Positions 1 through 64,000 of a stretch of DNA of 64,000 bases are shown piece after piece (within the stretch, counting starts at the first letter, position 1; the number at the start of each line of letters is the position of its first letter). The translations under genes were made by a program, and so were the position numbers. The DNA is taken from positions 2,891,674 through 2,955,673 of the forward strand of contig OY725501.1 in the NCBI GenBank assembly GCA_963281255.1, in the 5' to 3' direction. This DNA comes from Aphrocallistes beatrix (taxonomy: Eukaryota; Porifera; Hexactinellida; Sceptrulophora; Aphrocallistidae). The notes under the pieces were generated by a model that was not told the origin of the DNA, did no database searches, and was given only the letters and a program-made list of their open reading frames with translations.

Positions 1-471
1 CAGATGGAGGCAAGGGAGAATGGTACAAATTTATTTTGAAGTTTAATGGAAGAGGATCCAAACCATAAATAATATTTGGATAGTGTGATAATTTTGTCGT
101 TTGAGATGTCTCAGCTCATCGATGATATTCCATACAGATTTTATTGGATAGTGATATATTGGTTATAAATATCATTTAGCCAAAAAGTCCCTGCTCCGGG
201 CATTATCACTATATCCAATATCTACTGTATTGTTGGATTCTATGAGTAACTTTTGAGAGCACACTGGGGATGTTTAATTAATTAATACAACTACAAAGCA
301 GCTTATAATTGCTTAGCAAAGTTAATAACACACCTGTCTATAATAAAATAAATTCAAACAAAGTACACATTTATTGAAATTATTTTACTCAAATCTGTAT
401 CCACTATTCTCTAAGTTTCTACACTGATGATGCCATCTAACTATTCAGATGTTATAATATTCATTGGAAAG
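1..471. other. 3' flank of GNAT copy A, no gene seen
   Basis: No coding sequence is recognisable here. Positions about 258-471 are the 3' flank of the minus-strand acetyltransferase gene and are repeated next to the fragment copy at about 3108-3331. A minus-strand AATAAA (TTTATT at 370-375) is the likely poly(A) signal of copy A. The first 250 bases show nothing I can name. Confidence 0.6.
370..375 (-). promoter_or_regulatory. poly(A) signal of GNAT copy A
   Basis: TTTATT on the plus strand is AATAAA on the minus strand, about 100 nt past the stop codon of copy A. A related TTTATT lies at the matching place downstream of the fragment copy (near 3230). Confidence 0.5.
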
Positions 472-1347
472 TTAGATATACTTTTCAAATGAATGGAAAG
501 TAAGACTCTCCCTTAAGTATCTGGATTTTGATCCTTGAAATTCACTCTTGTGCTTAGTTGTTGTTTTTATCAATTTGCATCCTTTTCCGAGAACACTTTC
601 GATTTGAAATTTCAAATCATCATAGACATTCAATATGATCCTCTTAGCGCCCATCTTCTTTGCTGTTCTCTCACATTCGTCAAAGAATAAAGAGCCAAGT
701 CCCCGTTTCCTATATTCTGTTTTGATTGAGTTATTGGAAAAGAAGCAGGTTAAGCTTCTATCTAAAATTTCGGGTTTGCTAATACTACAGCATCCGATAA
801 GTTCTTTTGTACTCTTAAGTCTCATGGAAATAAAGACAGTGCCCTTTTGAATTTGATTCTCCATTTCTTCTTTGCTCATCCTTGGTGCTTTTGAAAAGTC
901 AGCTGTTATATTATTTTCAGGTAGACTTGCAAACCATGTATTTATTCCAAGCAAATATTCTTCAAGTTCAGACTCTTTTAAAATTGAGAAAACGATATCT
1001 TCTTGAGAAATGTTGTCATTATTACTTCCTCCAGTAGATCTATTCATGATACTCCTTGCTTCTCTGCCTACCATTTACATTATTATTAAAATTTAAAATT
1101 AGTTGTACAGTCAAGTTAAGTCATTCATACCTGAATATATGTTGAACTTGAAAGGTTGATTGTATTTCGGTTCAAGATTATTCTTCCAACTCATGCATGA
1201 GCTATAACTTCGAACTGAATTCCATTTCACTCCCAGTGTGCTTCTACCTGGATGCATCTTTGGTATATTGATGATGTTAGGAATGTTCAAATATTTGTTT
1301 GAATTCAAGACACGAGAGATATGTTGGATGTTAAATATACCTCTCAT
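472..1347 (-). CDS. GNAT-family N-acetyltransferase, copy A (two exons, probable mitochondrial presequence)
   Basis: Predicted two-exon gene: exon 1 is 1347-1131 and exon 2 is 1067-472, separated by a 63-bp intron (CAG|GTATGA donor, TAG acceptor). The phases join cleanly and give about 270 residues. Exon 2 carries the GNAT acetyl-CoA-binding segment: an R-K-R-G-L-G loop followed by the helix FFDECERTAKKMG and strand RIILNVYDD. Exon 1 is basic and hydroxylated and ends in an RSYSS-like stretch, which suggests a mitochondrial transit peptide (inference). If translation began at the ATG overlapping the acceptor, a 200-residue protein would result; the shared exon 1 in both complete copies favours the longer form. 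Substrate unknown. Copy C at 4577-5497 is nearly identical. Confidence 0.7.
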
Positions 1348-1583
1348 CGAACCAATTTATTTGATTTTATGAAATTCACTGGAGTACTTATTTCAAATTT
1401 GAAACTGATTGATTATTATTGAGTATCGTAGATAGTTACTCTAGACTTATCATATTGAATAATTTGGACTTACTCCTCCCCCAGGTGAACTTAGCCTAAC
1501 TACGTTTACCATATATGCTTACAAGTAATCAATATCTAGTGACTTTATTCTTATTGATTGCCAAAATTAAACTTACACTGTGG

Positions 1584-1769
1584 CACTGGCGTAGCTTACA
1601 CCTATGTCGCCCGGGGCGGATATATTTCATGCCGCCCCTCAACACATATTTCTGGAAAAATTCTGAGTTTACCAATATATATCTTATGAAACACAAGGTC
1701 AAGTGCCGCCCCCTATTAAGCGCCGCCCGGGGCGGTCCGCCCCCTTCGCTCCCCCTAGCTACGCCACTG
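1584..1769. mobile_element. hAT-like MITE (186 bp, 8-bp TSD)
   Basis: Ends are CACTGGCGTAGC and, read inwards from the other side, CAGTGGCGTAGC. The 8-bp duplication CACTGTGG lies at 1576-1583 and 1770-1777. The inside is rich in GGGGCGG/CCGCCCC. The duplicated GNAT segment at about 5760-5800 lacks it, giving an empty site. TSD length and end sequence fit hAT; there is no coding capacity. Confidence 0.85.
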
Positions 1770-1916
1770 CACTGTGGACTTGTGGAACTCAAAGTCATCA
1801 CTTTCTTGCTGCTGCAATGATTAATTAATTATTGGAGATTCAAATCTTAAAAGGCAAAAATTGCTATACTCTATTTCAATTTTTATAGATATGTCGCACT
1901 AAATATTCTGAATATA

Positions 1917-2499
1917 TAGGGTGAGCCAAAAGTTCTACAACAATAAATTTTACTTCATTGATTTGACTAAGATAATTTAGTTTAACTTGAAATCGGTTTG
2001 CATCTATGGAATCTACCACCCTTCTAGTTTAGAAATGAATACTTCATTACGCAAAATATTTTTTGTAAAAATATTATACACCCGGGACAACAATCTGATT
2101 TCAAATATGTCAAGTTCGAAAATAACTATTTTCTCCTGATTAAAAATATTTATATCCCCCTATAGTCAGTTATTAATTCAAAATACTAATATATGACCAT
2201 TTCTTTTGGTTTATACAGTATACCAGTAATCATCAATAAGAAGAACAATTCGAAATTATAGTCATAGAATGTACCTAGCATTCGAGGGTTTTTTTCGTTT
2301 GATTTTTATCTGTTTTCTAAACACACAAACATTTATGATTCACCTTTCCAAATATATTAGGAAAGACAGGCAGTTGTATTGGAAAATAAATAAAATAATC
2401 CATATAATTTTCAAGTAAAACGAAATGTCAAATGTTAGATTCACTTGTGTAAGTATAATACATCAACAAAATTTGTTGCAGAACTTTTGGCTCACCCTG
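1917..2499. mobile_element. Tc1/mariner-type MITE (583 bp, TA target site)
   Basis: Terminal inverted repeats of about 26 bp start YAGGGTGAGCCAAAAGTTCT and differ at one or two positions. TA lies on each side (1915-1916 and 2500-2501). The paralogous segment near 5935-5950 is continuous without it. No transposase reading frame is visible, so it is non-autonomous. Confidence 0.85.
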
Positions 2500-3046
2500 T
2501 ACGAACATTCCCCACTCTATATACACAAACAGTGATCATAAGTATTTGTTGAGCTTACGTTATGGCTGGATACAGGCGATATATTTCATAGGTGTAAATT
2601 TTTTACGAAAAATTTAGAAAAATTCAAGTAACTAACCTATTTGTAATGTTGGAATCCGCTTTTGATTGGATCTGATGACGTCTGAATTTTTTAGAAATTC
2701 GATTTTCTTCTTTCCATATTGCATTTTACACGTAATTTGTAATTTGTCCATCGCTTTGAAATGTCACGTTGTTGCCACACGAGTATGGTATGAGTCAATT
2801 AAATCCGCTCTTATATTCCCTAGAATAGACTGTTTATGTCACATTCAATGTTATTTAAGTATAAAAGCATCAATAAATCTTGTCAAAATGTAGTTTTGTA
2901 TTATGCCATTTTTAGTGCCGCACTTGACGACTATCAACATAGATATTTGTATTGCTATTTTATGTCAGCATGTTTACCAAAATCCTGAGAATAAACAGTA
3001 TCAGCTTAGAAGCTGAGACAACTAATTATTCATTATTTATAGATCA
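2500..3046. other. intergenic, no gene seen
   Basis: Positions 2500-2575 are the far end of the segment duplicated at about 5945-6012. The rest is AT-rich with no recognisable coding, RNA or repeat feature. Confidence 0.5.
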
Positions 3047-3698
3047 CAAGCGCGCGCTTCACTTGCTTGCACTGCGCGGCTTGCGGACACTTTGTGTCCG
3101 CAGAGTTTTTGAGAGCACACCTGAGATGTTTAATTAATTGCTGCAACTACAAAGCACCTTATAATTGCTTAGCTAAGTTAATAACCCATAATGATCTATA
3201 AAGTAGTTATTCAAAACAAAGTACACCTTTATTGAAAACAAATGACTTTACTCAAAATTGTATCCACTATTCTCAAAATTTCTACACTGATGCCATCTAA
3301 CTATCAGATGTTAGAGTATTCATATGTAAAGTTAGATATACTTTTCAAATGAATGGAAAGTAAGACTATTCCTTAAGAATTTTGACTTCGATCCTTGAAA
3401 TTCACTCTTATGCTTAGTTGCTGTTTTCACCAATTTGCATCCTTTTCTAAGAACAAATTCGATTTGAAATTTCAAATCATCATAAACATTGAATATAATC
3501 CTATTTGCTGCCATTTTCTTTGCTGTTCTCTCGCATTCGTTAAAGATATTTGGTGTTTATTCGAGTGATTTCGATTTTAAAACTAAGATGGACATATTTA
3601 GAGATGATATATCCCGTTTAATTAACCAATGTCACCCCAGGCGACCGAAGGGAGTGTCCGCCAGCCGCGCAGCGCAAGCAAGCGAAGCGCGCTTGTAA
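3047..3698. mobile_element. element with inverted GC-rich ends enclosing a GNAT gene fragment
   Basis: The left end (3047-3112) and right end (about 3630-3698) are inverted copies of one GC-rich sequence that starts ACAAGCGCGC and contains the GGACAC/GTGTCC hairpin. A third copy, longer on its inner side, lies at 44100. Between the ends sits a piece of the GNAT gene and its 3' flank (3108-3546). About 85 bp internal to the right end (3546-3630) also resemble 44190-44280, so the element is longer than its tips. No clear target-site duplication was found, so the superfamily is open. Confidence 0.6.
3332..3546 (-). pseudogene. GNAT acetyltransferase copy B, C-terminal fragment
   Basis: Encodes only the last third of the acetyltransferase (from the ECERTAKKM helix to the C-terminal FHSFEKYI). 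It matches copies A and C but with more substitutions. The N-terminal two thirds, exon 1 and the acetyl-CoA loop are absent; the break at about 3546 passes into unrelated repeat sequence. It lies between the inverted GC-rich ends described at 3047-3698. Confidence 0.8.
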
Positions 3699-3829
3699 GT
3701 AATAACAATGACAGACTACAATAGTGATCATACAATGATTTCTATTGTGAGAGTGAAGCCGTACCTAGTATTTTGAAAAGGTGTGAAAAATTGTTTTACA
3801 TTTTTTTTGCAGAGGTGTAAAATTTCGCT

Positions 3830-3970
3830 TAGATCTTGGAACTTAATCCTAGATTCATCATTTGACACCTACATGCCAATTCTCATATCTCTACGACTTG
3901 CCAATTCTTCAATCAATTCGGACAAACAAAAAATCCTAGCGTTTTAATATATAAGATACTAACTAAGGAC
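3830..3970 (+). repeat. dispersed repeat (ends AGCGTTTTAATATA)
   Basis: Contains TTTGACACCTACATGCCAAT, a TTCTTCAATCAATTCGG block and an ATCCTAGCGTTTTAA tail. The same order occurs inverted in a dynein intron at about 33570-33660. A weaker match (ACATGCCAAAAATC then TTCTTCAATCAATTCG) lies at 44540-44590. Class unknown. Confidence 0.6.
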
Positions 3971-4214
3971 TTATCATGTCAGGACATTATCCCCTCAAAA
4001 TAGATACATTCAAGTTTTTAAAAAATAATTTAAATATCTGATAATTATATAATATATATATATATATACACGTATTTACCGAATGTTAACCTATTTTAAT
4101 AGATGGATTTTCGCCATTGGATAAAACTGTGCTCTAGGAGTTTACTCAAAAATTTAGCTCAATATAAGTCTCATTACAGAAATATTCGGATATCGGTCCT
4201 TTTGATTAGAAGTG

Positions 4215-4485
4215 TGGTGACCGTGAGTCCTTCTCTTGTGGATCTGCCGGTTGGCCTGCGCGGAATTGCGCCAGAGGGGATTCGTCCCATCTCAGGGACT
4301 CATCAGGCGGGTGACCCGCGACCCCTTATGAACCGTGATCCACCTTCGGGTGGGTCACGGACCTTTTTGTCCAGTCCAGGAGCTGACCTGTGAGTCACTC
4401 CTGGACTCCGCCTGCTGCCTTCCAATTCCGCCCCTTGGAGAGTCTACTGGAGCGGTGCCTCCAGTACAAGAAGTAAATCGGTTTA
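4215..4485 (-). mobile_element. small structured GC-rich element carrying a hammerhead motif
   Basis: A GC-rich island of about 270 bp in AT-rich flanks. Read on the minus strand it folds into successive hairpins: CTGGAG/CTCCAG (about 4444-4461), GTCCAGGAG/CTCCTGGAC (about 4373-4405), CCGTGACCCACC with a CGAA loop and its partner (4334-4359), then the hammerhead motif (4275-4326). It lacks an open reading frame. The layout resembles ribozyme-bearing small retroelements (retrozymes, or Penelope-associated repeats); that assignment is inference from one copy. Confidence 0.5.
4275..4326 (-). ncRNA. hammerhead ribozyme motif
   Basis: Read 4326 to 4275 on the minus strand. Stem III is AGGGG (4326-4322) with CCCCU (4279-4275). 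The cleavage triplet is GUC (C17 at 4320). Stem I is GCGGG/CCCGC with loop UCA. The core CUGAUGA is at 4306-4300. Stem II is GUCCC/GGGAC with loop UGAGAU, and the second core GAA is at 4283-4281. The only departure from the consensus core is position 15.1 (U at 4280 instead of A), which could weaken or abolish cleavage. All three stems pair fully apart from that. Confidence 0.8.
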
Positions 4486-4576
4486 GTAAAACAAGGTACA
4501 TTTTTGGATATGAGTCCAGCTACAAACACAACTCAACACAAACAACCGATTTTAGAATAATGTACAAGTACAAGTA

Positions 4577-5497
4577 TTACAGTGGATATTGGAGATAATG
4601 ATATGTTGGATATTGAGATAGTTTTATATATTTTTCGAATGAATGAAAAGTAAGACTCTCCCTTAAGTATTTTGACTTTGATCCCTGAAATTCACTCTTG
4701 TGCTTAGTTGTTGTTTTTATCAATTTGCATCCTTTTCTGAGAACAAATTCGATTTGAAATTTCAAATCATCATAGACATCCAATATGATCCTCTTAGCGC
4801 CCATCTTCTTTGCTGTTCTCTCACATTCGTCAAAGAATAAAGAGCCAAGTCCCCGTTTCCTATATTCTGTTTTGATTGAGTTATTGGTAAAGAAGCAGGT
4901 TAAGCTTCCATCTAAAATTTCGGGTTTGCTAATACTACAGCATCCGATAAGTTCTTTTGTACTCTTAAGTCTCATGGAAATAAAGACAGTGCCCTTTTGA
5001 ATTTGATTCTCCATTTCTTCTTTGCTCATCCTTGGTGCTTTTGAAAAGTCAGCTGCTATATTATTTTCAGGTAGACTTGCAAACCATGTATTTAGTCCAA
5101 GCAAATATTCTTCAAGTTCAGACTCTTTTAAAATTGAGAAAACGATATCTTCTTGAGAAATGTTGTCATTATTACTTCCTCCAGTAGATCTATTCATGAT
5201 ACTCCTTGCTTCTCTGCCTACCATTTACATTATTATTAAAATTTTAAACTAGTTGTACAGTCAAGATAAGTCATTCATACCTGAATATATGTTGAACTTG
5301 AAAGGTTGATTGTATTTCGGTTCAAGATTATTCCTCCAACTCATGCATGAGCTATAACTTCGAACTGAATTCCATTTCACTCCCAGTGTGCTTCTACCTG
5401 GATGCATCTTTGGTATATTGATTATGTTAGGAATGTTCAAATACTTGTTTGAATGCAGGACACGAGAGATATGTTGGATATTAAATATACGTCTCAT
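4577..5497 (-). CDS. GNAT-family N-acetyltransferase, copy C (two exons)
   Basis: Exon 1 is 5497-5281 and exon 2 is 5217-4577, with the same 63-bp intron, donor and acceptor as copy A. The product is about 285 residues and nearly identical to copy A over the GNAT domain (R-K-R-G-L-G acetyl-CoA loop). The C-terminus differs: copy A stops after FEKYI, whereas here the frame runs on for 15 residues (KLSQYPTYHYLQYPL) into unrelated 3' sequence, so the duplication breakpoint lies at the stop codon. The 5' flank matches copy A out to about 6012, making this a segmental duplication rather than a retrocopy, since the intron is kept. Confidence 0.7.
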
Positions 5498-6554
5498 CGA
5501 ACCAATTCATGTATTTGATTTTATGAAATTCACTGGAGTACTTATTTCAAATTTTAAACTGATTAATTATGATTGAGTATCGTAGATGATTACTCTGGGA
5601 TAATCTTATTAAATAATATGAACTTTACTTCCCTGGCTGAACTTAGCCTAGTAGCTAATTAGTTGAACAATCGCGACTGATTGACCATAATTGAGTATCG
5701 TAGATAATTAATTATTCGACGCATGATCTTATTAAAAGTAATCAGTAACTAAAGTAATATATACGTAGCTATACATTGTGGACTTAGACTTGTGAATATC
5801 CAAGTAGCATCACTTAGTGGCTCCTGCAATGATTAATTAATTATTGACCATCCAAATCTTAAAAGGCAAAATTGCTATACTGTATTTCAATTTTTGTATA
5901 TATAGTATGTCGCACTAAATAATCTGAATATATTTCGTATAGTCCCCACTCTATGTACATAAACAACGATCATAAGTATTTGAGCTTACGTTATGGCTGG
6001 ATACAGTCGATGTTGCCTTGTGATTTAGTATGCAGTAATGTAGTCTGTTCTTTTGCAGAGGAGGAGTTCATTCTAAATGAAAAATTGATGTAATTGTGGT
6101 AAAATAGTTATAGCACAAATATTAGTCTTCAATTTGTTTACGTTTCATTGTTCTTAAAAAATTATTAAATTACAAGTTTTTGAAATTATTAGACAAGTTG
6201 TCTCAAGTCCCCTCTTTACCTTAAATATTTGAGATAAAAAACTTAGTTTGTTGCTTAATTAAGAGACAAATATTTCGTCAGAGCTACATGTTATTAGTTT
6301 GCGTTGAAATTAAGGCCTCCACCTTCCTGAAACTGAGAGAACACTTCGATGACATTTTAATATAACCTATACGAATCATAGGAGTCATGGGGAATTCTTG
6401 ATGTGTTAATTAATTCAAATTAAATAGGACATCTAAATATACACCAATAGACAAGGTGGAAAGTTGAATTGACTATTAAGAGAGCCTTCTAACTATCTTT
6501 CACTGACTAAGATTGGTATGTAAGGGTTTTAAATATATATAACTACTTCGTATT
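5498..6554. other. duplicated 5' flank then plain intergenic DNA
   Basis: About 5498-6012 is the upstream half of the GNAT segmental duplication and lacks the two MITEs present in the first copy. From about 6013 to 6554 I see nothing beyond AT-rich sequence. Confidence 0.6.
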
Positions 6555-7805
6555 CTAAAATATCTGAAGGCAAACTCTCTCAGTCTGACAGGCTACTATA
6601 ACTCTTCCATCTTTATCCACAGCAACTCCCATAGGAAGATTAGCAGTCTCTATCTTATGAATCAATTCAAATTGAGGATTGAAGACGTGAATGCAATTAG
6701 AAAGATTGTCTGAAATGAGAATGTTGTCAGAAGTATCGATAAAGAAACAACAAGGACTACCAACTACCATTTCCACTCCTCTCGTAACGATGCTCCTCTG
6801 TAGAACGAGATCATAATTGTACAAGTGCAGACAGGCGTTAAACCCATCCAGAATAAAGATGTACTTCCTGGACAGGTTTACATCAAGAGGGTATTTGAGC
6901 TTATCACCACCAAACTGAGATTTGAATTTAAGTTGTTTAGAAAGTATCTGAACACGATTGTTATTATAATCACAAATATAAATGTCTCCATTCGATTCGT
7001 TACAAGCTAGACCAAGTGGATTCTTGAACTCCATTTTAGATTTCCCGTATTTTCCAATTGTAGAAATAAAATTACCATTCAGCTGGTAAATAATTATAGA
7101 ATGGCTTAGTGGGGAGTTGATAACTTGTGAGATAAAGATTCTATCTCCACTAATAACCAGTCCATGAGGATTGCCCATCTTTCCTTTTCCATCACTATCT
7201 CCAAATTTGAATAAGATCTTTCCAGAATTATCAAATACTTTCACACATTTATTACCTCGATCTGCAACATAGATGTTACTTGTTTTACTATCATATGCTA
7301 CACCGCATGGACAATTCAGCTGTTTTATTCCAATTCCTTTGACACAAACACTCACCACAGGCTGTATCTTACGTTTATAGTCGACACTACTCCTTACCCT
7401 TTCTACCAACTGGCCTAGCTTGTTCAATTCCGCATGCATTCTGTTGTTGTCACAGACAAAATTGATCATTTTAGGTTCTGCTGGGAATGTCATTGTTCTG
7501 AGTTCGTTATTTATTTGAGCTAAGATATTTTCATGGAAAATTTTATTCTCAGATTTCGAATGAAGGTGGAAATCTCGTGTATGCTCAAGATCTCGTTTCT
7601 TTTTTTGATGTTTTTCTAATTCACTTTGATAAGAGTGATAAGATTCTGTAATGGTAGCCAACTCCTTCAACAATTCAGATTTTCTAGCTTTCACACAATC
7701 AATGATTTCCACAAATTTCAGTTCGATTTGTTCTCTAACTTCCTTCAGTTCCAATACAAAATAATCCTCTCCATCATCTGCAGTATTGGGATAAGCGGTA
7801 GCCAT
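6555..7805 (-). CDS. NHL-repeat protein with N-terminal coiled coil (paralog 1)
   Basis: Single exon, 416 residues, starting MATAYPNT. Residues about 20-135 form a charged coiled coil. From about residue 155 there are six NHL blades: PCGVAYD..IYVADRGN, PHGLVIS..IFISQ, PLGLACN..IYICDYNN, PLDVNLS..IFILDG, SPCCFFI..ILISDN and PMGVAVD..VIVAC ending LQIF. The layout is that of TRIM-NHL proteins without RING or B-box, so E3 ligase activity is not expected. The role is probably protein or RNA binding by the propeller (family knowledge, not proof). Paralogs are at 13834 and 21050 and a dead fragment at 42783. It is divergent from RMC1, with about 710 bp between start codons. Confidence 0.85.
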   Translation of the reverse strand: MATAYPNTADDGEDYFVLELKEVREQIELKFVEIIDCVKARKSELLKELATITESYHSYQSELEKHQKKKRDLEHTRDFHLHSKSENKIFHENILAQINNELRTMTFPAEPKMINFVCDNNRMHAELNKLGQLVERVRSSVDYKRKIQPVVSVCVKGIGIKQLNCPCGVAYDSKTSNIYVADRGNKCVKVFDNSGKILFKFGDSDGKGKMGNPHGLVISGDRIFISQVINSPLSHSIIIYQLNGNFISTIGKYGKSKMEFKNPLGLACNESNGDIYICDYNNNRVQILSKQLKFKSQFGGDKLKYPLDVNLSRKYIFILDGFNACLHLYNYDLVLQRSIVTRGVEMVVGSPCCFFIDTSDNILISDNLSNCIHVFNPQFELIHKIETANLPMGVAVDKDGRVIVACQTERVCLQIF

Positions 7806-8516
7806 TGCTCTTTAGCAGTCCTATGAACCTTGAAATTATGATAATTATTAGTTCAAATTACAGATATGTTATAATATATACAATTTCTCCTCTACTTTAT
7901 CCTGGTAATATAACCCTGTAGCCTTGTCATCCTTCTTGGAAATGTTATACATTTAAACGCCCGTCTAGGTCATGTACGTAGCAGTTTTGAACGAGCCTCA
8001 ATAGTATATACGCTGCACTGAATCACAGCTTTTACGACACAGATAATCTTGTTTTACCAAAAATATCCTGGACTCCCTGGATACCCACTAAAAAATCCTC
8101 ACCATCGAAATTTGATGTACGTATAAATAATCTGTTATTTAAAGCAATTTTTACGAAAATCTGAGCTGTCCAAGATAAATAGTGCATACTTGCTAACTGT
8201 TCCGTTTTTAGCGGGACGTCCCGTCCCGCCTTTTCGGACATACTATGTTGAAAGTAATGTCCCACGAAAACAATCCCAAAAGTGGAATTGTCCCGTTTTT
8301 CAGTGGATACGACCAATACAAATACACTATGTCCCGCTAATATACTACTTATGTCCCGATTTTTTTCCTTGCAGAGGTTGACATGTATGATAGTGTAGCC
8401 AGTTGACACTTTTCCCTGGGAAAAACATTTGTGCCATTATATTTTCAACCAACCAATGAACTAACATCTTGATATACCATTTTCTTCACTCAAGCTAGCA
8501 TAGTTTAATTATCATC
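7806..8516. other. shared upstream region of NHL-1 and RMC1
   Basis: Head-to-head intergenic region that probably holds both promoters. It contains the MITE at 8185-8389. A pyrimidine-rich TTTTCTTCACTCAAG about 25 nt before the RMC1 ATG could be a splice acceptor. Confidence 0.5.
8185..8389. mobile_element. CATACTTGCC-type MITE, copy 1 (6-bp TSD)
   Basis: Starts CATACTTGCTAAC and ends GTTGACATGTATG. The 6-bp direct repeat ATAGTG lies at 8179-8184 and 8390-8395. The inside is made of repeated GTCCCG/CGGGAC blocks with T-runs. The same ends, inside and TSD length occur at 59862-60077. It lies 128 bp upstream of the RMC1 start codon. Confidence 0.8.
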
Positions 8517-10490
8517 ATGTCGCATTACATTGAGCTAATCCAGATCCCAGCCATGACATTCGATCCAATCAGTAAGGTGAAGAATGTGTTCTATGATGAG
8601 GTGAACGGTCAGATATTAGTTCTGAAGAGCGGGGGATCAGAGGTCGTGGTGCGCGGGCCAGAAGACAAACTGAATGTGAAAGTGACAGTCCCCCACGACA
8701 GGGGAGCGATCCAATCCATAAAATTCTCTCCAAACCAGGACATCCTAGGGGTTCTACGACTCAACAAGAATATCGACTTCGTTTCGTTCAAACCTAACGA
8801 GCAGCCTCGCGTGTTCAACCACGTTTCCAAAGGCAAGCAGCAGATAGAGCAGTTCTACTGGACAGAGACGTACGAGTTGGTGGTCATAACGAACTCCGGG
8901 TTTGAGTACTATCAGTGGCTGAACGAGCCATTCAAACTGAAGCTTTTAAAGACGCATAACGTGCGTGTGATGCGCTGGTTCTACTACAACTGTCACGAGA
9001 GGGTGCTCATCTTCCCTGCCCCCAACCCCTCCAGTCTCACTCTGCATCTTTTCATGTTCAAGCAGGGAGGACAAGTCTTGCCTCTGCGGGATTTAGAAGT
9101 GGACTCTCCGACCCAGAATTCTCCACACAAGTTCGGCGGGGTCACGGCAGGACAGATAAGCGTAGTCTCCCTCTACAGACAAATATTTCTTGTTATCATA
9201 AAGAACTACGCAGACGGGCCGGACAGCGGTGCCAATCTGTTGTTGTATCGCCTGGAATTAGGACAGTCTCCCTCTCTCACTCACAAACTGAAGATGGATG
9301 TGAGTGGCACATTCGCTCTGAACACAGTTGACAATCTACTGGTAGTCCACCACCAGGGCTCCAAGATATCCATGCTATTCGACATCTATCAACAGGGCCA
9401 GACCTGGGGTAAGCAGGTGATTGGTCCGGCTGTTCCCCCTCTCCCCATGTCCACACCGCGCCCCATCGGCAGCGGAGCTGATTTGGAGAGGTTCCCCGTG
9501 AAGGAGGGATTCTCTGATGGCGTGTCAAAGGAAATGTATTCTCAGAATTGGATCACGTTCCCGCCGAATGTAGTCCTCGATGTGAAGTGGGGGAGGTACA
9601 TGGAGGTGTCACTCAAGCTGGATGTCATTTGTCAGGTCATGTTTGATAAAGTTAAACTGATTGAGTTCCTGCTGCGCCGCAACTCCTCTCAGGCCATCAT
9701 CCTCTCCGTCATCAGCCAATGCCTGACTCCAGGCAGACAGTGCTCCATCGTCATCCTAGCCCGGATGCTCGACCGGATCAACGAGGCGTATGCCCGCTCT
9801 AGAGGAACTCTCACCGCCACCAGCTTGTTCACTGACTTCCCCTCCTACGCCCTGAGTGTGGTGACGCAGGAAGAGATGTATAGACAGGTGTTCTCCACGC
9901 TCGAGGGGTCCATCTCAAAGGATTACAAGTTCGTCGTGTCAGTGTTCATGGAGTACATACGGTCCCTGCATCAGCATGACCAGCTGGTAGAGCACTACCT
10001 CTACGAGATGGTGATCAGCATCCTAGTGAGACAGAGGGCATTCGGGCAGCTGCACCAGCTACTCCAGTATCACGTGATAGCTGATAGCAAGCCTATTGCG
10101 TGCGTGCTGCTAGCATTTGAACGCGAATACCGCCCTGCGCTACAGCTCGCACTGGACATGTTCAAGCGACTGTCCACAGCTGATGAGGAAATAATCGAGG
10201 TGCTACTATCCCATGATCAGATCCTACCCGCTCTGCGCTACATACGCTCTATTGGGAAGACGGACGTCGTCTCTTCTCGGCTGTTCCTAGATGCAGCTGA
10301 GAAGAAGAAGGACAAGATGCTATTCCACACCGTGTTCAAGTTCTTCCAAGAGCGGAACTTGAGATTGCGCAAGAACCCGCATTTCCCAGCAGATGAACAT
10401 TGCGGTCCATACGAAGCACTCTACTCAGAACTCTTCCCCACCTCCATTTCATCTGCTACCGTGTATCAGCGGAAAACGGTTAAACATTAA
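8517..10490 (+). CDS. RMC1: RMC1, regulator of the MON1-CCZ1 Rab7 exchange factor
   Basis: 657 residues in one exon, the length I know for human RMC1 (C18orf8/Mic1). Alignment from memory is good throughout. The N-terminal half is a WD-like propeller (VFYDEVNGQILVLKSGG, FALNTVDNLLVVHHQ). The C-terminal Mic1 domain holds the conserved MEYIRSL, LLQYHVIADSKP and LDMFKRLSTADEEIIEVLLS. RMC1 binds MON1-CCZ1, the Rab7 GEF, and is needed for late endosome maturation and NPC1-dependent cholesterol export. The human gene is split by many introns; this one has none. TMEM135 follows after only 180 bp on the same strand. Confidence 0.95.
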   Translation: MSHYIELIQIPAMTFDPISKVKNVFYDEVNGQILVLKSGGSEVVVRGPEDKLNVKVTVPHDRGAIQSIKFSPNQDILGVLRLNKNIDFVSFKPNEQPRVFNHVSKGKQQIEQFYWTETYELVVITNSGFEYYQWLNEPFKLKLLKTHNVRVMRWFYYNCHERVLIFPAPNPSSLTLHLFMFKQGGQVLPLRDLEVDSPTQNSPHKFGGVTAGQISVVSLYRQIFLVIIKNYADGPDSGANLLLYRLELGQSPSLTHKLKMDVSGTFALNTVDNLLVVHHQGSKISMLFDIYQQGQTWGKQVIGPAVPPLPMSTPRPIGSGADLERFPVKEGFSDGVSKEMYSQNWITFPPNVVLDVKWGRYMEVSLKLDVICQVMFDKVKLIEFLLRRNSSQAIILSVISQCLTPGRQCSIVILARMLDRINEAYARSRGTLTATSLFTDFPSYALSVVTQEEMYRQVFSTLEGSISKDYKFVVSVFMEYIRSLHQHDQLVEHYLYEMVISILVRQRAFGQLHQLLQYHVIADSKPIACVLLAFEREYRPALQLALDMFKRLSTADEEIIEVLLSHDQILPALRYIRSIGKTDVVSSRLFLDAAEKKKDKMLFHTVFKFFQERNLRLRKNPHFPADEHCGPYEALYSELFPTSISSATVYQRKTVKH

Positions 10491-10670
10491 GTTTCTACGA
10501 TTGTGATCGTTTTGATGGATCTTATATTGAGTTTGTACATATACATATTGTGGCCAGTTCAATTATAATTCAGTAAAACATTTGAAAGGCTATTTTAGCC
10601 CTGCACGAGAGGTTGGTATATCTACATTTAATACGGTGATAAAATTTACTGAAAATGAAATAGCTCCCAG

Positions 10671-11888
10671 ATGATTTTCTCTACACTACGACGACACCTT
10701 CTAGCTTACTACCAAGTGGAATGTAGCCAGGTGTTCCACCCAGCCAGCACTTCCTGCCTGCGAGAAAATCTGCAGCTTATTAAGGATTTATTTTGTCAGA
10801 GCACAAAAGTTTATTTTGTATTGTTCTTATTGTTCCGTCTCTTCCAAGGAAATTTCGTGTTGAAACCCTATTTGATCGAGTTGTTCAGATCGAGCGTTTT
10901 CATGACCATTAATGGCAGCGGAATAATGATTCTGATGTGTTTGCTGCGGAACTTATTTGGGGTTTTGTACAAATATAATATTGCTTTCATTCCGACGTTA
11001 TTTTCTTGTTTCATTTCTTTTCCAATCGAAAGTCGCTCCAGGCAACGAATTCTTTCTACTTACATGGCGGCTAATTGTGTTGAAACGATATCTCGCGTGC
11101 TCGTATCGCGAAATATCTTGCCTTTCATTCCACGTGTTGATGTTCTCCTCTTCATGTTAGCTTCTGGGAAAATTTGTAGTAGCTTAACTTCTTTATCAAA
11201 TGTACATGGTATAAATGCTAGTGCATTTCTATTCACCACAAATCCATTACAATTCTCAAAAATGAAATTCAGATCTCTTTATCAGTTGCTGTCTATGTTA
11301 TTAGCTGATCGCCTTCCTAAATCTTCTATTTTGAGAATGGCACTAATGCTATTGTGTGGGTGTCTATGGGGAACAAGCATTGGATTTGTTTATAATGCAT
11401 TTATATACACAATCAAAGTGATATCTAGAAAGTTCAATCGTTCCACTGTCACGGCTCAATCCACTAATAGGACAGAACCATACAATTACGACATGCCTCT
11501 GTTCCTGGGATCCTATGTGGGGATATTTCTACTGTGTAAATACATCTTGCATGCTTCGTCTCTATCCCGCCCTCTTTCATACGGTATTTCTGGTTTTGTT
11601 GCTGGTTCAGCTAATTCTCTCTGTCGCTTCCCTTCAATATCTACCTTTCTCTTCATCAAAGAGCTTCAAGGCCTTTGCAAATCTGGTATGAGTGCCGGTT
11701 ATCTCCCTAGAATTCCATATCTCAACTACTTCGTCTATGCCATTTCATCTGCATTCCAACTCCACTACAGTGTGCTGGAACCAGAGAATGTAAATCCTGC
11801 CTATATCCGCTTTATTAACAAATTCGCCGGAAGTTTGTTCAAGAACGTTAACAGAAAGTTGCTTCTAGAACATGAACATTTCAATTGA
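10671..11888 (+). CDS. TMEM135: TMEM135-like multi-pass membrane protein
   Basis: 405 residues with several hydrophobic segments (for example around residues 45-60, 75-100 and 225-245). It aligns with the TMEM135 family: an N-terminal cysteine motif (FHPASTSCLRENL), SRQRILSTYMAANCVETISRVLV (human [20 protein letters not shown]), LGSYVGIFLLCKYI, and a C-terminal PYLNYFVYAISSAFQLHYSVLE with a conserved LRPSYWKF-like segment. TMEM135 localises to peroxisomes and mitochondria and affects mitochondrial fission and cholesterol handling. Single exon, slightly shorter than the human protein. The ATG directly follows CTCCCAG, a possible splice acceptor. A poly(A) signal is at 12034. Confidence 0.88.
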   Translation: MIFSTLRRHLLAYYQVECSQVFHPASTSCLRENLQLIKDLFCQSTKVYFVLFLLFRLFQGNFVLKPYLIELFRSSVFMTINGSGIMILMCLLRNLFGVLYKYNIAFIPTLFSCFISFPIESRSRQRILSTYMAANCVETISRVLVSRNILPFIPRVDVLLFMLASGKICSSLTSLSNVHGINASAFLFTTNPLQFSKMKFRSLYQLLSMLLADRLPKSSILRMALMLLCGCLWGTSIGFVYNAFIYTIKVISRKFNRSTVTAQSTNRTEPYNYDMPLFLGSYVGIFLLCKYILHASSLSRPLSYGISGFVAGSANSLCRFPSISTFLFIKELQGLCKSGMSAGYLPRIPYLNYFVYAISSAFQLHYSVLEPENVNPAYIRFINKFAGSLFKNVNRKLLLEHEHFN

Positions 11889-12033
11889 AGTGCAGGCACT
11901 TTTTAGTTTGGAATATTACGAATGGCATGTTTGTAGTTTTATTTATTTTCTATTTTAACTCGAGATGATAATAATAGGATATGTTTGTATTTACTTTCAA
12001 AAGTAATATTTTGCACCAAGCATATATATTATT

Positions 12034-12039
12034 AATAAA
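12034..12039 (+). promoter_or_regulatory. poly(A) signal for TMEM135
   Basis: AATAAA 146 nt after the TMEM135 stop codon and about 200 nt before the TAMM41 ATG. Confidence 0.55.
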
Positions 12040-12232
12040 AGAGTTTCTATTCATATTGTTAGTCTCCTGGTTGGTGAGATGTGATGAGTACATGATTCTG
12101 AATTTACCTTAGAACACATCAAATCCTCTTATAATAATTGTACATCTGTTGAATGCAAGCATTTAATGCTATTATCTTAAGAATCCTGTGTCAGGTATTG
12201 TGCATCTTTTACAAATTCTACGTAGTAGTATT

Positions 12233-13216
12233 ATGTCGATCATTTTAAATGCAAATAATTTGAGAATTCTCTTGGAAAATCATTTCCCTCCAACTCGGCT
12301 ATCATTCGTGTATGGTTCCGCAGCTTTCGCACAATCAGGCAGAACGAAAGGGAAAATGCTGGACATTGTGTTCGCAGTTGATGACACAGAAAAATGGCAT
12401 TCCCACAATATCCGTTCCCATCCAGAGCACTACTCTGCCATCAGACACCTCCCCTCCTCTCTCCTGCTCAGGATTCAGAGGGGAGGAGCTGGCATATTCT
12501 ATAACCCATTTGTCACCTTACCGGGATGGGATGCGCCTGTGAAGTATGGAGTGATCTCTGCGGCCAGCTTGAAGCGAGATCTTGAGGAGTGGAGCACCCT
12601 CTATGTGAGTGGGCGGATGCACAAACCCGTGTGTGTGCTTGACATCAGCCAGGAACTGAGTACTGCATCAGATCGTAATCTCACCTCAGCACTCAGAACT
12701 GCCTTGCTCATGCTGCCTGTTGAATTCAGACTGAGAGAGCTGTTCGTGAGAATAGCCGGCATATCCTACAGAGGAGACGTGCGAGTTGGTATTGCGGAGG
12801 ATGTGAATAAGGTGGAGAACATTGTCACTGCTAATTACGACGGGTTTAAACAGCTGTACGAAACGAGACTAGAAACCTCATTCCGAGATTGTGTCTCCAT
12901 TCAGTCCGACACCGTGACACAAGACAAGTCAGATAAATGGATGATCCAACATTTAAATCTTCTACCCAATAATGTGGTAGAGCATTTGTGTGCAGGGCTA
13001 GGAATAAGAGTGAGTTCTTTGTCTAGAAGAGAATTAGCGAGTCTTCTGTTTGAGAAGGGAAGAGGGAACCTTCCTCAGCTCGTAGAGAAGTCGCTAGAGA
13101 ACATAATCAGAGAGACGAGTCTCTCTCAGAGTGCTAAGGGGCTGTTAACAGCAGGGGGATGGAAGTCTCTTGTCTACACTTTTCAGAAGATAAAAAAGAG
13201 GTTTAACAAAACTTAG
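12233..13216 (+). CDS. TAMM41: TAMM41, mitochondrial CDP-diacylglycerol synthase
   Basis: 327 residues from the first ATG (MSIILNANN; the frame is open 5' of it but has no earlier ATG). TAMM41/Tam41 makes CDP-diacylglycerol from phosphatidate and CTP on the matrix side of the inner membrane, the first committed step to cardiolipin. Family motifs are seen: LSFVYGSAAF (nucleotidyltransferase GS), MLDIVFAVDDTEKWHSHNI (metal-binding D residues), GAGIFYNP, KYGVIS and WSTLYVSGRMHKPV. The C-terminal helical domain ends in SAKGLLTAGGWKSLVYTFQKI. Single exon. Third gene in the tight plus-strand run after RMC1 and TMEM135. Confidence 0.93.
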   Translation: MSIILNANNLRILLENHFPPTRLSFVYGSAAFAQSGRTKGKMLDIVFAVDDTEKWHSHNIRSHPEHYSAIRHLPSSLLLRIQRGGAGIFYNPFVTLPGWDAPVKYGVISAASLKRDLEEWSTLYVSGRMHKPVCVLDISQELSTASDRNLTSALRTALLMLPVEFRLRELFVRIAGISYRGDVRVGIAEDVNKVENIVTANYDGFKQLYETRLETSFRDCVSIQSDTVTQDKSDKWMIQHLNLLPNNVVEHLCAGLGIRVSSLSRRELASLLFEKGRGNLPQLVEKSLENIIRETSLSQSAKGLLTAGGWKSLVYTFQKIKKRFNKT

Positions 13217-13833
13217 ATAAAAAAATTTCTTAATGTTTTATATTTCCTCCGATCAGTCAGGGCTAGACGTATTGCATGGTTAAATAGGCACTTGATTGAT
13301 CCCTGGGATCAGTTGGGTTAAATCGAGTATGCTATTATAACATTTCACCTTAATCCCTACAACTTAAACCCAACAACAGCTATGGTTGCACTTCTGAATC
13401 ACACAAGAGGTGGGGCTGTCAAATATTCCTGTTCAAGACTTTTCTATGTAACTTCCCAACCCAGACTGTTGTGGGAGATAGCTCAGATAGGCTTGCCATT
13501 GAAATAGACTATTGGCATCTGACGCCAATCTAAGTTTTCCATTATGATAACTTTCTCTAATCGTTATTTTTTTTCTATCCAATATAAGCGACAACTCAAT
13601 ACACAATAAATGAATATTTTGTAATATATTAAGATACTTTATAATTACATGACATTGACAGCGTTATTTAACATATACGTATTGTCCACTGATTTCCATC
13701 AATAATATTATAACGTATTGAATTACATTTGATAGCTATATCCAATATATACAAGTAGAATGCATATCTAAGTATGTATATTTTGGTATTCTCTGTTTCT
13801 TACTTCATATTTGATTTAGTTAAATTGAACATA
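13217..13833. other. intergenic, no gene seen
   Basis: No coding sequence is recognised. A pyrimidine-rich tract ending in TTTAG (13818-13819) sits 14 nt before the next start codon and looks like a splice acceptor. Confidence 0.5.
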
Positions 13834-15033
13834 ATGGCTACGCGTATATGTGCAGAATCTCTGTTGGGAGAGAAGAGAGTGGAGAGAGAGTTGGAGGAGT
13901 TGAGGAGTCAGGTGCAGAGAGAGAAAGAGAGAGTTAGAAAGCATTTCCAAGAGCTCCATCTGCTGCTAGCAGTTAGAGAACAAAGTGTGTTGCTAGAACT
14001 AGACGAGATTGTAGAGCGTGTGAGAAGAGAGTTGTCAGAGAAGAGAGCTCTCCTCCAACAGCTGAACACAGCCAGAGAAGACCTGGAGAGAGATCTGACT
14101 GAGAACAAGTTGAGAGAGCTGCTGCAGAAGAATCTGCGTAGTCTGGAAGATGGCGTTGGAGAGGTGTTAGGTGGAGAAGGTGTGACAGTTGGATGGGTAG
14201 AGGTGGAGTGGAATGTGGAGGGAGTAGAGTTCGCAGTGAGTGATGTGTGTAAGATTGTTTGTCTGAAGGAGAAACCTGTTGAACCTGTGGACTATTCTCT
14301 GAAAGTACGTCCTGTGTGGTCTCGTGTTACTAGAGGGAAAGGTCCTGATCAGATTTCAGATCCAATGCAGATATCTATTGACAATACGACACAGAATATA
14401 TTTGTGGCAGATTTTGGTAGAATTCAAGTTTTCAACTCAGAAGGAAAGCATCTATACTCTATTACTGATCTCATAGAATCTCCTAGTGGAATAGCTCTAA
14501 CGGATAAATTCATATTCGTAGCAGTTAAGGGAAATTTGTTGAAACTAAACAAATCTACTAACAAGCTAGTCAAGTCAGTGAAAACAGAGAATCGTGTCTG
14601 GGGAATTGAGACTGGTGAAGATATTTACGGATGTGAAAATAACAAACAATCAGTAAACAATAATCTCAAATTCCTAAAAAGAATCAAACTGAAATCATCT
14701 CATTTAAAACCAACTACTCAAACTCACAGCATCAAATTCTATCAGAATGATATGTATGTAATGTGTGGTGAGTCTCCTTACCATCTCCAGATATTCTCTC
14801 TAGAAGGAAAGCTGCTAAGATGTTTGATAACAAAAGAAGAAATAGACTGGAGTTATTTCTTTACCATAGATCGAGTGGGGAATATCATAGTAGCTGATTG
14901 GGGAGTTGGAGGTAATCAAATCAAGATATTCAACAATGAAGGAGATACAATACACACCATTAGCAGTGCACACTTGAGAAATTTTGCCTTCCTCGTGGCG
15001 TCGCACTCGACCATTCAAACAGGATTATTGTAG
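13834..15033 (+). CDS. NHL-repeat protein with coiled coil (paralog 2), frame broken near the 3' end
   Basis: The start MATRICAESLLGEK is chosen because the paralogs begin with MA and a coiled coil; an in-frame ATG at 13774 lies before a likely acceptor. The coiled coil is at about residues 10-125 (very rich in E and R, encoded by GAGAGA-rich DNA), followed by NHL blades such as PMQISIDNTTQNIFVADFG. The open frame ends in VASHSTIQTGLL. In another frame the expected last strand reads LPRGVALDHSNRIIVAQWNP.. ending LQAF with a stop at 15071, matching paralogs (PMGVAVD..LQIF). One base appears to be missing around 14980-14990 (A/T run). Either a recent lesion or an assembly indel. Confidence 0.8.
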   Translation: MATRICAESLLGEKRVERELEELRSQVQREKERVRKHFQELHLLLAVREQSVLLELDEIVERVRRELSEKRALLQQLNTAREDLERDLTENKLRELLQKNLRSLEDGVGEVLGGEGVTVGWVEVEWNVEGVEFAVSDVCKIVCLKEKPVEPVDYSLKVRPVWSRVTRGKGPDQISDPMQISIDNTTQNIFVADFGRIQVFNSEGKHLYSITDLIESPSGIALTDKFIFVAVKGNLLKLNKSTNKLVKSVKTENRVWGIETGEDIYGCENNKQSVNNNLKFLKRIKLKSSHLKPTTQTHSIKFYQNDMYVMCGESPYHLQIFSLEGKLLRCLITKEEIDWSYFFTIDRVGNIIVADWGVGGNQIKIFNNEGDTIHTISSAHLRNFAFLVASHSTIQTGLL

Positions 15034-15071
15034 CACAATGGAATCCTAATGGGTGTCTACAAGCTTTCTAA

Positions 15072-15732
15072 ATGTTTTTTAAACGCCAGAAAACCAACAT
15101 TATCAATGTTCCACTCGAAGGGGTTGTTGTTTACAGACTAACCTGCTTATGAATGATATTTTTTACGCGATTGTTAGTTTCTACTTTTCAATTTGCCTGT
15201 AATACCCTTCATTGTCATAATTACTGCTTGCTTATTGGATTACCTAACTTCAATTTATCATAATTTTCAACAGTAAAATTAAACTATACACACGAACAGG
15301 ACCAATGACTTATGGCGATATGTGAAACATAAAATTTATTGTGAAATTAAAAATACAGATTGTGTGTCGGCGGACGCAGGGAGGTCCAGGGTCAAGGGTT
15401 CGGACCATTTTTCATCAAATAACCTGGCAAACCGGACAAACTACTTTATATATATAATATAACGGGAGTATCCTTATGCTCTAGGTATGTGCAAGGGATT
15501 GTGAAGAATTAAGATTGAATAAAGACAACTCGTAAGTGTAACAAAGAACCCCGTATTTTTATTTGAAAAATATATTGTCAATATGATGCACTAGTCGAAT
15601 TACCTGTATAACCACATGTTAATTAAACCGAGATAGCACTGCCTCTGGGATTTTAAAAATGAATCCTGCTATTTTTCATTTTCTGGGTTTATGTTTATTT
15701 GAAAATTGATACTTCTAGTTAGCAAATATGTC
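15072..15732. other. intergenic and 5' region of the dynein gene
   Basis: No gene seen. A small GC-richer patch at about 15361-15420 contains AGGGTTCGGACC followed by a T-run, reminiscent of a pol III B box but without a convincing A box. A pyrimidine-rich TTGATACTTCTAG ends 14 nt before the dynein ATG. Confidence 0.45.
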
Positions 15733-18700
15733 ATGACACTCCCTGGCGTAAACTCCCTCGTCTCCCTACCCGGAGATCTCAGCACTAACAGTGTCAAAGA
15801 CCTCTCCTACCCCCCTCCCTGCCCCACTGACACCTCTGCTATACACCCACAAGCTAAGATAGACACTTCACGTCTTCTCAACAACATACACGTTACACAT
15901 AATGCACAACTTCCACACTCCCACAATTCTCATTTACTTCAACAACAAAGAAATACGACATTACCCAAAATCAACTCTCCTTTCCTGGTTACAACTCAGC
16001 ATAGAAGCCAACAGCTAGGGAGAGGTGTTAAGAAATACGCTGTAAGATCGAATGCGCATAGAAACACTAAAGGTGAGACTGAAATTATCATAAATGTTGC
16101 TCGATACGTATTTGGTTGTGTAAACTTTGGTATACATGACATGACATGATCTTCTACTGTGATATGAGATGAATTCTTCAATTTTGTAGATTGTCCACAA
16201 ACAGAATTTCCTCATGCTCACCGCACGCTGATAGAATGGCTGACTGAATTCCGACTGAAGCTGGGACTAGACCTAACCCCTGTACGCTACCCTCCCCCCT
16301 CTCCCCCCCTCTCTCACCTCTTGGACTCCCTGTCGGACGAGGAAGAGACCCGCTGCTACTGTGTTCCCAATCCTGACTCCCCATTGGACCCGTATGACCT
16401 GATCCTGACTGAATACCAATGCGCCAGCACGGTTGGCAGGAGCTGCTACTACTCAGCTAGTCCCAGCAGCATCTTGGCATTCGACGAGGAGGGTCTGAGT
16501 GGAGTGACGTCAGTGGGGAGGTGGGTGTGGGAGAGAGGGGCGTTCTACTCCCTCAGACGTCTCCGCTTCTTCAGACAGGCGAGAGAGAGGAAGGTGTTCA
16601 GAGCCTGGACCAAGTTCCATTCTCAAACCAAGATGTATGTGAGACCTCATCTCAGGATTGAAACTGTTATACAAGTGACTCCGCTTAATCGGGACACCGG
16701 TTAATCGGGACAACCGCGTAATTGGGACAAGTCTCCAGGAACGGAATGGTTCCCATACATAGAAACTAATAGTAAATTTGATCGGTTAATTGGGAACTCC
16801 GCTTAATCGGGACAAAATACCGGGACTAAAGTGTCCCAATTAAGCGGAGTCATCTGTATTTCGAATTATCAAAACTAAATGATCTCTGTTACTTATGAAC
16901 TTTATTTCAGCTAATGACTCATACTTGATTGATAATACGGCTGTGTTGGTGTAGGCAGCGAGTGAAGAAGTCACTGATACACAAGCTCTACATCCTGAGA
17001 CCTGATTACCAGCAGCTACTGACAGATGTGCTCCTCTACCTGCACACCGTGTGTCCCATCAGCTCCCTCTTCTACTCACAGCCACTCAGCGTGCTGGGGG
17101 AGCAACACCTCAAGATGTTCTGGCTCGATCTGCTGCAGACCAAGTCCATGTCACAGCTGAGGACCGCCGTGTCAGAGCACTTCGTCTCAGTTTCGCGGCG
17201 TGTCGAGGAAGTGAAGGGGACACTGGTGGGTATGCTGGTCGAGTTTGCGGAGCAGATGGGGAGGAAACAGGTGTTCCGGACACAGGAAGATACTCCTAAC
17301 CAATCAAAGTAATTTGTATGCTGACATGGTAATTGTACAGAATACATAACCTCTAACTTCTACTCAGCCTCTCGGATGTAATACTGAATCGAAAACGGTT
17401 GCAGGACTTCTCCTTCTTCATCAAGCTGAGCGACCTGCTCCTGCACCAGCACCTGAGGGAGCTGTGTCTGATCGGGGCCGCCACCTTCCTCTCCATCCTG
17501 CAGACCTCCGTGCAGGACGCGCAGCACGAGAGCACCTACGGAGATGAGGAGCAGTTCCGAGTCATGGTGCTGGCCATCAGGAAGAACCGCGTCAAGATGA
17601 GTGGGCAGCTGCAGGACATCACCCACGGGATCTCAGCTGTGGCGGAGACGGAGGAGAACCTGATGGAGGGAGGGCTGGTGAGCAGGCGACACACTCAGCC
17701 CTACCTCGACACCAAACCGGAGATGCTGATGCACAAGATCGCGGATAAGGTAAGTTTCTATAATTATCTACAGTGCTATTGTATCCCATTTCTAGCTGAT
17801 GGAAGGCTTTTAATGAGAGAAAACAGATTTGTCTATGAATCCACAAGGTTTCTGAAGCAAAATTTGTTGTATTTCGCTTACACGAATAAAGCTAATATCC
17901 GACACCTCTTTTTACTTAAAATATGGAGGATTATATAAAGTTTTTTGCTTTCCAATGGCTGTATTCCACAATTTATTTTCTTTTATAGACCAGAATGTAG
18001 TCCAAGATAAAGCCAATTTCTCCCTAATTTTGATTTAAAACTAATCGTTAGTTAAAGCATAGTACTAATTGCTTGGAATTCAGTTTGTGCCCTGACTCCA
18101 GATTCCAGCTGGGATAATCAAGCTGGTGGACGAGTTGAAGGGACCGAGTCCTGCGCTCCTCCGTGTGACGCTGCAGCTCGTCAACGCAGAGACCGCCTCC
18201 CACTCCCCGGCGGACGTGAGGAGCAGTGAGAAGCCGCCCCCTGGCAGCTACAGGATGCGGCTGGAGCCGAGCAGAGATGAGATTTGCGACTTCATCAGTG
18301 ACGTCCACTCGGAGCTGTGGAGGATAGCTAGCGAGTACAGCTCTATCACGGAGCATGCTAGGCTGGAAAAGTGAGTTTCGTTCTCATCTTCTCCTTGACC
18401 TCTATCAAATTTACTCGTGTAAAATTTGATATAAATGATATTGTTGATATTCTATCAAATTATTACAAATTTCTCCGAAGTCATTTTGATTAAGGAGAAA
18501 TTTGTAGTATTATTGCTAACAATTTTCTTACATACATACTCCATACATAGTACGTATATTAGTTTGTATACTGTGTGAGTATCCATTATATTATTTTGCT
18601 CTGATTTCTATTTTGTTATTCTAGATATATGCGTTGGTTCTCCACCACCAGTCTATGTGACGTACCTCCCTTCTCAAACTCATCCCGTCCCCCAGTCCAG

Positions 18701-21700
18701 TCCCCTGAACCCAGCACCTCACTCCTTCCCCTCCTGGACAAGATCACTCCCAGCCGAGTGAACGAGTTCGTAGAGTCGACCTACTCCATCTCCCACACCT
18801 CCCACTCACCCACGTACAGACTGAGACCTGGTCTGTCCGGCATCGTGAAGAGAGGAGAGAAGAACCTCTCGAAGAGGGTGCGTATAGGAGGAGACCAGGA
18901 GGTTAGAGGGAGCACTGCTCCGACACAGCGGACTGGGAAATTGGATAACTTCGAGAAGTCTCTGGTGGAGTATTGGGAGACGACGAGTTCTTGTATGGAG
19001 GAGAACTTGGAGGACATAGCTCTGTACTGTGATTCCTACCAGCACTACTGCCTCATCCTGGACTACTGCGTGATGGTTAGTGAATATAATCAATCTATTT
19101 GAGCGTATTTTAAGTGAAATTGTATTTATCCCAGGTCCTAGCACAAACCGCAAACCCCTCCGAGACCTGGGGTCCAGAGAAGCTGGGACACTATCTGAGT
19201 TTCGCAGAGTCGCAGGAGGACTGTGTCAACTTGATAGTGCAGTCGTTTCGCTCTGGAGCCCTGAGGGTGGACACGATAGATCTGTACAGAACTTGTAAGC
19301 CGTTTCCTGAGCTGATAATGAGGGACTTGACAGAGCATATCAAGAAGATCCAGAATGATGCGATGATGCAACTCACTGAGAAGATCAAGTATGCTAATTT
19401 CCAGCTTCAAGTAAGAATATTATCAATAGAGTTTTACTTTAGTCCATTCCAATCCCCTTCTATTGATTAAAAAGGATTTTCAATCATAGTTGACTATCAA
19501 CGACGTTGGCAGCTGTGCCAACCACCTCTACTTCCTGGATCACATGCAGCAGGAGCTGGAGCGCATCCAGGACGCTTACAGCAGAATGAACAGCTACTAC
19601 AAGATCATTCAGGACTACCGGCTGGAGTATCCGGATGAAGACAGAGCTCAGCTGCTAGCCATTCATCCCTGGTACAACATGATGCTATCGGCAGTAGCAG
19701 AAGCAGAACTGAAGAAGGAGTCCACCATCAAACTGTTCTCAGACCTCATCAGCACCTCTCTCAACGAGACCTGCAGAGAAAAGGAGCAGCTGAAACTGTC
19801 CGTCTCTTCTCGGCGCTTCCTAGAGGAGTCCTCAGGCTACGAGCCTGTCTACCTGGATCTGTCCCGGCACAAGCGAGAAGTGGACCACCTGCTCACACAG
19901 ACCGCAGAGTTGCAGCGGTATGGACATCAGCTGTTGTATCAGAAAGGAATCTTGCACAAGAACAAAAACAAGAAGGATCCGCGTAAGATTCCGTCTACTA
20001 ATATACCACATATACATATACATACTACATTCTACATTCTACATACTACACACTACATACTACATACTACATATACATTCTACATACTACATACTACATA
20101 CTACATATACATTCTACATACTACATACTACATACTACATTCTACATACTACATTCTACATTCTACATTCTACATACTACATACTACATTCTACATACTA
20201 CATACTACATACTACATTCTACATACTACATACTACATTCTACATAGTGATGTATTACTTTACTTAGCATATTTTGAAGAATGCAATGCTTTCTCAGGAT
20301 TGTGACTAAGAATGGCACTTTTATGCTGTTTATGCATTTCTTTAAAGAGCGTTAAATTTTAATGGCGCGTTTAACGCTACACAAAGGAAATGCTAAGTGT
20401 GTCTTGTCCCGATATCCGACAGTTCTGTATCCTCTGAGGGATCTTGATCCAGATCAACAGGACAAATATACATCTCAAAATTCAAACTATTTCCTCGAAT
20501 TATTTGCTCTAATCTAACCGTATTTCCACTTAGCTGCAGATCCCGTATCCTTCGCGGGAGAAAAGCTAAACAACCTCCACCACGAGCTCCGAGAAATCCT
20601 GAGCGAGATCAGCCTGAAGCAGCTGGTCTGGTCCACTTGGAAGAAATGGAAAGACCTCTCCTCCAGCTGGTACCAGCTGGAGCTGTCTAAGCTGGACACA
20701 GCAGACATCCACAAGCACATGAGCTACTTCAAACAGATGGACATCGTGTTCAAGAACGGATTGCCTCAGAACTCTCTGTGGAAGTCTGTGCAGGAGGAGT
20801 TCTCCTCCTTCGAGGAGATCCTCCCCGTGCTCACCTGTGTGACAGGCCCAGCCATTCAGGAGCGCCACTGGAGTGTCATCAACAAACTGTTGAAACAGGA
20901 AATAGATATTCAACAGATGACGCTGGAGGAATTTCTCAAACTGGATCTGGTATCCAAGAAGGAGAGAATTGTACAGGTGATTATTAATTAAATATAGTAA
21001 TTTAGTTTCTATCAGGAAAACTAGTATAATAAATAAACGAAAGTTTATCTTAGAAGATTTGCAGAGAGTAGTTGTCATCCCAACTGCTCACAACTATCCT
21101 GTTATTGCTGTCCACTGCTATTCCCTCCAGGCCTATCGCCTCTCCCTTAATCCTGAAGGAGTGGATGAGCACTCCCTCTTGATTGAATATCTTCACCATG
21201 CGTTTGTGCGTCTCTCCCACCAAATAGTTCCCCTCTGAATCCACACAGAACACATTCGCGAGATCGAGTTGCGATCTCCCCACTATGGCCTGAATCAGGC
21301 TTCCTTTCAGGTCGAATAACTGCAGGCGTGCTTTTGACTGAGTGAATAGGACGGCCAGGCCTACTTCTGTTAGTTTCACATCTCGCGTGTTTGTCTCGGA
21401 TGTGATATACTGTGAAGAGAGGAAGATCCTCTCTTGTAATCTCAACCTCGTATCGTACACCCAGACCGTATTAACATTGTCACAGGTGTACACTATTCCC
21501 TTCGCATCTACCGTGATTCCGAGTAAGGACTTCTCTGCTCGAGGAGATTGAATGTATTTCTCGTCGTTCAAGTTTATTCTCATCACTTTCCGTTCAGAGT
21601 AACAGGAAATGTACATGTACGTTTGATCCAGGTGAATACCCCAGAACTTTTTGAAATCTCTGTTTTTGATGGAAGAGAGATGAATTCCATCTTTGTTGAA

Positions 21701-24700
21701 TATTTGAACGCGTAAATTTCCGCGATCAACGACATATATGTTATTCGTGTTAGGATTGATCGCAACTCCGCACGGCTGACTCAGCTCTCCTACTTCGCTG
21801 CCCTGCGAAACTCCACACCACAACGGAGCTCCTTTAGCTGTGTAGCTCTGGTACGATTCTTCCACTGAACACATGCTTTCACACATCAGTTCGAAGTTCT
21901 TCCAGTTTAGGATCAGGTCTGGGAACCTGACTTCTTCCCTTTCAGCCTTCTCTATCTCAGCGGAGATCTTCTTGGCGGTCTCATCTCTCAGAATGGAGTT
22001 CTTGTTCAGCTTCATTCTCTTCTCGATGCTGTCTCTCAGCTCATGCAGCTCAAACAATGCTTCTATCTGTGTCTGCACTGACTTGTTTATTCGAGTGAGA
22101 ATCTTGTCCAAGTGCTGGATGAGACTCTGTTGTTTCTCTTCGAGCTTAATGTGAAAGCTCTTGAATTTCTGTTCAATTTCCTTCTTGTGCTTCCTTATCT
22201 GCTCACTCAGCTGATCCAGTTTCATCTGAGTCACGTCTAACGAGATCGAACTAATATTTTCTGCCATTTGCACAGTATTTCTGAAAGCATACAATTAATG
22301 AGTTTAAAACGTATTTATTAATATAGTATATGCAGTGTAATGTAATATATACTTTGCCTATGATATTATACTACATATAATAAATCACTCTATCTCTACA
22401 CCACTACGTAAAATCATATCCTATAATATGGCTATAAACCCATTGCATTATCAATAGTGGTTAATCTCTGCAAAATTTCAACTGGATATATGATGTAAGG
22501 ACATATTTGTTACTTAATATATCCATATTGATGCTTCACCGGAGTTTATTTTGTAATCATATTAAGTCAAATGGGATAGCGATCTAGTTCATATGTATCA
22601 TTATGAATACTGTAATGCTAGCTAGAAATGAGTATAATATTGGTAAAAGAGAGTAGGTGACCTTTACTCATCAAAGCTATTCTTTCAGACAGGATTTTTT
22701 CAGATTTCAATTTTTTTAGGAAGCGCTAATCGCCGTACAAGAGAAGCATTCAGAAGAGCTATTCAGGAAGGTGACAGATCTTTGGTCTACATTCAAACTC
22801 CCCACAATGAAGAAAGATGACTTGTGGATCTTGGTAGAGGTTGACGATGTGTTGGCACTTATAGAGGACAGCATCATCAATCTGAATCTGATCAAAGCCT
22901 CCAAGTACTTAGGCCCCATCAAGAAGGAAGTCGAGAGCTGGGATCTGAGTCTCTGTCAGATGCTGGCTACCATCAGGACCTGGTATCGGTTTCAACAACG
23001 TTGGAGTGAACTAGAAGCGATATTCTCTAGTGTCGATATTAGGCATGATCTAGCTTTGATATTTCGCGATTTCAAGCATGTTGATAAGAGTTTCCACGAA
23101 TTCAGTTTGAAATATATTTCTTCGAGGGAAGTGAATGCGATGAAAATCGCGACGAGTCCCGGGATTTTAGAATCCTTCCAGTCCCATATTGTCCAGTTGG
23201 AGCGTGTGTCCCGATCACTTGACGATTACCTGGATAACAAGCGGACTAGCTTTTCCCGCTTTTATTTCCTCTCTCGAGAAGAACTACTCGAGGTTATCTT
23301 CAATCCATCCGACACCTCAATAGTGAACCCCTACCTCTCTAAGCTATTCGGGAGTGTGCAGCAGTTGCAGTTAATAAGTGGATACAACCCTGACGTGTCC
23401 AATATCCATGGTGTGGTGTCCAAGGAAGGAGAAGTCCTCAAGCTAGAGAGATTAGTTCCCGCTAAGAATACCTCCTCAAAGTGGTGGATAGCTAACTTAA
23501 TGGTGAGTTAATAATAGCTACCCTGCTTCACATGGTTTCTGTTTGAATTTAACCCAGATGCTGGTTTCTAAACATCTTCGGATCGTGTTTTTGGATATTT
23601 TGTTGAAATGACTCCACCGTTTTTTTGTGACACTGGAAGATACGAAATGTTTATTTTCTAAAGTTTTAAAATCCGTGGATCCTACACCGCAAGGCGCTTG
23701 CATTCTAATTCCTCTATAAATTCCCAATTTCCGTTATTTGATTGTGTCCCTTACTATATACAGCTGAGTCTCAAAGAGAAAGTTTGCTACTCAATCTGTG
23801 AAGCACATTCTTTCTACGAACAAACCATCCTTGAAGATTGGGTGTACGGACAGTTCTCTGGACAGGCCATCCTCGTGTCGCTATTCATCACCTGGACGCT
23901 AGAGGTGGAGAGAGAGATATCAATTCCGCCAGCTGACTCCTCCTCCGGGGTCAGATCCCTCTGCACCCTCAGGAACAGCTGGCAGCAGATGATTCACAGG
24001 ATCGCCAACTCCTTCTCGAACAAGAAGTACTCGCACCTGCAGTTAGGAATTAATATAATCACAGTACAGACCTACTTCAGAGACGTGTTGAGTTCTCTCA
24101 TTGAGTTGCCCCTGTTGCAAGGACTTGGAGACTATAACTGGTCAAAGGTATGTGCGTAACCATTTTGATACAAAACCGAGCAGAACTTGACATGTCTAAC
24201 TTAGGTGCTGAGATATTATCTGGAAGATCCCACTTCAGTATGGGTGGAGCAGTTTCTAGGCAGATTCCGCTACTGTAACGAATACTTCGGTTGCTCCCCT
24301 CGACTCGTCTTAACACCTCTCACGGAGAGAGCATTCAGACACATGAGTACCGCGATGCACTTCAACATGGGAGCTGCGTTCTTTGGCAGCGCTGGTACTG
24401 GGAAGACAGAGACGGTGAGAGATTTCGCGAAAGCCATCGGGAACATGTGTTTCAGTTACAACTGCACCGTAGACAGTGATTGTAGGATGTTGTCACAGTA
24501 TCTCTCCGGCATCATTTCCTCTGGTACACTCGGATGCTTTGATGATTTCCACAAACTGACTAGTCCCGTGCTATCAGTGGTGATCCACCACATGCAGGTC
24601 ATCAAGATGTCGCGAGACGCGAAGAAGAACACGGTGTCGCTAAGCGCACGTGATATCTTGATGGCTCCCAGCTCCGCCTACTTCATCACGATGAACTACG

Positions 24701-27700
24701 AGCTTCACGGGAACACAGAGCTGTCGGATATCGTGCTCAGCACGCTGCGTCCCTGTGCCATGTTCGAGGCGGATGAGAGGATCATTTCAGAGGTGTTGCT
24801 CTACTCTTCTGGGTTCACTGCTGCCACTTCTCTAGCCAAGAAACTGTCCACTCTGTTCAAACTAGCAGAGCTGAATCTCTCCAAGGAGAGCCATTACAAC
24901 TTCGGAATGAGGAGTATTAAACAGGTAGGCTTTAACTCTATCAACCCGTGACGTCATAATATCTGATACATATTTTGAACACCAGTGTTCTAGCCCAACG
25001 GATTATTATAATGCAAATTTAGGTAATAGACCTGGCTTCCTATCGTAAGAAAGTGTTCTATATCAACTGGAAGAACGTGTGCGTGCCTCTGGAGACGGTT
25101 GAGAGTCTCCTCTTGATCAGGTGCATCCAGGACTTCATCCTCCCCAGACTCGTGGCCAGGGACCAACTCTTGTTCAAGGCTCTCCTCGCAGACCACTTCC
25201 CCGCTCTCCCTGAGATCTCCACGGACCAGGCCATAGTGGAGAAGCTGATCGATGAAGTGACGCAAGAGAAGAAGCTAGAGAAGTGGGAACCACAGGTATA
25301 CACAGAGATACCCAACTGCTGATGCAAACCTAGATACAGTCTTTTTTGTCCAATTGCTTTCATAAACGACGGACAAAAACCCGACTATTTTGTAGGCGTT
25401 GCTCCTAATAATAAAACAATTTTTACAGAGGCTTAGCGACAAAAAAACCACTTTGACTGTTTGTGTAAACATTCCCTGGAATCTGGAATCGAGGGATTTA
25501 CCTCCAGCAATTGGATTTAAAATCCAGGATCTAAATAGATCACTAATACTTATAACTTGACTCATTTTTAGATTCAAAAAGTGATGGAACTGTTCCTCTT
25601 TATGAAGCAATCTACCGGCATAATGCTGGTGGGGGGCTCTGGTACCGGTAAAACGATTAGTTTACAGATCTTGGCCAGACTGCTGGACCTACTCTCCATT
25701 CCTCCGGACAAACATCCGTCTACCATCGTTCCCCCGACAGAGTCGGGAAACAAGATAATACACTCCACCAGCACCACTTCCTCCTCTTCTCAGAACATGC
25801 ATAGCAATAATATGTTTGCTACCTATGTTAGATCGAAGGTATGTAGTAGTCTAATAAAAATGTGAGAAAACCAGAGAAAACCAAGGATATATTCTCTGAC
25901 ACTATATTTGATCTGATAAAAAGGGGTCATACAGACTAATATTGTCGTTATTGCCTGTGTCTTATTGGTTTAGGTATTCGCCGCTCAGATTAACGCCAAA
26001 GCTTTCAGTCTGGATGAGTTCTATGGAAAAGTTGATCAAAACGGCACTGAAGATTGCATTGGAATTTTTCCTAAGATCTTAAAAAGTTTTCTGAGTGACC
26101 TGACCCCCTCTGAGGAGTCAAATGACCGCAGACGATTCACGCGAGCTACGAAAATCGAACCCAGAGAAATGATATTTGAAGGGAACAACGTGATCTATAA
26201 AGCTCGGAGCGAGAGTGATGCAGAGGACTCAGGCGTGCCCTTGTTGAATACCACCAGCTTTAGAGCCAAGAAACTGTCTGATTCCATCCTGAACAGAGAG
26301 GTGAGTTTGTTCCATGATACGTATTCAGTAGTTAATAGTATATCATCCGAGGATTTCTAGGACGAATAGCTTCAAAATTTAAAGTACATTAAGCGTATTT
26401 TGTCAGAATTTAGCCATATTTTACCAAAAAAAGGAGTTAATTGTGATTTGTAGCGATATCGTTACACATAGATACTAATATCCTACTTCGATCAAGAGGA
26501 AAAGACCTCCCTTGGCTTAGGGATTCATGAGGTCATTATATTCCATCTTTCTGGTTTTTAGTGCAGCTCCTATAGGGAGATGCCCTTATGGCATGGACGG
26601 AGTATCTCGTCCGTCCGTATGTATGTATGTATGTCCGTACGCGCGCTACTGCGAAATATAACAGTCCGATATTTACCAAATTTCGCATGTAGGATCTCGT
26701 TAAGGTGTAGATGTGCACCGTCAACATTTTTCGCAAAATTTCATCACTTCCGGTTTCTATAAGTATATATTCATATTTTAACACCACCACTGTAAAGATA
26801 CTTTATAAGTAAGATCTCAACGACTAATGTGGGGTATTTCACCATGTATAATCCGATTTTCACATTTTAAAAGTAATAATGTGAATATTTTGCGAGTTAT
26901 TAGCATATGTACGTATATATGCATATTTTCACACCTTTTGAAGAAATTCTTATTTTAAGCTAAAAGCGGCTAATATAGGATATTTTAATATGTAGAATAC
27001 GATTTTCACACTTAGAATGCCAAAATTGTATTTCCCGATGTAATCCGATTGTCACTTCCTGGAGCTGCACTATCGGGCTGTCGACCGACATTTTTTTATA
27101 ATGCAACATTTATAGACCAGTCCTACTCAGATTAGAAAACTGTCAAAAAAGACAAAGTCTCAGTCTCAGCTTGGAGATGCGCTGAGGAGAGGAACTGCTG
27201 GTGGGTTGAAGAAGAGTCAGAGTTTCTCTACGGACGTTGAACTCTCTGAGTCTCCTAATCCGGTTACCTCCGGGAGACTATCCGCTGCTTCTAAAGACAT
27301 GATCACATCTCCAGGCGACTTTGAGAAACAGATTCCTAGCGAGTGGAGATGGATCGTGTTTGATGGGCCAATAGACCCTGTATGTAACTCTGTCCAATAC
27401 CGGTTTGTAGGAGATACTTGAACACAGTTAATTGTAAGTGTTGTGTATAGGAATGGGTGGAGCATTTGAATCCAGCGTTAGACGATACGAAAGTGCTGTG
27501 TCTCAATAGCGGGGAGCGGTTGCAGATCTCAGAAGGAATCCGGTTCATCTTCGAGACGGAATCTCTCAAGTTTGCTAATCCTTCTATTGTTAGCCGCTGT
27601 TCTATAGTATTCTTTTCTGAAAAAGACCTGGGTTGGAAACCTGTTTTCAATTCTTGGATAAATTCACTTCCCAATTATGTACCAGACAAGGTGAAAACCT

Positions 27701-30700
27701 ACTTCAGTTCTATCGCTGTCTACTCCGTGCCTCAAGCATTCGAGTTTCTCTCTGAGCTGCACAATCAACCGCTTCCTCAATTGAGTTGTAACTCCTATGT
27801 CAACACTCTATGCAATATCCTCAACTGTCTGATGTTCTACCTGATCGAGAACAGAACTTTCGGGGATGCGGTACAGCTGTCAGAGGGGAGGCAGTGGGGA
27901 CATCACGTGAAGACTTCCTCCATTCTCTCCAGCGTCAGTGCGGATACTTCTTTCTACTCCACAAGTGCGCCTGCAGGGATGGGAGATACCAAGCAGACAC
28001 TTTCACTTGTATTTGAGCAAGTTCGTTATGTTGTGTATTGTATCCATATGAATTGCTAAGCAGGATAATCTGCTAGGTTAATCGCCATTCTATATAGAGA
28101 ACCATGTTATAACAGTTAACGATGGCGTGGTCGAATTTCATGTACTTGTTCACGCAAATCTTTATCGTAACTCCATATATTGAAAATTACTATTCGCATG
28201 CGAATATGCTATTATTCGCATATGCAAATAGGTTACTATTGGCATGCGAATAAGCAACAATTACGAATCAGATTCAAGGAACTGTTACACGAAAAATAGA
28301 CACCCCCAGAATGGTTCCCCAGGTCCATATATTTCGTAATATTTGGACCCCATTCGGAACTAATATTTCAGTGTTATCCTCGAAAATATATGGGCCATCA
28401 TTATACAAAGGTCAATTATAATAGGAAAGTCGACCACGGGACAATTTTTAAGTGGATGCAATGTACAGGTGACCGCTATAAATATTTGTTCAATAGAATA
28501 TTGTAAAATCGGGATGTCCCGCCATGAACGGAATGGGTGACGTGTATGGAAGGCTTTTCAGTTGTCATTAGTACAGTAAACAAATGCTCTCTGTGACTAA
28601 TAGTGACTCTAGTCATGATTACGTCAGGGCCGTATTCTCGGGGTGAGGATTGGTATGGCCATTTTGTACAAATTGTATCATAGCTAATGAAGGTAATAGC
28701 CTTCGGCTAATTCATGTAAGGCAAAGGCCTTTCCAACCCGACCGGAGCCTACGCCTATGTCATTCTGTGGGAGGATAAAATTTTTGTGACATTTCCTTGA
28801 ATATGATCTATTCACTTTATGTACGATATATTTTATACATAAATAAATAAATAATTTATCATACAGTTGCGGAAATAAAATATTCGGAATTATGTGTAAT
28901 TATATGTGAAATTACACGTATAATTACATGTGAAATTACCAGGGTTGAAACCGAATAGTTGATTATTCGGTTCGACCAAATATTATTTGCAAATAATTGA
29001 TATTTGGTTTGTAACCAAATATCATTATTTGGTATTCGGTTGAGAACCAAATAATTTGGTCAACCGAATAATTTGGTCAACCGAATAATTTGGTCAACCG
29101 AATATTTGGTCAAACAAATAACTTGCATGCTTTCCCAATACAATCACACGTTCTTACATGAGGTGGTCCGAACACAAATTAATATAACAGGCCTACTTAT
29201 ACTTGATTATATTTTTGTATAAATATTTATATAATAGATAAAAATTTATGCAAAAATATAATCAAGTATTATTTGGTTAACCAAATTATTCGGTAGACCA
29301 AATATTCGGTTGACCAAATTATTTGGTTGACCAAATATTCGGTTGACCAAATTATTCGGTTAACCAAATTATTCGGTTTGACCATTATTCGGTTAACCAA
29401 ATTATTTGGTCTGACCATTATTCGGTTAAAATGATATTTGGTTGAAGCGGTTTCAACCTTGGAAATTACACATGTAATTACACGTGTAATTACACGTGTA
29501 ATTACATGTGTGATTACATGTGTAATTTCGTTGCGGAAATAAAATATTCGGAATTATGTGTAATTATATGTGAAATTACACGTATAATTACATGTGAAAT
29601 TACATGTGAAATTACACATGTAATTACACGTGTAATTACATGTGTAATTACATGTGTAATTACACGTGTAATTACATGTGTAATTACATGTGTAATTACA
29701 TGTGTAATTACATGTGTAATTACATGTGTAATTACACGTGTAATTACATGTGTAATTACATGTGTAATTTCGTTGCGGAAATAAAATATTCGGAATTATG
29801 TGTAATTATATGTGAAATTACACGTATAATTACATGTGTAATTACATGTGTAATTTCACATGTAATTACACATAATTAATTCATGTAAGGCAAAGGCCCT
29901 TCCAACCCGACCGGAGTCTACGCCTATGTCATTCTGTGGGAGGATAAAATTTTTGTGACATTTCCTTGAATATGATTCCTTGAATATGATCTATTCACTT
30001 AATGTACGATATATTTTATACATAAATAAATAAATAATTTATCATACAGTTTGCGGAAAGGCTGGATTCGGTTAACCGGTTAACCGGCTAACCGCCGTCG
30101 ATCTCGGTTAACGGTTAAGAAAATCTCAGATCGGCTAGCCGATCTGCTTTATTTTCTAAATATTTACACTAATTCCATTATTTTTCGACAGAGATTCATG
30201 AATATTACTTCTAAAAAATTAATAATATATTATAATTTCTATTTTTAATCATATAGTATATTTCGAGACAACTGAAAATTATCAAATTAATCACTAGCAG
30301 GTTAAATATTAGTCTAAAAATCAATATTTCAACCAATTAATATTGACATCGGTTAACCGGTTAACCGCCCTAGAGGAAACCAAAATAACCGAGCCCTAAA
30401 ATCGGTTAACCAACCCCAGCCCTGATTCAGGAAATTCAATAGCATAGCTATATCCCATACATTTGCTGATTTACTGTATTTCTTGATACGTAGTACTCTA
30501 TTGGATACGTCAGGGTTCTATCTGCAGGGGGAAAGCTTCCCCCCCAATTTAACATCATAAATAGAACCTTGTACGTACTGTACTACCATGTACAGGGCTA
30601 TCAACCTGAGGTCACGAAATCGTGAGATTAGGTTTTTAAATCGTGAGATTAGAACCTAATTTTTCAACTAACTTCCAACAATCCTCAAATATATGCAACA

Positions 30701-33700
30701 ATCATTATCTACGTACTCAAGGATCATGATCTCCATACTCGCACTTAAGGGAGACCGATCATTTAAGAGTGGTCCATATATTTCAGTATAACTTGAAATA
30801 TTGGTTCCGAGGGGTCCAAATATTTCGAATTGTAAGGACCGGGGGATACCTACCTAGAGCCTACGCCTATGTCATTATGTGGGAGTCCAAAATCTTTGTG
30901 ACATTTCCTTGAATATGATCCATAATTGTAATTTATTTGCATATGCAAATCGTAGCTTGTTGTAATAGTAGTTTTAATACCTCCGTAATTCCGCAGTATT
31001 TATATTCTGTCAATTTCTAGGAAGAGGAACACATTCAGCCATCCTTACCACAGATAAACCCGGACGTGTTAGCCACCATCCAACATCTCCCCGACTCAGT
31101 GATGGAGTCGCTGCATCGTGAGGAGCACGTATCAGGCTCCTCTCTCACTTACCTGCAGAAGAATCCAGACGAATTGATGACGGTTCTAGGTCGGCTGTAC
31201 GTGTTCGCATTCGTGTGGGCATTTGGCGCTCCTCTCGACTCTTACGACCTGGACGAGTTCCAGTCTCCGGAGAGTGTGTACTCCGCTACAGATCAGCTGG
31301 TCCTGAGAGGCGGATCTTCTGGTAGGGCCAAGTTTGATAAGTTTGTTTATCAGCTGTTTTCCAAGCAAGGACCTCATAAAATATCTCTACCCAACTCTAC
31401 AAGGTACACCTCTTCCTTATTCATAATTGAGATGTTATCCAAGTTCTCTGACCACTCTCCCCTTAGACCCATATTCTCCTACTACGTGGATCTTGATGCT
31501 GGCAGGTTTGTTCTTTGGGACAGCCTAGTGATGGAGGAGAAGGATATCATAACTGGCATTCCTAACACCTCCTACCACCTCACCACTAAGAAGATGGATG
31601 TGGTGTACCATTACCTAGCCAAGGAGCCGGGGTCAGTCGAGCCAGCATTCCAAGGGATCTCTCTAGTTCCTACGCTGGATGCTGTCCGCACCACATTCTT
31701 CACTTGCCTTCTTGCTTCCAGGGGGTATCCTGTCATCCTAGTGGGACAGCATGCTACTGGCATTTCCATGTTCATGCGCAGTGCTCTAGACCTCTTGAGC
31801 AAACATGGAGAGAAGGATGCGTTTGTGTCTTCCATTCTAGGCGGAAAGATCGGATCCAATGAGTTTGAGAATGTGTTCTCTAAAACGAAGAAAGAAACTG
31901 ACTCCAAATTCTATAAATCTGAAATTAAATTGTTTTTTGATATGTCTGCTAGTCGCCTGCAGCAACAGATTGAGTCTCAGCTTGTGAAGCGGAGGAATAA
32001 ACTGATTGGGAGAACTGGGAAAAAGGTGAGCTAAAGCTTAATTAATAATGCTACATGTATGCATAAATGTATATACACTGGCATACATATATATCGGTGA
32101 AGCGATATTACAACAATTCCACAAAAAATTGAAATCCCTCTTTATGAGAATTATGTATTGATTGAGTTTGTCTTCAAATTACTAGCCGATTTATACTAAT
32201 ATCTTATGTGCTATTTATATTGATAGCTGTTACTCTTCCTTGATGACATCAACTCTCCTAAATCAGACCGTTTCGACGTGTCCCCGTGCATGGCGTTGCT
32301 CTCCTCTCTCATGGACAGTGGGGGCTTGTATGAGCGGGGAACTGGACGTTGGCGATGGATATTCGATTTCATAACCATGGGGACATATCGTCTCACTCCG
32401 AATTCAACTCCACAGCTAACAGGAAAGTTTCTTCGACAGTTCAGTTCTCTCCTCCTCCCTCCTCCTACTGAGACCACGATCAAGCACATCTTCGGTGTAG
32501 CTGTTAGTCTCTTTCTAATCAATGTGCAATTCAATCGAGACATCATCCTCATGGCAGATAACGTTAGTTTTCCAGTATAACTATTTTAGTATGTGTATTT
32601 GAATGTCATATTCTCAAGGTTGTATCTGCAATGACGTTTCTGTACAAATCAGCTTGTAACACGTTCAAACCTTCTCCCAGCAACCCTCACTACACCTTCA
32701 ACATCCGAGACCTAGCGAAGGTCTTCCTGGGGATGCGGCAGTGCACACCTGAGTTCGTGAAGAGTGGAGACGACCTCATCAATCTCTTCACGCATGAGTG
32801 CAACCGAGTCATACACGACAGACTGACGGATGAGGAGCAGAAGGAGGAGTACTTTGAGATTATGCATAATGCACTCAGGATTTACTGTAAAGTGAGCAAG
32901 ATGTCATACTACATTACGGATGTACACCGTCACATCCTTTATAATTGGTTGTTCTAATTTTCTGATTAACATACGTACTGAAAGATTCCATGAATGAGAA
33001 TTATCTTCATTTATTTTTCTTCGATTCTCAATAGTATCAATAGAAATTGTCAGAACTCAATTTTTCGAGCATATTTGTCCACGGAAAAGTTCACACTTTC
33101 CATCTCAACTTGGTAAATATTAGATTGAATGATAGCATTATCCTTTTCCTGTTACATTAGGTTATAAGATCTCCTTCAAGCCTACAAAGTGAAGAGATTC
33201 TCTTCGGAGACTTCAGTCAGACGCATACCAAACTCTCCGTCTCCTATCAGCCGCTCCCTCCTATCAAGACGATATCCGCCATCCTGGACGAGCACTTCCT
33301 CAGGTCCGCGCTTCCCTACACCAAGGAGCTGCCCATCTTCTTCGACGTGGCAGTGCAGAACATCATGAGGGTGTACCGCGTCCTCCAGATCCCCGGGGCC
33401 AACATGATTATGATCGGCCTGCCAGCTTCTGGCAAGAGGAGTGCACTCTCACTAGCCGCCCACCTAGCTGGCTACGAGATTATAATGCCGCATAAGGACG
33501 GAGAAGAAAAGTGAGTCATCTTTGTTCCAATTTCTTAATATTCTTTCTCGTAGAAGATCATATTATACTTGTACTATGTTAAAACGCTGGGATTTTTTCC
33601 CCGAATTGAAGAAGTGGACTATGAAAATTGGCATGTAAGTGTCAAATGGTGATCTTGTGATATATCGAGGTTGCAAACATATAGTAACGCGACATGTCGC

Positions 33701-36700
33701 GTGTATACATATGGCGATTTCTTCTTTTGTTAATAACATTTGCGTCATAACAATATCTCTCATTTCTCCCTGTTTGTTCGATGTGACTGTATTTATGTAG
33801 AAGCATCACTGAGTTCGATACTCTGCTGAAACAGCTGTTCAGAGATGCTGGTCTGAAAGGTGTTAAATCCGCCATCTACCTGGCTGGTCGCTTCTTAGAA
33901 CAGAACCAGCACATCCTATCCAGCATCTCCTACGTCATCACTCAAGGCTGCACGACGCAGTTCTTCACAAATGAAGAGATCCGAGAGATTAAAAGCTCTA
34001 TCTCAACTCTAGATGTTATGTCCGGACATGAGACACCCTGGCATAAATTTGTGAGCTCTGTCAATGCTAACTTCCATATTTTCATCTCAGTGAGTCAATC
34101 GGATAGAATTCTCTCTCTACTCTGCCGCGAGTATCCTGACGTCATCAGCCACTGCACTGTCAACCATTTCGCAGAGTGGCCAGCTCATGCGAGAACTAGC
34201 ATCGCTATGAAGTTTCTCCGCAAACTTGAGACGGATAAATTCGTGCGTCCTGACATACTCAAGGTATAATTAACTAAAAACTAGTCAAAACTAATTACGT
34301 AATGATTCGTATTAATAAAAGTTCCATCATTGATAGACCATATCTACAACGTGTTCAGACATTTACCATGGAGTGCTCGGGCGTATCAAGAACCTAGAAG
34401 CTGAGACATGCTGGAAGACCTACGCTACCACTGCTTCATTCATTGAGATGCTCCGCCTCTTCTCTACGTCCGCACAGCACCAACACAACAAGCTGACACT
34501 CCGACTGCAGCAGCTACAGACCACGGTGGCGAGGTTCTCAGAGGTGGATGATGAGGTGAACACACTCAGCAACCAGCTGAGAAGAGCTAGGACCAGGCTG
34601 AAGCAGAAAGAGAGCGACAGCGAGCAGTTCTTGAGGAGAATCAAGTGGGATGAGAGTCAGTGTTTGATCCATAGGAAGCGATTTGAAGCGATTGAGGTGA
34701 GACTTTGTGTGAATTCTAGATTCCGAACTGTCCATCTAGTAAATTGGCTACTCTTTGCGGGACAATATTTTAATACAAATTGCATTTACAGCTTGACAAG
34801 GCTAACCAGGCGATCGCTACCAAGGATATTACCAAGGAGGCGACGCAGAACTATGAAGAGATGCGTCCAGAGATGGAGGAAGCTCTGAGAGAGATCCACC
34901 TCTTGAAGAAGGGCGACATTGTGGAGATCCGGCTGTACACGCACCCCCCTGAGATCGTGAGGCAGGTGATGACTGCCCTCTGTCTCCTCCTGCAGCAGCC
35001 GTCAGATTGGAACAGCATCAAGCACCTCCTGGCCAACAAGAGCTTCATCCAGATGATCATAAACTTTGACAAAGACCACGTGTCCGACGTGATTCTAGAG
35101 AAGTTGCAGGTGTACGTGCGGGACCCACGCTTCCATCCTGACAACGTGGATACGGTGTCCGGAGCCTGCAAGTCCATTTGCAAATGGATGTTTGCCATTG
35201 ATAAATATTGCAGGGTGAGTGGGTTGGTGTTTTCCACTACTTATTTATCCTACTCCTACTGCATGTTGTAAAGCTACCAAGTAAATCTATGCACATAACA
35301 ATAGTGAGAAAAGATCAAATCTTAACGATTGCTTATATATATAATGTTCAGAGAGTAATTATCAATACGTATGTAATTGTAATTGGAAAATTTGTCACTT
35401 GAAAAGGTTTGACACATTCACTTGGACATAAGATTGATTATTTTCCTTATGAAACTTGCTAGTTGAATTCTCTATTTGTTGCGTTAGGTATACCGCCTGG
35501 TTGAACCGAGACGACAGGATTACTACAGGTCCAAACAGCTGGAAGCAGATATAAAGGAAGAGTTGAAGAGGGCTCATGAAAAACTGATCGAGACTGAGAA
35601 GAGTTTGCGTCGGAACGAGGCTGCTCATAGGAAAGCTCTCACAGACAAGCGGAACCTGCACACTAGGCTGGCTAAGCTGGAGGACAAACTGAACAGAGCC
35701 AACTTCTTGAGAACGTGAGCCTCTAGTGCTGACTAAAATGCTAATATTTACCTTTTTTTTGAATTTGTAATCAGTATTTTGGATTTCCTGCAGTTTGCCC
35801 TTCAATCCTAGTTCGCGGTTTAATAGTGCATCCAGACTTAGATATACAACTTAATTAAATTGATAATTTGACAAAACCTGTACTTCAATATTATGATCAT
35901 TATCTAAAACAGCTCACTCGAAGAGGAGCAAGCGAGGTGTGAAGCGCTACTAGAAGAGCTGACAGAGAAGAAGAAAACGTTCCTTGGAGACTGTCTCATA
36001 TCCTCAGCAGGCATCTCCTACCTGGGACCGTTCCCTGTCCGCTACAGACACTACTTGCTGTCTCAGTGGATCGACCTGTGCCGCATCGGAAAGATCCCTC
36101 TATCCCCCACCTACTCCTTCTCCAAGCACCTGCTCTCTGAAGAGCACTACGAGATCTGGTACACACAGGGGTTGCCTAGAGACAGAGGCTCCATTGAGAA
36201 TGCCGTGCTGATAGAGAGGGGGCTCAGATGGCCGCTGATAATAGACCCACAGCAGCTGGCCAGGACTTGGATCGAGAAGAGGGAGAGCGGGAATGATCTC
36301 GTCATTTCTGACTATGCTAATGCCAACCTTTCCCAGTCGATTGCGCTGGCAATTGAGAATGGGAGACCTCTGTTGATACAGAACATTCCGGAAACCCTCC
36401 CACTGTCTCTGGACAATCTTCTCTTGAGAGACGTACCAACTGAGAATACAGATTCAAGTCATTCTAACAATCTATTCGAGCAAAGCAAGGACTCTAAATT
36501 CCGTTTATATATGACCTGTAACCTCCCCTTCCCCCAGTTCGCTCCTTACGTCTACATACGTACAAGCGTGATAAACTTTTCCATTTCAGACGAGAGTATG
36601 GAAGATCTCCTGCTAACTGAGGCCGTCGCTTTAGAAGAACCCGAGTTGAATTTCCGACGTGTTGTCCTGTTGAAGAGCTTGCCTTCCTGCTATGAAGAGT

Positions 36701-39700
36701 TATGGGCTATCAACGATAGCATTGACAGCCTCCTGCAGTTGGAAGTATTAGCCATATTAGAGAATGTCAGTCATACAAACACTCTCGCCTCGAATTTGAA
36801 CAAACGTAGACTGATTCAGATCCACCTGGATGAAGCTAGGGTAACACAGGACGACCTGAATAAGGTTAAATCAAAGTATGGCGAGATCGCTAAGCGAGGC
36901 TCCCTCCTCTACTCCATCGCATGTGACCTGGCACAGCTGGATCACATGTACCAGTTCTCGATTGGTTGGTTTATCCAACTCTTCAACTCCTGTTTCAAAT
37001 CTGCGGTCGCTACCTCTTACACCAGCTACAAGTTCTCCAGGAGTCTCAGCATAGAGGAAAGGAAGATTTCACACCTCTTGGATAACTTGACTTACACATT
37101 CTATCTGCAGGTATTATTGTAGGTATACTTTTATCATATATCTTAATGGAATCAATTTAATATTATGCCTGATTAAACCAAATATAATATTTACCGATTT
37201 TTTACTCAATAATGATATCATATAACTACAGACCAAAGAAAACAAAAACAAAATATCAACTAATTTATGTTCCATGACTAAATGCTACTATATATAGATT
37301 GGTAGAGCGATCTTCTCGGAACACCTGCTGCCATTCTCTCTCACCCTCTGCGCCCAGCTGTTGATCAACTCCTCTCAGAGTGAGGAGTGCTCTCTCACGA
37401 ATGAAGAGTGGAACTTCTTCCTGTACGGACACACGAGTGGGGTTATCTCTGACGAATCTAGCAAAGCGGCTAGCAACATCAGCCGTCTCCTGTTACCGGG
37501 ACCCTCTGTGACAGACAGTAGGGGACACATCACACCTACGAAAAGTAGCATTCCTGTCCCACATGGCCTCTCTGAGTTGACTAGTGAGATGTGGAAACGG
37601 TGTGAGGAGCTGGAGAAGCAACTCCCCCAGGTTATTGATTTAATGCTTGTGTTTTTAGATATCTCGCTGTTTTGCAGTGAAAGCAAATTGATCAACAATC
37701 ACTAAAAATGAATGTTCACAGAATTGGGAGAAATTAAAAAGTATTTGTATTTAATTTCCTTTGCAATTAGTATTATAGATTTCGCAAAATAAATTAATTT
37801 AAATCAAAAGGGTAATACTATACTAGAAACTATAAATTTCAAAAAAATATAAGTATAGGCTGATTCTAATGATATGGCGTGAAACAGATGAAATATTATG
37901 TTCTACTTTATACGTTTGTACTTACTCTACTCAGGCCTTCATCTCGCTTCGCCAGTACATAACTCTCAACACTCGGATGTGGAAACTCTACCTGGCCGAC
38001 CGCCATCCGTTCTCGTTTAATTTTGATCCTCTCAACCTGACTGAGCTCCCGAACCCAGAGCTGGAGATCATCAGGGAGGAGAGAGAAAGCGAAGAGTCAG
38101 AAGAGAGAGATAATGGTCACACCTCAATCCGCAGATCTATAACCTCTCCACTGATCTCAATCCTTTCAATCTCTAAATCTCCGACTCCCATGAGCTACGA
38201 GTGTGATTTTGAACCGGACTTCCTCACTTACTTCCATAAACTGATTCTAGTTAAGGAACTACGCAGAGAATCGCTCGATGCTTCGATCCGTAGTTTCATC
38301 TCACAAACTATCGGAGCTGAGTACATTCAGACACCAGTGGTAGATTTTAATGAAGTGTTTAGTGGCGTCTGTACTTCCACTGAATCCAATCTCGTTCCAA
38401 TCCTTCTCATCTACTCGCATGATAGCACAAGCTATAAGGACATGATCGGAGATTTAGAACAGCTGGCTGAGAGCAAGCTAGGCTCCGCTGCTAAATTGAC
38501 ACATCTCGTGTTCATGGAACAAAGGGTGTCACAAGGTTTCGCGGTCTTGAAGCGGGAGGCGATGAGAGGAGGCTGGGTGCTGTGTACCAATGTCCACTTA
38601 CAGCTTACTTGGCTTACTAACATAGTCGAGCATTTGATGCAGATGAGTAGACACGGGCAGAAAGTGCATCCGAATTTCCGACTCTGGTTAACTACAAAGG
38701 CTTGTAACAATTTCCCCATTTCTATTCTGCACCACTCAATCAAACTAAGAATCGAGTCTCTGAAAAACCTGAAAGTCAGCATGAAAGAGACACTACTCGA
38801 TAGAGGCGCCATTTCACACCTCGACTTAGAGGATCAAGGGGCCGGGCCTTATTGGAGACGCGTATTGTTCACTCTCTGCTTCTTCAACACCTTCATTCGC
38901 TGTCGAAACCGTTATAAGAAGCTAGGGTGGAATTACGTGTACGACTTTGGAATTCGAGACTTCAAGTGTGCTAAGTACATAGTGCACAAGCTGATGACTG
39001 ACCACTCCTCCATCCCATGGCAGGGGATCATCGAATCTCTGAGTGACACTTGTTACGGAGGACGCATAATCGACCAGAAAGACAGTCAGCGGTTAGAGTG
39101 CATCCTTGCTCAGTTCTTTAATGCTGACGTCACCACGGACAATTTTAAGTTCTTTAAGAACTCCATTAACTTCCCTATGATTAACGATGATAGCAGTTTT
39201 GAAGAGTGGAAGAGCCATATCGAGCAACTCCCGGTCAATGACTCGCCTGAATCCCTCGGTATCCTCCGATCTGCTGACGTCATGCACAGCCTGAGCAACG
39301 CCAACTCTCTCCTCCAGCATCTGTGCGAGATCAACCACACGGCCGCAGGTACCGGGAGGTCAGGACTGGCCAGGGACGCTGTGATGCAGAAATCTTCTGT
39401 CATCTTCAATTCTCTCCCCTCAAAGACTGTCCTACCGGACCTGGGCAATACGTGGAGTACGCGTGGCATGGACAGTATCAGTCTGAGTGAAATGGAGACA
39501 GGATATGACTCCAACTCACCAGACTCCTCACTGCTTCTGGTCCTAAGCAGAGAGATAGAGATGTATCAAAAGCTACTAGACCTGATCTCTAGCAGCATCG
39601 AAGAGTTGCAGTACTCTCGGAACAGTAATGTACTCATGTCGAGCGAGATGGAAGGTCTATATCACGATATCAAGCATGATATAGTCCCCAGGCATTGGAG

Positions 39701-40424
39701 ATGTCTATGTTACCCCACCAGTAGGAAGCTGGCTTCTTTTATACTAGATCTGAAACAGAGGTGTAAGTTCTTCTTAGACTGGCAGGACCTGTTGAACTCA
39801 CCTCGTACACCTGATGGCAGCGGGACAAGCTCCCCTATACCACCGAAAGAAATGTTCTCCCGCCCTCGTAGCTTCTGGTTGGGCGCCTTTTTCTACCCCA
39901 ACTCTTTCTTGACAGCGCTGAAGCAGCATTTCTGTCGGCAGCGCAAGCTGCCTCTTGAATCGATTCAGTTCCAAACTCGAATTCTAATCGAGCGCCGCAC
40001 TAACCCCATCCATGATGCATCACTGTCTCAGATAGATGAAGCAGCTTCTGGTTTCACACCTGGGCATGAAGTGCATAGTGGTGCCCTTGTACACGGGCTG
40101 TACTTAGAGGGGTGCAGGTGGGACACCCACCTAGGGGGATTGACCACTTTGAGAGGAACTAGTCCGATTAGTCGTCTCCCCCCTATCCACTTTATCCCCC
40201 TACTGAAGGAGAAAAAACTCTCCAGAAAACTGTTCTACTACAAGATGCCAGTTTATCACTCATCGGAAAGGACAATCGCGCATCCACCAAGCTGTAGAGG
40301 CGGATTCAACGAATTTAACTATGTTACTCACATCAGACTACCTAGTCTGAAATCTCCTGATCTCTGGTGTCTCACTAACGCCGCTATTCTCCTCTCCCCG
40401 CCCAGCTACGCTACTTCCCCATAA
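15733..40424 (+). CDS. axonemal dynein heavy chain, divergent (28 exons)
   Basis: Predicted exons: 15733-16072, 16190-16634, 16955-17308, 17368-17749, 18102-18370, 18625-19075, 19135-19410, 19490-19982, 20534-20976, 22720-23502, 23764-24147, 24205-24924, 25023-25295, 25572-25838, 25974-26300, 27131-27379, 27451-28018 (donor unsure), 31021-32025, 32227-32562, 32619-32891, 33161-33510, 33801-34262, 34337-34696, 34792-35214, 35488-35714, 35913-37110, 37298-37630, 37935-40424. They sum to 14,481 nt, divisible by three, about 4,826 residues. The order is tail/linker, AAA1-AAA4, stalk with microtubule-binding domain, AAA5-AAA6 and C-terminal domain. AAA1 P-loop GSAGTGKT and AAA2 GGSGTGKT are intact; the AAA1 Walker B is CFDDFHK instead of CFDEFNR, and the AAA3 P-loop is GQHATGIS. 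My best guess is a DNAH14- or DNAH6-like chain; tree needed. The N-terminal exon is low complexity and least certain. Confidence 0.88.
16672..16856. mobile_element. pogo/Tc1-like MITE in dynein intron 2
   Basis: Inverted ends CAAGTGACTCCGCTTAATC and CAGATGACTCCGCTTAATT, flanked by TA on both sides (16670-16671 and 16857-16858). 185 bp with no coding capacity. The inside repeats AATYGGGACA blocks. Confidence 0.8.
20000..20246 (+). repeat. 7-bp tandem array (TACATAC / TACATTC) in dynein intron 8
   Basis: About 35 tandem units of 7 bp alternating CTACATA and CTACATT, with a few slips. The array begins about 20 nt after the exon 8 donor. It is open in more than one frame, which creates spurious reading frames. 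Confidence 0.9.
21050..22267 (-). CDS. NHL-repeat protein with coiled coil (paralog 3), nested in dynein intron 9
   Basis: 405 residues in a single exon. The start MAENISSISLD lies 13 nt after an acceptor-like GCTTTCAG; the frame is open further 5' without an ATG. The coiled coil is at about residues 10-120, followed by NHL blades QPCGVAINPNTNNIYVVDRGN, GITVDAKGIVYTCDN, NVFCVDSEGNYLVGE and GIAVDSNNRIVVSSWDDNY ending LQIF. RING and B-box are absent. The gene lies wholly within the 1.74-kb intron 9 of the dynein gene, on the opposite strand, 73 nt from the exon 9 boundary at its 3' end. Confidence 0.88.
   Translation of the reverse strand: MAENISSISLDVTQMKLDQLSEQIRKHKKEIEQKFKSFHIKLEEKQQSLIQHLDKILTRINKSVQTQIEALFELHELRDSIEKRMKLNKNSILRDETAKKISAEIEKAEREEVRFPDLILNWKNFELMCESMCSVEESYQSYTAKGAPLWCGVSQGSEVGELSQPCGVAINPNTNNIYVVDRGNLRVQIFNKDGIHLSSIKNRDFKKFWGIHLDQTYMYISCYSERKVMRINLNDEKYIQSPRAEKSLLGITVDAKGIVYTCDNVNTVWVYDTRLRLQERIFLSSQYITSETNTRDVKLTEVGLAVLFTQSKARLQLFDLKGSLIQAIVGRSQLDLANVFCVDSEGNYLVGETHKRMVKIFNQEGVLIHSFRIKGEAIGLEGIAVDSNNRIVVSSWDDNYSLQIF
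24205..24924 (+). other. dynein AAA1 exon (exon 12)
   Basis: Encodes TERAFRHMSTAMHFNMGAA, the P-loop GSAGTGKTET, Walker B CFDDFHK, VFITMN-equivalent YFITMNYELHG and LRPCAMFEADERIISEVLLYSSGF. The canonical catalytic Glu of Walker B (CFDEFNR) is Asp, and Asn of the following FNR is His. Confidence 0.9.
25023..28018 (+). other. dynein AAA2 exons (exons 13-17)
   Basis: The P-loop GGSGTGKTISLQ is at about 25630. Walker B is WRWIVFDGPIDP (about 27345), followed by EWVEHLNPALDDTKVLCLNSGERLQI. Between them exon 16 adds a basic, Ser-rich insert (KKTKSQSQ.., about 60 residues) not usual for the family. The donor of exon 17 is uncertain because the only nearby GT (CAA|GTTCGT) is weak. Confidence 0.8.
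26561..27070. mobile_element. MITE in dynein intron 15 (TA target)
   Basis: Short inverted ends GTGCAGCTCC and GGAGCTGCAC flanked by TA (26559-26560 and 27071-27072). 510 bp and non-coding. It contains a short GTATGTAT/GTCCGT run near the left end. Confidence 0.7.
28708..28866 (+). repeat. dispersed direct repeat, copy 1
   Basis: About 160 bp from TTCATGTAAGGCAAAGGCC to ATTTATCATACAGTTGCGG. It recurs almost unchanged at 29878-30057, and its middle third recurs at about 30853-30920. Confidence 0.85.
28867..29877. repeat. TAATTACATGTG satellite with higher-order units
   Basis: 12-bp units TAATTACATGTG/CACATGTAATTA. A longer motif (GTTGCGGAAATAAAATATTC and the following 50 bp) starts at about 28865, 29530 and 29772, giving a higher-order repeat. 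The array is interrupted by the hAT-like element at 28940-29461. Each unit is close to its own reverse complement, so the array can fold on itself. Confidence 0.85.
28940..29461. mobile_element. hAT-like MITE inside the satellite (522 bp, 8-bp TSD)
   Basis: Ends CAGGGTTGAAACCG and, inwards from the right, CAAGGTTGAAACCG. The 8-bp duplication GAAATTAC is at 28932-28939 and 29462-29469. Most of the inside is short palindromic blocks of CCGAATAATTTGGTCAA and its complement. It is younger than the satellite it interrupts. Confidence 0.85.
29878..30057 (+). repeat. dispersed direct repeat, copy 2
   Basis: Second copy of the 28708 repeat, with a small internal duplication of CCTTGAATATGAT. Together the two copies bracket the satellite in direct orientation. 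Confidence 0.85.
30058..30424. mobile_element. probable MITE with GGTTAACCGG ends
   Basis: Left GGCTGGATTCGGTTAACC and right (inwards) CAGGGCTGGGGTTGGTTAAC form imperfect inverted ends around 367 bp. The CAGGG start suggests hAT, but I could not find a clean target-site duplication. Confidence 0.5.
30511..30571. mobile_element. 61-bp hairpin element, copy 1
   Basis: CAGGGTTCTATC at the left and GATAGAACCCTG-like ATAGAACCTTG at the right, with GGGGGAA..TTCCCCC pairing inside. A sister copy is at 49660. TACGT stands on both sides (30506-30510 and 30572-30576), possibly a short TSD. Confidence 0.7.
31021..32562 (+). other. dynein AAA3 exons (exons 18-19)
   Basis: AAA3 is recognisable from PIFSYYVDLDAGRFVLWDSLV, VPTLDAVRTTFFTCLLASRGYPVILVG and FLDDINSPKSDRFD (Walker B). 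The P-loop reads GQHATGIS: Ile takes the place of the nucleotide-binding Lys, so AAA3 is probably unable to bind ATP normally. Confidence 0.85.
32619..34262 (+). other. dynein AAA4 exons (exons 20-22)
   Basis: Exon 20 holds the helical end of AAA3 (YTFNIRDLAKVFLGM). Exon 21 has AAA4 with P-loop GLPASGKRS in place of the usual GVGGSGRQS. Exon 22 continues through FTNEEIREI and FHIFISVSQSDRI. The intron between exons 21 and 22 holds the inverted dispersed repeat also seen at 3830. Confidence 0.85.
33565..33665 (-). repeat. dispersed repeat in dynein intron 21 (inverted copy)
   Basis: Reverse complement of the 3830-3970 repeat: CATTTGACACTTACATGCCA, then TTCTTCAATTCGG, then ATCCCAGCGTTTTAA. Confidence 0.6.
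34337..35714 (+). other. dynein stalk and microtubule-binding domain (exons 23-25)
   Basis: Two coiled-coil arms (exon 23 to start of exon 24, and exon 25) flank the microtubule-binding domain in exon 24: PPEIVRQVMTALCLLL, DWNSIKHLLANKSFIQMI, FDKDHVSDVILEKLQVYV and GACKSICKWMFAIDKY. All core family motifs are kept, so track binding is probably intact. Confidence 0.9.
35913..40424 (+). other. dynein AAA5-AAA6 and C-terminal domain (exons 26-28)
   Basis: Exon 26 contains the AAA5 region (GIENAVLIERGLRWPLIIDPQ-like, IENGRPLLIQNIPE). Exon 28 (2.5 kb, the longest) contains AAA6 (AKLTHLVFMEQRVSQGF..RGGWVLCTNVHL), LRVFMT-equivalent residues, and the C-terminal domain with FSRPRSFWLGAFFYPNSFLTALKQ, VHGLYLEGCRWD and KMPVYHSSERT. 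The canonical C-terminal Y-x-T-S-x-R-A-G reads Y-H-S-S-E-R-T-I, another divergence. Confidence 0.88.
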
Positions 40425-40589
40425 TCACTTCTTTCCCAATCCAAACTCGTAATGATACAATCTCAGTTAGTCTTGTCTTGATAATCATTTGATTTATTTT
40501 TCAAATATTTATTCTTCTGCTTTATTAAATCCGACACTTCAGAAGTTATTGAATGTTATAAACACATGCCATGTATTACAACACATACA

Positions 40590-40669
40590 CATACTAGCCA
40601 ACGATCCCGTTTTTAGGGGGACGTCACAGTTAGTGTCCCGCTTTTACATGGAATTTTCCCGTTATTCCC
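40590..40669 (+). mobile_element. CATACTAGCC-type MITE, truncated copy
   Basis: Begins CATACTAGCCAACGATCCCG and continues with TGTCCCGCTTTTACATGGAA, as at 59862. It then runs into the palindromic satellite at 40670. No right end was found. Confidence 0.65.
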
Positions 40670-40871
40670 CGATTTTTGTATTTTATGTATAGTACGAAAA
40701 AATATTCCCCGAGCACTAAATTATAACACGTGTTATAACACGTGTTATAACATGTGTTATAACACGTGTTATAACATGTGTTATAACATGTGTTATAACA
40801 CGTGTTATAACACGTGTTATAATTTAGTGCTCGGGGAATATTTTTTCGTACTATACATAAAATAAAAATCG
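40670..40871. repeat. perfect long palindrome around a GTTATAACAC(G) array, short form
   Basis: Arms of about 50 bp (ATGTATAGTACGAAAAAATA.. to ..GAGCACTAAATTATAACACG) are inverted copies, almost without mismatch, around nine or ten 11-12 bp units of TGTTATAACACG. The whole can form one hairpin. The right arm is recognisable at the end of the long form at 42385-42440. Confidence 0.85.
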
Positions 40872-41432
40872 ATTAGCAGCCCCATGTTTTTAATATTTCA
40901 AATAAAATATATGGTAATTGAGAATACATTGATGGAGTATCAACCCTAAAAGCGGGATAAAAATGTTGAAAAAATAGCCAGAAGTCAGTATTCAAAATTT
41001 CGGATTTTAGTTAACTTTGATGAGGTAGTCCTAAGGGTAAACGGAAATTTCGTCCCTGGAAATTTCGTCCCCGGAAATTTCGTCGTCCCTTGTTATTCGG
41101 CTTATATTCATTCATGAGGATAAATAAGGTTTAATTAATAATGAAATAGGTATGTGAGGAAGTAGTCAAAACTTAAGTAGTAGTCAAAAATCAAAATTGT
41201 ATGTGATTCCCCTAAGATATGTTGTTATATCATTCTCATAATCTCCAACAAGTAACAGTATACGCTCATCTCGTTCAATCGACTTCTTGCTACGTACTAT
41301 TCTTTCACCAGACTCCCACTTTATCAGTTTGGCCTCTTGTAGCGACTGTTCTCGTTGCTTTTGTTTTTTTGTTGTTTTTTTTGCCCCTAATTTCTACCCA
41401 GCCTATAGGTCCATAAACCCATGATCCGGCCC

Positions 41433-42395
41433 TGGTTATAACACATGTTATAACACTGTTATAACACATGTTATGACACTGTTATAACACATGTTATAAC
41501 AGTGTTATAACATGTGTTATAACACTGTTATAACTCATGTTATAACAGTGTTATAATTATCACATGTTATAACACTGTTATAACTCATGTTATAACACTG
41601 TTATAACACATGTTATGACACTGTTATAACACATGTTATAACACTGTTATAACATGTGTTATAACACTGTTATAACTCATGTTATAACACTGTTATAACA
41701 CTGTTATAACACATGTTATAACACTGTTATAACACTGTTATAACACATGTTATAACACTGTTATAACACTGTTATAACACATGTTATAACACTGTTATAA
41801 CACATGTTATAACACTGTTATAACACATGTTATAACACTGTTATAACATGTGTTATAACACTGTTATAACTCATGTTATAACACTGTTATAACACTGTTA
41901 TAACTCATGTTATAACACTGTTATAACACATGTTATAACAGTGTTATAACACATGTTATAACAGTGTTATAACACATGTTATGACAGTGTTATAACATGT
42001 GTTATAACACATGTTGTAACACTGTTATAACACTGTTATAACATGTGTTATAACAGTGTTATAACTCATGTTATAACACTGTTATAACACATGTTATAAC
42101 ACTGTTATAACTCATGTTATAACACTGTTATAACACATGTTATGACACTGTTATAACACATGTTATAACACTGTTATAAGATGTGTTATAACACTGTTAT
42201 AACATATGTTGTAACACTGTTATAACATGTGTTATAACACTGTTATAACTCATGTTATAACACTGTTATAACACATGTTATAACACTGTTATAACACATG
42301 TTATAACACTGTTATAACACATGTTATAACACTGTTATAACATGTGTTATAACACTGTTATAACTCATGTTATAACACATGTTATAACACTTATA
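41433..42395. repeat. GTTATAACAC satellite, long form (about 960 bp)
   Basis: About 80 contiguous units of GTTATAACAC(A/T)(G/T) in which GTTATAAC is itself a palindrome. It ends in TTATAATTTAATGCTCGG, the diverged arm of the element at 40670. There are no unique spacers between units. Confidence 0.9.
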
Positions 42396-42782
42396 ATTTA
42401 ATGCTCGGTGCATATTTTTTGTCTGTACATATGAAATATCATTCGAAATTAGTTTTGGTTGTGGCAGTTCCATTGAGTAATATGTGCAGAGTAACCCTTG
42501 TGATTACAACGTGTATCGAATAGAATACTCACCTATAATTCAAGCTCCTATTAATTAAGGGAAAGTGTATCTATAACTAAATTGATGATGGTTTTTTTAG
42601 TACACTCAAATACGAGTTATACAACAACTAATTGTTTGTTAATTTCACTGCAGTAAATATTTCTAATTTCATCATTCTTAATCACCCAGAAAATACTTGG
42701 TTCTACGTAATAGCCTGTACTTAATTTAACTTTGATAACTAAAGTTTGATACACATTTGGATTTATTCGTAAAGCTGTTCAC

Positions 42783-43164
42783 TAGATGCTGTTATGTGAT
42801 CAGTAATGGAGTAGAGATGTTTTCCTTCTGAGTCGAAAAAGAATTATTTCTCAGGTATGATCTAGGTGTTGCATAATCAATAGCTATCTGCATTGGATAT
42901 TAAATCTGATCAGGACCTTTATATCTAGTGAGTAGAAATCAGACAGGGCAACATTCAGAAAATAGTCCACACTTTCTACAGGTTCCTCCTTCAGACACAC
43001 AACCTTACACATATTACTCACTGCGAGCTCCACCCCTGACGACCCAACTGTCGCACCTTCTCCCCCCGACACCTCTCCAGCTCCTCTCTGACTGTATTCA
43101 ACTACTGGAATGGAGCTTTTTTCCTAACAATCGCTCTACATCTCATTCAGCTCTAGCAACATGC

Positions 43165-43167
<3 letters not shown>
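42783..43167 (-). pseudogene. NHL coiled-coil gene fragment (dead relative of paralog 2)
   Basis: On the minus strand it matches paralog 2 from the coiled-coil end (GTGTTGCTAGAACTAGACGA) through VCLKEEPVESVDY, PDQI.. and the first NHL strand to HLYSITD. The reading frame is broken at several places, and there is a large internal deletion between the coiled coil and the GVTVG segment. Its 5' edge dissolves into the (CT)n tract. Confidence 0.85.
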
Positions 43168-43257
<90 letters not shown>

Positions 43258-43266
43258 TCTCTCTCG
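43168..43266. repeat. (CT)n microsatellite
   Basis: About 90 bp of nearly pure CT. On the minus strand it is (GA)n and lies where paralog 2 has the short tract CAGAGAGAGAAAGAGAGAG at 13914-13932. Confidence 0.95.
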
Positions 43267-43652
43267 CAGTATTTGTGGTGTACATGGGTGCCTATCTACT
43301 CTGGATATATTTTGACTTGTGATACAATAGTTAGTTAATAGGCTGACTAATTGGTCGGAATTCAGAGGGTATGTATTGACCAACTATGCGTATATTTAAG
43401 TTTATAATAAGAATTAGATGGTTTTGGTTTGATTAATTTGGGGAGAAAGGGATATAATAAGAAGGTATGTTAATAGATACGACCGTATGCGTAATTACGC
43501 ATATTTATTGATAGTCATATCATCAAAAAAATATTACGAAGAAAATAAGTCAGTATTGTGTTTACTCCATAACTGAACAACTTAATTTGCAATCATAAGA
43601 TGTACATTGTTATATCAGCTAAGTCATTGATCAGGCTCATACGTAGTGTAGT

Positions 43653-43904
43653 CAGTGCCGGATTTAGGAATGTGGGGGCCCTGTGCGAGTCCGATTGTGG
43701 GGGCCCTGGCATCTAAAATTTTAAATAAAATGATTATAATTATTATTATAATTTTATTAAAATTTTGAAATGAAAATGAAAAATGAGATTCGCTGCATAC
43801 AATATTCATATTAGTGAGAGTATTTCATTAGAAAAACAAGAACATATAATTTATGTCAATTTGTGGGGGCCCTGTGCGGCCGCACACTCCTAAATCCGCT
43901 ACTG
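43653..43904. mobile_element. hAT-like MITE (252 bp, 8-bp TSD)
   Basis: Ends CAGTGCCGGATTTAGGA and, inwards, CAGTAGCGGATTTAGGA. The 8-bp repeat AGTGTAGT is at 43645-43652 and 43905-43912. Sub-terminal GTGGGGGCCCTG occurs in direct and inverted forms. Confidence 0.9.
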
Positions 43905-44099
43905 AGTGTAGTACACGAGATTGTCATGATACGCTAGATAGTTAAGAAATGATTTAATCTATAAGACAATCTGTAGCACCTAGGTCCATTGGCATTGAAA
44001 GAAAATAGATTATATTGTGTATATTTATTGATTAGGCTAATTCGAGAAATTTAGTTCCCTCGAGGTGGTAATCATGGAACTTCTTATCGGTATTAATGC

Positions 44100-44600
44100 A
44101 ACAAGCGCGCTTCGCTTGCTTGTGCAGCGCGGCTGGCGGACACTTTGTGTCCGCCAGAGGCGCCCTTTGGGCGCCTGTGGTCACCATTGATTAGGTATAT
44201 GTGAGATAACATCTCTAAATACGTCTGCCATAGTGCTAAAATCGATATCGCACGAAAAATCACCTAATTTGTCAATTTTTAAGATTTTGATGTGTAATGA
44301 TGACGTCATAACAGAGTGATGAGTCATCATTTTTTGATAATAGTTGGGTCATATGTGAGGTATATTAATCTACATATTCTATTAAAATTTCAGCCTTCTA
44401 TCTCCTATAATGGCTGAGTTATGCCCGAATAACTGTGTTGGTTAACTTTTTAAAATGTGACAATGACGTCATAATTCCATGATGAGTCGACATTTTCGTC
44501 TGAGCTCAGAACTTACTGGAGCCATAGCCAAAAGACTCCCACATGCCAAAAATCAGCTTTCTGCGCCTGGCAGTTTCTTCAATCAATTCGTTACAGATAT
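44100..44600 (+). mobile_element. ACAAGCGCGC element, longest copy
   Basis: Begins ACAAGCGCGCTTCGCTTGCT and contains two GC-rich hairpins, GGCGGACAC-TTT-GTGTCCGCC and GGCGCCC-TTT-GGGCGCC. After the hairpins GGTCACCATTGATTA and ATCTCTAAATA match the right part of the 3047-3698 element in reverse. The 3' side (to about 44600) resembles the 3830 repeat and is cut by the palindromic element at 44605. Confidence 0.55.
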
Positions 44601-44604
44601 ATAT

Positions 44605-45300
44605 GTTAGGACAAATTTGCGAAATCAACAATTATGCATAATTGTTCATTTAATACGACAATTATGCATAATTGTTCATTTCACAACAATTGTGCATAAT
44701 TGTCGACAATTATGCATATTTTACAATTTCGTATATATTTACTGCACTTTTCGAGCCATTTTTTAAATTTATTATGCCATCCCTCTAGTTTATTATTAGT
44801 TCTAGGACAGTGTGTGTTCGTTGAATACATTCCACAAAATGAGTGAAAACTGCCCTACAAACCAAGTCTCTTCAAATTATTTTATAAATCCTTATAGGAA
44901 GATTCAGGTCTAAATGCTAGGGTTAAAATTCATTTAGACCCAGAACTTCTGGGTGAAGATGTTACCAGTAATATCGAAAATCAACAGAATGTCTATTCTG
45001 AGTTTCTCATTGACTATCTAATTAGAATTCTAATTAGATATACTACATGTTTAGCTTAATTTTTTGATACAATACATACATCCTCAATTGGAGAAATCGG
45101 GTTAACTGTGAAAAAATGGTCCCCCGGACCAATATTCTATGAAAATTTGTCCATGCAGGATCAAAACTTTCAGCATAGGACCAATTTTCCATGAAAAAAA
45201 ATGGTCCCCTGGATCAAAATTTTCGTGACAGTACCATTAACAATTTTGCATAATTGTCGACAATTATGCATAATTGTTGATTTCGCAAATTTGTCCTAAC
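44605..45300. mobile_element. inverted-repeat MITE (696 bp) with ACAATTATGCATAATTGT blocks
   Basis: The terminal 42 bp are inverted copies starting GTTAGGACAAATTTGCG and running into AACAATTATGCATAATTGTT. The sub-terminal regions repeat the palindrome ACAATTATGCATAATTGT three to four times on the left and twice on the right. Flanks are ATATATAT on both sides, so the TSD cannot be measured exactly. Confidence 0.8.
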
Positions 45301-45656
45301 ATATATATAAATAAATAAATATACATTAATCGAGTTTTAATAGTAAGGATAGAGCAGCAGTTATCTTTTTAGTTGTGGAACTCTATGGCAACTTCAACAA
45401 CTGTGGATCCAACAGGCCATGTGTTTCAAAAGTTGGTCACGATACTAGACAATGTACATATATGTAAAGTCAGCAATTTAATGATGCAAACATATGAGTA
45501 AACCCATCAGTCTCAAGATATTATGCTTGTATTTCATAACTTAGGACCTTGTAGCTGCAATGATCATAAGTGCCTCAAGTTTAAACCACTTAATTCTACT
45601 TCCTTCACTTAACGTTAACCTGAAGATTTCACCACCTTCATTTTAACATGTATCCC

Positions 45657-45663
45657 TATAAAA
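45657..45663 (+). promoter_or_regulatory. TATA box of the GH7-like gene
   Basis: CCTATAAAAAG stands 75 nt before the start codon and about 30 nt before TGCAGAACT, a reasonable transcription start. This would be a TATA-driven promoter with a short leader of about 50 nt. Confidence 0.5.
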
Positions 45664-45738
45664 AGAGGTGACCTTTCTTAATTCCAATGCAGAACTAACG
45701 AAAAAACTTCTAAATATTAATTGTCACGAAAAAGTAGA

Positions 45739-46608
45739 ATGAAAGTATTGATCCTATTCTTTGTGGTTACACTCACTGCTGTCTCAGCAACAAACAACGG
45801 CCCCGTTACGATAATGGTGAATGGTCAGGCTCAAACCAAATACGTGCTTTCCGGAAACTGGTCCAAGTCCAATGTTCAGATTAATGGGACTAGGATCACT
45901 CTCACTGCCGGGGGTCGTATCTATCTGGGGGATTCAAGTAGTGATACTATCACCGCCGATTCATTCTATAATATGCCACTTCTCGGGAAAAGACTAAAAT
46001 TCGACGTTGACTTAAGTGCTGTCGGATGTAGCTGCAATGGCGCTCTCTACTTCATCACTATGCCAGGCTACAACTCCGGCCAGCAGCCCGAACCAGGGAA
46101 GAATGGTGAATACTACTGCGATGCACAAGGAAAAATTGGACTCTACTGTCCAGAAATGGATGTCATGGAAGCTAACAAGTTTGCGATGGCATCAACAGCA
46201 CACACCTGTCAGTATCAGCCTCCACACTACTATTCCGCCTGCGACCATGGGGGGTGTGGCACAAACGTTCTTGACTCACACCTGAATGATTTCGGACCTG
46301 GGAAAAGAATAGACACTAACAAACCGTTCACACTCTCAGTTACTTTCATCACTGGTGGAAATGGAAGACTTTCAACCATCAACAATTACTTCTATCAAGA
46401 AGGAAGGGTTATCCAGTTCAACGCTTGCAACCCTGACTATCTACAGTGGATGGGCATGAGTCTTCCTGGAATAGTAATGTCTATCAGCCTATGGGGAACA
46501 GGTAATGGTGGGATGTCATGGCTTGATGGAAAGTCAGGTTGCCAAGGTGATTGCGATGTTGCAAGATCTCGTTTTGTCGTCTCCAACATCCGACTCGAAA
46601 ACATATAG
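45739..46608 (+). CDS. secreted GH7-like glycoside hydrolase (short form)
   Basis: 289 residues from the first ATG. The first 17-18 residues (MKVLILFFVVTLTAVSA) are a signal peptide, so the protein is secreted. The rest resembles glycoside hydrolase family 7 (cellobiohydrolase/endoglucanase): CNGALYFITMPGY, YYCDAQ, then the catalytic signature E139-M-D141-V-M-E144 (family E-x-D-x-x-E; the usual Trp is Met), HTC, CGTN, FTLSVTF, GIVMSISLWGTGNGGMSWLDG and a final C..RFVVSNIRLENI. Many cysteines agree with GH7 disulfides. GH7 enzymes are usually about 430 residues; the loops that form the cellulose tunnel are missing, so activity on an open glucan, or binding only, is possible. Single exon, no close neighbour of related function. 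Confidence 0.75.
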   Translation: MKVLILFFVVTLTAVSATNNGPVTIMVNGQAQTKYVLSGNWSKSNVQINGTRITLTAGGRIYLGDSSSDTITADSFYNMPLLGKRLKFDVDLSAVGCSCNGALYFITMPGYNSGQQPEPGKNGEYYCDAQGKIGLYCPEMDVMEANKFAMASTAHTCQYQPPHYYSACDHGGCGTNVLDSHLNDFGPGKRIDTNKPFTLSVTFITGGNGRLSTINNYFYQEGRVIQFNACNPDYLQWMGMSLPGIVMSISLWGTGNGGMSWLDGKSGCQGDCDVARSRFVVSNIRLENI

Positions 46609-47327
46609 CTTGTCTTAGAATGAAAACGTTGTTTGACCCCATAGCTCTATAGTACATGTTAGAATATACAATGTACGTATATAGATAATTTGTATTACTA
46701 TTACATAGAATACAAAATTATTGTTTATTGTTATGCTTTATATAAAGTGTGGATCTACTGTTTTACTGCTTCCCTGCGTTATCCTGGTATTTACCGCTAA
46801 ATCCAAGGATCGCAGAGCTTTATCTATATAAACATTCTACATCTTGTGTCCAAATTTCATCCTGTAGTTCAATGCATTCAAAGCTAATGTGATTTTGGCC
46901 ATTATTTTGTAAAAGCTTTACACCTTTTTCCCTATGATAGATACCATACGGAGTAATTTTGCTGAAGATTTTATGCTGTTTACCTTCTTCCAATTAAAGC
47001 TTAGTGGTTTTGTCATCTCTAGACACCTACACAATGTGATCCACTCATGCCTATTGCATATATCTGTAATTTGTGAACTTGATTCGACTATCTAATGATA
47101 AGTTTTGAGTCAATTATTTCTTAAAACTGGGATTTTGTATGTCATCAAATCCACAATCTCATGCAAAATTTCTCCGTACCAAGGATGTCGACATATTATA
47201 TAAGTCATATTTTAAATTAGAAAATGATAGTAGGCTATCCGCTGGGTACGCACACTAGAGAATCTTTAAAACATAGCTATAGGCAGGCATAAACTTGACT
47301 GGAACTTTAACGTTAGGTTTTAACGCC
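46609..47327. other. intergenic, no gene seen
   Basis: 3' flank of the GH7-like gene and 5' flank of the glutaminase paralog. No repeat, RNA gene or clear promoter element recognised. Confidence 0.5.
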
Positions 47328-48947
47328 ATGAATTCAGTCTTATTTCGTCCATTAACACCAATTTTATCACAATTCCACAGATCTCAAGTTCGCTTAATTT
47401 CTGCTGACCCTCCAATCCAGAGAGTAATCTATGATCGTTTTAAAGAAACGGATACACTCCGTCTTTATTCTGTGATTGATGAGTTGGAGAATAATGGTTT
47501 GTCTCTGAAGGACATACGGCTTAAGCAAACTGCCAATAAGTTCGCTGCTTCTCTCAATTCAGGGAAAGTTGATGTCAGCTTTGAAGAATTTTGTGAAATG
47601 ATTAACCCATGTCTTCCCCTGATAGCTAAAGCTTTCCAAGGGGGTTTAATCTTCCCAAATTTTACATATTTTAAGGATAAAATTGGTTCTCTCTTTAGGA
47701 ATCTGGTTCCCCTCACTAATGGAAAAGTTTCCGAGTACATTCCTGAGCTCCGTTTATTTACACAGCATAACTGGGCAGTAAGTTTCTGTACAATTGACGG
47801 TCAACAGGAATCGTACGGCGACTTTAAAACCATTTTTCCAGCACAATCATGCATCAATCCTATCATTTATGGGCACGCATTGACACTACTCGGAGAGGAA
47901 CAGGTGCATAAGTTCGTAGGTCATGAACCGACAGCGTTCTACCATGATAAAGTGCATTTAGGGAATGATGGACTCCCGCATAACCCGATGATCAGTTCGG
48001 GAGCACTCGCTATCGCCTCGCTTCTCCATCCCGAACTCACCCTTGCAGATCGAATTGTTAGTATCTTGTCTGTGTTTGAAAAGTGCTCGGCTACTTCTCC
48101 ACTCGGTGTTGACATTCCAACCTATCTCTCAGAGAAAAACTCCGCTCATCGCTGTTACAGTCTGGCTTATCTAATGCAAGCTAAAAAGGTGTTTCCGGCT
48201 GATGTCGATATACCCAAGATTCTCAATCTTTATTTCCAAATGTCTTCGATCCAGGTGAACTGCGAAATAGTGTCTCGTATCGCAGCTACCATTGCGAACT
48301 ACGGCGTGAATCCGTTCACCGGAGAAAGAGTATTCAATGCGTCCGCAGTTGAACGGATGCTTAGCTTGATGAACAGCTGTGGTCTGTATAACTATTCCAG
48401 TTCGTTCGCCTTTGAAGTTGGGATTCCGTCGAAATCTAACGTCGTAGGTTGTATTCTCTCGGTTGTACCAGGAAAGCTAGGCTACTGCACATGGTCACCA
48501 GCTCTAGATGAAAAAGGAAACAGCGTTCGAGGGCTTGGGTTCAGTAAACAGCTAGTTCGTGAGTTTAACTTCCACACATTTGATGCTACCGATTCAGCGG
48601 AAAGAGATCCGCGCTACGCTAGCTACTTCCTGCCTGAACACAGGGTAGCCGCAATGCTATACGCGGCTAAACACGGCTCTGTGGGTACGCTACAAAGGCA
48701 CTTTTTCTCCGGATACAGTCTGGATGCAGTCGACTATGATAATCGCGCTCCTCTACATTTGACTGCTGCCGAAGGACATCTCGATGCCACTCAATTCCTT
48801 GTTGAGTACTGCTGTGTGGATGTAAACGTACAGGATCGGTGGGGACAAACACCTCTGGACGAAGCCACACGAATGGGCTTCCAAGATGTGACCCATTATC
48901 TCCAAATGCATGGTGCCTTGAAAGGCTGCGAAGTATCAGCTAGCTAG
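47328..48947 (+). CDS. glutaminase-family protein with ankyrin repeats, probably inactive
   Basis: 539 residues from the first ATG; the start is basic and fits a mitochondrial presequence. Domain order matches kidney-type GLS: EF-hand-like helical region (to about 120), glutaminase domain (about 130-425), two to three ankyrin repeats (about 445-530, DNRAPLHLTAAEGHLDATQFLVE, DRWGQTPLDEATRMGFQDV). Active-site comparison with human GLS from memory: Tyr249, Ser286, Asn335, Glu381, Tyr414 and Tyr466 equivalents are kept (Y137, S174, N219, E269, Y302 and the Tyr of LYNYS). The catalytic Lys289 is Asn177 (QSCIN for QSCVK) and Asn388 is Cys276. Loss of Lys289 should prevent hydrolysis of glutamine to glutamate. 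Single exon. Confidence 0.88.
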   Translation: MNSVLFRPLTPILSQFHRSQVRLISADPPIQRVIYDRFKETDTLRLYSVIDELENNGLSLKDIRLKQTANKFAASLNSGKVDVSFEEFCEMINPCLPLIAKAFQGGLIFPNFTYFKDKIGSLFRNLVPLTNGKVSEYIPELRLFTQHNWAVSFCTIDGQQESYGDFKTIFPAQSCINPIIYGHALTLLGEEQVHKFVGHEPTAFYHDKVHLGNDGLPHNPMISSGALAIASLLHPELTLADRIVSILSVFEKCSATSPLGVDIPTYLSEKNSAHRCYSLAYLMQAKKVFPADVDIPKILNLYFQMSSIQVNCEIVSRIAATIANYGVNPFTGERVFNASAVERMLSLMNSCGLYNYSSSFAFEVGIPSKSNVVGCILSVVPGKLGYCTWSPALDEKGNSVRGLGFSKQLVREFNFHTFDATDSAERDPRYASYFLPEHRVAAMLYAAKHGSVGTLQRHFFSGYSLDAVDYDNRAPLHLTAAEGHLDATQFLVEYCCVDVNVQDRWGQTPLDEATRMGFQDVTHYLQMHGALKGCEVSAS

Positions 48948-50186
48948 GTTCAATCCTGATATTGCGTTTCATTAGGAGAATACAGTAAGGTATATTCCCT
49001 GTTTATACCATCTTACTTGTTATTCATTGAAATCAAACTTTCTGTTTCAAAAAAACATTTTATACTCTGTCATTTTGATTATGAACATTCTCTGAATTAG
49101 TAATTTTATCCGTAATCTATTATAAATTCAACGTCTCAGCATGATTATATGGTGAGATTATCAACGATGCTGAGTGAGTTACAATGCTTTGGTTAAATAA
49201 TGCTGAGAATAGTGCTGAAATTATGTGAAGCTGTTAGGGTATATTAACGTTGAGGTAATGTTTCACTTTGAACCTAAAATGGTGATTTAACCAGATTATC
49301 AATTCTGAAAGGCTGCATAGCAGTGAAAGTACAAATTACTTGCAAATATTACATCAAGAAAGTAGCAAATCTCTAAATCATTATTATTTAATCTAATTCA
49401 TAAAAATTGACCTTTTTATGCTGAAAATCAGGTTAGAGCGAAAGATTACCAGATTATCCTGACCTTATTCAGAGGATATTTCGAAAGTTTCCTGTATTCC
49501 ATGAACCCTTAATATGTACTCCCCAAAAATTTAATATCCCTATTGTGTCAGTTACTCGATTATTAGCAATTCTTTGGTTGTTCCTAAATGCATATTTCAA
49601 TCATGGGAGGGTGAAGATTCCAAAAAAAAATTTCTCATGAAATGTAATATATTATTACTCAGGGTTCTATCTACTGGGGGAAGCCTTCCTCCCCAAATTT
49701 AACATCCTTGATAGAACCCTGTTTGGATTGATAAAATTTTGGCACAAGGCTCGAGTAGAATCTTCCAACATTCTATTTTAAAAGAATTCTCCTGTATAGA
49801 ATATTGCATAGATCATCTCAATAACGTAAGTGTAGAATGACTCAGTGATTGTAGATTGTGTAATTTCCTGTTTGAATCGAATTATATCTACAATTTTGTC
49901 AGCTAATGGCTTATTACGTAATATAAAATGAATTACTAATTTTAACGGATATTTTATTTATGATGTGTAGATTATCCCATACTTTTTTGTAGAAAATCAA
50001 GCCAATATTATACAGCACATCATCGAGTGTATTCATCAGTAGATTGAGCATTAGCCTATTCCATTGCAGCGCGGCAGGTATAAAACGACCAAGAGTTGTA
50101 CTTCGAGCAAGTAAAACTACCTGCAGCCTTATAAAATACCGATTTTCTAATTTATCCCAGTATACTTCTGACCAGGACTTCACGAA
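48948..50186. other. intergenic with one small hairpin element
   Basis: AT-rich. Only the 62-bp hairpin element at 49660 is recognisable. A strong acceptor-like TTTTCTAATTTATCCCAG (ending 50160) precedes the CCDC6 ATG by 26 nt. Confidence 0.5.
49660..49721. mobile_element. 62-bp hairpin element, copy 2
   Basis: CAGGGTTCTATC..GATAGAACCCTG with a GGGGGAAG/CTTCCTCCCC inner stem. About 80 percent identical to the copy at 30511. No convincing target-site duplication on this copy. Confidence 0.75.
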
Positions 50187-51413
50187 ATGTCTGGACCGAT
50201 TAGCACAAGGAGTTCGATGTCCTCCCCCAGCCCCTCATCCAGTCTGCACACAGCCCAGAGCTCCTCCATGGAATCCCTTGAGAGTTCTTACTCCACCACC
50301 GAGAGTACTACAGGTGAGGGAGAGACAGTGCGGTTCTCCGCTCTGATGCACGAAAATGTTTCGCTCAAGAATGAAGTCGAGCAGTTGAAGAATAGAGTAA
50401 ACTCGCTCTCTTCTGAGAATAAGTCGCTCAAGACGAGCAGCGCCTCCATACAAGCGATAGCGGAGCAGGAGGAGGAATACATCAGCAACAAGCTCCTGAA
50501 GAAAATTCAGATCCTAAAGAAAGAGAAGGAAGTGCTGGCAATGAACTACGAGCAAGAGGAAGAGTTCCTCACTAACGACCTGCAGCGGAAGCTAGACAAA
50601 CTGCGCCAAGAGAAACTCCAGCTGGAACAGGCGCTGGATCACGAGCTGCAGGAGAGCCAGGTCTCAGTGCTGATGAAGAAAGTGAGCGACCTGGAGACGA
50701 TCACCAACTCGAAGCAGAAGGATCTGGAGAGACTCAAGCATGAGAAGGTGGAGCTTGAGAATGCGCTGGAGCAGGAGCAAGAAATGCTGGTGAACAAACT
50801 GTACAAGCAGATGGAGAAGGTGGAAAAGGAGAAGCGAGATTTGGAGGAAAAGCTGGGACGCGTTTCAAGTCCAAGTTCTTCACCTGGCCGCGGTTCTCAT
50901 GAACACAAGGGCAGTACCGGCAGCAATTCCGGTATGGACGAGAGTACACAGCTTGCCGTGAAGTGCCGGAACCTGGAATCTGAGGTGCGGCACTTGAAAC
51001 GGCTTCTGATGGAGAGTGAGTCCCGACAGAGCAGTCGGCTGGCACACCTCGAGTTCGAGGAGAAAGGACTCCGCGAGCAGAACATGCTGCTCATCAAGCG
51101 GCTGAGGAGGGAGATGGAGCGCAGCGAGGCCCTCTGCCGCACCCTCTCCGAGTCCGAGTCCTCCCTGGAGATGGAGGAAGAGAAGATTTTCAACGAGAAC
51201 AGAGCTCGCGGCGCTTCTCCCATTCCCTACTCCCCCTCCCCCACCAGGAGGTCGCCTGCCACCTACATCCACCCGTCTATCCTCGCGCCTACCTTCGCTC
51301 GCACCGGCTCTCTCGGCAGTGCGAATCCTAATTCCGCGAATAACTCTGTCCGTCGGACTCACAGCAATGACGTCCCGAAACCGTTCCGTGGCAAGAAGGA
51401 GACAATCATCTGA
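50187..51413 (+). CDS. CCDC6: CCDC6 coiled-coil protein
   Basis: 408 residues. A Ser-rich head (1-45) is followed by a long coiled coil (about 50-215) with the CCDC6-specific repeats AEQEEEYISNKLLKKIQ, YEQEEEFLTNDLQRKL and LEQEQEMLVNKLYKQMEKVEKEKRDLEEKL. A second helix ends in SESESSLEMEEEKIFNE (human SESESSLEMDDERYFNE), and a Ser/Pro-rich tail contains PIPYSPSPTRRSP. In mammals CCDC6 is an ATM substrate and 14-3-3 partner in the DNA-damage response, and the 5' partner in RET/PTC1 fusions. The local GC content and codon use are higher than in neighbours. Single exon, where mammals have nine. Confidence 0.93.
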   Translation: MSGPISTRSSMSSPSPSSSLHTAQSSSMESLESSYSTTESTTGEGETVRFSALMHENVSLKNEVEQLKNRVNSLSSENKSLKTSSASIQAIAEQEEEYISNKLLKKIQILKKEKEVLAMNYEQEEEFLTNDLQRKLDKLRQEKLQLEQALDHELQESQVSVLMKKVSDLETITNSKQKDLERLKHEKVELENALEQEQEMLVNKLYKQMEKVEKEKRDLEEKLGRVSSPSSSPGRGSHEHKGSTGSNSGMDESTQLAVKCRNLESEVRHLKRLLMESESRQSSRLAHLEFEEKGLREQNMLLIKRLRREMERSEALCRTLSESESSLEMEEEKIFNENRARGASPIPYSPSPTRRSPATYIHPSILAPTFARTGSLGSANPNSANNSVRRTHSNDVPKPFRGKKETII

Positions 51414-54400
51414 AGCCGCAGACTCCCTTGTAAATATCTCTATTTTACTACCCTTTTACCTAACCTCTGATAGTATGTAATTATCCGTACTGATCCGTCC
51501 TAGCACGGTTTCATTGCACTCAAACTGTCTGTCTGATCTACTCAGTGAATTGATTCGTACAATGCATCTATGTTGGAACTTTTATCTAGAATTTTATCTA
51601 TTTTGATTTGGTTATTAATCAACACTTCAGTCCATCACGATTATCTCCTTTCTTAATACGTATTATTACTATTATCTCCGAGTAGAGTACAGATATATGT
51701 GTGGTTCCATCTCTTTGTACAATTGTTATGAAACACTAATTTCAGATATATTTAATGATTTTGCTATGCCTTGTGATATTCTACTTATTTTTACATTACA
51801 ATGAATAGCATGACCAATGTTGAGATTGTTTACGGCTTTTATTCCAAATAGTGGCTCATCAGGAGAGCATACTGTCAGGGTTGTTTGTCCTGAAGCCTAA
51901 CTGGTAGGAATTGTTTCCATAATTACCGCCATAGGAAGCGAACTTGGCTTGATAAAATCTAGCAATATACCTGCTGGGCTCGAATTTCTAACTTGTTTTG
52001 CGAAAATTCTACAAATTTTAAGGTAGCCTACCAGGTTTGCTATCCTCCTTCCATCTGGTAAGTTATCTCTCCTACCAATCCTGAATGAATCAACTCGATA
52101 CTTAGTTGAGGTACGTCATCGCCTGATCACAGTTCTGTGTAATTATATCTGCATTCCAAGTGTATATAGTAATTGCCATTTGATACCAACTCAATTTGTT
52201 GCATCAATGACTACCTAAACATTGATTGTTCAGCCAAATGTAATAATACATTCATCTCATGAATTAAACTCGGATGAATGGAATCATTCAGTATGTCGAC
52301 ACTGGTTGTATGATCTAATTCGTAATTATTCTTTGCCCCCGCTTTGAAAAATTAAATTAGTTGGCGTTTAACGATATTATTCTCCTATTCGTGATTCCAT
52401 TAGGGACAACGCAGACATACTGCGTGAGATTTCAACTTTTATCTCAAATACCTTTCAGCTGTGTTCATCTAAGCTGGCCCTAAATTACCCCAGATGAAGA
52501 GGTTCCTAGAGATCTATTCAACATGACAATTCTGAAATCATATCAAAGATAGACAGTGACGGTATCCACAACCTTACACTCCCAGGGATTCAATCAGGTT
52601 TATCTTTGCCCTGAAATTTGAATGCGTCATCACCCAAGTTACTATTTTCAAGATTGATATACTGTATCAATTGAACTTGTTGATTGATGGAATATTCAGT
52701 ATTGCTGCATAACTTACAATATTATGCTGACGTCATGATGACATCAAATTTATGGAAGAAAAGAACACATTTCATCAATTCTTGTCCCCTCAATCGATTC
52801 GTCTTTCTTTGACTTATTTGTGTATCTCTCAAATAAGAAGAAATATATGGACATGTTATATTGTACCATTTTCAGAATTGCTCTCCACTGTGCTTTTTGT
52901 AATCAGTGAGATTCATTATTGTTTCTCTAATTCAAAATACTTGGCACCATATTCCTAATTGATTGATCTTGAATGGAATTATTCTATGGAATTGAATTTC
53001 TGGTAATTATCGTTATGTACTAAGTTTCCAGTATCAAGTTCTATGCATTTTTATTGCAACTCCTAGAGATGCCGACTCAGTATTGCCAGGATATAAAGGA
53101 AACAATCATTTATCATAAATCTATTTATAATCTATCCTAAATGGATGCAATGCTAGGAATATCAATGATATCAACATCAATTCAATGCACAGGACATGGT
53201 TTTTGGGGATATTTTAAAGGTTCTCCCTTTTCATCTCACTTATCAGAAAACTTCTCAATCTACACAGATCATAGTTTTGTTACTTTTTACGCAATCTTCA
53301 TGACCCAGCTATAATTGCTCTAATGCCAGATTTGCTATTCCAAGTTGGGTAATTCAAATTCTTAACAGATGATATGGGCTATCATCCTCGACTACACATG
53401 CTAATATGTGACATTTCTCATTCTTTCTTTTATTAGAACCCGATACGAAACAAGTAAAGAATCTTTAGGAATTTGTTCAGTCTAGTATAGTTTGTAATGA
53501 CAGCATTTCTTCAAATTCAACATTGTCAGTCCGTGTAAGGAATCTTTACAGAAAAGCTGGCTGCTACTCGTATGGCTGTTTGCTGTTGCTGAGTTCGTTC
53601 TAGTTTAAACTCAGAAGTTGGCTACATTGTACGGCAATTCAGCACTCTCTGCACACTCTGACCTTATCTCTAAGACTTCAATGCTTCAATCCACCTAGTC
53701 AGTAATCTAACAGTAGATACTTTACCTGTGTTAACTTCAAGTTGAGTTTATGTGGGTCAAGTGCGTCATGAATTCCTACTTCGTAGTAGGAAACTAGAAC
53801 AGATCTTAATGAATAGTGATTAACTTGTCCTTCACATGCGCTTTCTAAAAAAATCAAATTGGTCCAGACTGTACTTCAAATGTATCTTAAATTAATCAAA
53901 TCCAGGTTCCATCAAGTACGCTCATTATAAACAGATATGAGCATTCACTATTATTAACAAACTTGTACTAATTTCACAGCTAACATAGGATTTGTAGCTA
54001 AATAATACCAAGTAGCTTTGCTATAATCACAGTTATTAAGTGTATTACAAGTTTCTTTACTGTAATTACCTTTTTAATTGCAATAATAAATTTAGGGTAG
54101 TGTAGACTATTGAGTAACGTTAGGTAATAAGATTAGAAATTACTTGCTTAGTAAGGACCGTGGTGAATAGAGGTTGTACTTACGTAATCAACTAAAAAAG
54201 AGGAGAAGTTGCTATACGTGGCAGCGAGGGGAAGACGCTTGAATATATGACTATGAGATGGGCGGAGCAGAAATGTCCTAGTTACCATTATTTTGATTTA
54301 GAATTGAGAAAACACTCCCTTCTCAATATCATATTATGGAACTTGTTGAACTCAAAATTGCGATCTGCTGTTGTGTAACATGGTACTATTGTTTGTTGAG

Positions 54401-54732
54401 CTCAGCAATATTACTGTTGATCGATGAGCTTTGTTATATGATATTCCTTCGAGTGGCAGTGAGGTTGTAGTACCTTTAAAAACAGTTCCAATGTCATCAC
54501 AGAGCAATGCTGAAAATTCCCAGTAGTCTGCACTGCTCCAGAAGAATAGCAATTAGAGGTGTGAAAGTGCTAATATGTCATAATTATTCTTTCTTTTGAT
54601 ACTCTGCAGAACAAACGCTCCAAAATTATATGATAACTTTGTTATTGTCATAACTGACATTGTATTGCTACACAGTATACATTAAGTAGTGGTATTATCT
54701 ATGATACGTTTATCCTGTATATTTAGCGCCCA
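51414..54732. other. 3.3-kb intergenic region, no gene seen
   Basis: Probably the 3'UTR of CCDC6 followed by the 5' region of KMO. I see no coding sequence, transposon end or tandem repeat. It is the longest repeat-poor non-coding stretch of the window, in contrast to 40.4-45.7 kb. Confidence 0.5.
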
Positions 54733-56148
54733 ATGAGTATTGTAGTAGTGGGCGGGGGGTTGGTTGGGTCAATGCAGGCACTGATGCTGGCTCAGTCAGG
54801 CGGTGAGGTCAAATTGTTTGATTCGCGTAAGGACCCTAGAGAAGGGTTTGAAGGAGGAAAGAGTATAAATCTAGCTCTCTCCACCAGAGGCAGGAATGCT
54901 CTCCAATCTGTAGATTGTGAAGAAGAAGTGTTAGCTTCCGCAGTTCCCATGAAGGGTCGATTCATTCATACAAAGGATGGAAGCCGCTTCACACTCCCAT
55001 ACAGCCCGAAAGGCGAGTGCATCTACTCCGTTAACCGCAAGAGATTGAACGAAATTCTGCTCACTAAAGCAGAACAAAGAGGTGTGAAAACCAACTTTGG
55101 TCACAAATGTGTGTCTGTCAGCTTTATGGACAACACAGTCAACTTTGAAGTGTCCGACGGAGTCAATACCAATAGCACGCCGTACTTTAGCCAGAAATAC
55201 GAGTACATGTTTGGGTGTGATGGGGCCCACTCAGTGGTCCGGAAGGAGATGATCTCCTCGCTGGACCTCTTCTCTCAGGAGTTTATACAGCACAATTACA
55301 AAGAACTGGAAATCCCGCCAAAAGACGATGGATTCGCGCTCGACTCTAACTACCTCCACATCTGGCCCCGTAACGAGTTCATGATGATTGCATTGGCTAA
55401 TCCTGACAATACATTTACGGTCACTCTCTTCCTACCGCGCACAATCTTCAGTAATCTCAACACCAATTATGATGTGACAGAATTTTTTCGTGAAAATTTC
55501 CCCGATGTAATCGACTTGATAGGTGTAAGGAAACTAACAGATGACTTTTTTCAGAACCCGACTGGTCGTCTTGTTAGCGTAAAATGCAGTCCTCATCATT
55601 ATCGCAACGTGCTGCTCTTGGGAGATGCGGCACATGCGATGGTGCCGTTCTATGGACAAGGAATGAATGCTGGTTTCGAGGATTGCTCCGTCTTTCAGGA
55701 GCTTTGGGAAGCGAACGGCAGAGACCTTCAGTTAGCCATGACTCGTTACTCTAAAGTGAGACAGCCGGATTCCCACGCCGTGTGCCAGCTCTCTCTCGAT
55801 AACTACATAGAAATGAGACGGCAAGTAAATTCGCCTGTATTCAGGCTGCGAAGACATCTCAGTTTCGTTCTTGCACAGATATTTCCCCGCGTGTTTAAAC
55901 CCCTCTATCCAACAGTTGCGTTCACGAACACGCCCTACTCTGAGATAATTAAAATGAACCAAGTTCAAAACTATATGCTCATTCTGGTAACTGCGCTCGT
56001 TCTAGGTATCCCACTGGGAGGTGTTGTCGGTTCCACTGCCCTGATATACTACTTGCTCATTAAGAAACCGCCTCCACAACCAAACTCCTACTGGTACTAT
56101 CTCACCTATCTGCCTAAGCAAGTGCGGACTTTTCTAAACTTTATTTGA
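54733..56148 (+). CDS. KMO: kynurenine 3-monooxygenase
   Basis: 471 residues. KMO hydroxylates L-kynurenine to 3-hydroxykynurenine with NADPH and O2, on the outer mitochondrial membrane, in tryptophan breakdown towards NAD+ and xanthurenate. The FAD-binding motif GGGLVGS is at residues 7-13. The family signatures GKSINLALSTRGRNAL and GECIYSVNRKRLNEILL are present, and the second FAD motif LLLGDAAHAMVPFYGQGMNA starts near residue 294. The substrate Arg/Tyr region is present. The C-terminal hydrophobic segment (about 415-443) is the expected membrane anchor. The ATG lies 6 nt after TTTATCCTGTATATTTAG, an acceptor-like sequence. Single exon. Confidence 0.96.
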   Translation: MSIVVVGGGLVGSMQALMLAQSGGEVKLFDSRKDPREGFEGGKSINLALSTRGRNALQSVDCEEEVLASAVPMKGRFIHTKDGSRFTLPYSPKGECIYSVNRKRLNEILLTKAEQRGVKTNFGHKCVSVSFMDNTVNFEVSDGVNTNSTPYFSQKYEYMFGCDGAHSVVRKEMISSLDLFSQEFIQHNYKELEIPPKDDGFALDSNYLHIWPRNEFMMIALANPDNTFTVTLFLPRTIFSNLNTNYDVTEFFRENFPDVIDLIGVRKLTDDFFQNPTGRLVSVKCSPHHYRNVLLLGDAAHAMVPFYGQGMNAGFEDCSVFQELWEANGRDLQLAMTRYSKVRQPDSHAVCQLSLDNYIEMRRQVNSPVFRLRRHLSFVLAQIFPRVFKPLYPTVAFTNTPYSEIIKMNQVQNYMLILVTALVLGIPLGGVVGSTALIYYLLIKKPPPQPNSYWYYLTYLPKQVRTFLNFI

Positions 56149-56414
56149 TGTCTGCAGAGGTCTAGACTCTAGAGCATTGAACCTTCTTCGAATTTTCATA
56201 CTTTCGTATTACTTAGCTTATTTCTTAGTTTATTTCGAATGCTCATGTGTTAGATTCATTCGTGTGTCTACTATCATGATGGTATATTGATAACTGTTAA
56301 ATATAAATTGGTTTTAAGCTGTAAAGTATACGCATAGATCAGTAGATTACAATCCTACCACTTTGTTAAGCCCTCATATCAATTCTTTATGCGGCGTACT
56401 CCTCCCATTGATTT

Positions 56415-56420
56415 AATAAA
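56415..56420 (+). promoter_or_regulatory. poly(A) signal for KMO
   Basis: AATAAA about 270 nt after the KMO stop codon. Confidence 0.5.
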
Positions 56421-56738
56421 AACTATGTAAACTCTACGGCCTCGGCTTAATGGGAATTGCAAAATAGATCAGAAGTCCAGAGCTTCATTACTTCAACCAA
56501 TGAAATTGTATTGCAATCCTCAATTTTTTTATTTTATAGTATATAAGATGTAGCAGCTGATTGTATGCAATAATTAAATTGTCTCCAGAAAACCATGATC
56601 CAATTCCTGAACATATGTGCGCTTTATATAATACTGTACTTACCTGGCGATTTTCTACGATCCCACCCTGAGGATAACACTCTACAGTTAGTGATAATTG
56701 AACGATTAATTGTTGTAGCCTCTGTTATTCTTCCAGTG

Positions 56739-57659
56739 ATGATATCCGGTGAAAAAAAAGAAATACACATATATCATGAACCGACAAAGATAGTTCGAAT
56801 CGCACTTGCCTCAACTAGCAGCATGTTTGCTTCGTCCATTACGAATCCAGTTGATGTTATAAAGGTGAGAATGCAGCTAGAGGGCGAATTGAAATCCCAC
56901 ACTCCTCTCTACAAGAGATACTATAACGGCTTCATCATGGGTGCTTATAGGATCCTGAGTGATGAAGGTATCAGGGGGTGGTATAGAGGTATCACGGCCA
57001 GTCTAATGAGGGAGTTGCTGTACGGTGGGATTAGGCTGGGAGCTTATGAACCTATTAAAGAACTCTACGGCGCGACTGACCCAGCACACACACCGTTATG
57101 GAAGAAAATAGCAGCAGGTGCTACGAGTGGGATGATCGGGTCCGCTATAGCTAATCCTTGCGATCTTGTTAAAATCCGCATGCAAGGTTCTAGAACCTCT
57201 CCACCCTACTCCTCAACACTAAAAGCATTCGTGGTGATCTACCGAGCTGATGGCATACGAGGCCTGTGGCGGGGAGTTGCGCCTACGGTCCAGCGTGCGA
57301 TGGTTCTGACTGCCAGTCAGACTTCATCCTACGACCACACCAAGCACACCATTCTGAACTGGGAACTCATGCAGGACGGATTACCACTGCACTTCGTGTC
57401 TAGCATCATCGCAGGATTTGTCACAGCTTCTACGACGTCTCCACTCGATGTGATTAAGACGAGAATCATGAATCAGGATTCAGAAAGGAAGAGTTATAAA
57501 AACATTTTGGATTGTTTGATGAAGATTTTAAAGACTGAAGGCTTTTCAGGATTGTATAAAGGATTTTTTCCTAACTGGATGCGTCTGGGACCTCACACTA
57601 TAATCTGTTTTTTGGTCTTTGAACGTCTCAGAATTATCTTCAACATTAGACCAATTTGA
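56739..57659 (+). CDS. mitochondrial carrier of the UCP-like SLC25A14/SLC25A30 type
   Basis: 306 residues from MISGEKKE. An ATG at 56595 in the same frame would add 48 residues, but GTTATTCTTCCAG just before 56739 looks like an acceptor and the extension has no carrier homology, so the shorter form is preferred. It contains three carrier repeats, each with the Px[DE]xx[KR] signature: NPVDVIKVRM (about 56846), NPCDLVKIRM (about 57152) and SPLDVIKTRI (about 57438). Between them come GIRGWYRGITASLMRE, GIRGLWRGVAPTVQRA and GFSGLYKGFFPNWMRLGPHT. The PTVQRA and WMRLGPHT motifs resemble UCP4-6/KMCP1 carriers, which move dicarboxylates and inorganic anions across the inner membrane. Single exon. Confidence 0.88.
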   Translation: MISGEKKEIHIYHEPTKIVRIALASTSSMFASSITNPVDVIKVRMQLEGELKSHTPLYKRYYNGFIMGAYRILSDEGIRGWYRGITASLMRELLYGGIRLGAYEPIKELYGATDPAHTPLWKKIAAGATSGMIGSAIANPCDLVKIRMQGSRTSPPYSSTLKAFVVIYRADGIRGLWRGVAPTVQRAMVLTASQTSSYDHTKHTILNWELMQDGLPLHFVSSIIAGFVTASTTSPLDVIKTRIMNQDSERKSYKNILDCLMKILKTEGFSGLYKGFFPNWMRLGPHTIICFLVFERLRIIFNIRPI

Positions 57660-57725
57660 ATAATTGTATCTATAGCGAGATTTTTCGAATAGGTATTTTT
57701 TCATTATATTAATTAATTCACTGTC

Positions 57726-57731
57726 AATAAA
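57726..57731 (+). promoter_or_regulatory. poly(A) signal for the SLC25 carrier
   Basis: AATAAA 66 nt after the carrier stop codon, in the 240-bp space shared with the convergent JmjC gene. Confidence 0.6.
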
Positions 57732-57900
57732 ATACAAATTTCTATATTTTACTCATCTTTATAAACTAGCAGACTTGAAATTATAATTAAATGCTAGTGG
57801 CGTAGTAGACTTTTATCCATGGTCATGATAATGACAAAAGTTAATAATAATTATCAGTTAGACAAATAATACTATTTATATAATTATGACTAGAGATCAG

Positions 57901-59469
57901 CTAGAATAAATTGTTTACGAAGGCCAATTCTAAACAGGAAAATGAATATTTTAAAAAGTTTCCTACCATCTCCATGGGCACTTCACTCACTGTGAGTATC
58001 AGTCCTTCGATGTAATTTCCAAGCCAAATTTCCCACGTGTCGTCTGGCAGTTGGGCTACGAAGTTGGCGATATTTTGCACGTAGGCGTTGAAGATTGGTT
58101 TGGAGTCTCCATCCATTTCTTCAGACACCCTCCTTACCAGATCTTCATACAGCCCCACTCCTTCACACAAAACCCCACTGTACTCATCACCCCAAGGATT
58201 CGTGTCCTGAATCGAATCTTCTAGAACAATGCCTGTGAGTTTGTATCTTATTTTGTGTAACTTGAAGAGCTGATAAGTTGACACTCTTTTGACAACAACT
58301 TGATACGTCGTGTTGTATCTGTTCCATAACCCTTCTTCTATGAGGCTGAAGCACTTCTTCCTGGTGCACACTCTCTCAAATAACCGATCCAGTAACAGTG
58401 TGAGTGCGATAGCTTTACTACGAGTTCTATCCATCCACCTTGACAATGGCGGTGTACTAGCGAATATCTTCTCTACGATTTGAGTTTGTTCAGTATCAGT
58501 CCAAGCATTCACAGAAATGCTGGTTTCAAGCGCTTCTACGTGATGGAACCAGAGCGGTGGGAGGTAGAGCAGGTCTCCTGGTTCCAGTGTTATCTCCATT
58601 CCTGTCGCTTGGGAGATGAACGGAAACTTCTCAGTGTCATTCTCATTACTGATATTAACCTGTGCCTGTGCATGGTGTGGATGTAGGAAAGGGTAGGGAT
58701 ACAAGTGTTTCCATTCGGCAGGCGAGAATACAGTGAATTTCTTTCTGCCTTGTATCTGAGCGTAGAAGTTGTGATACCCGTCATAGTGCATGTGTGCTAT
58801 CACCCCCGGCTCCCCAAACCATACGTTGATCGAACTGTATCTCGGGTTGAGTGAGATGAGCTCCTCTATCGGTTGAACTTCCCCCAAAGCCCACTGGCCG
58901 ATAGAATCAATACCGCCAGAGTAGTAGAGATATGAGGTGTTATTATTACTGCTGTTCGTTATATGCTCAAAGAAGCGCTTTGATGATATACTTGTGTCGT
59001 CTTTGTATGGATTTCGACGGGTTACAAATGGAGTGAGTGGTTTTGATGGCTCATAGTAAGGGCCAAACCACCTGACACTGTTGTTGTACACGTGGTGGAG
59101 CGTGCCTATCTTTCTCGCTAGATAATCTGTGTTCCAATGCTTCATTGCTTCCCATTTTGTGATCACACTGCCCTTTATGACGACTGGTTTCGAGGTAGCA
59201 GCTGCCTCTTTTGCGAATTTTTTCTCCGGGCGTATATTCCAAATTTCAAAATCGTTCTCGATGTTATAGGGCGGAGGAGGCAGAGCAAAGTATAGTTTTA
59301 TCACGAAAAAAGTGCCTGCAATTATGTTGAGCAGTGTCAGCGTGCCTAGAATGTAGAGAAGTCTCCATTTGTACCGCTTCTCAAAGCTTTGAGCAGGAGT
59401 GGGAGAGGTAACTTTCTCACTATAATTATTTGTATTCTGTCTGCGCTTTTTAGCACCTGAGTTACTCAT
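57901..59469 (-). CDS. membrane-anchored JmjC/cupin-8 2-oxoglutarate oxygenase
   Basis: 522 residues from MSNSGAKKRR; the frame is open upstream, but an acceptor-like TCATTCTCATTACCAG lies 23 nt before this ATG. A basic cytosolic tail is followed by one membrane span (about 36-63), then PPPPY and a large lumenal domain with several N-x-S/T sites, so a type II membrane protein is likely. The cupin core has the iron triad H228-Y-D230 (IAHMHYDGYHNFYAQIQGRKKF) and H309 or H310 (LPPLWFHHVEAL), with a lysine in GRKKF able to bind 2-oxoglutarate, so it looks active. The fold is of the FIH/JMJD5/HSPBAP1 type and the substrate is unknown. Tail-to-tail with the SLC25 carrier. Confidence 0.82.
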   Translation of the reverse strand: MSNSGAKKRRQNTNNYSEKVTSPTPAQSFEKRYKWRLLYILGTLTLLNIIAGTFFVIKLYFALPPPPYNIENDFEIWNIRPEKKFAKEAAATSKPVVIKGSVITKWEAMKHWNTDYLARKIGTLHHVYNNSVRWFGPYYEPSKPLTPFVTRRNPYKDDTSISSKRFFEHITNSSNNNTSYLYYSGGIDSIGQWALGEVQPIEELISLNPRYSSINVWFGEPGVIAHMHYDGYHNFYAQIQGRKKFTVFSPAEWKHLYPYPFLHPHHAQAQVNISNENDTEKFPFISQATGMEITLEPGDLLYLPPLWFHHVEALETSISVNAWTDTEQTQIVEKIFASTPPLSRWMDRTRSKAIALTLLLDRLFERVCTRKKCFSLIEEGLWNRYNTTYQVVVKRVSTYQLFKLHKIRYKLTGIVLEDSIQDTNPWGDEYSGVLCEGVGLYEDLVRRVSEEMDGDSKPIFNAYVQNIANFVAQLPDDTWEIWLGNYIEGLILTVSEVPMEMVGNFLKYSFSCLELAFVNNLF

Positions 59470-60546
59470 GCTTAAGGTACTAATATTTGCTACTGGTAAT
59501 GAGAATGAAAACAAGTAACTTTCAATCAATTATTTTACCTCAGAGATATGGATAACTACACGCTAGAAGTGTGGTTAATTAATCTTGATATGCTCAGTCT
59601 AATGTCTATATACAGTAGAATAGGATGTGCAAGAAATGTATTGTTCGATTAGGTTTCATTTTACATAATGTGATCTTAGTGTTTCCTATTTGTGATCTTC
59701 TAAATCCCATTGAGTTTAAAATGAGCGAAAATAGATCGTAAATTACTTGTAAAGAATTGTTAATTAATTTCTAATACGACGGTGTGCTTCACTACTAAAA
59801 TATCATATTATATCACATGGCCATAGAAAGCGGTGCGGCTGGTTTTATTTTGAACGAAGTTCATACTTGCCAACTGTCCCGTTTTTGGCGGGACGTCCCG
59901 CTTTTTTCACTTTTCCATTGAGCTAATTTTCTCGAGTGTCCCGCTTTTACATGAAATTTCCCTACTATGTCCCGCTTTTTTTTACTCATGTATAACACTT
60001 TTCTATTGCGTCCCGCCATGTCCCGCGAAATTCAACGCTGCGTCCCGTTTTTATAATGGCTCAGGTTGGCATGTATGGAAGTTTTCCTCATTTCCTACAA
60101 TCCCCACGTAATTACATTTTGTATTCATCAAATTACATTATCTTTAATTTCAAGCAATCATAATCCTATTGATTAATGACTGAAGATAACAGTGCTCTGT
60201 AGAGTAAGTACGAATCTTGGAATATCTAATCTTATCCCGAATTGTACCTTATTTCATACTATCTACTAAATATTCAGTTCGGTTCGGTCCAGTCTTGATC
60301 ATGAAAAGGAAAGATCCGTCCAACCCGGTCCTCAAAATTGATGTCCGCTGTAACACTAATTGATATAATTCGATACTACACAAAAATCCCCCCTTCTCCA
60401 TCATGTTTTATCACGTTTTAATTAACCCCTTCTTCCCCTTCTTGAGACACTGCACAACATTTACACAGCCCCAGTATGATTATCTGAATTTAGTATTTCT
60501 CATTGTTATCCAGCGCGTATAGATTAGTGCATGGATCGATTTAGCT
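59470..60546. other. divergent intergenic region between JmjC and VLIG genes
   Basis: Contains the MITE at 59862-60077. Otherwise AT-rich with no gene seen. TTTCTCATTGTTATCCAG, ending at 60513, is a good acceptor-like site 33 nt before the VLIG ATG. A short upstream ATG frame (60532) overlaps the main ATG out of frame. Confidence 0.5.
59862..60077. mobile_element. CATACTTGCC-type MITE, copy 2 (6-bp TSD)
   Basis: Starts CATACTTGCCAACTGTCCCG and ends GGTTGGCATGTATG. The 6-bp direct repeat GAAGTT is at 59856-59861 and 60078-60083. The inside again consists of GTCCCGC blocks with T-runs. Confidence 0.85.
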
Positions 60547-63500
60547 ATGGATCATAAAAATACTCCTATTACACACCCTGAAGAGGTTAAAAATGCTACG
60601 GCATCAAAGAAAATCGAAACAGATCCCGAACGGGATAAGAGTGATACAGCATCCAAAGAAACCGAAACAGATCTCGACATAAGCAGCAGTTTTGATTGCT
60701 CCGATGAGAGTGATTCGTGCGTAAAACGGAAGAAATCTAGTACTGATGATTATTTGTGTAAATCTTCTGACTCTTTTACTTCTACACATAGCGCTATTTC
60801 CAGTGAATTACCTTGCGATCCTGCTATTCCTTCAATGACTCAAAATCCTACACCTAGCGACGTTGATGTAATTACTAGCGAAATTTCTGAAGATAATCTC
60901 CTCATCCAGGATAAAGACACTGAACTGCAGGTAAGTTTGTCATCTTTAGGTTTAGAACAAAAAAACGTTGAATTTATAATAGAGCAGGGTGAAAAATACT
61001 TTCAAAATTCACGAATTTTATCAATGAAGTTAAAAATTCCTGAAGATATAGCTAGCAAGGCTTTAGAAATGTTGGAAATTTCTAAACAAGATCCTCCACT
61101 CAAATTGACTAGAGATACTATCAAGAAAATAAAAGCATGCTTGAAAGAATATCCTGATGTAAACAAAAGTAAGGACATTGCCCTGTTAAGCGATGTGAGC
61201 GAGGAATTAGTATCGAAATATTTTGAATCTCAACCACTAACTGAAAATGAGAAAGTGTTAATTAAAGAAAAGTATATCAAAGATATTTCAGTTATTGAGA
61301 TATCCAATTTTTTAAACATTGCAGAAAACAAAGTCAGAGAACACATTGAAAAAACTTTTGTGACATTTTCTGGTGAAGAGGGAACTATTGTCTTAAACAT
61401 TATATGCAATTATTTTGGAGAAATCTCAATTTCTGCTTTGAGAGAAAAAATAATATCCAAAAATCTAAAACTACAAAACCAGTTAGGATATATACTGCCT
61501 AGAAAAAGTAAAAGTGATTATCAAATAGTTAAAAAGTATTTCTTGAATTATGAAGAATCAAGGAAATTTCTCGACATTGATTTTGATTTAACTGCGGATG
61601 ATATTTGTCTAATTAAACAGAATAGTAAAGATAGTGTAGAACAGTTAAGTGTGAAATTAAACAAAATTGAGTCAGTTATCAGAGATTACATTCATCGCTA
61701 TTCACCACATCCCGTTGAAACTACATGTAATACAACACTACAAGCAAAACAGATTGAGTCTATTGCCAGGGCTTTTGGGAGTAAAAATATTTCTTTTGAC
61801 GAATACAGAATGATAGTTACTCATTCATTCGATCACATTATTAGTGACGTTGAAGAGACTTGTAAATCAAAGACTCCCAAACAGCTGCTAATTGATTTGC
61901 TGCCTCTTGCCTTTTATTACCTCAAATGCAGCCTCCCCTTTGAAGATATCGCGAGAATAATCGCCAATGTTACTGACATTACTCTGACCACGCACGACGT
62001 TTTTAACATGATATTCCAACTCTCTGACCCTGTTCTCAGAGGTTTGTGCATTGAGCACTATTCCTTTAGTAATCCAGTCCCAATCTATTATCCCAAACTG
62101 AGAACATCCTTGTCTTCAAACACTAAATTTGAAGTCTGTAAAGAACTGTGGTATTGTCTTGAAAAACAAAACGGCTTAATTTCATTTGGATTGGGAAGAG
62201 CTGCGTGGAACACTGTTGGCAAGTCATATCTCTTAGATGAGATATTTGAGACAGATTTCGTGAAGGCCAGTCCACAGACCAGTGCCTTCCATTATGGTTC
62301 CATCGATATTCAGATAACCAAAAACCTCTTCGGCGAAGTTGAAAGTAAAAGCAGTGAATCAATGAATTGGGCTTACTTTGATTGTCATCGCAATTCTAAC
62401 CCAAAAGTCATCACTGCAATGTGCACTCATCTTGATGTGGCTCTTATTCATGTATGCTTCAATGACTTCAAAAAAAATCGATCTGAATTACTAAAAGAAA
62501 TGAAAGTTTTAGAAAACCATTTAAAACACATCTATTTATTTATCAGAGATTGCGAAGGTGTTGGAGTTAGTGTGACACATGAAAAACCTTTTGGCAATTC
62601 AGTGACGTTAGTTCATATTCCTAATTTAATCAGGAACGATATTAAGACACACGCAATACTAAAATCTCTGAAGAAAATCGGATATGAAATACTCCACTTA
62701 CAAATAGAAAATCGTAAACTTGTCACGAGTCAATTTTTGAATGATGTAATCCTTGAATTGAATTTTGAAACTGGGAAAGAGATACAGAAAGACAATCAAC
62801 TTATATTAAAGATAACTGAAAAAATTTCCAAGACAGCAATTCGATCAAAAAAGGTGGATTTCCGGTGTCTAAATTATTATCCTCATTTTGTGGATTACAT
62901 GAGTGCATTTCATAGAGCTGCTTATGAGACAGATCAGAATGTCATAGATAAACTGAACAATGAGTGCAAGGAACTCGATGAAAAATTAAACCAAATCTCA
63001 AAGGGAAAAATCGTGGGATATTTTAACGCTATCCTTCAACGTGAAAATTCCATATTAATTTTGTGGAAACTGTCCAGAGAACTTTTCCATCTGACTTCGA
63101 GTCTTGCTATCGAGAAAGGAGAAGCTACAGAAACTATTCAGAAAGAACAAAAAAATGATAAATACACCCTCGAGATTCTCTGGAGAGAAGCACTCCTCTC
63201 TCAGAAATATGGACAGAATTCAAAAGATGCAGATAGGAGTAACTTCCAAGACGAGTTTGCTTCTAGCTTTAGTAAGCATGTTGGTCTCGGTGAAGCTTTC
63301 GAACTGATTGATGGCGATAATTTGAGATTTTTTAACAAAGATATTGACGCTCTTCTATGTAAATTTTACGCAAAACAGAATGAAATTCTCAAAAAGATAA
63401 ACCGTGGAAAAGACGTTAAACTTAATTCTGCTCCAATTGTAGTAAGCATATTTGGTCCTCAAAGCTCTGGAAAATCTACTCTACTCAATTACTGCTTCGG

Positions 63501-64000
63501 TTGTAAGTTTCTAACAAGTGCTGGCAGGTGTACGAGAGGGATATACGGCTCTCTCTTTCCAAGCTAGATCGACCGATTAACCGCTCTGAATCTTTCTTGA
63601 TCCTCGACACGGAGGGATTGGATGCTATTGAGAGAGATAACATAAGAGACACTTCTATGATCCATTTTGACAGAACAATGGTTCTATTCTGTCTCTCTGT
63701 CTCTCAAGCCGTCATTATTAATGTCAAGGGAGATATAGGAAGTGAAATGCAGAATCTTTTACAAATCTGTGCTTACTCTCTGCAGCGACTCAAGGTGAAT
63801 AAGGTGAAAGCCCCGAGAATTTTCTTCGTTCTGAATCAACAAGCAGATCCTGATCCCAACAAGCATCTAGACTCTATCAACCTTCTCATGGAGAAACTCA
63901 GCACTGAATCTTGTCTCATGGAAACTGAAGGAGTGAAGATTTCTGATCTTATACAGGTTTCCAGAGAGAATCTATTCATACTCCCTTCAGCTTTCAACTC
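60547..64000 (+). CDS. very large inducible GTPase (VLIG/GVIN-like), 5' part, one frame break, runs off the window
   Basis: The first frame gives 1006 residues to a stop at 63567. The Ser/Thr-rich acidic head (1-130) is followed by helix-turn-helix-like repeats (about 134-390), then the region typical of VLIGs (FYYLKCSLPFEDI, WYCLEKQNGLISFGLGRAAWNTVGKSYLLDE, HYGSIDIQI). The G domain begins IVVSIFGPQSSGKSTLLNYCFG (P-loop) and CTRGIYGSLF. At about 63550-63565 the homologous frame shifts by one base and continues KLDRPINRSESFLILDTEGLDAIERD (G3 motif DTEG) and FFVLNQQADPDPNK (G4 region), open to the window end. VLIG proteins are single-exon, GBP/dynamin-related GTPases, interferon-induced in vertebrates. 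Pseudogene or assembly indel. Confidence 0.85.

Follow-up and report, generated by a model that had tools for sequence, protein, structure and literature searches.

The published accounts consulted here place the type III hammerhead of retrozymes in plants, where the elements are of LTR type, and the type I hammerhead in animals, where they are non-LTR (PMC9695139, PMC7229834). As described for the plant elements, hammerheads in two LTRs cut the transcript, and the released RNA is circularised and reverse transcribed (PMC4918200). A type III topology is described in animals for HDV-like agents and for termite and dipteran genomes (PMC7936874), and for the type III hammerheads of insects work in preparation is cited (PMC7761336, PMC7936874). 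The TRIMs Helenus and Ajax are small non-autonomous LTR elements with an unusual RNA module in the LTR and duplications of 4–5 bp; some of their families are described from solo LTRs or fragments only, and Helenus occurs in animals among others, Ajax in nemerteans (PMC10886601). In the literature that we searched, which left preprints and most subscription papers outside, we found no hammerhead reported from an LTR element of an animal.

Here we describe a hammerhead-bearing repeat family, termed class A, from a 64-kb window (the whole stretch of DNA analysed) on contig C15 of a genome of 100.5 Mb in 28 contigs. The window copy is probably the solo LTR of a small, GC-rich retroelement of LTR type that carries a type III hammerhead in its LTR. 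Both the hammerhead motif and the mobile family are real, and the literature examined places an element of this kind only in plants. Class A has in common with the plant LTR retrozymes, NbRZ of N. benthamiana included, a type III hammerhead in an LTR-like repeat, a short duplication, high GC, many single-LTR copies and a predicted fold that blocks the ribozyme; it differs in a duplication of 5 bp rather than 4 bp, a unit of 180–256 bp rather than ~300–400 bp, and an animal host (PMC4918200, PMC9695139). The plant elements are further described with two LTRs, each with a hammerhead, around a non-coding region, and with a PBS (tRNA-Met) and a PPT, whereas whole-unit searches, in which only the best candidates were scored, found single units and no internal region in which a PBS or PPT could lie. 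Because these searches turned up no two-LTR structure, and because the duplication is 5 bp, we do not place the family among the plant-type LTR retrozymes; in its insertion, judged by its sequence, the class-A unit behaves like the end of an LTR retrozyme.

The comparison with animal systems runs along other lines. The metazoan non-LTR retrozymes are likewise non-coding, hammerhead-bearing and a few hundred bp long, and are described as type I, tandem, with no LTR signatures and with GC below 50% (PMC7229834), whereas class A is type III, consists of dispersed single units with LTR-type ends, and has a GC of 0.52–0.61. The hammerheads of Penelope-like elements and Terminons are minimal type I motifs in a PLE element that encodes its RT; ours is type III, with an RT fragment at one composite locus only. 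With the HDV-like, termite and dipteran hammerheads it shares topology, and those are described with a longer helix I, an extra hairpin and a loop–loop pseudoknot, the termite motifs being isolated (PMC7936874), whereas the present motif has a helix I of 5 bp with a 3-nt loop and sits in a repeat family. The LTR module of Helenus and Ajax is tRNA-like or 5S-derived (PMC10886601), and here it is a ribozyme. A type III hammerhead in an LTR-type element of an animal would break the split between plant, LTR and type III on one side and animal, non-LTR and type I on the other.

The host was taken to be an animal because TGF-beta domains were found at five places in its genome, all over the cut-off; wnt gave no match anywhere, control genomes included, and is uninformative as a marker. 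The window encodes, among others, a dynein heavy chain and an NHL protein, and the look of the NHL proteins suggests that the animal may be a sponge.

Using cmscan, a match to RF00008 (Hammerhead_3) was found at 4327–4274 on the minus strand, scoring 54.9 bits against a gathering cut-off of 48.5 (E 2e-9 for 64 kb) and covering all 54 model positions without an indel, so that the covariance model upholds the hammerhead proposed in a first-pass annotation of this DNA. It was the only Rfam match over threshold in the 64-kb window, and a permissive Rfam search of 3500–5200 returned the same match together with four others, each below its own family cut-off. The motif (4274–4327, minus strand) was resolved by the class-A alignment and pair counts into stem III (4327–4321/4280–4274), stem I (4319–4315/4311–4307) and stem II (4299–4295/4288–4284), arranged around the core elements CUGAUGA (4306–4300) and GAA (4283–4281). 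The GUC triplet ends at 4320 in the RF00008 alignment, which puts the predicted cleavage site after C17 (4320), between 4319 and 4320. The core, the GUC site and a U at position 15.1 (4280), mismatched with U16.1, all lie where the first-pass annotation had placed them; its claim that all three stems pair completely did not hold, since only 15 of the 17 pairs are standard, the exceptions being U15.1/U16.1 and the outermost A/C.

Across the whole genome, RF00008 gave at least 54 matches at E up to 10, at least 12 of them over the cut-off, among the 68 of 13,935 first-look candidates that were scored; in the control genomes, 7 of 14 had matches and none was over the cut-off. A 26-base core pattern, allowing up to three mismatches, occurs at 25 places on 10 contigs of the same genome, and the reversed pattern at none; in viral contigs a core pattern also found no place. 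The 25 places are an incomplete census, because the window-subfamily copies L039 and L040 are too diverged for the pattern. The first-pass annotation had held that the lack of an Infernal hit above threshold, and of any other copy keeping the stems, would speak against its motif; both a match over threshold and other genomic copies that keep the stems were found.

Comparison of flanks separated the copies into subfamily A1 (the window copy, L031, L039, L040 and a truncated L005), subfamily A2 (L018, L020, L022, L023, L026, L028, L030, L032, L055 and others) and subfamily A3 (L017/L025 and L086), the remaining class-A loci being single copies. A1 and A2 align with each other over the ribozyme alone (~50 nt), except in L027, which from its sequence looks like an A1/A2 chimera. 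Nine measured units are 180–256 bp long with a GC of 0.52–0.61, against 0.29–0.42 in their flanks. Diverged places (L080–L087) hold related ribozymes whose unit ends could not be confidently placed; L080 and L081 are one duplicated locus, with 883 identical bases in inverted orientation.

Pairing was assessed in an alignment of 19 copies, which omits the diverged L036, L055, L058 and L063–L065 and all motifs of a second class, class B. Across these copies 84.0% of pair cells are standard, and 7 of the 17 pairs show changes on both sides, a number that 15 of 500 shuffles reach with kinship still in; the covariation score of 0.164 exceeds all 500 shuffles, which likewise leave relatedness in. 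The pair 15.1–16.1 is standard (U-A) in 16 of the 19 aligned copies and U/U in the window copy, whose ribozyme, lacking this pair, is probably weak or dead. The annotation's proposal to look for copies with a standard pair at this position was thus rewarded, and its suggestion of a decayed member is borne out, the family being a mobile one for which no literature match was found. The small set of copies allows the decay of the ribozyme to be followed. That the motif has arisen by chance, or belongs to an unrelated structured host RNA, seems to us scarcely credible: the 54-nt motif alone does fold weakly (z −1.89, with 8 of 200 shuffles as good), but the E value of 2e-9 in the window, the 25 core places against none for the reversed pattern, the stems kept across flanks that do not align, and the duplications and empty site described below all argue against it.

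The complete solo LTR-like unit in the window was delimited by the termini and duplication scan, by length and GC and by the family alignment to 4213–4468 on the minus strand, that is 256 bp, rather than the 270 bp estimated in the first-pass annotation. On the ribozyme strand it runs from 5' TGTACTGGAG to GGTCACCACA 3', and it is flanked by the two copies of a target-site duplication, AGAAG on the plus strand and CTTCT on the minus strand, at 4208–4212 and 4469–4473. The GC is 0.61 in the element against 0.29 in 600 bp of flanks, in agreement with the GC-rich island noted earlier.

An automatic scan for TGT...ACA ends bordered by an exact 5-bp repeat was positive at 8 of the 20 class-A loci and at none of the other 12; of the controls with swapped loci, 11 of 380 were positive. 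In seven of the eight positive loci the hit lies at the family termini, with the duplications TAAGA (L020), CTTCT (window), ATAGG (L023), GATTG (L026 and L032), CAGAC (L028) and CGGTT (L039); L031 was positive at non-family ends, which we took as chance. Because L026 and L032 have a common target and common flanks, these represent six independent insertions. Two further loci scanned additionally, L055 and L058, gave no TGT/ACA duplication, L055 being missed because its unit ends in ATA; GCATG stands on both sides of that unit. The flanks of L018 read CTAAC/CTAAT. Eight joined flank pairs were then compared with the genome, and for L055 two paralogous loci on C17 without the element were found, each with a single GCATG, one crossing the joint over 205 query bases and the other extending only ~20 bases left of the joint. 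The L055 unit was thus inserted with a 5-bp duplication. For the other seven pairs no empty site is claimed, the L018 joint being crossed by one repeat by ~15 bases, which was not used.

The ends of seven units share only 1–4 terminal bases. For six of these units 200–432 of 500 shuffles do as well as the best inverted match found within 70 bp, and for the window unit 30 of 500 do, so that there is no long terminal inverted repeat. TG...CA termini with a target-site duplication within the 4–6 bp described for LTRs (PMC12440569) are thus found together in these units, and the TGT...ACA ends, the varied 5-bp duplications and the absence of a TIR beyond the terminal bases are the marks of an LTR that an integrase of retroviral type has inserted.

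Similar ends also occur in some DNA transposons, and the units might be non-autonomous elements of that kind (MITEs) that a Ginger-like integrase-transposase mobilises, TGTNR being the sequence of its ends as well; we consider this improbable. Ginger1 has TGT...ACA-type ends that resemble Gypsy LTR ends, and a Gypsy-related integrase, and OTU ORFs, one of them with a weak integrase-core match (rve E 0.0034), lie beside the other type III class of this genome; but Ginger1 is described with TIRs of 40–270 bp and 4-bp duplications of CCGG/CCGT (PMC2836005), whereas the present units share 1–4 terminal bases without a TIR and have 5-bp duplications of varied sequence.

That other class, class B, comprises type III-like motifs with 59-nt spans, below the RF00008 cut-off, in L034, L035, L037, L038 and L044–L046 (at ~1501–1559 in each) and in L043. 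Pfam OTU was matched upstream of the motif in L038 (E 2.2e-9), L044 (5.9e-5) and weakly L035 (0.016), and the DNA of L034, L037, L045 and L046 resembles these OTU-bearing loci. The integrase-core match, which lies upstream of L044 and is Ginger1-like, is below its cut-off; L043 and L044 have only ~83 bases around the motif in common. Class B was considered as an autonomous partner of class A and rejected, as outside the ribozyme no homology between the two classes was seen.

We return to the solo LTR, which remains the best reading of a unit that, by its sequence, has neither partner nor internal region. By analogy with the plant retrozymes, we infer a scheme of hammerhead release and circularisation for the present family, in which a parent element with two LTRs would give a transcript that spans both, cleavage by the two hammerheads would free a unit RNA that might, like those of the plant retrozymes, become circular, and a reverse transcriptase and an integrase supplied in trans would copy and insert it. 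Recombination between LTRs would leave single LTRs, and the window copy would be an old remnant of such an insertion. Integrase_H2C2 domains occur at at least 150 places in the genome (150 scored of 657 candidates), all over the cut-off and 29 of them in frames of more than 1000 aa, an abundance that we counted in favour of the LTR reading; among the genome's integrases no autonomous partner for the class-A family was identified.

The 180–256-bp unit could instead be the complete element, a single-unit retrozyme that passes through an RNA circle or multimer and uses an LTR-type integrase without ever having had a two-LTR parent, and we give this a minor though not trivial chance. Class-A units are single in the loci compared, the inverted pair L017/L025 excepted, the 25 core places hold no pair in direct orientation within 10 kb, and the unit size falls in the 170–400-nt range of animal retrozyme RNAs (PMC7229834). 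Yet the one ribozyme of such a unit does not suffice to release a monomer. Constant TGT...ACA ends such as those of class A normally arise when a template with two LTRs is reverse transcribed in the LTR manner, which also argues against the single unit. Even in N. benthamiana full-length loci are described as nine among hundreds of retrozyme loci (PMC9695139), so that a scarcity of complete copies need not favour it.

Three same-strand pairs of copies were considered as the LTRs of a parent element and rejected. For L031 and L040 (C9, 8.4 kb apart) the outer flanks are unlike, CTCTG as against ATTAC, and in the interval covered (L047 3300–10000, which stops 1.6 kb short of L031) a single ORF of at least 110 aa occurs, a TRAF-type zinc-finger gene. 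L039 and L005 (C3, same strand, 9.2 kb) have flanks that match on both sides, and therefore represent one insertion in a duplicated locus; between them, on the ribozyme strand, lies an integrase-core ORF of 270 aa (L049 6675–7487, minus strand; Pfam rve 4.1e-13). In L083 and L036 (C10, 511/525 kb, 13.9 kb apart) the similarity runs past the shared 547 bp; these are older class-A-like ribozymes in a duplicated stretch, 86% identical over the 547 bp and with further matches on both sides.

The first-pass annotation had also pointed to the hammerheads of animal retrozymes and Penelope-like elements and had proposed a check for tandem copies. Neither lead was confirmed, as the 25 core places include no close tandem copies and the motif is type III, with LTR-type termini and 5-bp duplications, whilst the type I model RF00163, with 73 scored out of 13,243 first-look candidates, gave one match genome-wide at E 0.52 and none over the cut-off. 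It is accordingly very unlikely that the unit is a typical non-LTR retrozyme of animals or a fragment of a Penelope-like element. The observation that favours it comes from C9:718926–722998, where the inverted units L017 and L025, ~1 kb apart and 94% identical over 171 bp, enclose an RT fragment (Pfam RVT_1 E 2.8e-4, below cut-off) which from its motifs we take to be Penelope-type and whose RT family has 79 matches in the genome, fragments included. Against it, this fragment lies beside only that pair of copies, the RT-element homology ends before the ribozyme arm and the joint occurs at one locus only, and DNA comparison of the flanks at the other class-A loci revealed no full Penelope-like element ending in the ribozyme. 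The locus (C9:719–721 kb) looks, from its sequence, like a composite rather than the engine of the family. Its interpretation as a 1.25-kb TIR transposon with a hammerhead in each arm was rejected, since neither a 5-bp duplication nor a second such arrangement was seen and an RT fragment lies inside. Three ~440-bp matches to the query from this locus were likewise discarded as gene paralogues (one confirmed), about one third of the query being a gene, presumably acyl-CoA-oxidase-like. L076 (C9:4998500–5003000; RVT_1 E 9.5e-5, below cut-off) holds what, again from its motifs, we take to be a Penelope-like element with an open frame of 700 aa, adjoining a 159-bp tandem array; a fragment from its RT family gives 79 matches genome-wide.

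Beyond the window copy, we judge the chances about even that animals own LTR retrozymes, inserted by an integrase and with a plant-like type III hammerhead, that the ribozyme cassette has been kept or recaptured by several unrelated LTR families, and that a second type III class lies downstream of integrase/OTU (Ginger1-like) ORFs. If animal LTR retrozymes exist, the plant/animal split would result from sampling, and elements that encode an integrase would form a general reservoir of hammerheads.

The predicted folds of the unit add to the comparison with plants. On the ribozyme strand the whole window unit folds at −116.5 kcal/mol (z −4.65), better than all 200 shuffles, and the opposite strand likewise outdoes all of its shuffles (z −3.50); since both strands fold well, the fold does not single out a strand. 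From the row of hairpins described in the first-pass annotation, those at 4374–4406 (GTCCAGGAG ... CTCCTGGAC, read from the sequence) and at 4445–4466 near the 5' end of the unit (TACTGGAGGCACCGCTCCAGTA), both given on the minus strand, are present in the folds of both strands, whilst the stretch upstream of the motif at 4333–4360 on the minus strand (CCGTGACCCACC CGAA GGTGGATCACGG, also read from the sequence) forms 10 pairs in the plus-strand fold and none in the minimum-energy fold of the ribozyme strand. Stem III is missing from the predicted whole-unit folds of all eight units, none of its seven pairs being formed, and forcing the active fold on these units costs 0.9–9.3 kcal/mol. The RNAs of plant LTR retrozymes are described with the ribozyme similarly blocked in the predicted fold (PMC7229834); the blocked folds predicted here fit that analogy and are no evidence of activity.

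Several other features of the window were recorded. Near-identical duplicated GNAT acetyltransferase-like ORFs lie at 472–1074 and 4577–5224 (the second with Pfam Acetyltransf_1 5.6e-7), and the 3' end of the second one is closely followed by the ribozyme element. A dense array of 11/12- and 23-bp repeats occupies 41377–42380 and includes inverted repeats of up to 172 nt per arm, 84–92% complementary in the pairs listed. An ORF at 45721–46608 matches glycosyl hydrolase family 7 (Pfam E 1.5e-28), here in an animal genome.
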